A stretch of 64,000 nucleotides of DNA, taken from positions 27,803,892 through 27,867,891 of the forward strand of contig NC_073311.1 in NCBI RefSeq assembly GCF_027595985.1, given 5' to 3'. Below the pieces are notes generated by a model. The model was not told the DNA's origin. It did no database searches and saw nothing but the letters and a program-made list of their open reading frames with translations. Shown one piece after another: positions 1 to 64,000 of the stretch. Position 1 is the stretch's first letter. Every line of letters starts with the position of its first letter. The stretch is from Sorex araneus (Eukaryota; Chordata; Mammalia; Eulipotyphla; Soricidae). A program made the translations under genes and the position numbers.

Positions 1-733
1 TTGGAGAATGACTTGGTAATAGGAACTGAACTGAGGTTAGCCACATACCAGGCAAATGCCTAAAATTTCCCTGGTCCCAGTGCTAAAATTCTTACTACGT
101 CAGTGGTTCTCAATAGCTAATGAGTATAGCCAATGTTTCATAAAATAGTATAGAAAGGGTATCATATACTTATTCTTCAAAATTAAAGCTGCTAAGAATT
201 TTTTTTTAATTTAACTACTTAGAAATAATGTTTTTTTCACTTGGTCACATACCCATGCGAACATATGATTGAATATACAACTTGACAATGAAAATAGGGC
301 TAAAATGTTCCCTTCCCAAGGACTGAAAATTTGCTATTTAGTAAAATGTAGAGCATATTTATCCATGTATACAACAAATACTTAACCGTACAAAGATAAA
401 ATTGCTTTGTCATATAATATAACAGATACTTTTTACCTAAATATTGAGATACAGAATTGAGAAATGTAACCTTCAACCTTAATGCAATAAGGTGCCATTT
501 CAAAATAAAAATACATACAATCATTACATGTCTGAGTGTTTGTTTTATTTCACCTTGCTTTTGTATATGTTTATTGAGGGTAGAAGCTAAAGAAATGTAA
601 TAACTAACTAGAGACCACACTATTGTCATTAAAAAACTAAAAAAAATCAGTCTAAATTTAAATAAATTCCTATATCTCAATAATTTAATAATTCATCTTT
701 AATTTCTTTCTTCTCCTTACCTTCTTATCTTTA

Positions 734-889
734 GTTTTGTTTGTTTTGTTTTGTTTTGTTTGGGGGCCACACCCAGTGGTGCTTAGGACTTATTCTTACT
801 GGTACTCTGTGGACTATATTTGGTGCCAAGGTTTTAGCCAGAATTGGTCACATGCAAGACATGTGTTTTATCCACTATACTATCTCTTA
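734..889 (-). mobile_element. SINE type A (tRNA head, poly(A) tail), old
   Basis: Reverse copy: T-rich tail at 734-760, GGCCACACCCAGTGGTGCTT, then CACATGCAAGACATGTG and the diverged tRNA head. Much mutated. Confidence 0.7.
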
Positions 890-901
890 CTGTATTTTGT
901 A

Positions 902-1080
902 ATTTTTTTTTGTTTTTGCTTTTTGGGTCACACCCAGTGATGCTCAGGGGTTATTTCTGGCTTTGCACTCAAAAATCACTTCTGACAGTGCTCAGTGGAC
1001 CACATGGGATGCTGGGAATCGAACCCAGGTGGGCCACGTGCAAGGCAAATGCCCTACCCGTTGTGCTATTGCTCTAGCCC
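902..1080 (-). mobile_element. SINE type A with target duplication
   Basis: Reverse copy with T-run, GGGTCACACCCAGTGATGCT, GGAATCGAACCCAGGTGGGC (tRNA B-box region) and head GCTATTGCTCTAGCCCC. Flanks CTGTATTTTGTA at 890-901 and 1081-1092 are a 12-bp perfect target duplication. Confidence 0.9.
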
Positions 1081-1132
1081 CTGTATTTTGTATTTTTATC
1101 TCAGTGTTTTAGTTTCAATAATAAACAATATC

Positions 1133-1256
1133 CTCGGAGCCTTCTCCTACCTCTGTGCTCCAGGTTCACTCCTGTAGGTGTTCAAGGGTCATCTGGTGCC
1201 AGGAAGTTTACCTGGGTTGACCACATGCAAGGCATGAATTCCAACCCCAGTTTGGC
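1133..1256 (-). mobile_element. SINE type A, old fragment
   Basis: Reverse, diverged copy recognised by CACATGCAAGGCATG and TCAAGGGTCATCTGGTGCC. Flanked by a longer imperfect duplication (see findings). Confidence 0.6.
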
Positions 1257-1495
1257 CATATATTTTATTTATATCTTAGTGTTTTAAGTTCAATAATAAA
1301 CAATTTCATCATCAATGTGATTGACGTTGCTTTGATTGATATATATTTCAGCTCCCAATGCTTTGCCCTTGTTTATGCAATAATCAAGAACAAATTAATT
1401 TTTTTCCTGTGCATTGGAAATATGTCCATTGTTACTATATTTGACTAAACTTCTTTTATTTTAGGTGTTTCTTGTCTTGCAACATCTTTGATTTT

Positions 1496-1595
1496 AAGAA
1501 CTCTCATTTTACAAATAAGGAAACTGTGATAATGAGAGTGTACCTATTGTCTGAAATTGCACAGCTAGATAATGAAAGTGTTTCTGCTAACTTTG
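1496..1595 (+). repeat. MIR relic
   Basis: Matches the 3' part of the mammalian MIR consensus: CATTTTACAAATAAGGAAAC followed by GCACAGCTAGATAATG. Confidence 0.6.
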
Positions 1596-2241
1596 TCTTT
1601 AAGGAGCTATTGAGATTATGCTCCAGAATCTAAATTTTTTATTAATTCCTAAAAATAAATTACAATAACCATTGTGGTTGATAACCATTTCCCAATTTAT
1701 AAACTGGTAACACATCAAAATTAATTTTAAATAGTTACCTGAAACTAAATACATTCTCCTTGTAAAATTTCACATGGAGTAAAGAAAACTTCTGGTTTGA
1801 GTGTTTTTATATAAAAGATATATTTTCCTTTTATCAGTTTATTCTTTCATTTGAACATACAGTATAATGAAAAGTATGGAGACTGACTCATGTACTTAAG
1901 TCTGCATATGAAGTAGTAGAGGCAAAAAATTTGAGAACAGATAGTAGGATTAATGTGGAATGTGAATGGGATTAATTCAAACATCTAAAATTACAAGAAT
2001 TGTTCATCCCTTGAAAGAAGCAACCGATAGATGATTTCTAATAAGGTTTATATAGGAACATGTCAGGCTCGTCCTATGTCATAATTTTGAATTTTGATAA
2101 ATGTATTTTTCTGTTTACATACACCCTTCACTTACTCCTATTTTTCACAGGTTGCTACAAAAATCAAATAACATATACACATATATGGGGGGAGCTACAT
2201 TGCCTATAATATTACTATACTTGTTTTATTCAGAAACACTC

Positions 2242-3441
2242 GGGAGCTTTCCACTGCTGCACCAGCATGATCCCAGAGGCCAACTGAACTACTTTGAACA
2301 CCAGCGGCTCGCAGAAATGCCTCTAGACTGTGAACTGAGCCACTGCCCCACGCGGCGCCAGGGGGGGAGGGTTTATATCTCTCAACCCTTCCTTTCCGGG
2401 CACAGCATGGCGATCACCGCATTTTGAGCACAAAATGGAGGTACCAGCCAGCTGCTGCAGGACGTGCAGGAGATTCCAGGGGGTGGGGGAGGACAGGGGT
2501 ACTGGCCCTGCCCTCTGCTGAGATTTAAGCTCAGCAGCCACACGTGTGTGGCCTTTCCTCTGCTGCCCGAGCATGATCCCAGAGGCCAACTAAACTACTT
2601 TGGACACCAGCAGCTCGAAGAAATGCCTCTAGACTGTGAACTGAGCCACTGCCCCATGCAGCTCTGGGGGGCGGGGGTAGGGTTTCTCTTTCCAGGCTTT
2701 TCCATCTTATCAGCACCACAAAAGGGAAGTAAAAGCTTGCAGTGATGCAATTTCTGGCAGAATTTCCCCTGGACTTCATACAGAAATCCAAAACCTAATA
2801 TCTCTTAATTGTCAGCAATGTGAAACGGTTCCTTTTTAGCAGGTCTGACTTTGGAGGGAAACTCCAAACAATGATAATGAGTTTTTTGTTGAAATATTGA
2901 AGGTAATCAAAGTAGCAGCCATGTCTCCAGACTGTGAACTAAGCCATAGCCCCATGCCGGCTGAGGAGAGGAAATATCCTTCTTTCTCAGGTTTTTTTCC
3001 CTTTTCGAGGAGAAGGTGGCGTCCGCCATATTTTGAGGAAAATTAAGCAGGCACAAACTTGGTGGTGCAGGAAGGAGAAAAAAAAAGAGTTATGTACTTG
3101 GAACAGCGGAACTTCATATCTCTTCATTCTCAGCAATGGAAAACTATCAAATGCTTCCTTGGCAGTAGGGCTGTCTGTTTTGGGGGGAAACTCCAACAAC
3201 AACAGTGAGTTTTGTGTTGAAATACGGAATGTAATCAAGGTAAAGAGAAAATGAAGTCAAATTTATCAGTGATGCAGGCGGGGGTGGGAGGGTGGGGGAT
3301 GGGAGGTATACTGAGATTTTTGGTGGTGGAATATGGGCACTGGTGGAGGGATGGGTGTTTGAGTATTGTATAACTGAGACATAAGCCTGAGAACTTTGTA
3401 ACTTTCCACATGGTGATTCAATAAAATAAATAACATAAAAA
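2242..3441 (+). mobile_element. Composite non-coding retroposon (family C), copy 1
   Basis: A 1.2-kb element flanked by AGAAACACTC at 2232-2241 and 3442-3451 (10-bp target duplication), ending in an A-rich tail after GATTCAATAAAATAAATAA. Internally it is repetitive: the motif CTCTAGACTGTGAACTGAGC recurs at 2321, 2627 and, diverged, 2935, a period of about 307 bases. The last 150 bases are homologous to the L1-like 3' fragments in this window. There is no coding capacity. Architecture resembles primate SVA elements in outline (repeated units plus borrowed tail), without sequence relation. Confidence 0.75.
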
Positions 3442-3643
3442 AGAAACACTCTGGAATTTAAAACTACACCAAAATCAACATTTTTCAAATTGGCATAAAG
3501 CAACTCATGAATATGTAGCTTTCATTGCCTGTAGTTATTGAATGGAAATAGGTGCTAATAGTCTATATTTTATGAACTTTGGAGTTAAAATACTGTCACA
3601 GTATCTTTTTTTCAATGCAGTTGAATGCAGGCAAAAAGCTTTC

Positions 3644-3813
3644 TGGGGCCAGAGCTAGTAGAAGGGGCAGGGCATTTGCCTTGCACACTGCAGACCAGTT
3701 TAGATCCTCTGCATTCACTGAGTACAGCAAAGAGCCGGGAGTAAAAGTGGAGCATCACATTGCCGAGTGTAACCCAAAAGGCTTAAAAAAAGAAGAAGAA
3801 AGAAAAGAAAGGG
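3644..3813 (+). mobile_element. SINE type A
   Basis: GGGGCCAGAGCTAGTAGAAG head, GGGCATTTGCCTTGCACACT, GAGTGTAACCCAAAAGGC and an A/G-rich tail (AAGAAGAAAG units). Confidence 0.8.
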
Positions 3814-4069
3814 ATGACTGCATGCAAGTAAGTACTGTAATATCTCTCCACCCCTCTCATAATTTCTTTTACATAACACAACTAATTCCCTTCAAAAATT
3901 TGGTTAAACCTGAGAACTTTAATACCCCATTTATTTTTTACCACAATACAACTACAAACTTCAAAGTCACAGCAAAGAGCATAACCAAAATTAACACAAT
4001 ATAAATTATTCATTAATTTGTGTCACAAGAAATAAGTACTAGAATATTTATCCCTTGACTGTATAATTT

Positions 4070-4273
4070 CAGCAGTGCCTGGCAAGCTACCCGTGGCATA
4101 CTCGATATGCCAAAAACAGTAACAACGACGGTTCTCATTTCCCTGATCCTGAAAGAGCCCCCAATACACCATCAGGCTACACTAGCACGTGATAGGGACA
4201 AATGGAGACATTACTGGCACCCGCTTGAACAAATTGATGAAAAATGGGATGGCAGTGACAGTGATATAGTGAT
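4070..4273 (+). mobile_element. SINE type B, 5'-truncated, with extended RTE tail
   Basis: Starts inside the SINE body (GGCAAGCTACCCGTGGCATA, ATATGCCAAAAACAGTAAC), then TCTCATTTCCCTGATCCTGA, then a long RTE 3' end. Read in frame, 4170-4260 encodes HHQATLARDRDKWRHYWHPL and EQIDEKWDGSDSD, the C-terminus of the RTE reverse transcriptase. Flanks TGTATAATTT (4060) and TGTACAATTT (4274) look like a target duplication. The short open frame here is SINE/RTE-derived, not a gene. Confidence 0.85.
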
Positions 4274-4284
4274 TGTACAATTTA

Positions 4285-5700
4285 CTATATATGGTACTAG
4301 TATTTTAAAACTGTCAGCAAATTACATTGGACAACGAAAAGTTCTACAGTGCAAGGTTCAAAATTATAGCTTTTAAATACCAGAGGTGATCATAGGAATG
4401 GGAGCTACAAAACAAGAAGAAACTTAATTTCAGTTACCTCAAGCAGAATATAATTCATAGTATATAAATAATACAATTTGTGAATGAATAAGAATTGCAA
4501 AGAACTAACTTGCAAAATTAAGCTCTACACAAGAAGTACCAAATTGGCATTTATTAACCCAGATCTACAGCAATTATGAACTTAAGGAGTCAAGAATGTC
4601 ATACACCAATGGAAACAAACCCTGAGGTATTGACAATAAATTAAACAACTGAAACTTGTGGGACAGTGTCATGAATAGTTAGGGAAGCCTTGCAATGATA
4701 GAATGATGTTAATTTCCAATAGTTGAAGGCTGTATCAATTGTGAATTGGTATTCTGGTGATAAGTGTGATGCAACAGAACTCTCAGAAGAAAATAATAGT
4801 ATTACTGCTCTTGTAAACCATTATTCCTCAAAAATATATCATTTCTTTCTGTAAATGCTGTAAAACATCAATTTGATTTCAGATTTAAATTGCATGCACG
4901 GCTATTTTCAAACCAAATTTCTTTCAAATTGAAAAGCACCTTTTCCCAACGACCAATATCATCTCAGTACAACCATATTTCTCTAAAGAATTTTTAACTT
5001 TCCCTTTACTATATAAGATAAACTTTAATATGTTTTAATTTCATTTGGTTGACTGTTGTTTGAGATTAGGCGAGATATAGCATGAAAAAATTTAGTGACA
5101 GGCCAAAATAAAATAAATCCTTAGATGTCTTTAAAAATTATATTTCAACCCAGTCTAAATTAAACTGAAAATTATATATTTTGGATTGAAATATTTGGGG
5201 ATGATGAAAATAATTTTATACTTTCAATATTCATATGTCAGTGAGAATATAGTTTTAGCAATTATGAATAAATGTTGAAGACAAAAAGATAAAGATGCGA
5301 TGACTTTGATGTTCAGGAACTTGTTATATACATAGGGAAAAAAAGAATACACTTAGTGAACTAGATTTAGACACATTTAAGACCACCTTGAACATTATTG
5401 GAAAATAGGAGATACATTTCTACAAATGTACTACCAAATTAACAGAGTGAAACAAACTTAATATTTAAGAAATAACTAGAAGGCAAAGAAGCTAACCTCA
5501 AAGTCTTCATTCTCAACTTTTATAATACCTGTAGAACCCAATATTAAGTAAAAAAAAAGTCTTACCGAAGTTATTTTGGGACTCATGCTACTTTGAGGAG
5601 AATTTAAGATTATGTTACAGGAAAAATACGTGAGGGGCAGTCAGCTACTGATAAAATTGTAAGGCAATTAGGGAAACAGTGGGCTGTGTGAAAATCTACA
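4285..5700. other. AT-rich intronic DNA, nothing recognised
   Basis: No coding frame, simple repeat or known element stands out on either strand. Confidence 0.6.
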
Positions 5701-5715
5701 GTGGATAATAATAGA

Positions 5716-5846
5716 ACCCATTTATGAATACTTAGTATATTAGAGGCATTGTTCCAAGTGTTTTATACATATGACCTCACTGAAGTTTCATCATAACCTT
5801 ATCAGATAGGACCTATTTAAATGCACTTAGTAGATAAGAAAACACA
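5716..5846 (+). repeat. MIR relic
   Basis: ATGAATACTTAGTATATTAG, AGGCATTGTTCCAAGTGTTT and TTATCAGATAGGACC follow the MIR consensus. Confidence 0.6.
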
Positions 5847-5871
5847 AAAAAGATTAAAAAAAAATGTTCAG

Positions 5872-7390
5872 CTTTTCAGCTGCCCTACGAGCTCGACCCC
5901 GGCGGCAACTGAGCCACTATGGACACGAGCAGCTCCCGGAGAGGTCCCCAAACTGGGATGGGAACCCCTGGCCCATTCGCCACCAGCGGGGTAGGGCTTC
6001 CTCTCTCAAATCTTCCTTATTGGGCGCAGCAAGGCAACAGCCGGTTTTAGAACACAGAATTCAGGTACCAACCAGATGTCCAAGTAATCCCAGAGGGCGG
6101 GTTTGCTAGTCCTGCCCTTTACCGATATTTAAGAACAGCGCCACGCGGGCCCGGCCTTTTCAGCTGCCCTACGAGCTCGACCCCGGCGGCAACTGAGCCA
6201 CTATGGACATGAGCAGCTCCCGGAGAGGCCACCAGACTGGGATGGGAGCCCCTGGCCCATTCGCCGCCAGCGGGGCAGGGTTTTTCTCTACAGGCTTCTC
6301 CATATGAGCACCACAAAAGGAAAGTAAAAGCTTGCAGGGATGCAAATACTGGCAGAATTTTCCTTGGACTTCATAGAAAAAAAAAAAAAACACAGCGCAG
6401 CCGCGTGACCTATTTTATCTTTATTGTCAGCAATGTGAAAGGTTCCTTTTTAGCAGGTCTGACTGTGGGGGTTAACTCCAAACAATGATACTGAGTTTTT
6501 TTGTTGAAATATTGAAGGTAATCAAAGTAGCAACCATTTCTCTAGACTGTAAACTAAAACATAGCCCCACGCTGGTTGACGAGAGGAAATATCCTCCTTT
6601 TTCGGTTCTTTTCCCTTTTCTGGGAGAAACGTGGTGTGGCGTCCACCATATTATGAGGTCTATGAAGCAGGCACGAACTTAGAGGCGCAGGAATTGGGGG
6701 GGGGATTAAAATTTAAAAATATTATGTACTTGGAACAGTGGGACACTTGGGGAGTCTCGGGCCAATACCAGAGCATGCTCTGCCGAGATTCGACCCCGGA
6801 TGGCCACACTCTTGTGCAGCCACGTTGCTGCAGATCAACCAGAATCCGGAGGAACTACTTTTGGTTCCAGAAACTGCTTGCAGCCATGTCTCTAGACTGT
6901 GAACTAAGCTATAGCCCCATGCTGGCCGAGGTCAGGAAATATCTCTTTTTCTCATCGGGTGGTGTGGTGTCAGCCGTAATATGAAGACTGTTTATTAAGC
7001 AGGCATGAACTTGGTGGCGCGGGAAGGAGGGGGGAAAAAATTCTATGTACTTGACAGTGGAACTTCATATCTCTCCAGTCTCAGCAATGGAAAACTAATT
7101 ATCAAATGCTTCATTGGCAGTAGGGCTGACTTTCTTGGGGGTAAACTCCAACAATAGTGAGTTTTGTGTTGAATTATGGAAAGTAATCAAGGTAAAGAGA
7201 AAATGAAGTGAAATTTATCAATTACGCAGGCGGGGGTGGGGGTGGGGGGTGGGTGTTGGGAGGTAGACTGGGGTCTTTGGTGGTGGAATATGGGCACGGG
7301 TGAAGGGACAGGTGTCTGAGTATTGTATAACCGAGACATAACTCTGAGAACTTAGTAACTTTCCACATGGTGATTCAATAAAATAAATTT
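5872..7390 (+). mobile_element. Composite non-coding retroposon (family C), copy 2
   Basis: A 1.5-kb relative of the copy at 2242, flanked by AAAAAAATGTTCAG at 5858-5871 and 7391-7404 (14-bp target duplication). Two GC-rich 5' units repeat at a 284-base interval (GAGCTCGACCCCGGCGGCAA at 5890 and 6174), followed by AT-richer units with TCTCTAGACTGT near 6538 and 6890. The 3' end is the shared CACATGGTGATTCAATAAAA followed by an A-rich tail. No coding frame longer than chance. Confidence 0.75.
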
Positions 7391-7404
7391 AAAAAAATGT
7401 TCAG

Positions 7405-8040
7405 TAGTACCCTAGTCTAATAAGTAGGAAAAAGCAGGTTTCAATAGATGAGCTATAATTGAATCAGATCATTGCTCAACCCTAATATAATGATCAGTGT
7501 AGATTGATAGGTTTTCCCTCTTACAACAAGACACTGGTCCTTACATTGTTTATCAGTGTAATACAAAATTATTGAATCAGTTGGGAATCTTGGGGTTGTC
7601 ATTTCACATACTCCAAATTATTTTAACTGCTTAAGAAGTAATTGTAAAATATTTTGTAGTCCTATGGTACATTCATGGAAAAAATTTGAATTACATATTC
7701 AATTTGCATGTTAAACAATTTTAAAAATTGGTTCCAACTTTACCTCTCCAAGAAGTAAAGTCTACACATTCTTTTAGCACTGTGAAACACTAAAAAATGT
7801 ATAAGGTAGTAAAACATAAGGAATTAGGTATGCACATAGGTTCGATTACTATTTTTTCCTATACTAAGAAAATAATATTTTTCAAATGTTAAAATATACT
7901 TAACAATTTTTATTATATGTATCCCAAACTTAGCAAAACAGTTCAGATAAAATTGTAAATTATCCTAATTCCTACAACTACTAATATTTGAATAACTCCA
8001 CTACCACATTCTTCTAAATTATTAGAAATTATGAATTATT
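7405..8040. other. AT-rich intronic DNA, nothing recognised
   Basis: Background between composite retroposon copy 2 and a MIR relic. Confidence 0.6.
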
Positions 8041-8240
8041 TTACAAGTAATATTAACAATGACAACATTGAATGGGTCTTCAGCATGTGCAAGACCTTAT
8101 TATAAAGGGTCTTATTAGCTTTAATTAACTTTATATTTTTTAATCCCAGACCAGGTAATTTAGTTATTCCCATTTATGAATAGGTAAAGAATTTTCTTGG
8201 AGGCAAACAGATCAATAGTTTGCAAGCAGCAAACCTGAAT
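8041..8240 (+). repeat. MIR relic
   Basis: Diverged MIR: AGCATGTGCAAGACCTTATT, TATTCCCATTTATGAATAGG and GCAAACCTGAATTTTAACC in MIR order. Confidence 0.5.
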
Positions 8241-8245
8241 TTTAA

Positions 8246-8545
8246 CCTGGAACAACATGGTCCTCCTGACTGGCATGGGTACAACTTTAGAGGTCCCCAA
8301 GAATGGCTGACATGAGACTAGAGGCTCCTCAATACTGCAAGGGTGGTCCAGGTCATCCCTTCACCTCAGCTCTGGTGCAGCAACACATCCTTGACCCTTG
8401 AATTTAACTTCAGGCCTCGTTGACTGAAAATCACGAGCTTAGGCTCTCAGATTCCTGAGTACCTTTTGGGATGCCCCTTTTCTCACCCTCTCCCAACCTT
8501 GCCCCTGCCACACTCTGCCAAAAAGAATAAATAAATAAACCCTCT
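8246..8545. repeat. GC-richer segment ending in AAATAAATAAA, unclassified
   Basis: A 300-base segment of higher GC than its surroundings, ending in an A-rich run with AATAAATAAATAAA at about 8526. It looks like an old retroposed sequence, but I do not recognise it. Confidence 0.3.
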
Positions 8546-8732
8546 ATTTTGTTGTAGCTCCTGTTGTTGCTGCTGCTTGTGTCTGGGGGTCATGTCTTAT
8601 TAATTGTTAATAATTAAATAATTGAACTTTTCCCTATGGCATTGATATTCTGGTATCCTATTTTGTTGCATAGATGAAGTGTTGCTAAATTTTAAATTCA
8701 CTAGAGAAGTTTTTAAGTATAATAATCATTTT

Positions 8733-8984
8733 CCCCTGGATTGGATCAATAGCACAGTGGGTAGGGCATTTGCTTTGCATGCGGTCGACTCAGGTTCAAT
8801 TCCTCCATCCCTCTCAGAGAGCCAAGCAAGCTACCAAGAGTATCCCGCCCACAAGGCAGAGCCTGGCAAGCTCCCTGTGGCATATCTGGTATGCCAAAAA
8901 CACTAACAAGAAGTCTCACAATGGAGACATTACTGGTGCCCGCTTGAGCAAATCAATGAACAACGGGATGACAGTGATACAGTG
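8733..8984 (+). mobile_element. SINE type B (tRNA head, RTE tail), full length
   Basis: Head ATAGCACAGTGGGTAGGGCA (A box) and GGTTCAATTCC (B box), body GAGAGCCAAGCAAGCTACCA, ATGCCAAAAACACTAACAAG, tail CAATGGAGACATTACTGGTG, GAACAACGGGATGACAGTG. Flanks AATAATCATTT (8721) and AATAATCACTT (8985) are the target duplication. Confidence 0.92.
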
Positions 8985-8989
8985 AATAA

Positions 8990-9676
8990 TCACTTCAGTG
9001 TTCGGGATCCCAATTACAGAGTTTATAATACATATTAAATAAGACAATTAAGTAAATTTCCTAAGCCAGTAGTGAAAATATATATAGAATTTTGCACTTG
9101 TCTAGTCTAGTTCTCTGGTGCGCTACAAAGACAAAAAAAAAAAAAAGGAAGAGAGCAATGTGGTTATAGGAAAATCACTGGAAACAGCTGAGTTTTTCTT
9201 TGTAAACATCTGCACATTATGTATATTTTTAAATGAGCAAAACTAAATGCCACAACTTGTTTGGGTAACTAAAACGGAAAAAGAAAAGATAGCTGGTTCT
9301 GTTATATTTCTATATGTATTTAGACTTGTCAGTTCAGCAGTCAATTGTGACAAGTCAGTATTTTTATGGTCAAATATATTGGGAAAACATCTGGCTAACA
9401 TAGGACTGGCAAATTATAGGCACTTGTCATGTCCAGCCCTATTTGTTTCAGTATAGCCCAAGAATCAAGAGGGATTTTTACATTTTTCTTTTTAAATCAA
9501 AAGCAGGATAATTCTTTCATGACATACAACTTATATGATTCAAATTTAGGTTCCATCAAGTTTTATTGAAACACGGTCATGCTTTCTTGCTTGCACATTC
9601 TCTGTGGCTTTTCCCTGCTGGTAATAGCTAAATTCAGTAGTTGAGAAAGATCTTATGCTCACAAGTCCTCTGTTCA
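8990..9676. other. Intronic DNA, nothing recognised
   Basis: Contains a 14-base A-run near 9130; the 69-codon frame at 9247 has no family resemblance. Confidence 0.55.
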
Positions 9677-9685
9677 CTCTCAAAA

Positions 9686-9936
9686 AAGCATGGTAGTACT
9701 TTTGTCCCATTGTTCATCGATTTGTTCTAGTGGACACCAGTAACAACTCCATTGTGAGACTTACTGTTACTGTTTTTGGCATATAGAATTTGCCACGGGT
9801 AGCTTTCCAGACACTGCCGTGCGGGCGGGACACTCTCAGTAGTTTACCAGTCTCTCCGAGAGGGACGGAGGAATTGAATCCAGGTCAGCTGTGTGCAAGG
9901 CAAATGCCCTTCCCTCTGTACTATTGCTCCAGTCCC
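9686..9936 (-). mobile_element. SINE type B
   Basis: Reverse copy, RTE tail at left (CCCATTGTTCATCGATTTG), tRNA head at right (CTATTGCTCCAGTCCCC). CTCTCAAAA at 9677 and 9937 is the probable target duplication. Confidence 0.9.
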
Positions 9937-10467
9937 CTCTCAAAATAAATAAATAAATAAAAAGTCTAGCTATTGCATGTGTGAAGCCCTAGGGTCAAGC
10001 CCCAGTAATGCACGGCCTGTCTGAATAAGCCCTACAGGTACAGTCCTAGTGAACAGCCAATGCTGGTTGAGCATCACTTAAGTAGCCCTGGTACCCCTCG
10101 CTGCTGAGAATGGTGGCCATGAACACACTCTAAGAGTGTTAGTAAGTTAATGATAAAGTATGTCATCCTACAAAGAAGGAAAAAAATTTAACATACAGTA
10201 TAACCTGAAACTTATTTAACCATGCCATGATCAATCACCAAATCTACAAATTTCAGGAAATACATGCAATGCTCAGATTGACTTATTTTCCTTCCTAGAG
10301 AAGATAAAACATCATTTTTCTCAAAAGAAGGTGGGAGAATTATAATTCTATAAAACATGCTAATGCCTTCTCATAAAAGACATCGTAAAATTTAAAAGAA
10401 TACACATCAAATAATAACCTGGGAGAGAAGTGTAATGCACCTTTAAGGCCTAGAGAACTCCCTATGA

Positions 10468-10622
10468 CTTTGTTTGTTTCTGTTAGGGAGTCACAAGAGT
10501 AGTATTTAGGGATCATTCCTGGCAGTGGGTAGGAGACTGAAGAAGTATGTGGTGCCAGGTATCAAACCCAGACAGAACTGTGCAAGGCAAACTCCCTTCT
10601 TTCTCTGTTATCTTTCTGGCCC
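10468..10622 (-). mobile_element. SINE type A, old
   Basis: Reverse copy: TTTGTTTGTTTCTG tail, GGGATCATTCCTGGCAGT, ATCAAACCCAGACAG, TGCAAGGCAAACTCCCTT. Confidence 0.7.
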
Positions 10623-10629
10623 AATTTAT

Positions 10630-12720
10630 AGCTCATATAACATAAAGAGAATAGTTAGATGTTTTCCTACTTATTCATTATTCCTCTAAAACTTACACCA
10701 AAATTTTAAACCTATTCTGTTTTGGCTATTTTAAAAAAAAATAATAATCCTGGGAAAAGTTGAACACAAATATGCAACTGCTGAGATTCAGCACAGATTA
10801 TCTTAAACTGGCACCTTTGCATGGTGAATATTTTAGACAATAGTTTAGCAGAAACAGGAAGGTTACTTGGATCTTCCATGATACTTCTCTCCTGAAACAG
10901 GACATAAAACACTCAAGTGAGAAGACCATCCCATTCATATTTAAAAAAAAAACAAACTCAGTTCTGAAGACAAAGACTGAGAAGAATCCGAACAGATGAC
11001 CTTGCTAAATTTGTCCTAGTTTTGACACTTAACTCATATTAAATCTCCTATATTTCTCCATGACAATTCACATTTGATCAAAGTCAGATTTTAAAATACT
11101 TGTATGATTCTTTAGTTTCTGTCACATAACACCCACACCTGAACCTTAGTGATGGCATTAATGAGTTCTATATAGAGAGGCTTTTGGCAGGTTCTGCAAA
11201 TTAATAATGAGTCAATAAAAATGGGCAGAAAAAGGACAACAGCATGAATCAAAATCATTCTGAAAATTAATAATATAGATGCATGCAAATATCTTTACAT
11301 TTCCATATCGGGGAACGATTAACTTTGTGCTATCTTATGCTGGTTTAATTTTCGTGTGTGTAGTAATTGAAGACAGTCATGTAAGGGAAGAAAATCCTCA
11401 GACATTTCATAACCTTAGGGTAGCTATAGTACATAATTCCCTTAAGCAGAGAAAGGGGAAGGGAATGTGTAAAGAATGTGTACTGGAGACTTACTGGGGT
11501 TAAGTAAACTAAGCTCATAGTTCAGATTCCGGAAATAGATTATTATCAAAATGTAAATATTTAACAACTAGTATTTACCAGATAAAATGGTGAGAAAATA
11601 GCCAATCTCATTAAAAACTCTGGAGCTGATTTCCTAGTGTTACCTGTGCCTGGTAAATATCTCAAATTTCCTTATTGATTTCTACTTTGTAGAGAAACGT
11701 TTCATAACAATCAAGTGTAAGTATATTTACTAAAGGAACATTACCGCGCCTGAATATTTTGTTTAATAATAGCTGTAGTTATGTCAATTATTAGCATTAC
11801 TTACCCATTTGGCAGCTAAGTCCATAATTGGTTTTGCTCTCTTAGTGAAAGATATTTCCTAATAATGGTGATTTTAAGCTTGTGCCTGCCTGTAGCCACC
11901 TACTCTGCCCTGCCTAATGCATTCTGAGGTACAATGGCATGTTTGAATGGCACTCAGACTCGCTAAGAATTTTAATATGTAGTAGAATAGTTGACATCTC
12001 TGGTTTCCATTTCCTACACATATGCTATAGCTATAATAAGGTGTGACTTCCACTTGGGAGTTTCATATACGGTAATAAGATCTTCACATGCCACAGATAC
12101 ATTACTTAAAAAGCAACAACAAAATGATTTTTAGAACTGAGAACATACCAGAGCTTGTCATGCTAACTTTCTATAGGAGATACTTGTAAATACTCATAAC
12201 AGGAAAAGAGTAACCAGCCATAACTAAAGTAGGGTATTTCTACTTTCTTTCCCAACATTTTAAACACTTTAGTGTGCTCTGAATTTCACTGGCTTTGCCT
12301 CTCCTTGGAATCTGCTTCATACTTTATCCCCTCTTGGCTTTGTTTCATAGTCTAGCCTTACCAGATCCTTCCTACTATCCTATCACACTATAACAACCAT
12401 GCTCTGACCACATAGTCACCTCCACTATATTTTCTTCACAAAGTCAAACAGGAATCACAGTCATTCTATCTACCCAAGAACTGTCAATGAACTATCAAGG
12501 ACCATTTGATACCTTCCATCCTCACCTTCATGCACGGGCACCTTTCATAGGTTTACCAGAGTTCTCCGATCTGGAAAGGCCAGTATCTGTGACTGGAACA
12601 GATCTTACTTGGCCTCTTAGTAACTTTATATGCTGTGAACTTTCTCTCTTATAGGATACTATCTTTACCTTTCTAGGTACACTTCAGCCCTTTCAGGACT
12701 TCCTTCCTCTGCATATTCAA
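10630..12720. other. Intronic DNA, nothing firmly recognised
   Basis: 12240-12420 (CT-rich, CACTGGCTTTGCCTCTCC) may be an L2 relic; the rest shows nothing. Confidence 0.5.
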
Positions 12721-12724
12721 TAAA

Positions 12725-13075
12725 TGTAGGGGTCCAGTCAGGGTGGCCGAAATTCTCGAGAGAATGAATTTCTTCCTCTGAGAAGAACTTGCGATGGCCA
12801 ACTGCGTGTTGAAACCATGCTGTACAGAGGTTGCAGGTTGCAGAATCCAGACTTCAAGAAGTCTGGCACACTCTATTTATTTGTCTTAGCCTGCTGGTCT
12901 GAGACTGCGTTTGATGATAGACTAGATGGAAACAGGACACTGCCCTCACAACTGACCATCTGAGCCTAGACTTCAGCCTGCAAGAAAGCCCAATGAAACC
13001 ACAGTTGAGCCACAATTGGCTCACTGACTCATGACAAATCAAATTATTCTTTTCTACCCCCTTGTTTTAGCATAT
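12725..13075. repeat. Unclassified segment, possible old LTR or transposon
   Basis: GC-richer, apparently bounded block starting TGTAGGGGTCCAGTCAGG. No terminal repeat pair or coding motif is convincing; listed so that it is not overlooked. Confidence 0.25.
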
Positions 13076-13079
13076 TTTA

Positions 13080-15735
13080 TTATGCAGTAATGATAACCAA
13101 TGCAACCGGATACACAGGCTATTACCTGTGTATATATATGTGTATATATATATATATATATTATAGTACTTTATACATTCTTACAGGTAAACAACTTCAT
13201 CAATCAATGATACAGAATTATTTGACATCATTTCCTTATAAAATAATAACTTTTAGTTCCGTGATTGTTCCAGTTATTTATGTCTTGATGAAGTTATTAT
13301 TCAAGGAAACTATGTTAAATGTCGTTTCACTTAAAGTGGCAGTTTTCAACAACCTATCAATGACATTAGATGAGGACATATTGTTGTTTATAAATTGAAT
13401 TATTAGCCTTCGGGTTCTACACTCAGGTTCCTCCCACTCTTATTTTTCCATTTTTAGTTCATTTTTTTATTTGGACAAGACAAAGGTATATCAGACTTGA
13501 GCCACCAGCACTATTTCAGGTCCCATATATTTATTGCAGGTTCCATATATTTATTTATCCCATATATTTATTGGCCAAATGTATGTTACCCTTGGAAGTT
13601 AATGATGTTGGGGAAACTGGTTGGTCAAATGTAAAAATGAGAACTCAGATGCTATTCTCATACCATACACAAAATTCATTTAAAATAGATGGTATCAGAA
13701 TTGACTCTATAAAGCACAGTGAGAAAAATGTAGGCCAGTTCTTGCATCAAATCTAGAGGCATCTTCAGTGATTTAACATCATTGATCATGCAAATGAGAT
13801 TGCAACAAATTAAGAAGATCTGCACTGCAAAAAAAAAAAAAAAAATTGACCAGGATCTAAAGATACCTCACAGACAGGGAAGAACATATTTACACACCAC
13901 TCTTTTGATAACAGTTCACCTCTCTTCTAATGAAGTTTCAATATTTAATATAAAAGAAATATTTGTAAATATAAACAAATAAAAAATAGAAGAGATGAAG
14001 TTAAGGAAAATTTTTTTTAGCTAGCTGGGGTGGCAATAAATCTTGTTTATGAAAAAGATACTTTGTTGGAATATAATCAAGTCAATTTAATTACATATTG
14101 CTATGAGTCTTTACATATATTGATAATACTTGTACTTGTAATGTTATGTCTCCCTAAAACTAAAATACTAATTGAGTGACCTATTACACCACAAAAATTT
14201 TTTAACTCCTGATGTTAATGATATATCTACACTCCAAATCTAGATTTCATAAACTTTCTTTTCATTTCAATATGCACTCAAATATTTTTTTATAAAATAA
14301 TAAGCCAAATGAATGTAGTCTTTAAATGAAATAAATTTGAATCCAATGATAACCACTTTTGCAAGTAATTTGAACCAAAGATAATGATTAAAGTATCACT
14401 AAAAGGATGGCAGCTGAATTCTTTATAGAGATTGAGTGGGTTTAACACAGGCTTAGTCAGCTCTGATGGGGAACCTGTATACTCTACCTTCAAAGTTTCA
14501 TTCCAGGTGCAGTGTGTTCCATATTAATCAGTCCCAGAGGTTGTCAAAAAAGGTGAGAGTAGGTTGGATGAAAGGCTTCTTTCACAGTTCTATCTCAGGT
14601 GCAATGTATCCAAACACCAGGTGTTGTTTGAAGGTGGAATATTTGGAAACATTTAAATAACATCTTGATTTTTTTCCTTTCCTCTTATCTGGCCCCTTTC
14701 AAAAATTATTTCTGTCAATCTTCCTCTTTATTATGATTGATATATAATTACAGTACCAATTATGCAGACCCCAAATGGCCGTTATCAAAAATACCATGGG
14801 AACATCCTAATACTTTCAATTTTGAATTTCTATAAATTCTGACTTCATAGAGAATCACAAATGTGTCTTCCTTTATATATGTGATTTCAAATTCTCCCTT
14901 AAATGTTCCACTCAGTTTCTTCCTCTACTTACTTCAATGTTTCACATACATTTACTACAGACTAGTCTTCATGGTATATAAAAGTTATGTAATATTCTTG
15001 CTCATAGTCCATTAATTCCTCCTACTCTCCCCCAAACAAAGGATAAATAAAATCGGCTTAGCCTTTCACAAACTACATTGTTGCCATCATGACAAATATT
15101 TTGCTCATTCTCTTGTTTCTTCTACATCTGCAATGTTTCTTTTTTCTCACAAGTGTTTTTAAGTCATGTTTCTCCTTTTAGGACTGAGTTCAATGACTGT
15201 GCTATAAAATTCAGTACCTGCTCTCTCTTCACCTAATGTAACACCCTCCTATATCTTTTGTCCTGAGTTGATTACAACAATATACTACAGAACACTTTTA
15301 CTTTGTTTAATAAGCATTTGTAACTTAACAAGGCCATGGCAAAAACATAAACTTACCACAAACTTTTAATCTCCAGTTATTCAGTATTTCTTCTACAAAT
15401 GTCTCCATTTCTACAGTTGGAACCACTATTTGCATTTACTAGGTCCTAAAGCTTTAAAAACTTTCTTTATTTGGTTTCTTCTTCTGCTGAACATTAGAAA
15501 ACCAATTAAGTTCTAGTTCCAACATGCATTCCTTTTGTCACTTCACATTTTTTATTATGACAAATTTTGGCTTGGCTTTCAAAATGAATGTTCTGCTTCT
15601 ACTCAGTACTATTTCAACTACTTCTTCGTATCATAGCTAGGTAACATAATATCAAAAATACATAAATAAAATTATGTAATTCCCCTGCTTGATGATCTTA
15701 TGAGGGGTTCCCTTAGATTTAAAGAACAATGAAGA
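13080..15735. other. AT-rich intronic DNA with a short TA tract
   Basis: A TATATA tract at 13132-13162 and an A-run at 13830; otherwise no recognised element. Confidence 0.55.
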
Positions 15736-15743
15736 TCTGTGCC

Positions 15744-15916
15744 TGAAGAGATAGGACAAGAGAAAAAGTCACGTGCCTTGCATACAATCTGCCTGAGTTC
15801 AATCGCAAGCACCACATATAGTGTCCTGAGTATAATTAGGAGTGATTCCTGACCATAGTGCCAGAAGTAAGTACTGAGTACAGCTACATGTTGCTCATGA
15901 CTCAAAAATAAAGCAA
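15744..15916 (+). mobile_element. SINE type A, old
   Basis: CACGTGCCTTGCATACAATC, GAGTTCAATCGCAAGC, AGGAGTGATTCCTGACC and GACTCAAAAATAAAGC tail. Confidence 0.7.
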
Positions 15917-15919
15917 TAA

Positions 15920-17255
15920 TAATCTTATAATTCACAATATCTGACATTTCTTAACTATTTACTGTATATGCAACTGTTTCATTGAGTGCCCAATGGTACA
16001 AAACTCTATTCAGACAAAGCTGAAGTTATTATATAGCCTTCTCAGGGGAACCTCCATCATGTTTTAATAGAATCTCTCAAAGCATATAGGTAAATGCAAG
16101 GTCTTACATGCACAACTCAAACTAGCTATCCTCTGCTTCATCTTTAAAGTATTTAGAGAGCTGTGTTCTTCCTCATTAAAAGTTCTGCTAGTAGTTCCTA
16201 AATTCCTTAACCATAACTTAAGGGAATTTCAATGAGTTTGAAAGATGTCATAGTAAATGAGTAACATTAAAGTACCAAAATATGTTAATGGTGACTATAA
16301 CACATATTAATCTTTGGTTGAGAACAATAAGCATACATTGTACAGCATAACAATACGCCTCAGACATTTCAACTGCTATTAATTATCCACTAAGTTAATG
16401 AGCATGAAGTTGAAGTACAGCTACTGTCTGTACTAATTAAGTCAAAATTTAAAAGTCACAAATAGAATAATTCACTTCTATGAGCAGAAAAATATGTTGT
16501 TACGGTTTCTATAGTAAACTATTGTAGACTTAAAATATCAAGTGTTAATACATAAACACATACTTATTTTTCTACTATAAAATACTGCTTTCAATCAAGC
16601 CATTCAAGATTATGGATTCTTGCCATAGTCCTGCATGATTCCTGATTCTTTTATTTGGTTACCCTGAGTCAGTATAAGGTTTTGTGTGATTCAGCCCCTT
16701 CCTACATCTTTCTGTATATCTTATTGTATTCTCTGCTCTTGTCCAAGCCTGTCACCTAACTGTGGGAGTTTAATAAACACTATGTCAATACAATGATGCT
16801 TCTCTTGTTTTTCTTTAACTCCATTTACTCCACTCATACACTTGTATTTGGAGGCCATCAAAAATATTTTTTAAGAACCTACTCACTGAAAAATTACCTT
16901 CTTACATCCCCATAGATTATGCTCTCATATCTGTTTTATTATAGTTTTATTTATCATATACAAGATAGTTCTCATGAAAGAATAATTTTTTAATGTACTT
17001 GCATGACATATGTGAATACAGACATTTTTTTCTCAGGGAATTCAATCTCTAGGAGTAAGATCATGTATATGAATATCTAATACAGTAAAAAATACAGAGT
17101 TTACAAGTACTGGTGAAATAAGCTTAAAGGATATTCATAACATCCATAGCCTGTATTACTATATGTAGAGATGTGTTTAACGAATTATAAACATTCAGCA
17201 ATATTTAGACCTTATATCTTAAACAAATAGTAATATTTCATAAATATAAATAAGT
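15920..17255. other. AT-rich intronic DNA, nothing firmly recognised
   Basis: 16680-16770 (CAAGCCTGTCACCTAACTGT) may be a decayed old repeat. Confidence 0.5.
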
Positions 17256-17268
17256 ACATCTGACATTA

Positions 17269-17484
17269 CTGTTTTTGGCATATCAAATACACCACAGGTA
17301 GCTTGCCAGCCTCTCTGCCCTGTGGGTGGGATACTCTCGGTAGCTTGTCAGACTCTCTGAGAGGGGCGGAGGAATTGAACCCAAGTCAGCTGCATGCAAA
17401 GCAAACACCCTACCTGCTGTGCTATCGCTTAGATATTACTGGTGCCCGCTCGAGCAAATAGATGAACAATATGATGACAGTGCT
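17269..17484 (+). mobile_element. SINE type B with inverted 5' part
   Basis: 17269-17430 is the SINE head and body in reverse (TGGCATATCAAATACACC ... CTGTGCTATCGC). 17431-17484 is the RTE tail forward (ATTACTGGTGCCCGCTCGAG, ATGATGACAGTGCTAC). Flanks ACATCTGACATTA (17256-17268) and ACATTTGACATTA (17485-17497) are a 13-bp duplication with one mismatch, so this is one insertion with a flipped 5' segment. About 15 bases are lost at the junction. Confidence 0.85.
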
Positions 17485-17742
17485 ACATTTGACATTAATC
17501 ACACATACAAAGGGTTAATTTTTCTTGGAATCTTTTTGAGAGTGTATCATGATTTATGAAAAACAAAATTATAAAAAACAAAATTATAAAAATTCAAATA
17601 GTTTTACATGTTTATCTTGTGAAATTAATCAAGCTGTACAAATGAAAAAAATTATTGACACTTGAGGATAAAGGAATGGTAAGAAATTGAGCATGAATGG
17701 GAGATGAACTGGTTCAAAATCTCCTTATAATACTAAGATGAC

Positions 17743-17990
17743 TGTCACTGTCACTGTCATCCTGTTGCTCACTGATTTGCTCGAGCGGGCACCAGTAATG
17801 TCTCCATTGTGAGACTTGCTGTTACTGTTTTTGGTATATCAAATATGTCACAGGTAGCTTGCCAGGCTCTACCGTGCGGGCAAGAAACTCTCGGTAGCTT
17901 GCCGGGCTCTCCCAGAGGGGCGGAGGAATCGAACCCAGGTTGGTTGTGTGCAAGGCAAACACCCTACCTGCTGCGCTATTGCTCCAGCCC
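17743..17990 (-). mobile_element. SINE type B, full length
   Basis: Reverse copy with tail TGTCACTGTCACTGTCATCC, GCTCGAGCGGGCACCAGTAA, and head GCGCTATTGCTCCAGCCC. Flanks ACTAAGATGAC (17732) and ACTAAAATGAC (17991) are the target duplication. Confidence 0.92.
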
Positions 17991-18027
17991 ACTAAAATGA
18001 CTAAAATAATTAAATTAAGTCTTTTTC

Positions 18028-18198
18028 TTTTCAGTTTTTGGCCACTCCCAGTGATGTGTAAAGCCTACAGCTTGGTGCCAACGTGTCAGTCCTAGAAGTC
18101 CTCTGGGAACCATGAAGTTCAGGCAAAACCAGAGATAATCCAAGATTCCCTGCCTGCAAAGCCTTCTTTCTTGTCTATTGTGCTATCTTTCTAGTTCT
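18028..18198 (-). mobile_element. SINE type A, old
   Basis: Reverse diverged copy: TTTTTGGCCACTCCCAGTGA, GCCTGCAAAGCCTTC, TTGTGCTATCTTTCTAG. Confidence 0.65.
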
Positions 18199-18549
18199 GC
18201 ATGCTTTATTTTGTCAAAACTATATGAAAATTATTAGGAGATATGTAAATTATTCTATGTTATACATGAAAAATTACAATTAGTCTCATAATTTGACTCA
18301 AACATGGCATAAGATTAAACTAGAAACTGTCAGAATTCAAATATTTTCAAAGATACAAGGATATTTTTTGTTTTTACAACACTGTACTCATATTCTATAA
18401 TTTGCAATCTACCTCCTTGTATCTAGGTAGGAGGAAAAAATAGTGGTGAAATGAAGTTGACTTCGAAACCCAAATAATAAACCATGTTAAAGTATTAAAA
18501 ACTTATATACACTTCAGCATTCTGCATCTATTAGATTTGAATAAGTAGA

Positions 18550-18740
18550 AAGCATTTTTTGAACATTTATAATATCCTAGCATTGTGCTTTTCTATAAAA
18601 CCACATCTAGTTAAAATAGTTCATAATTTAACATTAACTCTATTTTAGAGATGAGAATATGTATCCCAAAGTACTAGGCCATGAAGAGTAACGGTTTGGA
18701 GCATGGCTTTCTGCCACTTATTAACTATTGCAGTGTCCTA
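18550..18740 (+). repeat. Probable MIR relic
   Basis: Weak MIR-like order: ATATCCTAGCATTGTGC, TATTTTAGAGATGAGAA, GGTTTGGAGCATGGC. Confidence 0.35.
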
Positions 18741-18744
18741 TGAC

Positions 18745-19300
18745 ACAGCTCCTTTATACTAGCATACAAAAATAATGGTATATTCTTCAGATCATGAAGC
18801 AAATCACTTACAGCAGTATTTCTACTTAGTATCATAAGACATGTTTTTAAAAGTAATGTAATGCAAAAGGACTGTCTCTTTGGATGACTTCCAAAGTCTC
18901 AGAATGTCCTTATAATTTTTAAAAATTAATAATAATTTCGTGTTTTTCATATAAAGATCAGTTCCCATTCTTCTGTTGTTAAAAAAATTGGTTATTGCAT
19001 ACTATTGTCATTGCTGTTGTCATACTGGAAATTATTCATTCGTGTTATACAATTAATAATGTCTAAAAGTTCATATGGTAAAGAATCAAAAATTCTAAAT
19101 GATATTTTTCTGCATACTTCTGATAGTTTCCCTGTGTTTCATAAACTGTAACAGAATTGCAATTAAGCAAAAAAATATATTTATGTTCAAAAAGCAAGCA
19201 AGTATTTGCCAATAACACTTTCCTCTTACCTAAAAAAAAAGGAGGACATGCTCCATATCTAGTTATCTATTTGTGGGGTTTATTGAAGCCATCCAACATT
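18745..19300. other. AT-rich intronic DNA, nothing recognised
   Basis: No supported feature. Confidence 0.6.
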
Positions 19301-19329
19301 ATTTGCCAAATCTCTCATATATATATGTT

Positions 19330-19357
19330 TCTGGTATATCTAATATGCCACAGGTAG
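19330..19357 (-). mobile_element. Tiny SINE type B fragment between inverted repeats
   Basis: Twenty-eight bases, including GGTATATCTAATATGCCACA, are SINE B body only, lacking head and tail. They sit in the loop of an inverted repeat (19302-19320 and 19372-19390). Confidence 0.7.
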
Positions 19358-19394
19358 CATCTCTCATATACATATGAAAGATTTGGCAAATATA

Positions 19395-20265
19395 TATGTT
19401 TATATTTATATTTGGCAAATATATACATAGTTGTGTTCAAAGGACAAGAAAGGAAGAACATCCTTACTGAAGAAAGAGGTGTCCTGCTTCTTTGTTTTCC
19501 CTTTGAAGCCCAATTGAGAAAAAAAAAAGCATGAAGTACATGGTAAACAGACACTATTTGAAAGCAAGAAATGTTTGAGTCCAGGAATAGAGATGATAAT
19601 AGGTCACTTGGTTTTGTGGATTTGTTCAATAAACTACCTATGCACGTATTTAACACAAAATACTCTACACACTAATGCAAATATTGTATGGGCTTGGATA
19701 TATTTGAAGAATGTATGTTGCACCAATTTATTTAATAACAAATATTTATTGAGTACCAACTTGCTGATTATCTAGGAACAAAGAAGATCAGTACTGCTTT
19801 TATAGTGCTTAAGTCTAGTAAGAATTTTTATAGATATATTACCTTATCTATTAAAACAGAATATTCTAACTTGATGGCATAAACCTTGGAGGATGATTTT
19901 GTTGCTTTTCAGCATATTTAATATCCATTGATTATTTGCATTCTTGAAATATGATACTTCTTACTGTTTGAGTTAATAAAGTCTTGGTAATATGTTACTC
20001 TAAAAATATAAAATACATTTTTCTTATTTATATTAGTGATTGTTTTAAACTATGATGACCAGATATGAAAATTTAGGACAGGCTCCACATGGGTGGAATC
20101 ACAATTTAGTAAAAGAAAAGTAAATGATTGACTTTTAAGAACTCAATGTTGTGTGTGTAATGTGTATTGTGCCAAAAAGTTGTCATTAAAAATTCCTTAA
20201 TACATTAAAATGTATTAGAACACAGAAGTGTGTTGAGCTTTTTACTTCCATATACAAAGTATAAG
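19395..20265. other. AT-rich intronic DNA, nothing recognised
   Basis: TTTATTGAGTACCAACTTGC near 19745 hints at an old mammalian repeat; too short to call. Confidence 0.5.
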
Positions 20266-20268
20266 TAA

Positions 20269-20336
20269 CTTATTGACTAACTTTAGGAAGCAAACACTGT
20301 AACACTTATTGACTAACTTTAGGAAGCAGACACTAT
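20269..20336. repeat. Tandem duplication, 36-base period
   Basis: CTTATTGACTAACTTTAGGA occurs at 20269 and 20305 with near-identical continuation; a two-copy local duplication. Confidence 0.9.
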
Positions 20337-20439
20337 AGAGATAAGATAGATGCTTTGTCAAGGACTGCTTTGAACAAATACATTATCAGTGGAATGTGTT
20401 AGCTCTACCAGGCATATATTCAAAACATGTGTATTTTGT

Positions 20440-20829
20440 TTTCTTTTTTTTTAATTAAATCACCATGAGATATACAGCTACAAATTTTTCATTACTGGGG
20501 TTCAGTCATACAATACCTGTCCATTCAGCAGTGGACATTTTTTACCACCAATGTCCCCAGTTTTCCTCCTTAACCCTCCAACCTCCAGCCTTCCTCTACA
20601 GCAGGCACTCTTCCTCCTTCTCTCTCTTTCTTTCTCTCTCTCTCTCCCTCTCTATCTTTCCATCTCTTTCTTTCTCTCTCTTTCTCTCTTTCTTTGGGCA
20701 TATTGTTTTGCAGTACAGGTACTGAAAGGTTATCATTTATGTCATTTACCTACTTTCAGCATTCAATTATTGTCCAGAGTGATCATTTCCAACTATCATT
20801 GTCATAGTGGTCCCTTCTCTATATATTCC
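20440..20829 (-). mobile_element. L1-like LINE 3' fragment
   Basis: Reverse copy: T-run and TTAATTAAATCACCATGAGA at the left correspond to the TCATGGTGATTCAAT-type end. ACCACCAATGTCCCCAG and the later CATTTACCTACTTTCAGC region match the fragments at 38545 and 46321. A CT-rich tract at 20611-20697 has expanded inside it. Confidence 0.65.
20611..20697. repeat. CT-rich simple repeat
   Basis: Pyrimidine tract of CTTT/CTCT units inside a LINE fragment; source of the spurious Ser/Leu-rich frames here. Confidence 0.9.
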
Positions 20830-20882
20830 ATTTCTAAAATAAAAGTAGTTCTATATATTTTTGAATTATTTATAATATTTTT

Positions 20883-21051
20883 GGGGTTTTTTTTGGGTCA
20901 CACCCGGCTATGCACAGGGGTTACTCCTGGCTCTTCACTCAGGAATTACCCCTGGCGGTGCTCAGGGGACCATATGGGACGCTGGGATTAGAACCCGGGT
21001 CGGCCGCGTGCAAGGCAAATGCCCTACCCGCTGTGCTATCGCTCCAGCCCC
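20883..21051 (-). mobile_element. SINE type A, young
   Basis: Reverse copy close to consensus (GGGTCACACCCGGCTATGCA, CCCGGGTCGGCCGCGTGCAA, GCTATCGCTCCAGCCCC) with intact CpGs. A perfect 16-bp target duplication TATTTATAATATTTTT lies at 20867-20882 and 21052-21067. Confidence 0.95.
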
Positions 21052-21067
21052 TATTTATAATATTTTT

Positions 21068-21300
21068 ATCAGTTTATCACTGTCATTGTATCACTGTCAT
21101 CTCATTGTTCATTGATTTGCTCAAGCAAGCGCCAGTATTGTTTCCATTCATCCCAGCCCTGATATTTTAGCAGCCTCTCTTTACTCATCTTTCCCAACGA
21201 TTGGAGGCTCTTTCAGGGTCATGGGAATGAGACCTGTTGTTGTTACTGTATTTGGCATATCGAATATGCCACGGGGAGCTTGCCAGGCTCTTCTGTGACT
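21068..21300 (-). mobile_element. SINE type B variant with extra central segment
   Basis: RTE tail at left (CATTGTTCATTGATTTGCTC), then CAGCCTCTCTTTACTC and GGAGGCTCTTTCAGGGTCAT, then SINE body TGGCATATCGAATATGCCAC. The central segment also occurs at 54024-54196 and in part at 4130-4165. Confidence 0.8.
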
Positions 21301-21304
21301 TTGA

Positions 21305-22256
21305 ATAAATGAAAAAAAAATGAAATTGCAGAATACTATATAACTGACTTACGAAGTTCACATGGGGGTCTGGTGCTGCCAGCAGGTCAACCAGTATTTG
21401 CAGGGCAAGCACATCAGCAGCCTGATGGTGCCTCCAGGCTTCCTGATACCCCCAAACTGCCACTGTACCTCTGGCCAGACCCCAGCAACTCAGGACCAAG
21501 TTTCCCAAGAAATTAAATGGCAAAAAGTTAGGTGTATGAGAATAACACCCACAAACTACCTCCAGCTTAGCTATGTAAGCTTATTTATCGACCTTGCTTC
21601 AGAAACTCATAAATAAATGTCAAAAGAGATCAAAAGCCTCAGTTAACCATACAAGACTGAAAAGACAAGGGTAAATTGAAGAGGGGCAGGTCAATCGGGG
21701 GCAGGTCAGACCTGTGCACGTCCAAGCAAAGGCCCTGGCAGCCACTTGCTTCCACAGTCCAAAATCACCACAATGCCCTAGCTGAACTACACCATTTCAG
21801 GACGGACCTCACCGAGATATAACTTGTTGAAAACTCAGACATGCAGGTTTTGTGACTGTAGTCTCAAGGCTTTCTTGGGGTTGGGATGGGCTACCTCCCC
21901 CCACCTCTCTGCACTTAACGGAAGCCTCAACAGTCACATCCACACCCCAAAGCTGCCACCCAGTTAAAAAAGCCACTCCAGCCTTACCTTCCCAATAAAA
22001 ATACTGAACACACTGAACAAACATGATGACCTCTAAGTACCTGCATTACAAACTATGATGCGCAAGGGGGAAGGGGGGGAATACCTGCCATAGAGACTGG
22101 GTGGGGGGGCGGGGGGTTGGGAGGAAAATGGGAGACATTGGTGGAGGGAAAGGTACACTGGTGGAGGAATGAGTAATTGTTTCACTGACACCCAATCACA
22201 AACAGCTTTGCTATGGAATGGTCTAACTCATGAATATTCAATAAAAATTTTTTTTA
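21305..22256 (+). mobile_element. LINE-like 3' end, long fragment
   Basis: GC-richer 950-base segment whose last part (22060-22250) has a G-rich tract, ACTGGTGGAGG motifs and the ending ATGAATATTCAATAAAAATT, related to the other LINE-like 3' ends here. The upstream 700 bases look like 3' untranslated LINE sequence; I recognise no reverse transcriptase motif on either strand. Confidence 0.5.
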
Positions 22257-22259
22257 AAA

Positions 22260-23020
22260 AAAGTAATGTGGAGTTCATGCCAGTTTCAGTCAGCTTAATC
22301 AGTGGCTGAATAAACAGCAATTTCATGAGTGTAATTCTGAGCTTTAAAAGTATGTAGTCCATTTACTATCAGTTTATATGGAACTATATATCTTTGAAAT
22401 ACTACAAAAATTTTCTAAGGTATCAGCCAACTGTTAAAGATGTTGATACACAAGTGAATCAGCTATAAACATAATTTTCTCCAAAATCCATGTAAGAATA
22501 CTTCTCCTTGTACTATTTCATGAGTTGCTAGAATATATATTATATCTTATATATTATATTTTTAATTAGATTATATTTATTTGAGCAACAATTCAAGATT
22601 TTACATAGAGGCCAATTTCACCATTGTCATAGATCATTGCATATGTTTTAGCCAGAGTTAAAACATTCTGGTCCTTATTCTCCATGAGCTATCTGCTACC
22701 AACTTATAAATACTTAAGTTATCAAGTATCATCAGAGAAAATCTCTTTAAGGAATTCTTTGCAACTAAGAAGATATACACACTCAAATATCTTACATCTC
22801 TCAGGAGAATTTGAATATTTATTGAAATTTTGAACAGAGTACAAGACAAATATTCACTTGATAGAACGCATAAATTATCATGCACCCATTTATAAGGAAT
22901 ACACTTTCATTTAACTAGCAACTTTTACCCTAACATCCATACTTAATTTTTTCCTACTGAAGACCCATTCCTGGCACACAAATGAATAACATAAAGCACA
23001 TTGCTTTAGTCAAATTGGCC
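22260..23020. other. AT-rich intronic DNA, nothing recognised
   Basis: No supported feature. Confidence 0.6.
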
Positions 23021-23023
23021 AGG

Positions 23024-23147
23024 GGCCAGGGAGATATTTCAGGTGTTAGGGTGCTTGCCTTACATGAGGCCAACCTGTTTAGATCACCAACACCGTTTAT
23101 GGTCCCCTGAGCATCCCTGACTAGGACTCCAAAACCCTTAATAAATA
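23024..23147 (+). mobile_element. SINE type A, old
   Basis: GGGGCCAGGGAGATATTTCA head, TTGCCTTACATGAGGCCAAC, ATGGTCCCCTGAGCATCCCT. Confidence 0.7.
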
Positions 23148-23149
23148 TG

Positions 23150-25830
23150 TGGAAATTAAAATTGAGTAAAGTCATAGATTAAAAATATAAATTGACTAGA
23201 CATGTTCTAGTTAATAAAAAATAAACACTAGTAAAATTTTTACGTATTGATTATAAAACATATCTGTATTGCTACTTATAATATTTGAATTATAAATATA
23301 TTGTCAAAGTATTTCCATTAAATTTTATATTATAAAAATGCCCATTTTCAACAATGATGTATATATATATATCTACTGGTATGGGTAAAACCAAGACTTG
23401 ACTTAGTAATACTTAATACAAACTATAAAGGCCCAGTTAAATAGGTTTGCTTCTTTCATATTCATTGTTAAGTTTCAAATTTATTGCAACTCACCAAAAT
23501 GAACAATTCTAATTATACTTTTTTGATATATATATGGAATTCTGTATGACTGTTTGCATCTAGCAGATGTTGGTAAAAGATTCAATCAATACTTTGATTT
23601 TAAATTTTATTATTAAAACATCAAGAAGTAATAGTTAATGAGTAAATGCCCCAATATTTATATTATTAGCCCAGAACTTTTAACAAATATATACTGCCAT
23701 AGAGAAACACTAGCTTTTAAAATAACATTGAATTGAAAATAGAATGTATTAAAATGATAATCACATTCACAAATGGAAACCAATGCTGCAAAATGCTAAT
23801 AATAGAAATACAGTCAATGAATGCCTAAGAACATCAAAAGAAGCCATGCTCTTTTGTTACTTTGACTCTTTCAATAGTTATTTAGTGACTTTTAGACATA
23901 TTTTCAGAAACTTTATATTCTATTGGGAAAAAATCTAAGTACTCTATGTTGAAGAAAAATTGCTTAAGAAGGTATTCATCTACCTTTGGAATTCAGGCAC
24001 AAAGCATTCTAAAATTTGCAACTCAAAATTTTGAGTTTCTTACTCAAAAACAATTTATTTGAGTAAGAAAATCCTCAAGAAACTTTACTCTTCCTATTAT
24101 ATATTTTTATAACCTGAAAATTTTTAAAGTATAAGGGATTCCATAGTCATTTCTTTTATTTACATAGAAGCTAAAAATGAAAAGCACAAAAAGCATTTGT
24201 AACCAAATATAATCATTTTATGACCAGGCTCAATTATCAAATGCTCTGAAGATTCCTTCCTAAATGTTTTAATCAAGTGTCTCTCAGAATTTTGAAAAGA
24301 TTATGTGGTAGCAGAAGATTAATGTGATGCTCAAATCCATATAACCATTTACATATTATTTTGGGTTTAGATGAAATCAAATGTGAGCCAACACTATAAA
24401 ATATTTACTTTGTGTAATAAAAATGATATAAGATAATGAATAGAGAATAAGCTAACTACTATATTCTTAGAGTACAAACTATAATTTTACTTTACATAAT
24501 TATATAAAAAATTATATTCTAATTCCATCAAAATGCCAGACACTGACACTCTCATAGAACTAAGGACATAATGTATGTGACTATGAGATAAAGCACTGTG
24601 TTTTTCTAAAAGTTTTTTTTATATCATATGTTGAAATTTCATTTGTGAACCATTTATCTGAAAGCTCTCAAATGCCCTTGTATTATGAGAGTATTTTCAG
24701 AACTAGCTCATGAAGTTCAATTGTGAGTGGATAAAATAACTAACAGTGAGTAAAAATCTAAATATAGAAAAAAATATGCAGGAAAGTCTGTAAAAAAAAG
24801 TAATCTCAAACTTTTATGATATCAGATTTACAATATTCTTTCTAACAACCCATACTTTTTTTGCTAATAAAGATATAATTATCTGAAATCACTGTTATAT
24901 AAATTATATGGCACCAGATATACACGTACATTACTTAAATTCCTCTTTTCCATTCTATAAATAAGTTTATGCTGTATATTTGAGGAATGTGTTGACTCAT
25001 CAGATAACTGTTTTATCATCAATCACATTAGGAACCATCCCTGCAAGCAAAAGATAAACTTAATCCTGCAAATACCATCTGCAGTTTCACCTTTGACATG
25101 TGAAAAAGAGTTAAATTGGAACAAAAAAACCTGATCTAAAACACATTAAGTGCTGAGAATATGAAATGTTGTTTAATTACATTTCAATACACCATGTGGC
25201 TGTTTTACTTCTAGTTAGAATAAACCCACTTTTAAGCACTTAGTCACTACAGTGGTTTACATTTCACTTGAGATGGGAAAACACCAGTCTGAAAGGGAAT
25301 ATTGAATTAGTATAACAATTTCCAAATACACTTATGGTTACCACTTTGCCATTTGTTTTAAAATCCTATTGAAAAATGTCTGTATACTCACCTCCTTGAA
25401 TGAAAATTGCTTACCTCGGCAGAAGAGTTGTGAAAGTAGCAGAATTTATGTAATGAAAGTTAACCAAGGGCTTTCATATGAGGAAAATTCCCAGGAGTGC
25501 AAGGACAGTTTAACTACATTCTTAGGTATACAGATAACAGAATTTTGGAATTAAACACACCAATCCAAGTACACACCCAACGCTACCAAGATGGAGACCA
25601 ATAACAACATTACAAACATCACCTTGAACTATAAGTGTTAGCATTCAGAATCATCAGCATACCGCGCACTACCCAAATAATTCTTTAATATATTTGGAAG
25701 GGGGTGCATTTTAGTACATGTACTTCAAAAAATAAGTTTAATTGAGTAATCATTTAAACAGTACTAAGAATTTGACCTGGCAGGGACATCTGAAACATTT
25801 TCCCATACACTGACATCACTCAAATATGAA
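23150..25830. other. Repeat-poor AT-rich intronic DNA
   Basis: Longest SINE-free stretch of the intron. Only short TA runs and the palindrome at 24020-24070. Absence of insertions could reflect constraint or chance. Confidence 0.5.
24020..24070. repeat. Nested palindrome and hairpin
   Basis: AACTCAAAATTTTGAGTT (24020-24037) is a perfect 18-bp palindrome. TTTCTTACTCAAA (24036-24048) pairs perfectly with TTTGAGTAAGAAA (24058-24070) across a 9-base loop. Confidence 0.9.
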
Positions 25831-25839
25831 CTATTTTTT

Positions 25840-26083
25840 ATCATCATTGTCATTCTGATGCTCATCGATTTGCTCGAGCAGGCACCGGTAACGTCTCCAT
25901 TGTGAAACTTGCTGTTACTGTTTTTGGCATATTGAATACCCCACTGGTAGCTTGCCAGGCTCTGCCATGCGCAAAATACTCCTGGTAGCTTGACAGGCTC
26001 TCCCAGAGGGGTGGAGGAATCAAACACGGGTTGACCGTGTGCAAGACAAATACCTTATCTGTTGTGCTATCGCTCCAGCCCCA
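25840..26083 (-). mobile_element. SINE type B, full length
   Basis: Reverse copy: ATGCTCATCGATTTGCTCGA tail, TTACTGTTTTTGGCATATTG, head GTGCTATCGCTCCAGCCCC. An imperfect T-rich duplication (TTTTTATCATC/TTTTTATGATC) flanks it. Confidence 0.9.
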
Positions 26084-26638
26084 TTTCTTTTTTATGATCA
26101 CCACTAAGAATCTTTTGTAAAGAAAAGAGGCTGTTTTACCATAAACACCCAGAGATTTCACATGTGTGGTGTGATTATCAAATCATTTGACTACCCATCC
26201 CCCGTGGCTTGGAATGTCAGAGTATTTGTTACTACTGCCTTAAGTCTTGAAAGTTACTGCAAACCAAATTATGAATACATTTGGAAAGGTTGAAGTAGAA
26301 TTTTCAAGTAGACACTGACTCAGAAAATACAGTTGAATTTTATACCTAAAATTGAATCACTATAGTATTATGAAAATGATTTTAAATAATTGTATCATTT
26401 CCTACCATATAATTGTACGCTTTTAAATTTGTACTAAGTAAATTATGACAAGTCTAAACAGGAATAATTGAGAGAAAAGCTTTTGCAGAAAAGACCTTTT
26501 TTCAAAATTAATACAAAAAAGAGTAAAGTCCATGTCTGAAAGTATCCATTTGGGTTACAAAATTAAGCAATGTAACATTGGAGGTGTTAATGAAATATTT
26601 AATAGTACTGAAATACACAGGTTGGCTCAAGAAAATTG

Positions 26639-26640
<2 letters not shown>

Positions 26641-26682
<42 letters not shown>
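26641..26682. repeat. (GT)21 microsatellite
   Basis: Uninterrupted GT dinucleotide run of 42 bases, likely length-polymorphic. Confidence 0.98.
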
Positions 26683-26684
<2 letters not shown>

Positions 26685-26689
26685 AAGAA

Positions 26690-27360
26690 CGAGAACAGAG
26701 TGAGGGAGAGAAAGAGAAAAATATATTTATTTACATTATAGCATTGGAGACAAACAGTAGAAGAAATCAAAGTTAATCAAGACAATATGGATTAAGGAAT
26801 AAGGCTCTATCAATACCCCTTTGGTGCCTAAAACCATTTAAAGTTATCAAAGATATTCAAAAGGATTAGTTCGCAAAAGGCTCTAAGGCAATAGTTTCCC
26901 TGTGGAAACTTTCCAGGTTTCGGGAATGCCCCGCTGTTAATGGGATCAAAGCCTAGTTTTCGGATTGTATTGGCAGTTGTGTTTTTCGTGGAATTAGTAG
27001 CTAAGAAATTCCACCTTTGCCTTCGTCAGTGTCCAACTCTTTCTGTAATATACTTTGATTCTGTCTATCATGAAATGCAACGTGCCATCCCCCTACCCTG
27101 AAATAGACAGAAAAAATATAAAGAGAGATTTTAGTGATGTTTTAGAGAGAGGACTTGCCACTGTGGGGTGGGAACGGGGCTCCCTCCTTTAGCGTCCGAG
27201 GTCCTTCAACTGACCACAACAATCAATATGACTGGAGCAGTAGCTTCATCAGCTAAGCAGCCATCAAAGACCCTGGGACGTTGTGCCCCAAGAGCAATTT
27301 GCATCTGAATCCAGCTGCCAGGAGACACATTCTTTCACCGAGGCGCCCGAGTACGCGCTG
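26690..27360. other. Intron 1 sequence just downstream of RASSF9 exon 1
   Basis: Becomes steadily GC-richer toward exon 1, as expected at a CpG promoter edge. No element recognised. Confidence 0.5.
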
Positions 27361-27368
27361 AACTTTAC

Positions 27369-27415
27369 CTGCTTTTTTGTCGAGTCTTCAACAAGTTTCT
27401 TCCAAAGGGAGCCAT
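27369..27415 (-). CDS. RASSF9: RASSF9 first coding exon
   Basis: Read on the minus strand from ATG at 27415 the frame is MAPFGRNLLKTRQKS plus AG, followed by the donor GTAAAG (27368-27363). This matches the N-terminus of mammalian RASSF9 (PAMCI/P-CIP1), which I recall as MAPFGRNLLKTRHKNR followed by the Ras-association domain. The next Arg codon would be completed by exon 2. RASSF9 is an N-terminal RASSF family protein with a Ras-association domain and coiled coil, linked to PAM-containing endosomes. The exon contributes only 15 residues. The rest, normally one large second exon of over 1.2 kb, is absent from 1-27368 and should lie to the left. The divergent position next to NTS agrees with mammalian synteny. 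Confidence 0.88.
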
Positions 27416-28600
27416 GGTCCTCCGGGCTGGCAAAGGGCTGGGACAGGATCTCCAAGCTATCTGGGGTGGGGGGTGGGGGATATTGGGATCACTGGGGGTA
27501 AGACTGAGACGGTCTGGAAAGTTCCCCTTCTCCTCCTCTGATGTGCCTGGCTTTCAGCTCTTGAGCAGCCGGCTAGGAGAGTTGCTGGAAGTTGTGCAAC
27601 TGCTGCTTTAACTTTGAACTGCAGGATTGTTGTGGCTGCTGCACCTTTGGAGACCTGCCCAGCTCCAGCCTCCGAGAAGGCGTTTGGAAGCAGGAAAAGA
27701 AAAAAGAGAGAGAGGGGGCGAGAGAGGAAGGGAGGGGGACTCTATTGTGTTCTGTAGCTATTTGCAGAACTTGCTAAACTTTAAGAACTGCCAACCCCAG
27801 GGGCAGGGTAATACCCTTGGAATGGGAATTTCACTCCTGTTGGAAACCCCCAACCCCCGCCCTCCCACACCCCACTACGTTTCACACCCAGCCAACACAC
27901 TAGGTGAACTCAACACACATAAAGAGATTAAGAGAAAATATCCCCACCTCCCAGCCAAGTCCGAAAGGAATCTGCTCGCCGCGGCCGGCGCGGGAGTGAG
28001 GGCCAAACTCTGCCTACAGTCTCCACTCCAGCAAAAATCCCCTGCCCGGGGAAGTCGGCACTGCAAAATACCTCCGGGAGGAGGGAAGCCTCAGCCTCCA
28101 CGGAGATGCAGTTAATCTGCGCTTGAGCAGCTGAGCCCCAGCGCTGCTGGCCCGGAGATTAAGAACCTCCCACCCAAATCACTCTTCTACACTCTGTTCA
28201 GGAGTGCAGCTTCCAGAAAAGCTTCCAGAAGTTGAAGGTTCAAAGGGGTGATCACCTGGGCATGGGGATTGTGTCCGACTCCGCGGCGTTTTGCACCCAC
28301 CGTGGCCGGGGTTCGCTCCCTGGGCCTTTGGGAATTTGGAGCAGAGCAAAAGTTCGCTCCCCACTCGGGACGGTAGGTAACGTGAGATGGGAGTTGCCTG
28401 GAGGATTTTTGTGCAATGAGAAGCTTGCTCCCGAGGCCCGCGGGAAAGCGTTGTTCTGGAGCAGGGGACTGGCAGAATTTCCCCCCCACGTTGTCATTTC
28501 TAGGATTTCACCCTCCTCCCCTTGCCCCACCCCAGCTTTCTTGGCCTCCGGTCTTCCCCCCTATTTCCACCTCGCCCCACGCTTGTTTCAAGAGTTTGGC
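27416..28600 (-). promoter_or_regulatory. RASSF9: GC-rich promoter region and 5' UTR of RASSF9
   Basis: The GC-richest single-copy stretch of the window, with CpG clusters (for example around 27975-27995, 28050-28080, 28280-28310 and 28370-28450), starts at the RASSF9 ATG and extends upstream on the minus strand. A CpG-type promoter and first-exon 5' UTR is the natural reading. I cannot place the start site and see no TATA box. Several short open frames here are by-products of the high GC content; none resembles a known protein. Confidence 0.65.
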
Positions 28601-28779
28601 TTCCCCAGAAAAACAGTGAAGGAGGCAAAAACCGCAGGGCCAGGCAACACCCTGAATCACGCTTCAGGCTGGTCAATCTCCAGGCCTTGACAGAGAACGT
28701 GAGCCACAACACTTTCACCAACCACAGCCAGGAAATAAGTGATTCAGAAAGTTTCTGCCATATCCATAGACACTAATCT

Positions 28780-29735
28780 ACATGGCATCCTACAAGACTG
28801 GAAAAATATATATATATATATCATATGCATGGATGTCTAGTATGTGTAGGTATATCTCCTACATCAATAAACTAGAAAACATTACATCAGTCAGTGCTTA
28901 GTTTCTTTTTTCTTTCCAGAAAATAGATCATTTTAATAAGATACATCCTTTTAAAATGGATAGATCATTTAAAGGCACCAGAGAAAACATTTAAGCACCC
29001 CAAGTACTGAAGCCATATTTTGTTTTATGTTTATATTTAGATAGCTATCTATGTATACATCTCTCTATAATGTACTGATATGCACACTTTACAGAGCACA
29101 TAAATGACATAATCTTGGCTATACTTCAGTTTCAGTTCTCGATTTTATTTTGAAAGCACATCACTCACACAGAAAAAAAAAATAAAAGCTATTATGGAAC
29201 ATTGCCCAATCATTCTCAATTTTTCAGAATATAATCCCCTAAAGCAATGCTGCTTACTTACTAATGCAGTTACTGCAGTCAATTCAGACACAAAATTTTA
29301 CATTAACAAATGCCCCTAGGTCTCCTGAAGTTTCGGTTCTCCACCCTTATTGGCATTACTTGTACATGTAGTTTTTATATAAAACATTTTTCAATAAAAT
29401 GTTTTAATAGAGAAAGAGGAAACAACATTACATCTTTATTAGCATAATCTTATGCTGAGTTTCAAGTTAGCATAAGTGAGTCTCATTTAGGATGTTGTTA
29501 TTCCTCACATAAAATATTAATACTATTCATGACAAACTCTTTGATGTGTAAGACAAAGGTTTAATGTCCCTAGGATATTAAAAGCTCAAAGGAGTAAGGT
29601 AAATGGACGTTCTTATATTAGAAAAACAAATGATTTTTTAAAAAATACAAAACTATTATATATCAACTTCACTGATAACTAGATATTGTGTAAGTAAACG
29701 GAACACTTTATTTATGTATTAATCATTTATTTGTT
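28780..29735. other. Intergenic, nothing recognised
   Basis: Short TA run at 28808-28821 only. Confidence 0.55.
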
Positions 29736-29736
29736 T

Positions 29737-29878
29737 GGGGAATTTGAGCCATATCCAGCAGTGCTCAGGGCCTATGCTTGGTTCTGCATTCGGGGATCAC
29801 ATCTGGCAGTGCCGGGAGAAACATGTGGTGCTGGAGATCAAACCAAGTGAGTGAAATGCAAGGCAACAGCTTACCAGA
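29737..29878 (-). mobile_element. SINE type A, old
   Basis: Reverse diverged copy: GAGCCATATCCAGCAGTGCT, GGGGATCACATCTGGCAGTG, GAAATGCAAGGCAACAGC. Confidence 0.65.
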
Positions 29879-30109
29879 GTACAAACCGAAAATTTTATAG
29901 TTACCAAAATAGTTTATTTTAATGTCATAACGTCCAGCCTCGTCAGTGTGGTTGTCAGATTGTACTGCATATGAGTAGTGAAGGCTGCCATACCCCTTTT
30001 TAGAAATGAATTTAGCTATGTATAGTATAACTTCAAATACTCTATTTCTTTTGTATAAATTGAGACTGATAAGATCTTCTTCCCAAGAAAATGAACAGAA
30101 ATTTATAAT

Positions 30110-30272
30110 CAGGGACTGGTGCAATAGTACAATAGATAGAGCACTTGCTTTGCCTGCAGCTGACTTCGGTGTGATGTCTGTCACCACGTAGGACCGCTAG
30201 GTGCGGTCCCTGAGCCCCACCAAGAGTGATCCCTGAGCATAGAAACAGGGGTAAGCCCTGAGCACCTTCACC
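30110..30272 (+). mobile_element. SINE type A, old
   Basis: GGGACTGGTGCAATAGTACA head, CACTTGCTTTGCCTGCAGCT, AAGAGTGATCCCTGAGCATA. Confidence 0.75.
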
Positions 30273-30279
30273 ATAAATT

Positions 30280-31160
30280 CATAATCAGCCTATGTCTTGG
30301 ATAATAACCTGAGAACTAAATAAAATATTTTTGCAAGGTATTGATACAATATTACAAGAAAAAGTACTTTTGTTAACAAAAAGAGTAGTATCAGAAAAAA
30401 TATTTCATTTCAAAATAAGGCAAATGAATGTGTGTGAGTCATTTCAGTGTTATAATGCAGAATTGTCTAATAGAATCCCAATGATTATGCAGTCTGTAGA
30501 AAAATTGATTTTTTATATACTTCTATACTATTGATTAGGCATAAATTGTTTTAAATCAGATGCTGTATTATAAAAAAATAAGGGTAATTAGCACATTATT
30601 TTGTCTAGTAGAAAGATAAAGAAAAATTGTTTTATTTATTTCATTATGGGACATAAGTTATATCTAACTCAAGTTAAATTTTATATAAAATTCAATTTTA
30701 TTTAATTATTTTTTCTTTAAGTCACTATACACAGCGGTGCATTCTATCCTCTTGTTCTATCTTTAAATTCTACCAGATTATTCATTTATGAGTTAAGTAA
30801 ATATATATTATGGACAGGCTAACCATATTTGTGTATGATCCCATATATCTTAACTTATTGAAAATTAACTATGAAAATCTGTGAGTCTGGGTCAGTTCTT
30901 TTCTGAACAAATGGGAAGTTTTCATGGGGAAAGATAGTTATCATTATAATTCCTGGTTATCTTTAATTATATTTTTAAGAAGAATTTTGTGTATAAAATA
31001 GTGTATCATTTGCTAAACTGAGAGTATAACATTGTCAATCTTAATAAAAATATATTAACTTATAATCATGGAAAATGTTCTATTTAACTAGTAATTTATT
31101 AATAAATGGATTTCTCACCAAATGCACTTATTTAAACTGTAATTGAGTTTATTTAAGTCT
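30280..31160. other. Intergenic AT-rich DNA, nothing recognised
   Basis: No supported feature. Confidence 0.6.
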
Positions 31161-31165
31161 TCAGA

Positions 31166-31300
31166 CCTGAGAAATTGTACAGAGGTTTTGGCCTATTCCC
31201 TGGATGGTGCCAGCTCAGTAAGATCACCAGCACCAAACATATGGTCTTTGGAGCATGACTCTGGGTAGCTATACCTGAACACTAACAACAACCCAAAATA
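31166..31300 (+). mobile_element. SINE type A, old
   Basis: CTGAGAAATTGTACAGAGG head, AAGATCACCAGCACCAAACA, ATGGTCTTTGGAGCATGACT; ends in an A/TA-rich tail. Confidence 0.55.
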
Positions 31301-31365
31301 ACATACTTTAATATATATATATATATATATACATAGATATAGGTAAATAATATCTCTTCTTCCCC

Positions 31366-31540
31366 CACCCTCATTGTTTTTGTGTCATACTGGCAGTGAT
31401 TAGGACTTACTACTGAACCCATGCCATTACTAATAGTGAATCATTAATAATGATGTTCATGGGACAAGATGTAGTGGCAGAGATTGGACGTTGGTTATGT
31501 ACAAGGCAAGTGCTTTAAGCCCTGTACTTTCTCCCAACTC
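31366..31540 (-). mobile_element. SINE type A, old
   Basis: Reverse diverged copy with TTGTTTTTGTGTCATACTGG and TGTACAAGGCAAGTGCTTTA. Confidence 0.5.
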
Positions 31541-31582
31541 AAAAAAGACTTTAAAAGAGGTTAAAGAAAAATATGTTAAGAG

Positions 31583-31750
31583 GTGGAAGTCATACTAAAG
31601 TAGGTAAAGTACTTGCTTTGCCCCACCCAAATGAATTTCAATCTTGTCACCACCTATGGCCCACTGAATACTGCCAAAAGTAATTCCTGAGCACAGGACC
31701 AATAGCAAGTCCTGAGCACTCCTGAATGTACTGTCAATAAGCTCAGATAA
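31583..31750 (+). mobile_element. SINE type A, old
   Basis: AAAGTACTTGCTTTGCCCCA, TGGCCCACTGAATACTGCCA, AAGTAATTCCTGAGCACAGG. Confidence 0.6.
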
Positions 31751-32448
31751 AAGAATAGGGAAAAAAATGTGTTTCTTGATCTATTACATTTCTAAAGAAC
31801 ACTCAGAATTTTTTTCATATTAAATTCCCTTTTTGTCAACTGAATATCATAGTTGTTTAAGTTTATTTTAATTAAACAGAATAGAAAGCCCCCAAATTTG
31901 CGTCGCAGTCTTTTAACCATTTCCATCAAAGTCTCTATCATCTTTTTAATTCAAACAACTATACAACTAATCTTTCTAAAATACCACTGTCAACTCAACT
32001 CAAATCCCTTTTAGACTCTGACAATTATGTACAAACCATAGCTTGATGTTTAATGTACTTTACTACTTAAACTTTGTTGACAGCTTTGGGATACATGACC
32101 ATCAAAAGGTAAAAATATAGTATTGCTTACAAGTTAAGAAAATGACTTTGAATTAACACAGTCATGTCTATAATCCTTTATCATATCATAGAGATACTGG
32201 GAAAACTGTTTAACTGTCTGAGGTTCAGTTTTGTGATCAATACATTGAAGAAGAATAATTTTTCCTCATTTTCAATAAATGTAATCTTAATTGTTTTTCT
32301 TCTTTTCTAAAAAAGATAATGTCCTGTATGAACATTGTTTTATTGTTTTCAGATATTTACTCTTGATATTTTAATGATCAGTTTTGCTTACTGGAATATC
32401 CATCATAGGCATTTGTAATGGTGGGAGAGTGAGATTTTCCTAGGTCCT

Positions 32449-32497
32449 GAGATTTTAGATATTAGATAGAGAAGATCCGAGATTTTAGATATTAGAT
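32449..32497. repeat. Local direct duplication
   Basis: GAGATTTTAGATATTAGAT occurs at about 32449 and 32479 (30-base period). Confidence 0.85.
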
Positions 32498-32860
32498 TAC
32501 ACACAGATTTTTGACTGAAGTAATTTGTCACCACTTGTATGGAAATCTTTAAGGAAGTAACATACCACACAACTTGTTGTAATCAGTTTATCTGATTGAC
32601 GTAAAACATGATCCTCAATTAAGGGGAAAAAAGCAACAAAATAGAAAACCTGTTTGGTTGGGACAACAGAGGACCTCAGAAAGTAGTAAAACTGGTCAGA
32701 GAGGTAGAATCAGAACTTAAATTAATCTTCTGCTAATCAGAAGATGTGACAAAAGATGATCACTTCAAACTATTTATAGCAGACAGTAGGAAACCCACGG
32801 TGGTTAAATGAATTCAAGACCTAGTGGTTACAGGACTGATAAGCATTAGTAGCTTGCCCA

Positions 32861-32990
32861 GTAGTAGTAGTAGCAGAGTAGCATTAGTACCACTACTAGT
32901 AGAAAGTAGTAGTAATAATAGTATAGTAGTGAGGTAGTAGTAGCCACAGTAACAACAGAAGCAGCAATGGCAATAGTAATAGTATGCCAT
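32861..32990. repeat. Degenerate (TAG)n/(AAC)n trinucleotide tract
   Basis: Interrupted GTAGTAGTAG repeats with CAGCA and AACAACA variants over 130 bases. Confidence 0.9.
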
Positions 32991-33604
32991 TGAGTATCTA
33001 TTGTTTGAAGTTCTTCCCTGTTCTATGTTTGTTTATAGTAATTGAAACCACATCTGAAAATTGCATTGGATGGTACATTTCTCACAGAATTTCTTAAGTA
33101 GTGAATGTAGGTATCAATGACTATGAACTAATATAGGATGTTTTAAATGTGAATAAAATAACTACTTAAATTTTTAAGTAAAACACAAAATGGAATGTTA
33201 TATTTCGGCTTTAAGATTCTAGGGTGGCAATATTCTGTTGATACTCCAAAAGAAGTTTAGAATGTCCCTGCTAAGCTTTTGTAGGACCTGTATATAATCA
33301 TGTGTTCAGTTAGTCATCCAGCTTCAATAGGCGGTTCCAAGCTTTTAATTAATTAAACTCAGTATTTGAATAGCTGACTGGTTGGGTGGTGACCAGAAAC
33401 CAGTGCCCTAAATAAAAGGCCGAATTTCTTCATTTAGTAACCATGGTTTTTATTAATTCTAATAAGACAAAGTAGAAAATCCCTGAGTGGCTATTACTAG
33501 AAATTGCTCAACTTCAAAGAAAGTGTTGTGAAACATAAGTAATTTAACAGAGTTACATTTGTGTATGTAAGTATATAAATCCTCAAATATAAACACCAGC
33601 TATG

Positions 33605-33775
33605 TCAAATAATAGAATCATTTCTGTTTCAGTACTTTATACAATATATTTTAATATTTTTGTATCTAATATCTCATTTGATCCCCATATGAGCAGCAGG
33701 AAAGGAAGGCTTTTTAAAAATTTTTATTAGTAAGACAAGTGAGGCTCAGAGCCATATGATAATTTAACTATCACT
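33605..33775 (+). repeat. MIR relic
   Basis: TCAGTACTTTATACAATAT, CATTTGATCCCCATATGAG and TAGTAAGACAAGTGAGGCTC in MIR order. Confidence 0.55.
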
Positions 33776-33939
33776 GATAGCAAAGCATAATCAAACTGGA
33801 ATCAAAGATGAATTTGAGAGTAAGCAACAAACACAGACATCTCCATTTTAAATCTCTCATTATATAAATTAATAACAGAAGATCTAGGGACAAAACTATT
33901 TGCAAAATTATACATATAATCATGGAGTAAAACAAAGAA

Positions 33940-34020
33940 AAGGATACCAGGATGGAGCTCAATGATAGAATACTTTTCTTGAATGCATGAACCCCTTGGT
34001 TTGAAACCTGAAACAGCAAA
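33940..34020 (+). mobile_element. SINE fragment, old
   Basis: GGATACCAGGATGGAGCTCA and following bases resemble a diverged SINE head. Confidence 0.35.
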
Positions 34021-34107
34021 TAAATGAACAGAACGAAAATCATTCTCGTGAGCTGTGTAAATAACCTGATTAAACTATAGCTTTTCTTCTCTTTCATGAT
34101 TATTTTT

Positions 34108-34288
34108 TGTTTTCTTTTGTTTTGTTTTAAGGCCACACCCAGCTATATTCAGGGTTTACTCCTAACTCAGTGCTCAAGGATCTCTCCTGCTGGTGCTTGA
34201 GGCCCATGTGTTGCTCCAGGAATTGAAACTCTAGATGGATACTTGCATGGCAAGCATCTTAACCCCATACCATACCTCCGGACCCTTA
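34108..34288 (-). mobile_element. SINE type A, old
   Basis: Reverse copy: TTTTGTTTTAAGGCCACACC, AGGGTTTACTCCTAACTCAG, ACTTGCATGGCAAGCATCTT, CCATACCTCCGGACCC. Confidence 0.7.
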
Positions 34289-34635
34289 AGTGCATTTGTA
34301 TTAACATATAAAATCAAAGAAAATAAAATTCTAAGAACTGAAATGGACATTAAAATTCATTTATAAAAATAGTTTGCTAAGATCACTTATTTCAGAAAGA
34401 GAACACTTATATCAGAAAAGAGTAAATTATTTAACAAAATTTTCTTAAGTGTTGCTTGTGACTCAGATTTCCTCATTCTTGATTCTTTAAAATTCATCAT
34501 TTTAAAATATATATATGTATATATATATATATCCTATATATAATGTACCTTTTATACTTGCAAACAGATGAATAGAGTTAAAATGTCACAGGCAAAAATC
34601 AATTCTATTTTATAGTTTTTAAAGAAATAATGTTA

Positions 34636-34800
34636 AGTTGTTGTAGAGGAAGTACAGTGGGAAAGGTGCTTGTCTTGATTGTGGCAGTCAAATTTGATCC
34701 CCAGCAACCTATATGGCCTTCTGAACCCACCAGAATTGAAAGCTGAACACAGAGCCAGGAGTATGCCCTGAGCACAAATAAGTGTGGCGCAAAAATAACA
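34636..34800 (+). mobile_element. SINE type A, old
   Basis: GAGGAAGTACAGTGGGAAAG, TGATCCCCAGCAACCTATAT, CAGGAGTATGCCCTGAGCAC. Confidence 0.7.
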
Positions 34801-34804
34801 AATG

Positions 34805-36940
34805 ATAATTTGGTGAAGTTGGTATCTATTAACTCACAATGCATGATCATAATATTTTCTGTAGATTTCTCTTTGAAATGTGGCATGTTTTATTCTACAT
34901 TTATTTTCAAGTTTTAATGCATTTGAATGCAATCATTTTAAAGGTGATAGCAAGACTCCAATTAAGATATTAAGTAAAATTTTAAATGGTTAAAACTAAG
35001 AACTGGGCTAAAAAAGTATTTTAAGTGGAGAAAATGAAGCAAAATAAAACACGGAAGTTGCTACCATACTGTTCTGAAATTCATGAGACAGCAATGGCTT
35101 CATAGCAACTGGAGAAACATCTTTACCCAACCAGTCCTGTAAGAACTGTAGGATTTCTCCCGACGACAGCCTTGAAGTGTGCACTCTAGTCGTTCCGTGC
35201 TTATATCTGTGAATCTCAGATCCTCCCACTTTCCAAACTTCTCTTATTTCTCAATGCCAAAAGTTAAGTGAAAGTTGGCACTTGTCACTAGCTTTGCAAG
35301 AGAATCAGAAGTACAGTCTGCAGCCTTCTAACCCAGTAAGTACATAGAGAACTATGGATGGGTGTAAGATTTGTTATGGAACATAGTTAAATGATACACG
35401 GTTTAACATCAAGCAAATAATTTCCTAATGTGTGGCTACGTTAAATATTATAGAAACAAAAGACATACTTTCTCTATGAGACAAATAATTTCAGGTTTAT
35501 GTTATGTAACACTCAGGGAACTAGACTGAGGATAGGCAAACCTGTATGTGCTTTAAAATGATGTGAATTAAAAACTAAAATAATAAATCCTTAAATTGTG
35601 GTCCACAATGGTAATACAGAACACCAAAATCTTTTTTTTTCTATTTTCTCCCTTAGAAAATGATCAAGTGCTCTCAGACAGCCAAAGATCTGCTATCGCT
35701 ATCTTATTTTATTCCTACCAACATAAAATGTGCATCTGCAATCAAATACATCTAAATCTGAATTTGGCCTCCACTAGTTTTCCACTGGATAGTGAACTGT
35801 TTAGTCTCTTTGAACCACCGTGACTTAAAATTAATAAGATTCTTACCTGAACTGAGTGTTGGAAAATTTTCAATAAGTAAGATACATGATGTGACACATG
35901 TGATGTGACATGAAATGACTATTTCATGGTCAGTAACAGTACTTGTATTTTAAGTCACATATATTCAACGTTCAAGTGGTCATGCTTAAAATGGATACTT
36001 TCAGACAGAGTTAGGTCTACCCTTTTTCTCCTCACCCCCTCAATACTCCGACAGGAAATGGGAATACTTATTACCAGTAAGGGATAAAGCTATAGCTATT
36101 ATTAACTATTTAAAAGAAATAGTATTTATATGCCAGAAAATAATTAGAATATTCTAAACTTAGAGCATGTTTAAAATATCACAAGAGATAATCAATTATA
36201 GACATAAGATCTAGGAGTGTGGTGAAATGTTATTGTTATTAGACATAAAAACTTTTTCTTCTTTGAAATAATTCATATTCATCTGTGGAAATTATAAGAT
36301 AATATTATGTAATAGCAAGTGCTTATAATTTTTCAACAAAGGTTAAATTAATGACATTATAAGAATAAGACTTATTCTTAATAAATTTGCTATTTTTATT
36401 ATTTATTTACATTTGGTTCATGTTCAGAGACTTAATGAATTAAAGTTAGTTTTTTAATAAAATAAGTGATCATGCCACTAATAATATCGAAAGACAATTA
36501 AAAGCCTGTTATTTATGCACAGTTCTGATATTCAAAGGGCTTCCTTTCAATGGAAAAACATTATTAAATACCCTTCTTGAGTTGTTCATTCATAAAGTAT
36601 AGTGGTGATATGAGATGTGGTTAAATCTATTAGAGGGATGAGGAAATTAGTAATAAGTCTGAGAATTAGGTAGTTTTATCATCACTTTATATAGATACCA
36701 ACAACAATAATTCTTTTAAGAATTATAATATTATAATTTACTTGGTCTTTGAACGTATAAACTGACTTCCATGAACTTCCATGAATTGATACTTAACATA
36801 TAAGTATATTTAACATGATTTCGAATTTTTTTAATTTATTGAAGACTGTGAACAGTTTTAATTCACCATATTACCAATAATCTTATTACATGGAGACTGA
36901 AATGAAAAACAGACTTGCCTCATATATACCAAAGCATAAT
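34805..36940. other. Repeat-poor intergenic DNA
   Basis: More than 2 kb with no recent insertions. No coding frame or motif recognised. Confidence 0.5.
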
Positions 36941-36944
36941 TTCT

Positions 36945-37420
36945 ATAGACTGAATTATGTCTCTACCAGTTTATTTGTTGAAGCTTTAAACCCCAACTAA
37001 CTGAGGGCTTATACTTAAGTCCCTTAAATGAGGTGAAATGAGATTATAAGGTTGAAGGTCTAAACCAGTGTTTCTCAACCTAGGTCAGATATCTCTCTAT
37101 AGGTCAACTGGATATTCCAAGGGGCCACAGATAAAAATTAAGTAAATGGGGGTATGGCATGAGACTAGGTGGGCCAGTTTGTTAGGGGTAAGATAGGGGC
37201 CCTACAGAAGGAAGCAAGTTTAAGAAAGTGGCCACACTTGGGAAAAGAGTGAGAAACACTGATCTAAACAATAGGGCTGGTTTCCTGTAGAGAAGCCCTG
37301 GAGCTCATAACTCTTTCTCTGAGGACACAGTGACAGAAGAAAGCTCATGAAGATGACACAAGTTAATAAGAGAGTATTATTAGTAACAGACTTTTCTAGC
37401 ATCTCCAATATCTCCTTGTT
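36945..37420. repeat. Old interspersed repeat split by a hAT insertion
   Basis: TGTTGAAGCTTTAAACCCCA, TTAAATGAGGTGAAATGAGA, then after the hAT element AATAGGGCTGGTTTCCTGTA and GAGGACACAGTGACAGAAG. This order follows an old mammalian repeat whose name I cannot assign with confidence. Confidence 0.45.
37066..37261. mobile_element. Short non-autonomous hAT DNA transposon
   Basis: 196 bases with terminal inverted repeats CAGTGTTTCTCAACC and GTGAGAAACACTG, flanked by the 8-bp duplication GTCTAAAC (37058-37065) / ATCTAAAC (37262-37269). Eight-base duplications and CAGTG...CACTG ends define the hAT superfamily. No transposase frame. Confidence 0.88.
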
Positions 37421-37559
37421 TCAGGAGGATGGAAATGTGAGTATCTAGTGCTTATGCTCCCCAGTAGCTCTGTTTTGAGAGTTTGAACAGATTAACAAAA
37501 TAATAATATAAAACAGATAAACTTGGATTTTTTTTTCCTTTGGGGAAGAAATCATACTG

Positions 37560-37722
37560 AGGAGGTCATACTGGATTTAGATGCTTTCCATGTCTGCAGC
37601 AGAAAGTGGCTCCATCCTCAGCTCTGTGTATGGTTCCCTAATCCCTGTCAGAAGAGACTTCTGAGCACTGCCAGGTATGCTCTCCCCATCCAGCACCTAC
37701 CCCTCAAAAAAAAAAAAAAATC
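37560..37722 (+). mobile_element. SINE type A, old, with poly(A)
   Basis: Diverged body with GTATGGTTCCCTAATCCCTG and CTTCTGAGCACTGCCAGGTA, ending in a 15-base A-run that later received composite retroposon copy 3. Confidence 0.6.
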
Positions 37723-37729
37723 TGCCTTG

Positions 37730-38240
37730 CCCCATGTTGCCCTGGGAAGGGAAAGGTTTTTCTCTCTCAGACTTTCCTTTCCCCGGGGCTGTGGCCACGG
37801 CCATCTCATAAGGCCCACTAAAAAGAGGTACGAGCTTGCAATGATGCGACTTCTGGCAGAAATTTCTCTGGACTTAATTACTGAAATACCAGAAACCAAA
37901 ATCGGCCACACGACTCCATATGCTTTTCATTCTCAGCAATGGAAAACAAATTATCAACCAATGCCTTTTTGGCATGTCTGATTGTTGGGGGAAAATTCCA
38001 AATAATAATAGTGAGTTTTCTGTTGAAATATTGAATGTAATCAAAGTAAAGAGAAAGTAAAGTGAAAATCATCAGCCACACAGGCGGGGGGGAGATGTGG
38101 GATGGGAGGTATACTGGGGTTCTTGGTGGTAGAACATGTGCACCGGTGAAGGGATGGGTGTTTGATCATTGTATGACTGAGACTTAAGCCTGAAAGCTTT
38201 GTAACTTTTCACATGGTGATTCAATAAAAAATTTAAAAAA
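37730..38240 (+). mobile_element. Composite non-coding retroposon (family C), 5'-truncated copy 3
   Basis: About 510 bases matching the 3' part of the copies at 2242 and 5872, including CTCAGCAATGGAAAACAAAT, a GTTGAAATATTGAATGTAAT stretch and the CACATGGTGATTCAATAAAA end. CTGCCTTG preceded by an A-run occurs at both ends (37708-37729 and 38231-38253). The element seems to have landed in the poly(A) tail of an older SINE. Confidence 0.7.
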
Positions 38241-38544
38241 AAAAACTGCCTTGTTTTAATATTTCCTTGTGTCCAGGGAATTAGGTAGGTGAATGTCACC
38301 TGGATTTGACTGCATTGCAAGAAGCTCACAGATTTCAAGTACACATCTTCCCTTTGAGTTTATAAAAAAAATCAAATATCACAAAAGAATAAAAGGCTTG
38401 CTAAATGGTTTTCAACACAATGATAAGTAAAACCATAGAAGACATCTTTTTCTGTAGGTAAATACAAAAGCATTGAACAGGAGGGCTCTTTCTGGATGAA
38501 AGCCTTTTGAGACAGAGCCACTAGAGAAATTTAATATCTAATTA

Positions 38545-38803
38545 AATTTTTTAATTGAATCACCATGAGATAAAGTTATAAAAATTTCATGATTGAGTTT
38601 CAATCATAAAATTATCGAACACCCATCCCTCCACCAGATTACATTATCCACCACCAATGTCCCCAGTTTCTCTCCTGCCATCCCCAACACATGCTACACC
38701 CTTGCTTCTATGGCAGAAATTTCCTTCATATTCTCTCTGTCTACTTTTGGACATTATGGTTTGCAATACAGATACTGAGAGATCATCATGTTTGGTTATT
38801 GAT
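38545..38803 (-). mobile_element. L1-like LINE 3' fragment
   Basis: Reverse copy beginning TTTTTTAATTGAATCACCAT, containing CCATCCCTCCACCAGATTAC and CACCACCAATGTCCCCAG; same family as 20440-20829 and 46321-46637. Confidence 0.65.
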
Positions 38804-38941
38804 ATATTTTTTGTTGTTATCTTTGGAGGCCACACCGACTAGTGCTCAGTGCTAACTAGAGACACTCTAGAGGTGCTGAGGGATCATGCAATGCTAGAGA
38901 TATAACCCAGAACTTGGCACATGCAAGGCACATGCTCTAGC
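38804..38941 (-). mobile_element. SINE type A, old
   Basis: Reverse copy: TTGGAGGCCACACCGACTAG, AGAGGTGCTGAGGGATCATG, CACATGCAAGGCACATGCTC. Confidence 0.7.
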
Positions 38942-38956
38942 ACTTGAGTCATATAG

Positions 38957-39137
38957 CACTGTTGTCCCCATTGTTCATCGATTTGCTCAAGCAGACTCCA
39001 GTAACGTCTCCATCGTGAGGCTTGTTGTTACTGTTTTGGCATATTGAATACGCCACAGGTAGCTTGCCAGACTCTGCCGTGTGGGCAGGATACTCTTGGT
39101 AGCATGCCTAGCTCTCCAGGAGGGATGAAGAAATGAA
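38957..39137 (-). mobile_element. SINE type B lacking its tRNA head
   Basis: Reverse copy: RTE tail TTGTTCATCGATTTGCTCAA, body TGGCATATTGAATACGCCAC, truncated before the tRNA head. Perfect 15-bp target duplication ACTTGAGTCATATAG at 38942-38956 and 39138-39152. Confidence 0.93.
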
Positions 39138-39599
39138 ACTTGAGTCATATAGTCAGCTAAAAAAATTTGAATTTCTAAAATATGAAATCATGGCATGCTA
39201 GATGAATGGAAGCAAGGTAATTTTCTCCTACAGTTTTCTCTGCGTTATTGCATTCATGAAACATCCCGAGGTTACAAACTGGCTTCTGGTACTTGTATGC
39301 TGAATTGTGATGCACAGGAATCACCTGGTTTCAGTGTCCATCACTCTCTGTCCCTGTGCACCAAGGGTCACACTGGTTGTGATACTGGAGATCACAGAGC
39401 CAGAGCTGATGATCACATTTGGTATTGTGGAAAGGTGCTGGTGAGTTTAATTGTGGTCTCATACCTGCAAGGTTAACTATTCACTGAGACACATACCTGG
39501 ACCCAGACGTTTTGATGTTACTCAGAGTATCTGGGGTTCCCACTGATAGTTCTCATCTAAGCTGGTCAGCAGTGTAGTACAAAGGTGGAGGATGCAATT

Positions 39600-39745
39600 C
39601 TGATAGGACACTGCAGTGTAAAGGAGACCCAGACTACCGTGACATTTCTGAAGCCCTCCACAGCTGCACCTGGCAATGTTCTGGAGATCATGTGATGCCA
39701 GGGTCCTAAGCTTGGTCGGGGTCATGCCTGGCATGTCCCCAAACC
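39600..39745 (-). mobile_element. Probable old SINE
   Basis: Weak resemblance to a reverse type A SINE (AATGTTCTGGAGATCATGTG, GGTCGGGGTCATGCCTGGCA). Confidence 0.3.
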
Positions 39746-39783
39746 ATGATATTATCTCTTTTAAGCAAAGGAATTTTTATTGA

Positions 39784-39971
39784 GGAGCTGGAGTGATAGC
39801 ACAACAGGTAGGGCGTTTGCTTTGCACGCGGCCGACCCGGGTTCAAATCCCAGCAACCCATATGGTCCCCTGAGCACCGCCAGGGGTGATTCCTGAGTGC
39901 ATGAGCCAGGAGTGACCCCTGTGCATTGCTGGGTGTGACCCAAAAAGCAAAAAAAAACAACAAAAAAGAGT
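39784..39971 (+). mobile_element. SINE type A, young
   Basis: Near-consensus: GGAGCTGGAGTGATAGCACA head, GCACGCGGCCGACCCGGGTT, CTGAGCACCGCCAGGGGTGA, GGGTGTGACCCAAAAAGC, A-rich tail. TTTTTATTGA at 39774 and 39972 is the target duplication. Confidence 0.95.
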
Positions 39972-40370
39972 TTTTTATTGAAAGAACACTTTTTAGAAAA
40001 TTCATGGGTGAGTTGGAGAAAACATGAGCTTGTACAAAAGCTCCAATAACTTTTATAATACTGAAGATAAATGCAATATTTCTGATTGCTGACCCTACTT
40101 ACAGTGTCCCAAGTTGAAATACCTCACTAAATGAAGAAAAATGGATTATAGAAAATTATTCAGCTACCTGACAATTTTCACTCAAATATGATTGAATTAT
40201 TTGTTATATCAAGAAAAGTAATGTTTCAGTTAAAGAAATTTACTCTTGTTGTTGAAGTATAGAAAACAGAAAGAAGTGACTCTTCTGAAGCATCTCCCTA
40301 TGAGTGCTGGCCTGGCTGAGAACCTCTATCACATCTTGGCGTAATGAACTCTGCATTGACTTATAACAAA

Positions 40371-40545
40371 GTGGTAGGGAGGGCAGTGGATTCCGTGTAT
40401 TTGAATCTTAGCTCTACCACTTACTAGTAACTCAAATTCTTTCTCAGTTTCTCTATTGGTAAAACAGTGATTACAAATATATGCGTCACATTGAAATGTG
40501 AGACACTAATGGCTCAATAAGTGTTAGCTATTATTACTGTAGAGA
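40371..40545 (-). repeat. MIR element
   Basis: Clear reverse MIR: TGAATCTTAGCTCTACCACT, TCAGTTTCTCTATTGGTAAA and GGCTCAATAAGTGTTAGCTA. Confidence 0.85.
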
Positions 40546-41029
40546 TGAAGGGTTAGATTACTAGAATCTGGTGCCAGAAATCACTCTTCATTATCTTTGT
40601 TCTGCTTGCCTTTGCACCAAACAATTTCTAATTATAATGGCTTGTTTTCAATGGGGAAAAATGTCTTGGCCTAGAGTGTGAGGGCAGATATGGTGATAGT
40701 TAGAGATTACATAAATGAAAGAAAGAAACAAGCAAACAAAAACCCCCAACAAAGTCAGGATCGGAGAAGTTATGACCTTTTTATACCTGCTGGTATTTTC
40801 TTTTTATTTTTCACCACAAGATTTTTCTTTATGGCTTTATTCTCTATACTTAATACAACAGCTATACCTCTCTTATTCATTGTCTTAGTCTTGATCTTTA
40901 TTTTAGTGCTGAAAAAAGTAAGTATTCAATATGTATTCATAAATTAATTAAAAACATGAGCACATAAAAGTCAAGTGATTAATTAGATGATTTCTGCTTT
41001 TTGGTGATCCAATTTAATTGAATACCAGT

Positions 41030-41128
41030 CAGCTAGATATTATAATTGGTAGGGCACTTACCTTGCATGAGGCCTATCTGAGTTTAGAATCAGGAGTACC
41101 ACTGGGCATGGTCCATAAAACAAACTCC
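41030..41128 (+). mobile_element. SINE type A fragment, old
   Basis: GGTAGGGCACTTACCTTGCA, TGAGGCCTATCTGAGTT, CAGGAGTACCACTGGGCATG. Confidence 0.6.
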
Positions 41129-41234
41129 AATTGGAGTAGGAACTAAAGGGTGGAAAATGAGAAATTGGAAAGAATAGGAAAACAAACAGCTATTTGAGAA
41201 AGCATGGTTCACTCAGGGAGGGTCATAAGTTGCA

Positions 41235-41325
41235 ATAATTATGTATATGTGCTTATATATGTATATATGTAGATATATACATATATGTGTATATGCATAC
41301 ATATACATATATATATGTATTGTTG
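41235..41325. repeat. TA/TATG-rich simple repeat
   Basis: ATATGTGTATATGCATACAT-type purine-pyrimidine alternation over 90 bases. Confidence 0.85.
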
Positions 41326-41991
41326 ATTTTGGTCATAGTAGAATAATGAGTTCAAGCATATTATCCTGCCATAAAAACTAACAAAATATGATAAAAAATA
41401 TTTATTCCACATCTTTTCAGAATATAATTATTATTCTGAAGAAAGGGTAACTATTGGGTTTCACCGTCACCATGATTTTCTGCCTGAGCACCTCCCCAAA
41501 ATAGAGAAGTCCAGAGAATGAGTGCAAGCAAAGCAGCTGCCTGGCTTGCAAAGAACCTAATGATCCTACTTGGAAACTGCTGAGGCAGCTGTGATCTCAG
41601 GACGTAGTAGCAAAGATAAGGAACTTACTCAGAGCATAACCCTCATAAATCTGTGCTCTTTGCAAGTACTTGGCTAAATACTAAACAGTGCATAGCCAGG
41701 TTTGACTACCAGTCCAGCACAGAATAATTGCTGGGAGGGTGTGTGTCAAACAATGGTTCTGGAAGTAGCAAGCAGCTGGAAGAAATCAGGTTTCCAAACT
41801 GCTACAGTGAAGAAATCTCGAGAGGCCACGCCCTGTGAATTAGAACCACGGTTGAGAATAGTGGTCCTTCCACTGTTTAGCATCTTGTGGGAACTGTCCA
41901 AATGTTAATTTGCTGACCCCAAACTGACCTATAGATTAGAAACCCTAAGAGTGGGGGGCTTACCACTTTTCGGATCATGTTAAAGTTCACA

Positions 41992-42150
41992 AAACCAGAT
42001 ATAGCAGGTAAGGAGCCTGCCTTGCACATGGCTGACCTGGGTTCAATCTCCAAAATCCCATATGGTCCCCCAAGCCCTGCCAGGAGTGATACCTGTGTGC
42101 AGCCAGGAGTAAGCCCAGAGCACTGCTGAGTGTGGCCCCCCAAGTAAAAA
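41992..42150 (+). mobile_element. SINE type A
   Basis: GCCTTGCACATGGCTGACCT, GGGTTCAATCTCC, ATGGTCCCCCAAGCCCTGCC, CTGCTGAGTGTGGCCCCCCA. Confidence 0.85.
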
Positions 42151-42229
42151 CAATTAAACTTTTCACAAGGGCACTAGAAGATGTTATATTTTATTTATTA
42201 TTTATTTACTTATTTATGTATTTATTTAT

Positions 42230-42362
42230 TGAATTTCATTGTTCAAGGTGGCTCTGTGCTGAGGAATCACGGCTGGTGAGGCTTGGGGGACCATACGTGG
42301 AGACGTGCTGCAAATCTAACCCTAGGTAGGTATAAGGCAAGCTGGCCTCTGGGCAGCTATAT
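42230..42362 (-). mobile_element. SINE type A, old
   Basis: Reverse copy: GAGGAATCACGGCTGGTGAG, GGGGGACCATACGTGGAG, TATAAGGCAAGCTGGCC. Confidence 0.55.
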
Positions 42363-42397
42363 CGGAGGTGTCATACTCCTACTCATACCATACAACG

Positions 42398-42419
42398 TAT
42401 GTATGTATGTATGTATGTA
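42398..42419. repeat. (TATG)n short microsatellite
   Basis: Five copies of GTAT/TATG. Confidence 0.9.
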
Positions 42420-42447
42420 ATACTCATGTCATTCCATACAATGTCCT

Positions 42448-43390
42448 TGTCATTCATGATTAACTTCCAAGCAGCTTTAACCACTTGGTTTGAGTCAGCT
42501 CAAAGAATGCCCTTCACAGCAGGTGTCTCCTGCTTCACAGGGCAACGTGTCAGTATCGAGAGGAATGCTCAAGGTGCTTGGGCTGCTCACGCACCTGTGG
42601 AGCGGCCTTGACTTTGACATCGACCCCACTAACCCCCCAGCAGTTGCCAGCTCGAATGCACAGGTGCCCACTGAAAAGTATCTGTAACCATGCAGTGTGG
42701 AACTTCCTCGGCTCCATATCAGATTCTTTTTCTCACATGTATTGGTGGGACCATACTTCTGGATGTGACACAGAGAAATCCTTCTCAGCAGCTGCTGTGA
42801 CCTTGGGGTCAGATCCATATGAACATGATCGGCCCACTCTCCGGTTAGCAGAAAACCAGAACTGTATTTGCACAGCTGGCTTGTCAGGAGACCTAGGTCC
42901 TTTTCTTGGAAGAGCCTACCATAACCTAGACCTTGATTGCGTGGGTGCTTTAGGGGAGGGCGTCAAGGAAAGCAAGGGCACAGGAAGTGTTTCCCCCATG
43001 ATGTCGACTGAAACCAGCTGCCCACCGGAGGTGGTAGAGGATGAGAGAGTCAAATTGATGATTTGTAACAGTGTGAAAGAAACCTTAAGAACCCTGGGTG
43101 GCGCCTTGGTAAACTGACCAGGAGATTGAGCGTTCACTCATACAAATATCTTGAAAGACAAGTTTGAGTAGCTTAGAAGTCTCCTGTTTCTCCCTGGCTC
43201 CACTGGGACACAAGCTCTGGTCTGCAGTTGAAGCAGTGACTGCCATGAAACCTGCAGGCTCGTGTGGTCTTGATGTGACCCGGATGCCACTTTGATAGCT
43301 TTCTCTGATCAGAAAGACATGGCTCATTTCCTTCACAAAACAGATGACTTTGCCATCTCCTCTCTACAAATAAATGTAATCTTCACTGTG
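42448..43390 (+). pseudogene. Unrecognised GC-rich segment, possibly a retrocopy
   Basis: A 940-base block of codon-like, moderately GC-rich sequence in AT-rich surroundings. Open plus-strand pieces occur in two frames: 42490-42687, and 42578-43117, which ends CNSVKETLRTLGGALVN then stop. A 3'UTR-like stretch follows, with AATAAA at about 43369 roughly 20 bases before a SINE. That layout fits a frameshifted processed copy of an mRNA. I do not recognise the protein, there is no poly(A) tail or target duplication I can show, and the minus strand is also partly open. It could equally be a lncRNA exon or an unknown repeat. Confidence 0.4.
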
Positions 43391-43393
43391 AAT

Positions 43394-43636
43394 AGGGGGC
43401 TGGAGCAATAGTACAGCAGGTAGGGCATTCACATTGCACGTGGCCGACCCGGGTTCAATTCTTCCGCCCCTCTCAGAGAGCCCCGCAAGCTGCCGAGAGT
43501 ATCTCGTCCACGTGGCCGAGCCTGGCAAGCTACTCGTGGTGTATTTGATATGCCAAAAACAGTAAGAAGTCTCACAATGGAGATGTTACTGGTGCCTGCT
43601 CGAGCAAATCGATGAGCAATGGGAGGACAATGATAC
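43394..43636 (+). mobile_element. SINE type B, full length
   Basis: GGGGCTGGAGCAATAGTACA head, CCGACCCGGGTTCAATTC, ATTTGATATGCCAAAAACAG, tail GCCTGCTCGAGCAAATCGAT. Confidence 0.93.
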
Positions 43637-43641
43637 AGTGA

Positions 43642-43835
43642 ATGGGACAACAGAGATAGTGCATTTAGTAAGGGCCTTGCCTTGCATGCATGTGGCCTAT
43701 GCAGGTTATATGCCTGGCACCACCCCCACCCCCTCTCTATCGACAGCACCTCCAGGATATATCCCTGAGCACAGAGCTAGGAGGAAGTCTGGATCGCCAC
43801 AGACTGTGGCCCAAATATTTCCCCCAACCCATATC
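43642..43835 (+). mobile_element. SINE type A, old
   Basis: GACAACAGAGATAGTGCATT head, CTTGCCTTGCATGCATGTGG, ATATCCCTGAGCACAGAGCT. Confidence 0.65.
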
Positions 43836-44150
43836 ACCACTGCACACAAAATCATCTTTACTGTATGTTTCCACTCAAGCAAATTTATATAACAAATTGT
43901 CTTGCCAAGTCCTTAAGGTTGTTTTAGTCCACATGAAAGCTCTAGGTCTCACTCAACTCTGGGCTTTGAGTGGCGCTGTGTTTTTGTGTTGTGTTTAATG
44001 CTGGGTTACTGACCCAGATTAGAGCAGAAGGGGATTTCCTACTCAGGCTTCTTGTATGGTTAGGAACATGAGGGCAGAAAAGGAGTGGTGTTCAATTCAA
44101 ATATCCCCTTATAGGGGAAATAAATAAAGGTAAAAAGTTTTGCTTAACTA

Positions 44151-44216
44151 AGAAGAGAAAGAAAGAAGGAGAAAGAAAAAGAGAGAGACAGAGAGAGACA
44201 GAGACAGAGAGACAGA
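44151..44216. repeat. GA-rich simple repeat
   Basis: GAAAGAAGGA and GAGACAGAGA units leading into the GGAA tract. Confidence 0.9.
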
Positions 44217-44322
44217 GAGGAAGGAAGGAAGGAAGGAAGGAAGGAAGGAAGGAAGGAAGGAAGGAAGGAAGGAAGGAAGGAAGGAAGGAAGGAAGGAAGG
44301 AAGGAAGGAAGGAAGGAAGGAA
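44217..44322. repeat. (GGAA)n microsatellite, about 26 units
   Basis: 106 bases of pure GGAA repeats. GGAA is the core of ETS-factor sites, so a long array can act as a regulatory element; no evidence of that here. Confidence 0.98.
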
Positions 44323-45150
44323 TAAAAAATTTGGTTTAAACTTAATGTCTTATGTCTACCCTGAGGGTGATATAAAGGTTCATTTTTAAAAGACAAAAAT
44401 AAATTAAATAGGAACCATATGATAGAAAAATGTAAAATGCCAAAGTTAATTTTTTAAAAGATGAATTTTTAACATATTTAGAAAGTAAAAAATATAAATT
44501 ATTTTAAACTTCAGAGAAGAAAACAGAAAGTAAAGTTCATATAGAATTCTGAGACATTGTCTAATTTAGAATTTTTAGTAGATCTTACAGAGTTTTACAA
44601 ATTAATGTAGAAGATTGGAGATATGGGAAAACAGGGTGAGTGTGTAGAGATGACACATCAACATTTACTGAGTTCCTGATACATATATTTGAGATATGTG
44701 TATGTAAAAAAAGGTATTTTCGCATTACTCTTTGTATAGGTTAAATATTAATTTTAATTTAGAGATGATTTAAAAGGTCCAGAGAATTGATATCTGAAAT
44801 GAAAAATTTTAAAGTAATTGATATCAGATTCAAACCAAGAAATAGAAAAATGGTGGATCTCAAAACTCAGTTCAGTCCAGAGACATTTCATTTTTCTGCT
44901 CAATATTGTAAGAACAGAATTTGAACTGAATATTTATAATGAAAGAATGTGACTTTTCATACAAATAACCTTATTTTTAAAATCCTGAAAATTTTATTAT
45001 CTTCCATCTGAGATTTGTATTTCCACATGGAGGAAGATCAGGAGAAATTCAATATCAGGCTGATGGATGCCTGAAATACTAGTTAAATATATATAGCATG
45101 CCATTTGTAGTGCAAGCACTCCTATTTTATGTACATGATCATCTGACTTC

Positions 45151-45905
45151 GTGGTTTTCCCACTCTCGGCATTCCTTGTGCAGTCATGGAGGTGCTGAAC
45201 AAGTTGATTGTATTCCTCATCAATGTTGTCAATGACGGCATCTTCCCATGTTGCTGCAATAGTGCCAAAGAGCTCCCAGTTGGTGGTCATTCTGGGAGTT
45301 GTCTTCTTAGACTTAAATTTTGCAGACTTTTCTCCCCTCTCTGTGAAGTAGAATTTTGCACGAAGGAAACAGTGGTCCGATCCTGTTTGAAATTTTGGGA
45401 AAACAGCAACATGGGTCAGGCAACACTGTTGATTGAATATGATATGGTCAGTTTTGTTGTGGAACTATCCACCGGGAGACTTCCATGTCCAATGTTTAGA
45501 TTCGACCTTCTGGAACTGTGAGTTACAATGGAAGGTCTATGTCGACATGATGAACTCAGACAGCTTCTCACCCTGTTTGTCCCATTCTAGGTTATGGGTC
45601 CTGATGTGGAGTTCTTTGGGCAACCTTCTCGTTCCTATCTTGGCATTAAAATCACAGAGAGTGATCTTGTAGAAAGTGTGGTCTTCTTTATAGAACTTCT
45701 CCAGCTCCATGTAGAACTTCTCAATTTCTTCTTCATCGTAGTTGGACGTTGGTTCGTAGATGATGAAGATAGAAACTGCAGGCAATGAGCCACATCCTTC
45801 AAGCATAATCATCTGATTCAGATTGTTAGGCATTCGAATGAATCAATGCTCATGGCCAAGTTCGTGTTGACAAGGACACCAACACCACTGATGCATTTCA
45901 TCTGA
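45151..45905 (-). pseudogene. RTE retrotransposon, inverted 5' segment (endonuclease domain), dead
   Basis: Read on the minus strand, starting at the high-coordinate end, this encodes part of an RTE-clade endonuclease/reverse transcriptase. GVGVLVNTNLAMSID is followed by EPTSNYDEEEIEKFYMELEK, then CDFNAKIGTRR (usual GDFNAKIG catalytic box), then LEWDKQGEKLSEFIMST, TGSDH and finally WELFGTIAATWEDAVIDNID...AESGKTTK near 45150. This order is that of RTE proteins abundant in strongylid nematodes such as hookworms. Stops and frameshifts break it. The segment ends at KTTK, and the protein resumes with RCLSSETLEL on the plus strand at 45910: one element whose 5' part has been flipped. Confidence 0.9.
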
Positions 45906-47505
45906 CTTCAGATGCCTGTCTTCGGAAACTCTCGAGCTCATTCACCAACATGGTTTGGCAAGAGCCTCAGGTAATCACAAGCTAATGTCTGAGCTCACAA
46001 AGCTGTGCAGAGAAAGGAAAACCTCAAAGAGAGAAGAGCAGCAGTGTTGGCCAACATGGCAGAAGCCGGAAAAAGTATTGACAATGCTCACCTATCCTTT
46101 GCCAACTACTAGACCAAGATGACTGCCCTCAGACTTCCTGATGGATCTATCACATCTTCCAGAAGGGCGATGGAGAGGATTATTCACAACTTCTACTCAG
46201 ATCTCTTTGAGAGTCACGTCAACCTGCCCACATAACAAATTCTGCAGGATGGATATGTCATTCCCAACGTTCTCCCTTCCAAAATCTGATGTGCCATTTC
46301 ATTGGTAAAGACACGTACAGAGAAGGGATCACTAAGAAAATGATGGCTGGAGGAATCAGTTGGTATGAGAGATGTGTGCCGAAAGTAGATAGTGGACCAA
46401 ACATGATGGCCTCTTAGTGTCTGTGTTGCAAGCCATGATGCCCAAAAGTAGATAGAGAGTATGAGGAATATTGTCCGCAATGGAGGCAGTGCAAGGGTGG
46501 GAAAGGGGACGTATGCCAGGGATATTGTTGTGGGTAATGTGCATTGGTGGAGGGTAGGGTGTTTGATCATTGTGTGGTGGTAACCCAAATATGAAAGCTT
46601 GTGACTATCTCACTGTGATTCAATAAAATTTTTTTAAAAAGATGTGTACAGCACCCGGTCCAGTTAAGGTTAGATCCGAACACCTGGAGAATCTGCCGCC
46701 AGTACTTGTCAATACACGGGCTCAGCTCTTCACATGCTACCTGTCTGAATGCAAGGTTTCATCCCAATGGAAAATCAGCAGGACCATTCTGTTGTACAAG
46801 AAGGGAGACATCCACGACATCAGTAATTATCACCCAATCTGCTTGTTGTCCATTGTCTACAACTTGTTCACTTGAGTCATACTGAACAGAATAGGCAGAA
46901 CACTGGATGAAGGACAACCATGCAAGGAAGCCGGGTTTCGAAAAGGATTTAGCCCAATCGACAATATCCACATGGTGACCAACCTCATTGAGGTTTTGCA
47001 AGAGCTCAAGATGCTGCTCTGTCTAACATTCATCGATTTTAAAAAAGGCCTTTGATTCTGTTGAGACTGAAGTGGTCATCAAAGCCCTATCCAAAAAGGG
47101 CATTCAAACTCAGAACATTGGATCCTCTGTGAGCTGTATTACAGATTCACCACCAGGATCTCACCATTCTACAAGGAAGTGATCATTGACAAAAAGAGAG
47201 GGATTCAGCATTTCACAGAAACTCTTCGGTGGACCATACAAGTAATGCAATTTAATGCAACCGCTAGACTAGAGGCATTACTGACTGGATCCACGGGATG
47301 TGAAAAAACTGTGTGGCTTCCCACCTACGAGATTGTCAGACTTCTTCATCAAAATCCTGAACAAACAGTTTGAAGCACTTCACGTTTCCGGAGCGAGCAG
47401 ATACCATTAGGCTACACTAGCATGTGACAGGGACAAATGGAGACATTATTGGCACCTGCTCGAGCAAATCGAAGATCAACGGGATGACATGTGACAAGTG
47501 ACAAG
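45906..47505 (+). pseudogene. RTE retrotransposon, 3' segment (reverse transcriptase domain), dead
   Basis: Plus-strand continuation of the RTE protein: LSSETLELIHQHGLARASGN, ERRAAVLANMAEAGKSI and SDLFESHVNLP. After a nested insertion (46321-46637) come APGPVKVRSEHLENLPPVLV, ILLYKKGDIHDISNYHPICL, GFRKGFSPIDNI and FIDF/KAFDSVE (RT motif A, one-base frameshift near 47040). After the SPFYKEVIIDKKRGIQ region about 200 residues are missing, including the YADD catalytic box. The frame then resumes at FPPTRLSDFFIK and ends ATLACDRDKWRHYWHLLEQI at about 47470, with a short GACAAGT-type tail. Several stops make it non-functional. A 15-bp duplication (45136-45150 and 47506-47520, one mismatch) brackets the whole. 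Confidence 0.92.
46321..46637 (+). mobile_element. L1-like LINE 3' fragment nested in the RTE
   Basis: About 317 bases ending GTGATTCAATAAAATTTTTT interrupt the RTE frame. The flanks AAAGACACGTACAG (46307-46320) and AAAGATGTGTACAG (46638-46651) are a 14-bp target duplication with three differences. The same 3' end occurs in reverse at 20440-20829 and 38545-38803. Assignment to L1 is inferred from the poly(A) end and 5' truncation; no coding part is present. Confidence 0.7.
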
Positions 47506-47520
47506 TGATCATCTTACTTC

Positions 47521-49130
47521 AAGTTCAGACAGAACATAGAAAAATTGGTTATATAAACATATGAACATAAATGCCTATGAAAGATAATAATGGAAATTGA
47601 TCATATCCCAAAATTCAAGATTATATCATAATAGAAAAAGAGAAAAATGTAGTAGGCTGTCCAAAATGAAAGTTCTTTGTATAGTGACTAAAACCTATTA
47701 GTTACATTCATACTTGTGGAGAAGCTGTTTTATAATAAAGGAACTTACAGGAGATAAATTCATTTCACACAATAAATTGAAAGGTTCCTTCCTCTTATGT
47801 AGTCAATTAAGTTAAACTAGAAGTGTCAGATCAATGTAATTAAGAGTTGATAGAGAGCTACTGAGAATATATGAATTGGGATTCCTTCTGCATAAATTTA
47901 AAGTGTAAGATTACTTGTTCCATAATCTTCATTTCATTTCTAATGTTCTTGGACTTTGTGACTAAGGAAGCTAAGGAAGCTATTTAAACATTGTCTTGAG
48001 CCCCAAGAGAGTCTGATATTTTGATTCTACATATACTAGTGTCTCCACCTAGTGTAACAATGAGAAATAACTTCTAGGGGCTAAGGCATCACTTTCTCTC
48101 TCTTTTATACTTTCTAATTTTCCACTCTAGTTAAATCAACTAACGCAGAGTACACTTAGCTTCCACACATTCTTTAAAGTAACAGTGAGGATTCAGAGGT
48201 TAAAAGTTTATGAATTTGTAAATATATGCAACACACACAAGTCTGGAAAGGGGGCTGGGGGTAATGACAAGATTAAAAGGATGAACCAGAATTAGTCTAA
48301 AATTAGAATCTAATCTGATTATTCTTACTAAATAAAATCATAGGTTATATGTATTAACCATATATTTATTTGACACAATATTTTCTACAGGTTAATATAA
48401 GACTCTCTTTGAATTGTATCAGATTCAATATTAATATTGCTAAGAATAGCTGTTACTTTAGAAACGAAAGCATTGTTCAGTTTTATTCAAGCTCCACTTA
48501 ATAAGTTATCTTATTTTTATTCAAGCTCTCTGCAGTTCTTTTTAATTTCTTAAAACATACACAATGGGAATAATACCCTCCTATGAACTCTGTTGCACAC
48601 ACATTGTGTTACACAAAATCAAATTTACCTGGCATGCAGCCTCAAAGAATAATTTTCTAATAAATGAACTGCATGTACCTCTTAGGATTACTCTTTGACT
48701 TAGGGTATTGGTTACCAAAGCTGTTCCTATACTTAAATTCTAAAGTCTAGGAACATTTAAATTTGTTATAATGCTATAATCACACAATGCCAAGGTAAGA
48801 CTTTTCTCATTTCAATCCAATGCTAAGCTTAAATGTTATGCTGTACTGCTATAATGTTCACTCTAGTCCTCAGGTCCTAGCATTTATCCATACCTATTAT
48901 TTTTATGCATAAAAACTCAACAAATTGAAGGCACTCTTATGTGCCTTTAGGGCCATCACACTCACCTTTTCTTATTACTAACTTATAAGATATAAATTAG
49001 ATTACCAAAAATTTTATGCAAGTCTCTCTTAAGGGAAATGCATTTTTTTTACCATTTGGCTAGAAATCTGTATCAAACATCTATGCATAAAACTAGGACC
49101 ATAATTTAAATATTGGCACTTGCCTAGGAT
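47521..49130. other. Intergenic, nothing recognised
   Basis: AT-rich; no supported feature. Confidence 0.55.
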
Positions 49131-49189
49131 GTGTGAGACCCTGAACTTTAATCCTCATAGTCATGTGACTCAAAGAAGTGCTTCAGGTA

Positions 49190-49640
49190 GACCGTAGTTT
49201 TAAGAAAGCTATGGTTCACGGTTTTCATTGTGCACAGATTGCACAGCGTTCTCCAAGTGTGCTTTTCTCCGTGGAGCATTGCCCGCCTCCTCTAACTGCA
49301 GGCCTTCGCCCACTGAAGGGGGAGCCCATGTCTGAGGATCCAGAGGAGCACTGGGGGTCAGCGGCTGCAGCAGTACCACTCACGCTGTATTGCTCATGTC
49401 ACAGAGCTGTGGAGCTGAGGACCCTGCACACCCCCAGAGGGACTGTCCAGCTTGAGTGCCCCACGGACGGCTGGGGACATGGCTTGGCACGGGGCCTGGG
49501 CCCCTGAGACCCTTCAGGAGCAGGGGATGGGGCTGGAAGGTGGTTCTGCAGACGCAAGAGCAGGATTCAGTTGGGATCGCTCTGTGCTTGCAAAGTCACC
49601 AGGTGGTAAAAGTGAGTCTCTGAAACACTTTAGAAATCAC
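49190..49640. other. Unrecognised GC-rich segment
   Basis: 450 bases at clearly higher GC than the flanks, with a 109-codon plus-strand frame (49178-49507) that resembles nothing I know. Possibly an old gene fragment or unclassified repeat. Confidence 0.3.
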
Positions 49641-49739
49641 AGCTGAGCTCAGGCCCTGGCTTCACCCAGAGCTGCACCTCCAGCCCTCGGTGGCTCGCTT
49701 CCTGATTTTATCCCCCTTTCTCATCCTTATACATTGTCT

Positions 49740-49872
49740 TTTGTGGGTTTAGGGGCCACACCTGAGATGCTCAGGAATCACTCCTGGTGGGGCTTAGGGG
49801 TGGTTCTGGGGACGGATCCGGGGACGGCTGCGTGTTGGGCCACTTCACCTTGCTGTCCTGTGCTCTGGTCTA
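49740..49872 (-). mobile_element. SINE type A, old
   Basis: Reverse copy: GGGGCCACACCTGAGATGCT, CAGGAATCACTCCTGGTGGG, then diverged head. Confidence 0.7.
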
Positions 49873-49948
49873 ACTTGTTCAGATTTTGTCCTCCTGGCAC
49901 TTTACGCTTCAATGGTTGTGACCAGTGAGGCCAAGTGTTTCTACACTT

Positions 49949-49953
<5 letters not shown>

Positions 49954-49982
<29 letters not shown>
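49954..49982. repeat. (TA)n followed by T-run
   Basis: About 14 TA units directly upstream of a SINE. Confidence 0.95.
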
Positions 49983-49990
<8 letters not shown>

Positions 49991-49994
49991 TTCT

Positions 49995-50233
49995 TAGACT
50001 GGAGTGATAGCACAGCAGGTAGGGTATTTGCCTTGCACACGGCTGACCCTGGTTCGATTCTTCCGTCCCTCTTGGAGAGCCTGGCAAGCTACCGAGAGTA
50101 TCTCGCCCGCAGGGCAGAGCCTCGAAAGCTACCCATGTATTCGATATGCCAGAAACAGTAACAAGTTTCACAGTGGAGACGTTACAGGTGCCCACTTGAG
50201 CAAATCGATGAACAACGGGATGACAGTGCTACA
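49995..50233 (+). mobile_element. SINE type B, full length
   Basis: GACTGGAGTGATAGCACAGC head, GGTTCGATTCTTCCGTCCC, TTCGATATGCCAGAAACAGT, GAACAACGGGATGACAGTGC tail. Confidence 0.93.
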
Positions 50234-50362
50234 GATTGGAGGATTAATTTTTACTGTATGGGTTATAGGAGAGATAGCTATTCTAAAAACTTGAGTCTTG
50301 GCAATTTCATTGGCTTCTTAACTTATCTAATTAATATTTGTTGTGTTGGGCATTCTCCTTTC

Positions 50363-50563
50363 TTGCCGCAGACCCGTGTTCGATTCCTCCGCCCCTCTCG
50401 GAGAGCCCAGCAAGCTACCAAGAGTATGGAGCCCCCAGGGCAGAGCCTGGCAAGCTACCACTGCATATTGGATATGCCAAAAACAATAACAATAAGTCTC
50501 TCAATGATTAATGTTACTGGTTCCCGCTCGAACAAATTGATGAGCAGTGGGATGACAGTGTGT
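50363..50563 (+). mobile_element. SINE type B, 5'-truncated
   Basis: Begins within the tRNA head (CCGCAGACCCGTGTTCGATT) and runs through GGATATGCCAAAAACAATAA to the RTE tail (CCCGCTCGAACAAATTGATG). Confidence 0.9.
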
Positions 50564-50864
50564 ATACTATGAACAAATATTATTCCATGTGATTAGAATG
50601 TAATACAGACAAACTTACTAGTTTGCTGAGGAAATATAAACACATATGGACAAATAACTATGGCAATTGAATGGGTTGTACAATTTTTATGAGTGCTTAT
50701 ATTAGAAATATAATATGAGCACTCATTAGTGCTTATGCTAGAAGCACTATCTTAGAAATGTATATTTCTATATGTATTAGAAATATATGACTTTATTATT
50801 AGAGATATATGTTATATTTTATATAAGAACTGTATGATGATTCTGGATATGTGTGTGCGCATAC

Positions 50865-50928
50865 AAGAGAGAGAGAAAAAGGGAGAGAGAGACAGAGACA
50901 GAGATAGAGACAGAGACAGAGAGACAGC
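50865..50928. repeat. GA/GACA-rich simple repeat
   Basis: GAGAGAGA followed by GAGACAGAGACAGAGATAGA units. Confidence 0.9.
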
Positions 50929-50934
50929 GAACTA

Positions 50935-51955
50935 GCTATTGTGGAGGTTCACTTCAGGAAAATCTGCTTCCTACTGCAGGTCTTTAAGTCAGCTGCCTCA
51001 GGGCTCCCCTATACAACTCATCCATTGTGGGAAGATCCAGGAAAATTTCTACTAGCTGTTGCAGAATTATAAGATGACAAGTCTCGAGCTTCAAACACAT
51101 CACATTTTATTATTGTTTTTCTCATGTATGTTAAAATTTCCTTGAGTAAAATCAACTTCGTGGTAAAAATTAAGGATAGAGAATATTGAAGCATATTCCA
51201 TTGCTCTTGAAGGAGGCAGGGGAAAAACTATTTGCTCATTAAATTTTTAAAATTTTAAATGGCATTTTCATTACAGTGTTCATTGGATATCTATGAAGAA
51301 AGTGGTTGGCACTTGTGAAGAAAATTCGGAAGTGAAAATGTACAGTCAGAAGGGTTGAATGGTCGGAAGTGATGGTGCAGAGGGTGGCAAAAGCCTACAC
51401 ATATAAATGACAGTCTAGAATTTTAGCAGAGTAATTTTGAGATGAGAAAAACACTTGCTTTGATATAGTGTGATGATAGCATTAAAACGGGTCATAAAGT
51501 TAGTAGGAATGCCATTCTAGTGACTGGCAAATCAGGGCAGCCTCGGAATGTAAGTTGTGATATGGTACAATGAAAAGTACTTGGGATTATGCTTGGCAGG
51601 CAGAAATTTTTCCGAGGAATGTTTTGTAGTTTAGGACTAATGGGGGGTGGGATATGTGTGACTTACAGATTTTTTAGTTTGTGAAACTCAGTGAATTATG
51701 ACTTTAATACTGAACTGAGAACAGGAGAAGAGACAGATATTTCATGAAGCTCTTTGTGGGAATCAACAGTGCTGATTCTGAAAATAAGTTTGCCAGATAA
51801 TCTTCCAAGCATCGTTCTCGGCTGTGATCTGAGAAACTGAGATAATAAATAGTAGGAGAAAAGTTTATTAAAGAAAAAATGATTCTCAACATTTTAAAAC
51901 AACAGGATAACTAGTGAAAGATGCAAATTTTAAAGAGATGGGTTGGGGGAGGAAT
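50935..51955. other. Intergenic, nothing recognised
   Basis: No supported feature. Confidence 0.55.
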
Positions 51956-51957
51956 GT

Positions 51958-52120
51958 CTACAGAGATAATTCAATGGGCTGAAGTGCAGGGTTTGCCTCG
52001 AGGAGGTCCAGGGTGACTCTCAATAATGTTTGACCTCTCAGCACTGTCAGGAATGATTCCTGAGCACTAAACTGGTAGCAGCCCCTCAACAACATTGTCT
52101 ATGACCCAAAACTAAGAGAC
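51958..52120 (+). mobile_element. SINE type A, old
   Basis: CAATGGGCTGAAGTGCAGGG, GACCTCTCAGCACTGTCAGG, AATGATTCCTGAGCACTAAA. Confidence 0.65.
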
Positions 52121-52507
52121 ACATAGGACTAATGAACTTATAAACACGTTTTCTCCAAATTCAGTATCCAATATCTTCCTAAGCAAAAGAAAAAAAAATT
52201 ACTAAATCTTCTTGTAAGTGATTAAATGTGGCTTAGGTGCACCTGTTCTATTTTGAGTATTACAATTGTTACAAGAATTTTCTTATAACTAGTAAGTGGT
52301 AATAGAGGAGAAATTTTTATTTCATTGAGAACATCTCATTATAAACTATAGAAAATAACATTTATTTGTATTTTTATAACTAAAAAATTAAAAGGAGGAA
52401 ATTGATGGAATTTTTTTGTTTAGTGGTTTTGTTTTGATTTTATATTAAAATGGAGACTTATCAGGCAAACACCTGAGCATTACGTGTAATAAGACGTATC
52501 TTGGGGT

Positions 52508-52612
52508 AGCACTGTAGCACTGTCTCCTGTTGTTCATCAATTTGCTCGAGCAGGCACCAGTAATGTCTCCATTGTGAGACTTGCTGTTACTATTTTTGGC
52601 ATATTGAATACT
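52508..52612 (-). mobile_element. SINE type B 3' fragment
   Basis: Reverse tail TGTTCATCAATTTGCTCGAG through TGAGACTTGCTGTTAC to TTGGCATATTGAATAC; head missing. Confidence 0.9.
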
Positions 52613-52614
52613 GG

Positions 52615-54020
52615 GGTATCAGTATTTTATTATATATGAGCAACAAAACTGCATAAGAAATCAGCAGTGACTAAAATGTGGCACATCCTTAGTTAAATAT
52701 GACAACTCATTAGCATGCAATTCCCAGGCAAAACCTGTGATAATTGAGGTTTAAGTTGCAAAATACCATTTGTCTGCAGAACTCAATCAGAAAGTTTTCC
52801 AAGTTTATTACCTATAAAAATAAAAAAGCCGAAACAGGAAGATTCAAAGAAGCAAAAAAAATAGGAAATTATAGAGATTATATTCAAAGAATGTTTCTAT
52901 AGAGACTGGGAAATTAGACATTGGCTTATTGTTATCTAAATAACCAGAACTGGTTTATACACATTTTATGTGTAAGATAGTCCATGTGGGTGTGGGCGTG
53001 TACATATATCTAACTATCTGTATGTCTCTAGTAAATGGACTTTAATTGTACAGAAAAATCAATTGGGTTTACAGAGAGATTGTCATCACTGTTTGTTCAG
53101 ATGAATCAGACTTACAGTTCTAGACCAGAGATTCATTTAGATAAATGGAGTAATCCCACAATTTACCCTAAATACAAAGCTAACAAATGCATATGATTCT
53201 GGTGTACCCTTAAATTATTTCTTAAAGTTGGCTTTTCTAGTTAAGGAAGAAAAATATGACTAGAAGGAAGGCTGAGAAAACTGATTCAGTTGTAGATACT
53301 TAAATAGAATATTAAAATTAGTGATAAGAAGGACTTCTAAACACTTGAGAGTAGAGATGTGTCTAAAATAAATGTTACAAATTTAAACTTGGAAAAAATG
53401 TAAACATTTAAAGTAAGTAACAATTCAGTTTAATTTAGTAAATACCTATTGGACACTGAATTATAAATCTTTAAAAAGTACGAAATACAATGATGAGTAA
53501 AAATCCTTTCCTTCCAGAAGTTTACACTTTGGTACAAGTAGATAAGCACTTAGCAGAAATTGGAAAGTCTAGGAGTAAATGAGACTGCTCTTGGAACTCA
53601 ATCTTGGAAGGGCTTATATTGATCCATTCGCAAAATGCAATCCTTTAAATTGAGAGACAGTGTCAGAGAGTGAGAAATTGGAAAGTCAAAGGTATGAGGA
53701 AAAATAGACTCACAATGGTAAGTACACCACAAGGTGAATTTAAGTGTTGACATGGACAAAATCCAGGGTGCCCAGGAAATTGTTAATAAGGTAGTAAAGT
53801 TCCTCAACCAAGTAATTTCAGAGTTTCCAACTGGTCTACATACAGTTCTTTCTAACTGCCACACAGACAGCCTTGTTGATTTAAAATACAATAACAGGGT
53901 GGTTTGCTCAGACATTCAAATAAACCTGACATAAATAATTGAACAAATAAAATCTATTTGGAGTTAACTGTATTATGGTGATCTCATATTGCAAGGCCCA
54001 ATTTATGAAAATAAAGGGTA
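52615..54020. other. Intergenic, mostly unrecognised
   Basis: 53435-53560 (AATACCTATTGGACACTG ... CCTTTCCTTCCAGAAGTTT) looks like an old mammalian repeat of MIR/L2 age. Confidence 0.45.
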
Positions 54021-54023
54021 ATT

Positions 54024-54057
<34 letters not shown>

Positions 54058-54196
54058 CGTTGATTGTCGAATTTCTCGAGCAGTCTCAGTAATGTCTCCA
54101 TCCGTCCTAGCCTGGAGATTTTAGCAGCCTCTCTTCACTCGTTCTTCCCAATGGTGCCACATTGGAGGCTCTTTCAGGGTCAGGGGAATGAGATCA
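54024..54196 (-). mobile_element. SINE type B variant with (CAT)n tail
   Basis: Tail is (CAT)n at 54025-54056, then CGTTGATTGTCGAATTTCTC, AATGTCTCCATCCGTCC, then the extra segment CAGCCTCTCTTCACTC ... GGCTCTTTCAGGGTCAGG. Same variant as 21068-21300; the tRNA head is absent. Confidence 0.8.
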
Positions 54197-54807
54197 ATTT
54201 TCAAACTATATTATTTACTTTAAGAGCTAAATAAAAGAATTTTAGTATAAAGGCTCTAGAATAAAAGTTGTTTAGTCATATCCATAGGAAAAGCAGCTAA
54301 AATTCTGCTTTAAAAGCATCTTCACGTTTCTTAGAATACCATCTAAATGCAGATATTCACATATACATGTATATATATAACTTCTCAAAATAAATGGTTT
54401 CAGTGACTTTTCTGTAGCTTGAAGTCAGTAGATCTAAAAAGAAAAAGAGCACTTTTTAAAAATTTTAGTTTGATACCAAATAAAGTTTATGTAGTAATTT
54501 TATCATAAAAGTTAACTGTCCCTTCCCCAAGAAAAACATATATGCCATCAATTTTATTTTGAAGAATTTGACATTATTTAACACATTTTACACCAATTCT
54601 TTCATATTATCATATACTTGAAGCAGTCCTCACAATGATTACTAATACTACAGTATATTTACAGAAAAGAAGTTTCATTAGAATATGTACTGTATTCTAA
54701 CTTATTAGAAATGAATTTTGTTAACATTTTCCTGGATTTCACTTGTAACCTCATAGGTCTGCTTCCATTGTCACTAGACAGGTGCAATCAATCAAAGGAG
54801 AGTGAGG

Positions 54808-54880
54808 TGATGGGCTGGAGAGAGCTTTGGGTAGGGAAGAGCCTCTAAGTTGCAAGGTGTCAGACTTAAGTCCTAGAAAA
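54808..54880 (+). mobile_element. SINE type A head fragment, old
   Basis: GATGGGCTGGAGAGAGCTTT and GTTGCAAGGTGTCAGACTTA resemble a SINE head. Confidence 0.4.
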
Positions 54881-54884
54881 TCAT

Positions 54885-56640
54885 TTGTTTGCACACACAA
54901 ATCTGCTTGAATAGGAAAATGAAAAAAAATAATTTAATTTTAGAAACGGCAGGCTTGCAGACTGGTGGGTACTGGCTTTTGGAATAACCATTTTAACCTT
55001 CTGAGTTCACCCTATACATTATTTTCCTTCTATCATTTTTTTGGGGGGCGGAGGAAAGTTAAAGAAACATTTTACATTTTTAACAGTCTAAACCAAGAGC
55101 AGTTTTCAGATTTCGATTCTAAATCCAGTTCTTTTATTTCATTAGTCCAAGTTTCACACATTCTGAAGAAATACCTCAGAAAAGTATTCAAGCTTCCTTT
55201 TTACTCTTAGGGTATTATCCTGCAATTTAAGTGATTACTCTTGTATTTGCAATGCAAAGGCAGATGGAACAACTAATTTAAATGCCATTCAAAGAATGCA
55301 TAATTTCTTGGGTTCTTTATCACGGTATAATTAGCGGATTTTATCACTGATATACTCTGATGTTAAGAAGAAAGCATAATCTTCAGAATTCTAACTTTGA
55401 AAACATGACAATACCTTTGAAATTTCTCTTACACCCCCTAGTGGCTGAAGAGCAAAAATTAAGATATACAGTAATACTGGACATTAGCAATATCAAGTAC
55501 GTCTAGAAGTGAGTCATAGTTGAGATTGTAGTGCATATAAATTGGTAAAAATAATTTAAGGTAATAAAAATACTAGACGTCATTAAGTTTTAAACAGTTA
55601 TTAATTTCTTCCCATTTTTAAATTACTAAATTATCGTACTCTCCTTAAATTTAGGATAAAAAGAGAACTTTATCTCATAGATACATAGTAAATCTCATGT
55701 CCTCTCTTTATAAAAATCAATCCACATTTTATATCCCATCACCACTACATAATCAATATAATTAAAAGTAAACAATTCTCAGTCTCCAGCACCTTAAATC
55801 TTCACATTTCTTACAGCTTTCTTTTATCGAATCAGACCATGTATCCTAAAATATTTAAAGCAACTGCTACTGTAACTCATGCAACTTAGGAAAACAGACA
55901 CTGTTTTAGATAAGACTTTGAGGATGATGGTTATTTAGGGTTCCTTTCTGAAAATTTTATTTCAGAATGACTCTAACAGGGGAAAAATCTGGACACAATT
56001 ATAATAAACAAAGAGAAGAAACTTCTACAAGAATAGAATATGTAAGAGTTTGATAAAATTATGGAAAATAGGGAGAAGAGTTATACAAGAATAAAATATG
56101 CTGTTAAGTATTAATACAAAAGAATGAGAGCAAAGACTTTTCAGTCAGCGAGAGAGAAAAGTGTCTGAAAACAAATGTCAATCACATGATAACCACACAT
56201 CTACCCTGTAACAAAAATTTAAATCCAGTCAGTTTTATAATCAAGCATTGTTTCTCTAGGACTTTGAACCAGAAATTCGCAAACATTATATATTTGCCCA
56301 TTTGCTTAGGAAGCAAGTAAACAACAACAACAAAACCTTTCAGTGTGTTAGGAAACAGTATTTTATCTTAATAGCTTCTTAAAACCTGTCCATATTAGAC
56401 CCGAAAGCGGAAAAAAGAAATTCTCAAAAGTGTGGGTAGTCAGAAAGCTAACTTTTTAAATATGAACTTCCAAATCTAAAGGTATGATTGATTCGGCACA
56501 CTCAGTCTGTGAATTTGGCATTCATTATGTATCACTGATCTCATGCTTCACAAAATCAAAAAGACAAGTTCTTGAAATTGGAAAATGAAAGGATACAAAG
56601 AAAGAATCGAAGAATACTGGAAGTTTTCCCAGCATACTTA
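54885..56640. other. Upstream flank of NTS, repeat-free
   Basis: About 1.75 kb without recognisable SINE or LINE insertion just upstream of the NTS promoter; may include distal control sequence. Confidence 0.45.
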
Positions 56641-56670
56641 ATATGGAATTGCTTTTGAATCACTCCTGTG

Positions 56671-56715
56671 TGCGTCAGAAATCCACAGCAGCAGCTGCAA
56701 TTAAGGAAGATGTCA
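56671..56715 (+). promoter_or_regulatory. NTS: Candidate AP-1/CRE-like sites of the NTS promoter
   Basis: TGCGTCA at 56671-56677 is an AP-1/ATF-like site about 200 bases before the estimated start. AGATGTCA at 56708-56715 (TGACATCT on the other strand) is a CRE-like site about 155-160 bases before it. The rodent NTS promoter is known to use a distal AP-1 site near -200 together with CRE/AP-1-like and glucocorticoid elements, so position and sequence of the first site fit. The assignment is by spacing and motif only. Confidence 0.5.
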
Positions 56716-56836
56716 CTATCACTCTAGGCTCAGAAGTGGGGGAGGTGAGTGGGGGACAAGAGAAAAGGGGAGGAGGAAATGGGGAGAGGAGGGCACATCC
56801 TGGAGAGATAATCCCTGCAGGCTGACAGCTTTCTCC

Positions 56837-56848
56837 TATATATATAAG
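56837..56848 (+). promoter_or_regulatory. NTS: TATA box of NTS
   Basis: TATATATATAAG, about 30 bases before the estimated start site and 130-140 bases before the NTS ATG. Upstream lies a purine-rich G-stretch (56740-56800). Strong TATA boxes are typical of regulated neuropeptide genes. Confidence 0.8.
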
Positions 56849-56869
56849 GGAATGACCAGAGCACCTCTC

Positions 56870-56977
56870 AGAGTTCAGTCACTTTCAAAGTCTGCTGAAG
56901 GAAGAGGAGCTTTAGAGAGAAGCTCCTTCAGCTATCTCTGTCATTTCAAAGACTGAGTGGCGAGAAGTCTCAAGAGG
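56870..56977 (+). other. NTS: NTS 5' untranslated part of exon 1 (estimated)
   Basis: Inferred 5' UTR. The start is placed about 30 bases downstream of the TATA box at 56837; the exact start site cannot be seen. The stretch has no upstream ATG before 56978. An in-frame GTG at 56957 would add seven residues but has no support from the family. Confidence 0.6.
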
Positions 56978-57050
56978 ATGATGGCAGGGATAAAAATTCA
57001 GCTGGTGTGCATGCTTCTCCTGGCGTTCAGCTCCTGGAGTCTGTGCTCAG
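56978..57050 (+). CDS. NTS: NTS exon 1 (coding part): neurotensin/neuromedin N precursor, signal peptide
   Basis: First coding exon of the precursor of neurotensin and neuromedin N, secreted peptides of gut endocrine cells and neurons. The frame opens MMAGIKIQLVCMLLLAFSSW and continues SLCS, nearly identical to the mammalian NTS signal peptide as I remember it (human has M for I at position 5). Two adjacent ATGs sit at 56978 and 56981; the first is taken by analogy with the family. Residues 8-20 form the hydrophobic core, with cleavage expected near residue 23. The exon ends TCA-G before a consensus donor gtaagc at 57051, splitting an Asp codon after its first base. Intron 1 runs 57051-59045. 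A TATA box lies about 130 bases upstream. Call by direct reading of the protein and splice sites; very secure. Confidence 0.96.
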
Positions 57051-59045
57051 GTAAGCTCAGCTGCATTTCACTACCTCCTAAAGTGATTCCACCTTTTTTG
57101 TTTTACTTCTTTCAGTGTGCTGTTATTAGAGTGTATCCTGGGAGAAGAGCTTTTCTCTTTTCTTAATTTGCTTACTTGTGCCAGCAATCAAATTCTTTCA
57201 ATCCTTATAATCACAAGGCTCTTTTTTAAAAAATCTTTCAATCTGCAAAACAATAAAAGAAATCTTAATGAAATATCTCTCCTCTGTCTTTGAAATGTAA
57301 AGGGGAGAAAAGAACCACAAATCTTTAAATTAGGCTGGTCACTATGAATAGAGAAGTGCTAATGTCTTATTCTGAAAACTCATGCCTTTCAAAATGCATG
57401 AGCTCATTTTCAATCTCTTAGAGATAAAACTACAACTTCCTCTGAATAATTCAACTATGCTGAAATAACAAAACAAAATTGGTATTGGGTGGAAAATGAA
57501 TTTTGAAGGTTTTTTTCCTAGAAACATATAAAATTATTGCAAGTCATTTTGGGGAATATATTTCATCTTTTTGTGTTAGAAATAGGCAGATTCTTAATTG
57601 ATAGTTCTTTGAATGTCATTTAAATTGACACCATTTGTAATAGCAAAAATGGAAGTTTTATATTAATGGAAAACTGAATTTATATTGTTTTTGCCTACAA
57701 TAATTAAGAAGCCATGTGTTGATCAATAACTCATCTAGGAAATAGTATTTGAAATTTAAAAAAGTAACATGAAATGTAATTATTGCAATATGCTCCTACT
57801 ATTTGAAAAATCACTGATCACATAACAATGAGATAAAACTTAACTCAAACTCATACTAGAGTTTTTTACTAAAGTTATAACGTTAAATATTTTAGGACAT
57901 ATAATTTGTTATTTAGCAATGTCATATTTCTGCTTATCATGTGAAAAATCTAACTTTTAATTTTGCAATTTTTGTTAGCAAATCAATAGCAATGCTTTTA
58001 CAATTTTGATCTCATCTCAGTTATATAATATTAAAGGGATACTTTAATCTTATGCCAGAGTATGTCAGAAAACCATTTTGATGAAGACTTTGTTTATAAA
58101 CTTCAAATTTCTTGCAATGATAAGCTAACATTGGTGCAAATTTTTATATACATTTTTAACAAGTGATAGATTTTGTCATTCTTTAAAAAAAACACTGATT
58201 CTGCTATAATTAGAGAACAGGAGCTCGGGTGTTTTAATTTTATTTGTAGATAAAATTAAACATTTTTTTCCAAATGTGACTTTTTTTCAAATAGTATAAA
58301 GTTTGAGGTAGGCAGAACCATTTTAACTTCTGCTTTATGTCATGTAGATCAATGATTGAATACTCAGTTATTGGCTGTTGTCAGACTTTTTTTTTATAGT
58401 ATAAAAATTTTTCTCTTTGTAAATTATTCACCAATGAAAAATTAAAAGAATATTCTTTGAAAAAACATAAATCAATTTTTAACACTATTGTGCTATTACA
58501 CTGATGACAATTGCATTTTTCATTATCTTTCCTTAACTCCCTGTGATAATAATTGCTAAGTAACACAATAGTCATTCTTATTTAAAGTAGAAAAACAATT
58601 CTCTCAAAGTGTGTTTTATAAAATAACATCTCAAATTAAATAACTATGGTGTTTCTTTCTAAAATAATCAGAAAACATTTTTGTCTTGATAAAGTTCTGA
58701 ATAGATATTTTATAAAATTTGGATGTTAATGTGAATATTTTCTATGTACATAATTATTAACATTTGACCACAATCTTAGATAAATCTATTTAATTGCATA
58801 TATTCAGATTTTGCAGTAGAGATTTTAGTTCCAAATCAGTAATCTTGTGGCAAATAATGATGTTTTATATTATTAAAGTTCTTATTAATTTGATGTAAGC
58901 TACATATATTTTTTAAATACTGTTTTAAGCACAATATGTACATGAGAAAGATAGTATCTCTATTTTGAAATTAATCTAAAATCTGAGGTTAATGATAGTA
59001 CTATATGTGATTATGTAGTAACCATGTGGTTTTGATTTTATTCAG
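57051..59045 (+). other. NTS: NTS intron 1
   Basis: 1,995-base intron with consensus gtaagc...tttattcag ends. It is strongly AT-rich and I see no young SINE or other recognisable element in it. Confidence 0.9.
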
Positions 59046-59107
59046 ATTCAGAAGAGGAAATGAAAGCATTAGAAGCAGATTTATTGACCAATATGCATAC
59101 ATCAAAG
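59046..59107 (+). CDS. NTS: NTS exon 2: N-terminal propeptide
   Basis: Second coding exon. The acceptor ttttattcag precedes 59046; the first two bases complete the Asp codon begun in exon 1. It encodes (D)SEEEMKALEADLLTNMHTSK, precursor residues 25-45, the acidic start of the propeptide (large neuromedin region). It ends AAG before donor gtaact, so intron 2 (59108-62575, about 3.5 kb) is phase 0. Compared with the human sequence from memory, one substitution (L for F in EADLL) is visible. No frame damage. Confidence 0.95.
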
Positions 59108-62100
59108 GTAACTTTCTTTTCTTCAACTGAGGACTGAAAATCATATGAATTCTCATTATAAACATAGCACCCTTCCGTGTAATAATAACTTCCCATCAAG
59201 ACTGAAAAGTTCAATGAGAGGCATTTTGTTTTTTGAAAACATTTCCCTAAGTTCAAAGAAGTTTGGGGTGTTGATGTGATATGGAAAGAAATTATAGTGA
59301 CTATCAATCAGTATAATGTGACCTTAATTAAGTAGCTGTGTATTATTTATGTGGCCATGTGAACATATTTAAAGGAATCTTGTTTCCATTCTTACCCTGT
59401 TATATATGGCGAGAGGGATGTTGGCCTCATTTTAAACTCATGAATGAAAACCAACAATTTTGCCTTTTTATTACATTGGTGAAAGTAAAATGGAGTTCCT
59501 CAATTAGAAATAAAATAAGATAAAAAAATTTGGCAACTCATGAAACAGTCATTTATGAGCTATCTAAATTTAAACATGTGGGCCCATCACTTTGTTTGTT
59601 TTCACTCTTTTATTTTTAAATGCCTGAGTTGGGGTTTATGATCTAGATCTAGATATTTACATTAGATCCGTGCCTGGATAAATAATTAAAGTGTTAATAT
59701 GTATATGCTCATTGTTTTTCTAAACCAAGTAAGATCCCCATATTTCTCTCTTGGAGTCTTAAAGTCATTTTCTTTTATCCTAACCTGTACCTAGAAATTA
59801 CCCTCATTGGAAGTCTTTTTTTTTTTTTAATCTTAACCTATACATAGAAATTACCCTCATACATCTTATTGTCAGGTTACCACATAATAATTATTTACCC
59901 AGAGAAAATCAATTAGTAAGAATTAAAAACTTGGCTTAGAACATAGCATCTGGAAATAAAAAATGGTTCTCAAAAAAAAATATTGAGGTTAGCCAGTCAC
60001 CTGGTTCCAAATCTGATAATTCAAGAGTTGTTACGGTAAGAAAATAGCATTCAGAAAGTCCCATCTGATTATTGAAGCTAGTGTTCAATTCAAGTCTTGC
60101 CACCCTGGTTTTCTCTTGTCCAGTTTGAGGATTATGTTTCAAGGTACAACAACCCCTACTATGTAGGGAGAATTATATTTGATAGAGGGCATGATCAGAA
60201 AAAAATACCCATATTATAATGTACTTGAAGGTATGGGCCTATTATATGAACACTAACAAAACTGTGCACAACTAACCTCATAAGACATTTAAGGCACATA
60301 TGTTTTATTTATTACTCAGATATATGAAAGTAGAATGGATTAAAATCAAAATCTACCATAGTTTTCAAGGTTTCCTGTTTAATGTCAGCAGTGATCAACT
60401 TTAGTCAGGTCATTAAATGGAATAATACTAACTTTTATTAATGACATTTTAAAAATAGCAAAAATATTTTATCATGTAACATGAATTATTACAATAGTTG
60501 TTTTGCAAAGGTTGGTTTTCAATCCAAATACAAGGAGTGAAAATGTGGATTTAAAGATAATAGCAGGATTGAGGAGTATTGATGGAAAATTACTAAGTAG
60601 AAACATTATGTGTAGGAGTATTCTTGCTAGGCAATTGAATAGAATTCTGATATTTCCATGGCAATTTTTATCAAATTTCTCTTATTTGGTTAGATATGTA
60701 GGATGATTGTCTAGAGAAGGTGAGGAATTTTTGCTGTACCACAACATTCTAGCTAACCCTGCACTAATTTATTGACAGAGCTGGAAGTCAGGGTATAATC
60801 AATTTGACCAATTTTATTTGGTCCAGCACAGCTTTTGCATTATCCAGATTGAAATATTTTAAGCCATAAAAAGGGTCTTGAACAAATATCTATGTTGAAA
60901 TCCTCAGTCAAAAGCATTCTCTTTGCCATGCTTCATATGCATAGCAGGGACAAATAATTATTAATAGCTATATTGAGTAATGTAACCACATTAACTTGAA
61001 TAAAGAAATAAGATGATCAGTTTCCTCATTCAAGAACTCATCAGGTAATATTATCCTTGAAAGATACATTATGAATAAATAATTTTATGGTCCAATTAAT
61101 TGGACAACATTGAAAATTCTATTTAGTATCATTGAGAAGTTAAAACTGAACATTTGCAAGTAAACATTCTGACTTCATCTGGAATCAAGAAGTTTTTAAA
61201 TGTCCTTAGAGCTCAGATTTTTCAATTTAATTGACAGTGAAATCTTGTTTCAAAACGTGAATGCAGAACAAAAGCTCCAAGATATACAATTTAGGCATCA
61301 CAGTGATATCTAAAGAGCTTTCCAAATTAGTTAGAGTGAATAAAGTTTTATTGCTTCATAGGTGCCATGTTGCATCTAAGGTTACGGCAGCATAAAAATT
61401 TAAGTAATGATTACATATTTATTCCAACTCTTGGTATACTTTTAATGGTTTTAAAAGTATTCCTATGTAATGGCAGTAACAGTGAACACAATGATAATGT
61501 GATACTTCTGCTCATAATATATATCCAAGACTTATAGTTTTTCTTTTTGTCTTTGATTGGAGTATTCACTATTTTCTAATTTCTGGTCTCACATTGTCAA
61601 ATATTGGATTTGCAACTGCATTATATTTGGAGATAATTCATAGAAAACTGATAGCTTGCCCTAATTCTACTAAGTGTTCCTTCCCATTAGGACTTTGCAT
61701 TTAGACAAATATTTTATTCTTTTGAGAAAAAAATATCTTTTCTTTCATCTATAATGTTAATTTCATCTATACTATTAATTTTTCCTTATGACTTCAAACT
61801 AAGTTATGTTAATTCTTGTACTTTTGTTATTGGCATATAAAAATTGTTGATTGTGGCAATACTGATTCTAGACAAGATTGTATTACTAAAGTTTTGTAAT
61901 TCAAGAAAAATTGTAAATTGAAGATAAATTTGTAAGCTGTAATGCTGTCAATAAATATTAATGTGTTGGCTATATTATTATTATCACAGTACAATAATTA
62001 TCCCAAACATTAATAGCTCCATAATTCTTATTCATAAAACACTAAAATAAATGTAATAGAGAAGGGCATTTAAAAATATTTTATTCTGTTATGTATACAT

Positions 62101-62575
62101 TAATTAAATATACTTACACATTTTACTGCTATTTACATTTCACATATTTTCATTCTTGGTTCATGCATGTATATGTGTAAATATTCTATTAAAATTTATA
62201 TTATTGAGTTGGAAAGTTAAGTGAGTGAATATATAGTTGCTTGTATGCAGAAGACCAGGGTTCAATCCAGCACCCGATATGGTTTTCCATTTCATGCCTG
62301 AAATGATCCCTGAGGACAGATCCAGGAGTAATTCTTGAGTACTGCCAATAAATTAACAAATAAATAAATTACATTTTCAATATATAGTGTATGTAGTATG
62401 GGTGCTATTTAGATTTCTGATGTTGAGTTATTAAATCATAACAGGATATTGTTAGTTCGGATTTACAATAAACCTAAAATGCCTAATACAATAGAACTAA
62501 AAAGCATAAAAGCACTTTAATTCTTACATAGTGCATTTTAACTATAATATCTGTTTCTTTTTTTCTATATTTCAG
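59108..62575 (+). other. NTS: NTS intron 2
   Basis: 3,468-base phase-0 intron (gtaact...tatatttcag). Apart from one old SINE near 62212-62365, nothing is recognised in it. Confidence 0.9.
62212..62365 (+). mobile_element. SINE type A, old (NTS intron 2)
   Basis: AGAAGACCAGGGTTCAATCC, ATGATCCCTGAGGACAGATC, AGGAGTAATTCTTGAGTACT, A-rich tail. Confidence 0.75.
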
Positions 62576-62800
62576 ACAAGTAAAGCAAGTGGTGTCTCCT
62601 GGAAAATGACCCTGCTAAATGTTTGCAGCCTCATAAATAATCTGAACAGCCAAGCTGAGGAAACAGGAGAGTTTCGTGAAGAGGAACTCAGTATAAGAAG
62701 GAAATTTCCTGTTGCCATAGATGACTTTAGCTTGGAAGCAATGTTGACAATATATCAGGTCCAAAAAATCTGTCACAGCAGGGCATTTCAACGCTGGGAG
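62576..62800 (+). CDS. NTS: NTS exon 3: central propeptide with dibasic processing site
   Basis: Third coding exon, exactly 75 codons (precursor residues 46-120), matching the family's exon 3 length as I recall it. The acceptor is ctatatttcag after a T-rich tract, and the donor gtaaca follows GAG at 62800. The frame contains the conserved stretches WKMTLLNVCSL, NNLNSQAEETGE, FSLEAMLTIYQ and KICHSRAFQ. The dibasic RRK at residues 86-88 is retained; in other mammals this is the first prohormone-convertase site, giving large neuromedin forms. The variable part between residues 46 and 53 (TSKASGVS) and residues 78-93 differ most from human. The last exon, which should carry neuromedin N, neurotensin and three more dibasic sites, is not found before 64000, so about 120 of roughly 170 residues are present. 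Confidence 0.96.
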
Positions 62801-62956
62801 GTAACACAATTTTTTTTAAAAAAATGAATATATGCAATTATGGATATACTAGTTAGATTTCATGTGTACTAATTTGTTAAATCTCAATCATTATCATAGT
62901 GAGAAAATAATGAGGTTTGTGGATAAATAGTACACGAGACATTCAGAGTGTGCTTT

Positions 62957-63126
62957 TTTTTTTCTTTTTGGGTCACACCCAGCACTACTCAGGGGTTACT
63001 CCTGGCTTTGCACTCAGGAATTACTCCTGGCGGTGCTTGGGGGACCATATAGGATGCCGGGGATCGAACCCGGGTCGGCCGCGTGCAAGGCAAAAGCCCT
63101 ACCCGCTGTGCTATCGCTCCGGCCCC
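62957..63126 (-). mobile_element. SINE type A, young (NTS intron 3)
   Basis: Near-consensus reverse copy with intact CpGs (GAACCCGGGTCGGCCGCGTG, GCTATCGCTCCGGCCCC). Perfect 14-bp target duplication TCAGAGTGTGCTTT at 62943-62956 and 63127-63140. It starts about 157 bases after the exon 3 donor. Confidence 0.96.
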
Positions 63127-63335
63127 TCAGAGTGTGCTTTAAAGATTTGGAATTAAACTCTTTTTTTTAGTTCAGAAAGAGGTGTAGAGTTTAAATCAAT
63201 AGCATACATTACATGGTTTTGGTGATTTGGTGGAAAGCCAAAGGCATTTAGGAAATTCAAAAGTTTTTTTTGAATCAGTAAATTCTATGTGTTTATCTGT
63301 AAACAAACAGAAATATAAAAGGTTCATGGTGGGGA

Positions 63336-63480
63336 GGCAGAAATTAGTACAGGAGGTAAGGCAATTGCCTTGCATGCAGTAGACCTTAATCCCTTGCACT
63401 GACACAGATTAGAACAGTCAGGAATAGGATCCAGAACCACTGGCTACACTCCTCTCCCCTCAAATGCAACAAAAAACTTA
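63336..63480 (+). mobile_element. SINE type A, old
   Basis: GAGGTAAGGCAATTGCCTTG, CATGCAGTAGACC, then diverged body. Confidence 0.55.
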
Positions 63481-63589
63481 AAAGGTTCTTTTGAATTTTA
63501 TATATTAGGCAAAACATAGGTCTATATGTAGGATATACACTGCTTACTATGTGTACTCTGTGTGTACTTTTCCTAATTTTGATCATTAT

Positions 63590-63780
63590 CTTTTTGTTGT
63601 TGTTGAAGGGGTGGGTAGAGGGTGCTACAACCTGTGTGTTGCTCAGGAATTACTCCTGGTTCTGCTCTTAGCCATCACTCCTGGTCTCAGGGAATCAGAA
63701 GTGGTTCTAGGGATCAAAACCAGCAGATCAAAGATGCACAAGGCAAGTGCCCTAACTGCTGCACTGTCTCTTGGGTTCCA
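63590..63780 (-). mobile_element. SINE type A, old
   Basis: Reverse copy: TTGTTGTTGTTGAAGGG tail, GCTCAGGAATTACTCCTGGT, ATGCACAAGGCAAGTGCCCT. Confidence 0.7.
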
Positions 63781-64000
63781 CAGATTTCAATCTCATGAAC
63801 CTCTGTGCACAGAAAATGAACTAGTATTTGTTATTACTAATCTCTCCTGTGTCAATCTATTTTTGATCAGCTAAAGGGGCAAAGTAAGAAGTTGATGCAC
63901 AAAACAATATTACCTATGATAGCACAGACAAACTCTTTGGAAAAGATGAAATATGAAGCAGGAATCTTAGTCCTTATTCTGACTTCAAAACAAAAAGATG

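What the first reader, a model, noticed from the sequence alone, without database searches (positions are those of the whole stretch)
4130..4273. SINE type B ends in the terminal coding sequence of the RTE
At 4170-4260 the SINE tail, read in frame, gives ATLARDRDKWRHYWHPL and EQIDE, matching ATLACDRDKWRHYWHLLEQI at the end of the RTE copy (about 47412-47470). Shorter tails with AATGGAGACRTTACTGGYRC and GAGCAAATCGATGAACAACG occur in every type B SINE here (8733, 9686, 17743, 25840, 43394, 49995, 50363). A SINE sharing the 3' end of a partner LINE is the known signature of parasitism on its machinery. If the RTE arrived horizontally, the SINE must have acquired this tail afterwards, giving an invading element a mammalian-made SINE.
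Basis: partly seen in the sequence, partly recalled or inferred. Interest (0 to 1): 0.8.

Follow-up and report, generated by a model that had tools for sequence, protein, structure and literature searches.

The report
Shrew SINE built from worm-related retrotransposon
A very numerous short repeat in the shrew genome carries two pieces of a larger mobile element that shrews share with parasitic roundworms, so it probably copied itself with that element's enzymes; this kind of arrangement is known from other animals, and this is a further example.

Summary
The match is real: window 4168-4273 aligns to the end of the RTE copy at 47403-47509 (84% over 108 bp, E 3e-26), in frame.

Two corrections. 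The 4130 element is not the tRNA-headed SINE but a 5'-truncated copy of a headless RTE derivative that kept RTE 5' UTR and 3' end and lost the middle. In the true type B SINE the body is RTE too: a 66-nt tRNA-Ala-type head (consensus identical to the resident type A SINE), about 110 nt of RTE 5' UTR, 63 nt of RTE 3' end.

Named protein relatives of the RTE are strongylid nematodes and Sorex, then distant sea slugs. Its horizontal transfer is published (RTE1_Sar, PMC6542046); that main text never says 'SINE'.

A type B junction 35-mer has 127,286 matches, an RTE 35-mer 8,083. Equally selected copies are equally diverged: 0.068 and 0.072, p = 0.77. Mobilisation by the RTE is inferred, not shown. 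Bipartite RTE SINEs are a known kind (AviRTE, BovB, hagfish); this may already be catalogued. Lineages lacking the RTE could not be searched.

The parts
4071..4273 (+). 5'-truncated copy of a headless, internally deleted RTE derivative ('B4 type'): RTE 5' UTR piece to 4166, RTE 3' coding end 4168-4258, tail repeat to 4273; direct repeats 4060-4069 / 4274-4283 (9 of 10)
45148..45894 (-). RTE copy, endonuclease part, inverted relative to the rest (twin-priming-like 5' inversion; the two parts abut in L032 at 2081/2082); direct repeats 45136-45150 / 47506-47520 (14 of 15)
45909..47505 (+). Rest of the RTE copy (RT region to terminal coding sequence), with an internal deletion and another repeat inserted at about 46340-46640
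8738..8983 (+). Type B SINE: tRNA-Ala-type head, RTE 5' UTR, RTE 3' end
9693..9935 (-). Type B SINE; target duplication TTTTGAGAG
17746..17990 (-). Type B SINE; 12-bp target duplication, one mismatch
25842..26081 (-). Type B SINE; 15-bp target duplication, two mismatches
43397..43639 (+). Type B SINE
49997..50234 (+). Type B SINE
50345..50560 (+). Type B SINE, match begins inside the head (position 24)
17265..17486 (.). Type B SINE with its 5' part inverted (17265-17429 minus, tail 17431-17486 plus)
38953..39147 (-). Type B SINE, match begins inside the head (position 49)
52511..52612 (-). Type B SINE, 5'-truncated
21088..21297 (-). Second headless RTE derivative ('long type'), 5'-truncated
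54044..54193 (-). Second headless RTE derivative ('long type'), 5'-truncated, tail (TGA)n

Best explanation
Type B is a tRNA-headed SINE made in the shrew lineage from three pieces: the promoter head of a resident SINE (type A), part of the 5' UTR of a nematode-related RTE, and the last 63 nt of that RTE (coding end plus tail repeat). Likely steps: the RTE entered the genome; internal deletions gave headless derivatives that kept the 5' UTR and the 3' end (the 4130 element is one); a type A head was joined to such a derivative next to the B box, probably by template switching. The RTE reverse transcriptase recognises the shared 3' end and copies the SINE RNA into the genome by target-primed reverse transcription. 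Shown: the three-part anatomy, the shared ends, target duplications, equal divergence of equally selected copies, the counts. Inferred: the order of steps, template switching, mobilisation in trans, and horizontal origin of the RTE (published; here supported by protein relatives only).
For: SINE consensus against RTE pieces: 66-175 matches RTE 5' UTR, 182-245 the RTE 3' end (59 of 63 positions). Head consensus identical to type A over 66 nt. Of 16 RTE 5' ends fetched (the best matches of a search, so young-biased), 12 are intact past the joining point and run on into RTE 5' UTR, none into a tRNA head; 4 are uninformative: inverted (1), truncated (2), interrupted by a type A SINE (1) (read by eye). 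Type B junction 35-mer at 127,286 places with up to 3 mismatches, RTE 35-mer at 8,083, reversed controls 0. Target duplications: 9 of 19 copies score 9 or more, 0.5% of mismatched flank pairs do. Non-CpG divergence of copies chosen by an exact 35-mer: SINE 0.068 (19 of 20), RTE 0.072 (20 of 20), Mann-Whitney p 0.77. Named RTE relatives: strongylids and Sorex, then sea slugs; tree.
Against: The SINE's 3' signature (GATGAR, CAG-type tail) is shared with the headless B4 derivative; among 20 RTE copies that could be called (of 27 examined) 5 have a GATGAR-like variant and none the CAG-type tail, so the exact autonomous partner was not seen. Predicted tail hairpin is no better than shuffles for the RTE and weak for the SINE (z -0.61 and -1.67). 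Only two RTE copies come from the unselected sample (0.099, 0.102), and the selected SINE copies all come from the first 70 Mb of C1. Old type A copies could include other related SINEs. No transcription or retrotransposition data.
Confidence: 0.86

Rival explanations
1. The RTE took its 5' UTR from a resident SINE, so at least the 5' half of the sharing runs from SINE to RTE.
For: Both hold the segment, and direction cannot be read from similarity alone.
Against: The shared 3' end codes in frame for the RTE C-terminus. None of 12 informative RTE 5' ends has the tRNA head. The RTE 5' UTR runs on beyond the SINE on both sides of the shared segment, so the SINE looks like the shortened form.
Confidence: 0.06
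2. Type B copies are one-off chimeras made by template switching during RTE insertion, not a SINE family with source genes.
For: U6-LINE chimeras by template switching are described for L1, L2 and RTE clades (PMC4476161, passages).
Against: One internal junction recurs at 127,286 places, and the full copies share one head joint.
Confidence: 0.02
3. The SINE came ready-made with the RTE by horizontal transfer from the nematode.
For: Not excluded directly, because no nematode DNA could be searched.
Against: The head consensus is identical over 66 nt to that of the shrew's type A SINE, which ends in poly(A) and includes copies up to 0.265 diverged, beyond the RTE copies measured.
Confidence: 0.03
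4. Type B is moved by L1, as the poly(A)-tailed type A probably is, and the RTE end is a passive leftover.
For: L1 is the usual partner of mammalian SINEs (established knowledge).
Against: The type B copies printed end in the RTE-like tail repeat rather than poly(A), and where duplications are clear they begin at the end of that repeat; the window's RTE copy ends the same way.
Confidence: 0.03

Closest known systems
SINEs of AviRTE in birds (Suh et al. 2016, PMC4844689; passages seen)
   Same: Promoter head plus a bipartite tail from RTE 5' UTR and 3' UTR; the partner RTE is shared with nematodes through horizontal transfer.
   Different: Another RTE and another host class; heads there are tRNA-Glu, 5S, 28S or GC-rich. 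Here the head is tRNA-Ala-type and shared with a resident poly(A)-tailed SINE.
BovB-mobilised SINEs such as Bov-tA and Bov-A (structure recalled, no call)
   Same: Headed and headless members built from pieces of a horizontally transferred RTE.
   Different: The RTE here is not BovB by its named protein relatives.
Hagfish SINE1-1_EBu and related SINE2 families (PMC7245038; passages seen)
   Same: The same birth model: internally deleted bipartite RTE derivatives that gain a head from another RNA or SINE.
   Different: 7SL or other tRNA heads; the partner is a hagfish RTE.
RTE1_Sar (Dunemann and Wasmuth 2019, PMC6542046; abstract, sections 10 and 11 and passages seen)
   Same: Very probably the window's RTE: Sorex araneus and strongylid-type nematodes.
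   Different: The main text has no occurrence of 'SINE'.
Sor SINE of the shrew (named in PMC11240701, passages seen)
   Same: A SINE of Sorex araneus; may be type A here.
   Different: Its sequence was not seen, so whether Sor is type A, type B or neither is untested.

Membership tests
Bipartite RTE-mobilised SINE | Head derived from a polymerase III gene | tested here: met
   Head consensus identical over 66 nt to type A; it holds GGTTCGATTCC, which fits the B box as recalled. ARAGORN calls two type A copies tRNA-Ala and no type B copy.
Bipartite RTE-mobilised SINE | Tail made of an RTE 5' UTR piece followed by the RTE 3' end | tested here: met
Bipartite RTE-mobilised SINE | Partner LINE present and active over the same period | tested here: met
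   0.068 against 0.072, p 0.77; both abundant. The exact partner subfamily was not identified.
Bipartite RTE-mobilised SINE | Retrotransposition in trans by the partner LINE | not testable with these tools
   Only indirect: target duplications, 5' inversions in SINE and RTE.
RTE1_Sar | Relatives confined to strongylid nematodes and Sorex | tested here: inconclusive
   117 hits: named ones are strongylids, S. araneus and S. fumeus, then sea slugs at 29-31% identity; several have no name. It fits, but the search is word-based and length-limited, so absences are weak evidence.
RTE1_Sar | Identity to the Repbase sequence of that name | not testable with these tools
   Repbase was not available.
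BovB | Closest relatives are BovB elements | tested here: not met
   Best hits are Sorex and strongylid proteins at 57-75% identity; no BovB-named or ruminant protein is listed.

The most novel reading that the evidence does not exclude
In shrews a resident SINE changed partner: its promoter head was joined to a headless derivative of a retrotransposon acquired from a parasitic nematode, and the hybrid came to outnumber its donor (about 16 to 1 by the two 35-mers counted), making it one of the largest worm-related sequence families in a mammal. Three different internal junctions of the same invader (type B and two headless derivatives) record the route.
Probability: 0.55. Interest if true: 0.6.

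Novelty: new member of a known kind. Interest (0 to 1): 0.5.

Why it matters
If right, this is a mammalian counterpart of the bird AviRTE case: a horizontally acquired nematode RTE was turned into a resident SINE family. Headless and headed forms survive side by side, so the order of assembly can be read. Sister lineages with and without the RTE would make a clean test of how a SINE changes its LINE partner. It also shows that most of the impact of a horizontal transfer may lie in non-autonomous copies, which a survey of the RTE alone does not count.

Tried and rejected
Rejected: the 4130 element as a tRNA-headed SINE; BovB as partner; a tRNA-headed full RTE as ancestor (0 of 12 informative 5' ends of 16). 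First dating attempts were spoiled where flanks or truncated copies were aligned as if homologous; one search replaces them with local alignments. In one search one of 20 selected SINE copies and 2 of 57 type A copies fell below the length limit. One of the 19 unselected SINE B copies (L027, 0.344, probably the 0.233) is a B copy split by a type A insertion; it is still in the printed mean of 0.086.

Led nowhere: the C-terminal protein search (no candidate). A search with the SINE's antisense reading found six unnamed peptides on short ENA contigs, of no taxonomic use. The tree joins Sorex and strongylids but does not resolve Sorex among them. Rfam found nothing in the window. Diagnostic sites in the 5' UTR piece did not separate the forms cleanly. 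Genome-wide counts for the two headless derivatives were not obtained: one did not complete, the other never sent.

Full report
Source. The window lies in a 2.4-Gb genome of 65 contigs. Contig C6 has 169,026,226 bases, the same length as the contig of a protein named Sorex araneus. The genome is therefore taken to be the common shrew; this is inferred, since the tools give the genome no name.

Observation. The RTE copy ends in coding sequence whose stop lies in the tail repeat. Short tails occur in the named type B SINEs and at five further places.

What the RTE is. The copy is 45148-45894 on the minus strand (endonuclease part) followed by 45909-47505 on the plus strand, with another repeat inserted at about 46340-46640. 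Direct repeats of 15 bp with one mismatch flank it (read by eye). In the relative L032 the two parts abut (2081/2082), as expected for a 5' inversion by twin priming. Pfam gives only sub-threshold matches, to Exo_endo_phos_2 and RVT_1. A protein search with the endonuclease part gave 117 hits. Those with names are strongylid nematodes (Haemonchus, Necator, Angiostrongylus, Heligmosomoides, Ancylostoma, Nippostrongylus), Sorex araneus and S. fumeus, then sea slugs at 29-31% identity; several have no name. A tree of 24 chosen rows puts Sorex and strongylids on one side of a fully supported branch and does not resolve Sorex among the strongylids. This agrees with the published horizontal transfer of RTE1_Sar (PMC6542046; abstract, sections 10 and 11 and passages seen). 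Its authors call the direction nematode to shrew likely but unproven; it was not tested here.

What type B is. The consensus of 19 copies from 264 kb is 245 nt. The 264 kb are the window (C10) and twenty 10-kb stretches, 18 from C1 and 2 from C12. Positions 1-66 are identical to the head of the type A consensus; ARAGORN calls two type A copies tRNA-Ala. Positions 66-175 match the RTE 5' UTR consensus with few differences and 182-245 match the RTE 3' end at 59 of 63 positions, so about 70% of the SINE is RTE. Of 16 RTE 5' ends fetched, 12 continue upstream of the joining point as RTE 5' UTR; the other four are inverted, truncated (2) or interrupted there (read by eye). None shows a tRNA head at that point.

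What the 4130 element is. Eight relatives were fetched (L002-L008, L017). The four that reach far enough (L002, L005, L006, L017) have RTE 5' UTR where type B has its head and share up to about 860 bp; the other four are truncated before it. It is a headless derivative with the middle of the RTE deleted. A second headless form of about 600 bp ('long type', six copies compared) occurs at 21088 and 54044. Its junction lies where the RTE 5' UTR and 3' end share the 10-nt word CAGGGACGAA; 7 of 300 shuffles share a word that long anywhere. The three forms have three different junctions. Type B and the 4130 type share a 3' signature: GATGAR in 14 of 14 called type B copies (19 examined) and, with variants, in the 7 called B4 copies (9 examined), with a mostly CAG-type tail. 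Among RTE copies 20 of 27 could be called; 5 have a GATGAR-like variant and none the CAG-type tail. So type B probably came from a relative of the 4130 type, or both from an RTE subfamily not seen here. Diagnostic sites in the 5' UTR piece did not separate the forms cleanly.

How it probably moves. Nine of 19 type B copies have a target duplication scoring 9 or more; 0.5% of mismatched flank pairs do. One type B copy in the window (17265-17486) has its 5' part inverted, as has the RTE copy. Copies end in the RTE-like repeat rather than in poly(A). With the shared 3' end this points to target-primed reverse transcription by the RTE enzyme. No experiment shows it. A hairpin predicted at the shared end is strong for the headless derivative (z -4.09) but not for the SINE (-1.67) or the RTE (-0.61).

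Numbers and age. With up to 3 mismatches the type B junction 35-mer occurs at 127,286 places and an RTE 35-mer at 8,083; the reversed controls gave none. From the spacing of the first 100 exact matches listed, about 2.6% and 2.2% of these are exact (my extrapolation). Twenty copies of each were fetched by the exact 35-mer, the SINE copies from the first 70 Mb of C1, the RTE copies from C1 to C5. Their non-CpG divergence from consensus is 0.068 (19 of 20) and 0.072 (20 of 20), Mann-Whitney p = 0.77. Unselected type B copies average 0.086 (19, including one split by a type A insertion); the two unselected RTE copies are 0.099 and 0.102. Type A ranges from 0.016 to 0.265 (55 of 57), though its old members may include other related SINEs. 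So type B and the RTE look contemporary, and type A seems to have begun earlier. One type A copy sits inside a type B copy (L027).

Known or new. Bipartite RTE SINEs are known from BovB (recalled), AviRTE in birds (PMC4844689, passages) and hagfish (PMC7245038, passages), where the same birth model is given. Ten searches of an open-licence library listed no paper on a SINE of RTE1_Sar (listings, of which I opened five papers). A paper on LINE-derived SINE bodies cited there is not held, and Repbase, Dfam and SINEBase were out of reach. It may be catalogued there. I file it as a new member of a known kind.

Noticed in passing
window 39787-39972 (+), 20888-21050 (-), 62943-63125 (-), 910-1080 (-): Type A SINE: same tRNA-Ala-type head as type B, different body, A-rich tail; the family ranges from young to old copies.
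   Followed up: partly
window 46340-46640: Another repeat with an A-rich end inserted in the RTE copy, apparently with a short duplication (AGATGTGT); looks like an L1 3' end by eye, untested.
   Followed up: no
L027:6841-7260: A type A SINE inserted in a type B SINE, flanked by about 10 bp of duplicated SINE B sequence, so type A was still active after type B.
   Followed up: partly
L034 and L038: Two further RTE 5' ends with inverted RTE pieces upstream, by eye.
   Followed up: no
L033:1559-1997: Two copies of a stretch of about 190 bp (81% alike) upstream of the RTE 5' UTR piece; upstream regions differ between RTE copies and derivatives, as if modular.
   Followed up: no
window 4201-4263 and relatives: The shared 3' end is predicted to fold into a hairpin closed by the tail repeat; clearly better than shuffles only for the headless derivative.
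   Followed up: partly
proteins P0118-P0123: Unnamed peptides on short ENA contigs match the antisense reading of the type B SINE; source organism unknown.
   Followed up: no
window about 44220-44320: A GGAA-type microsatellite of about 100 bp.
   Followed up: no
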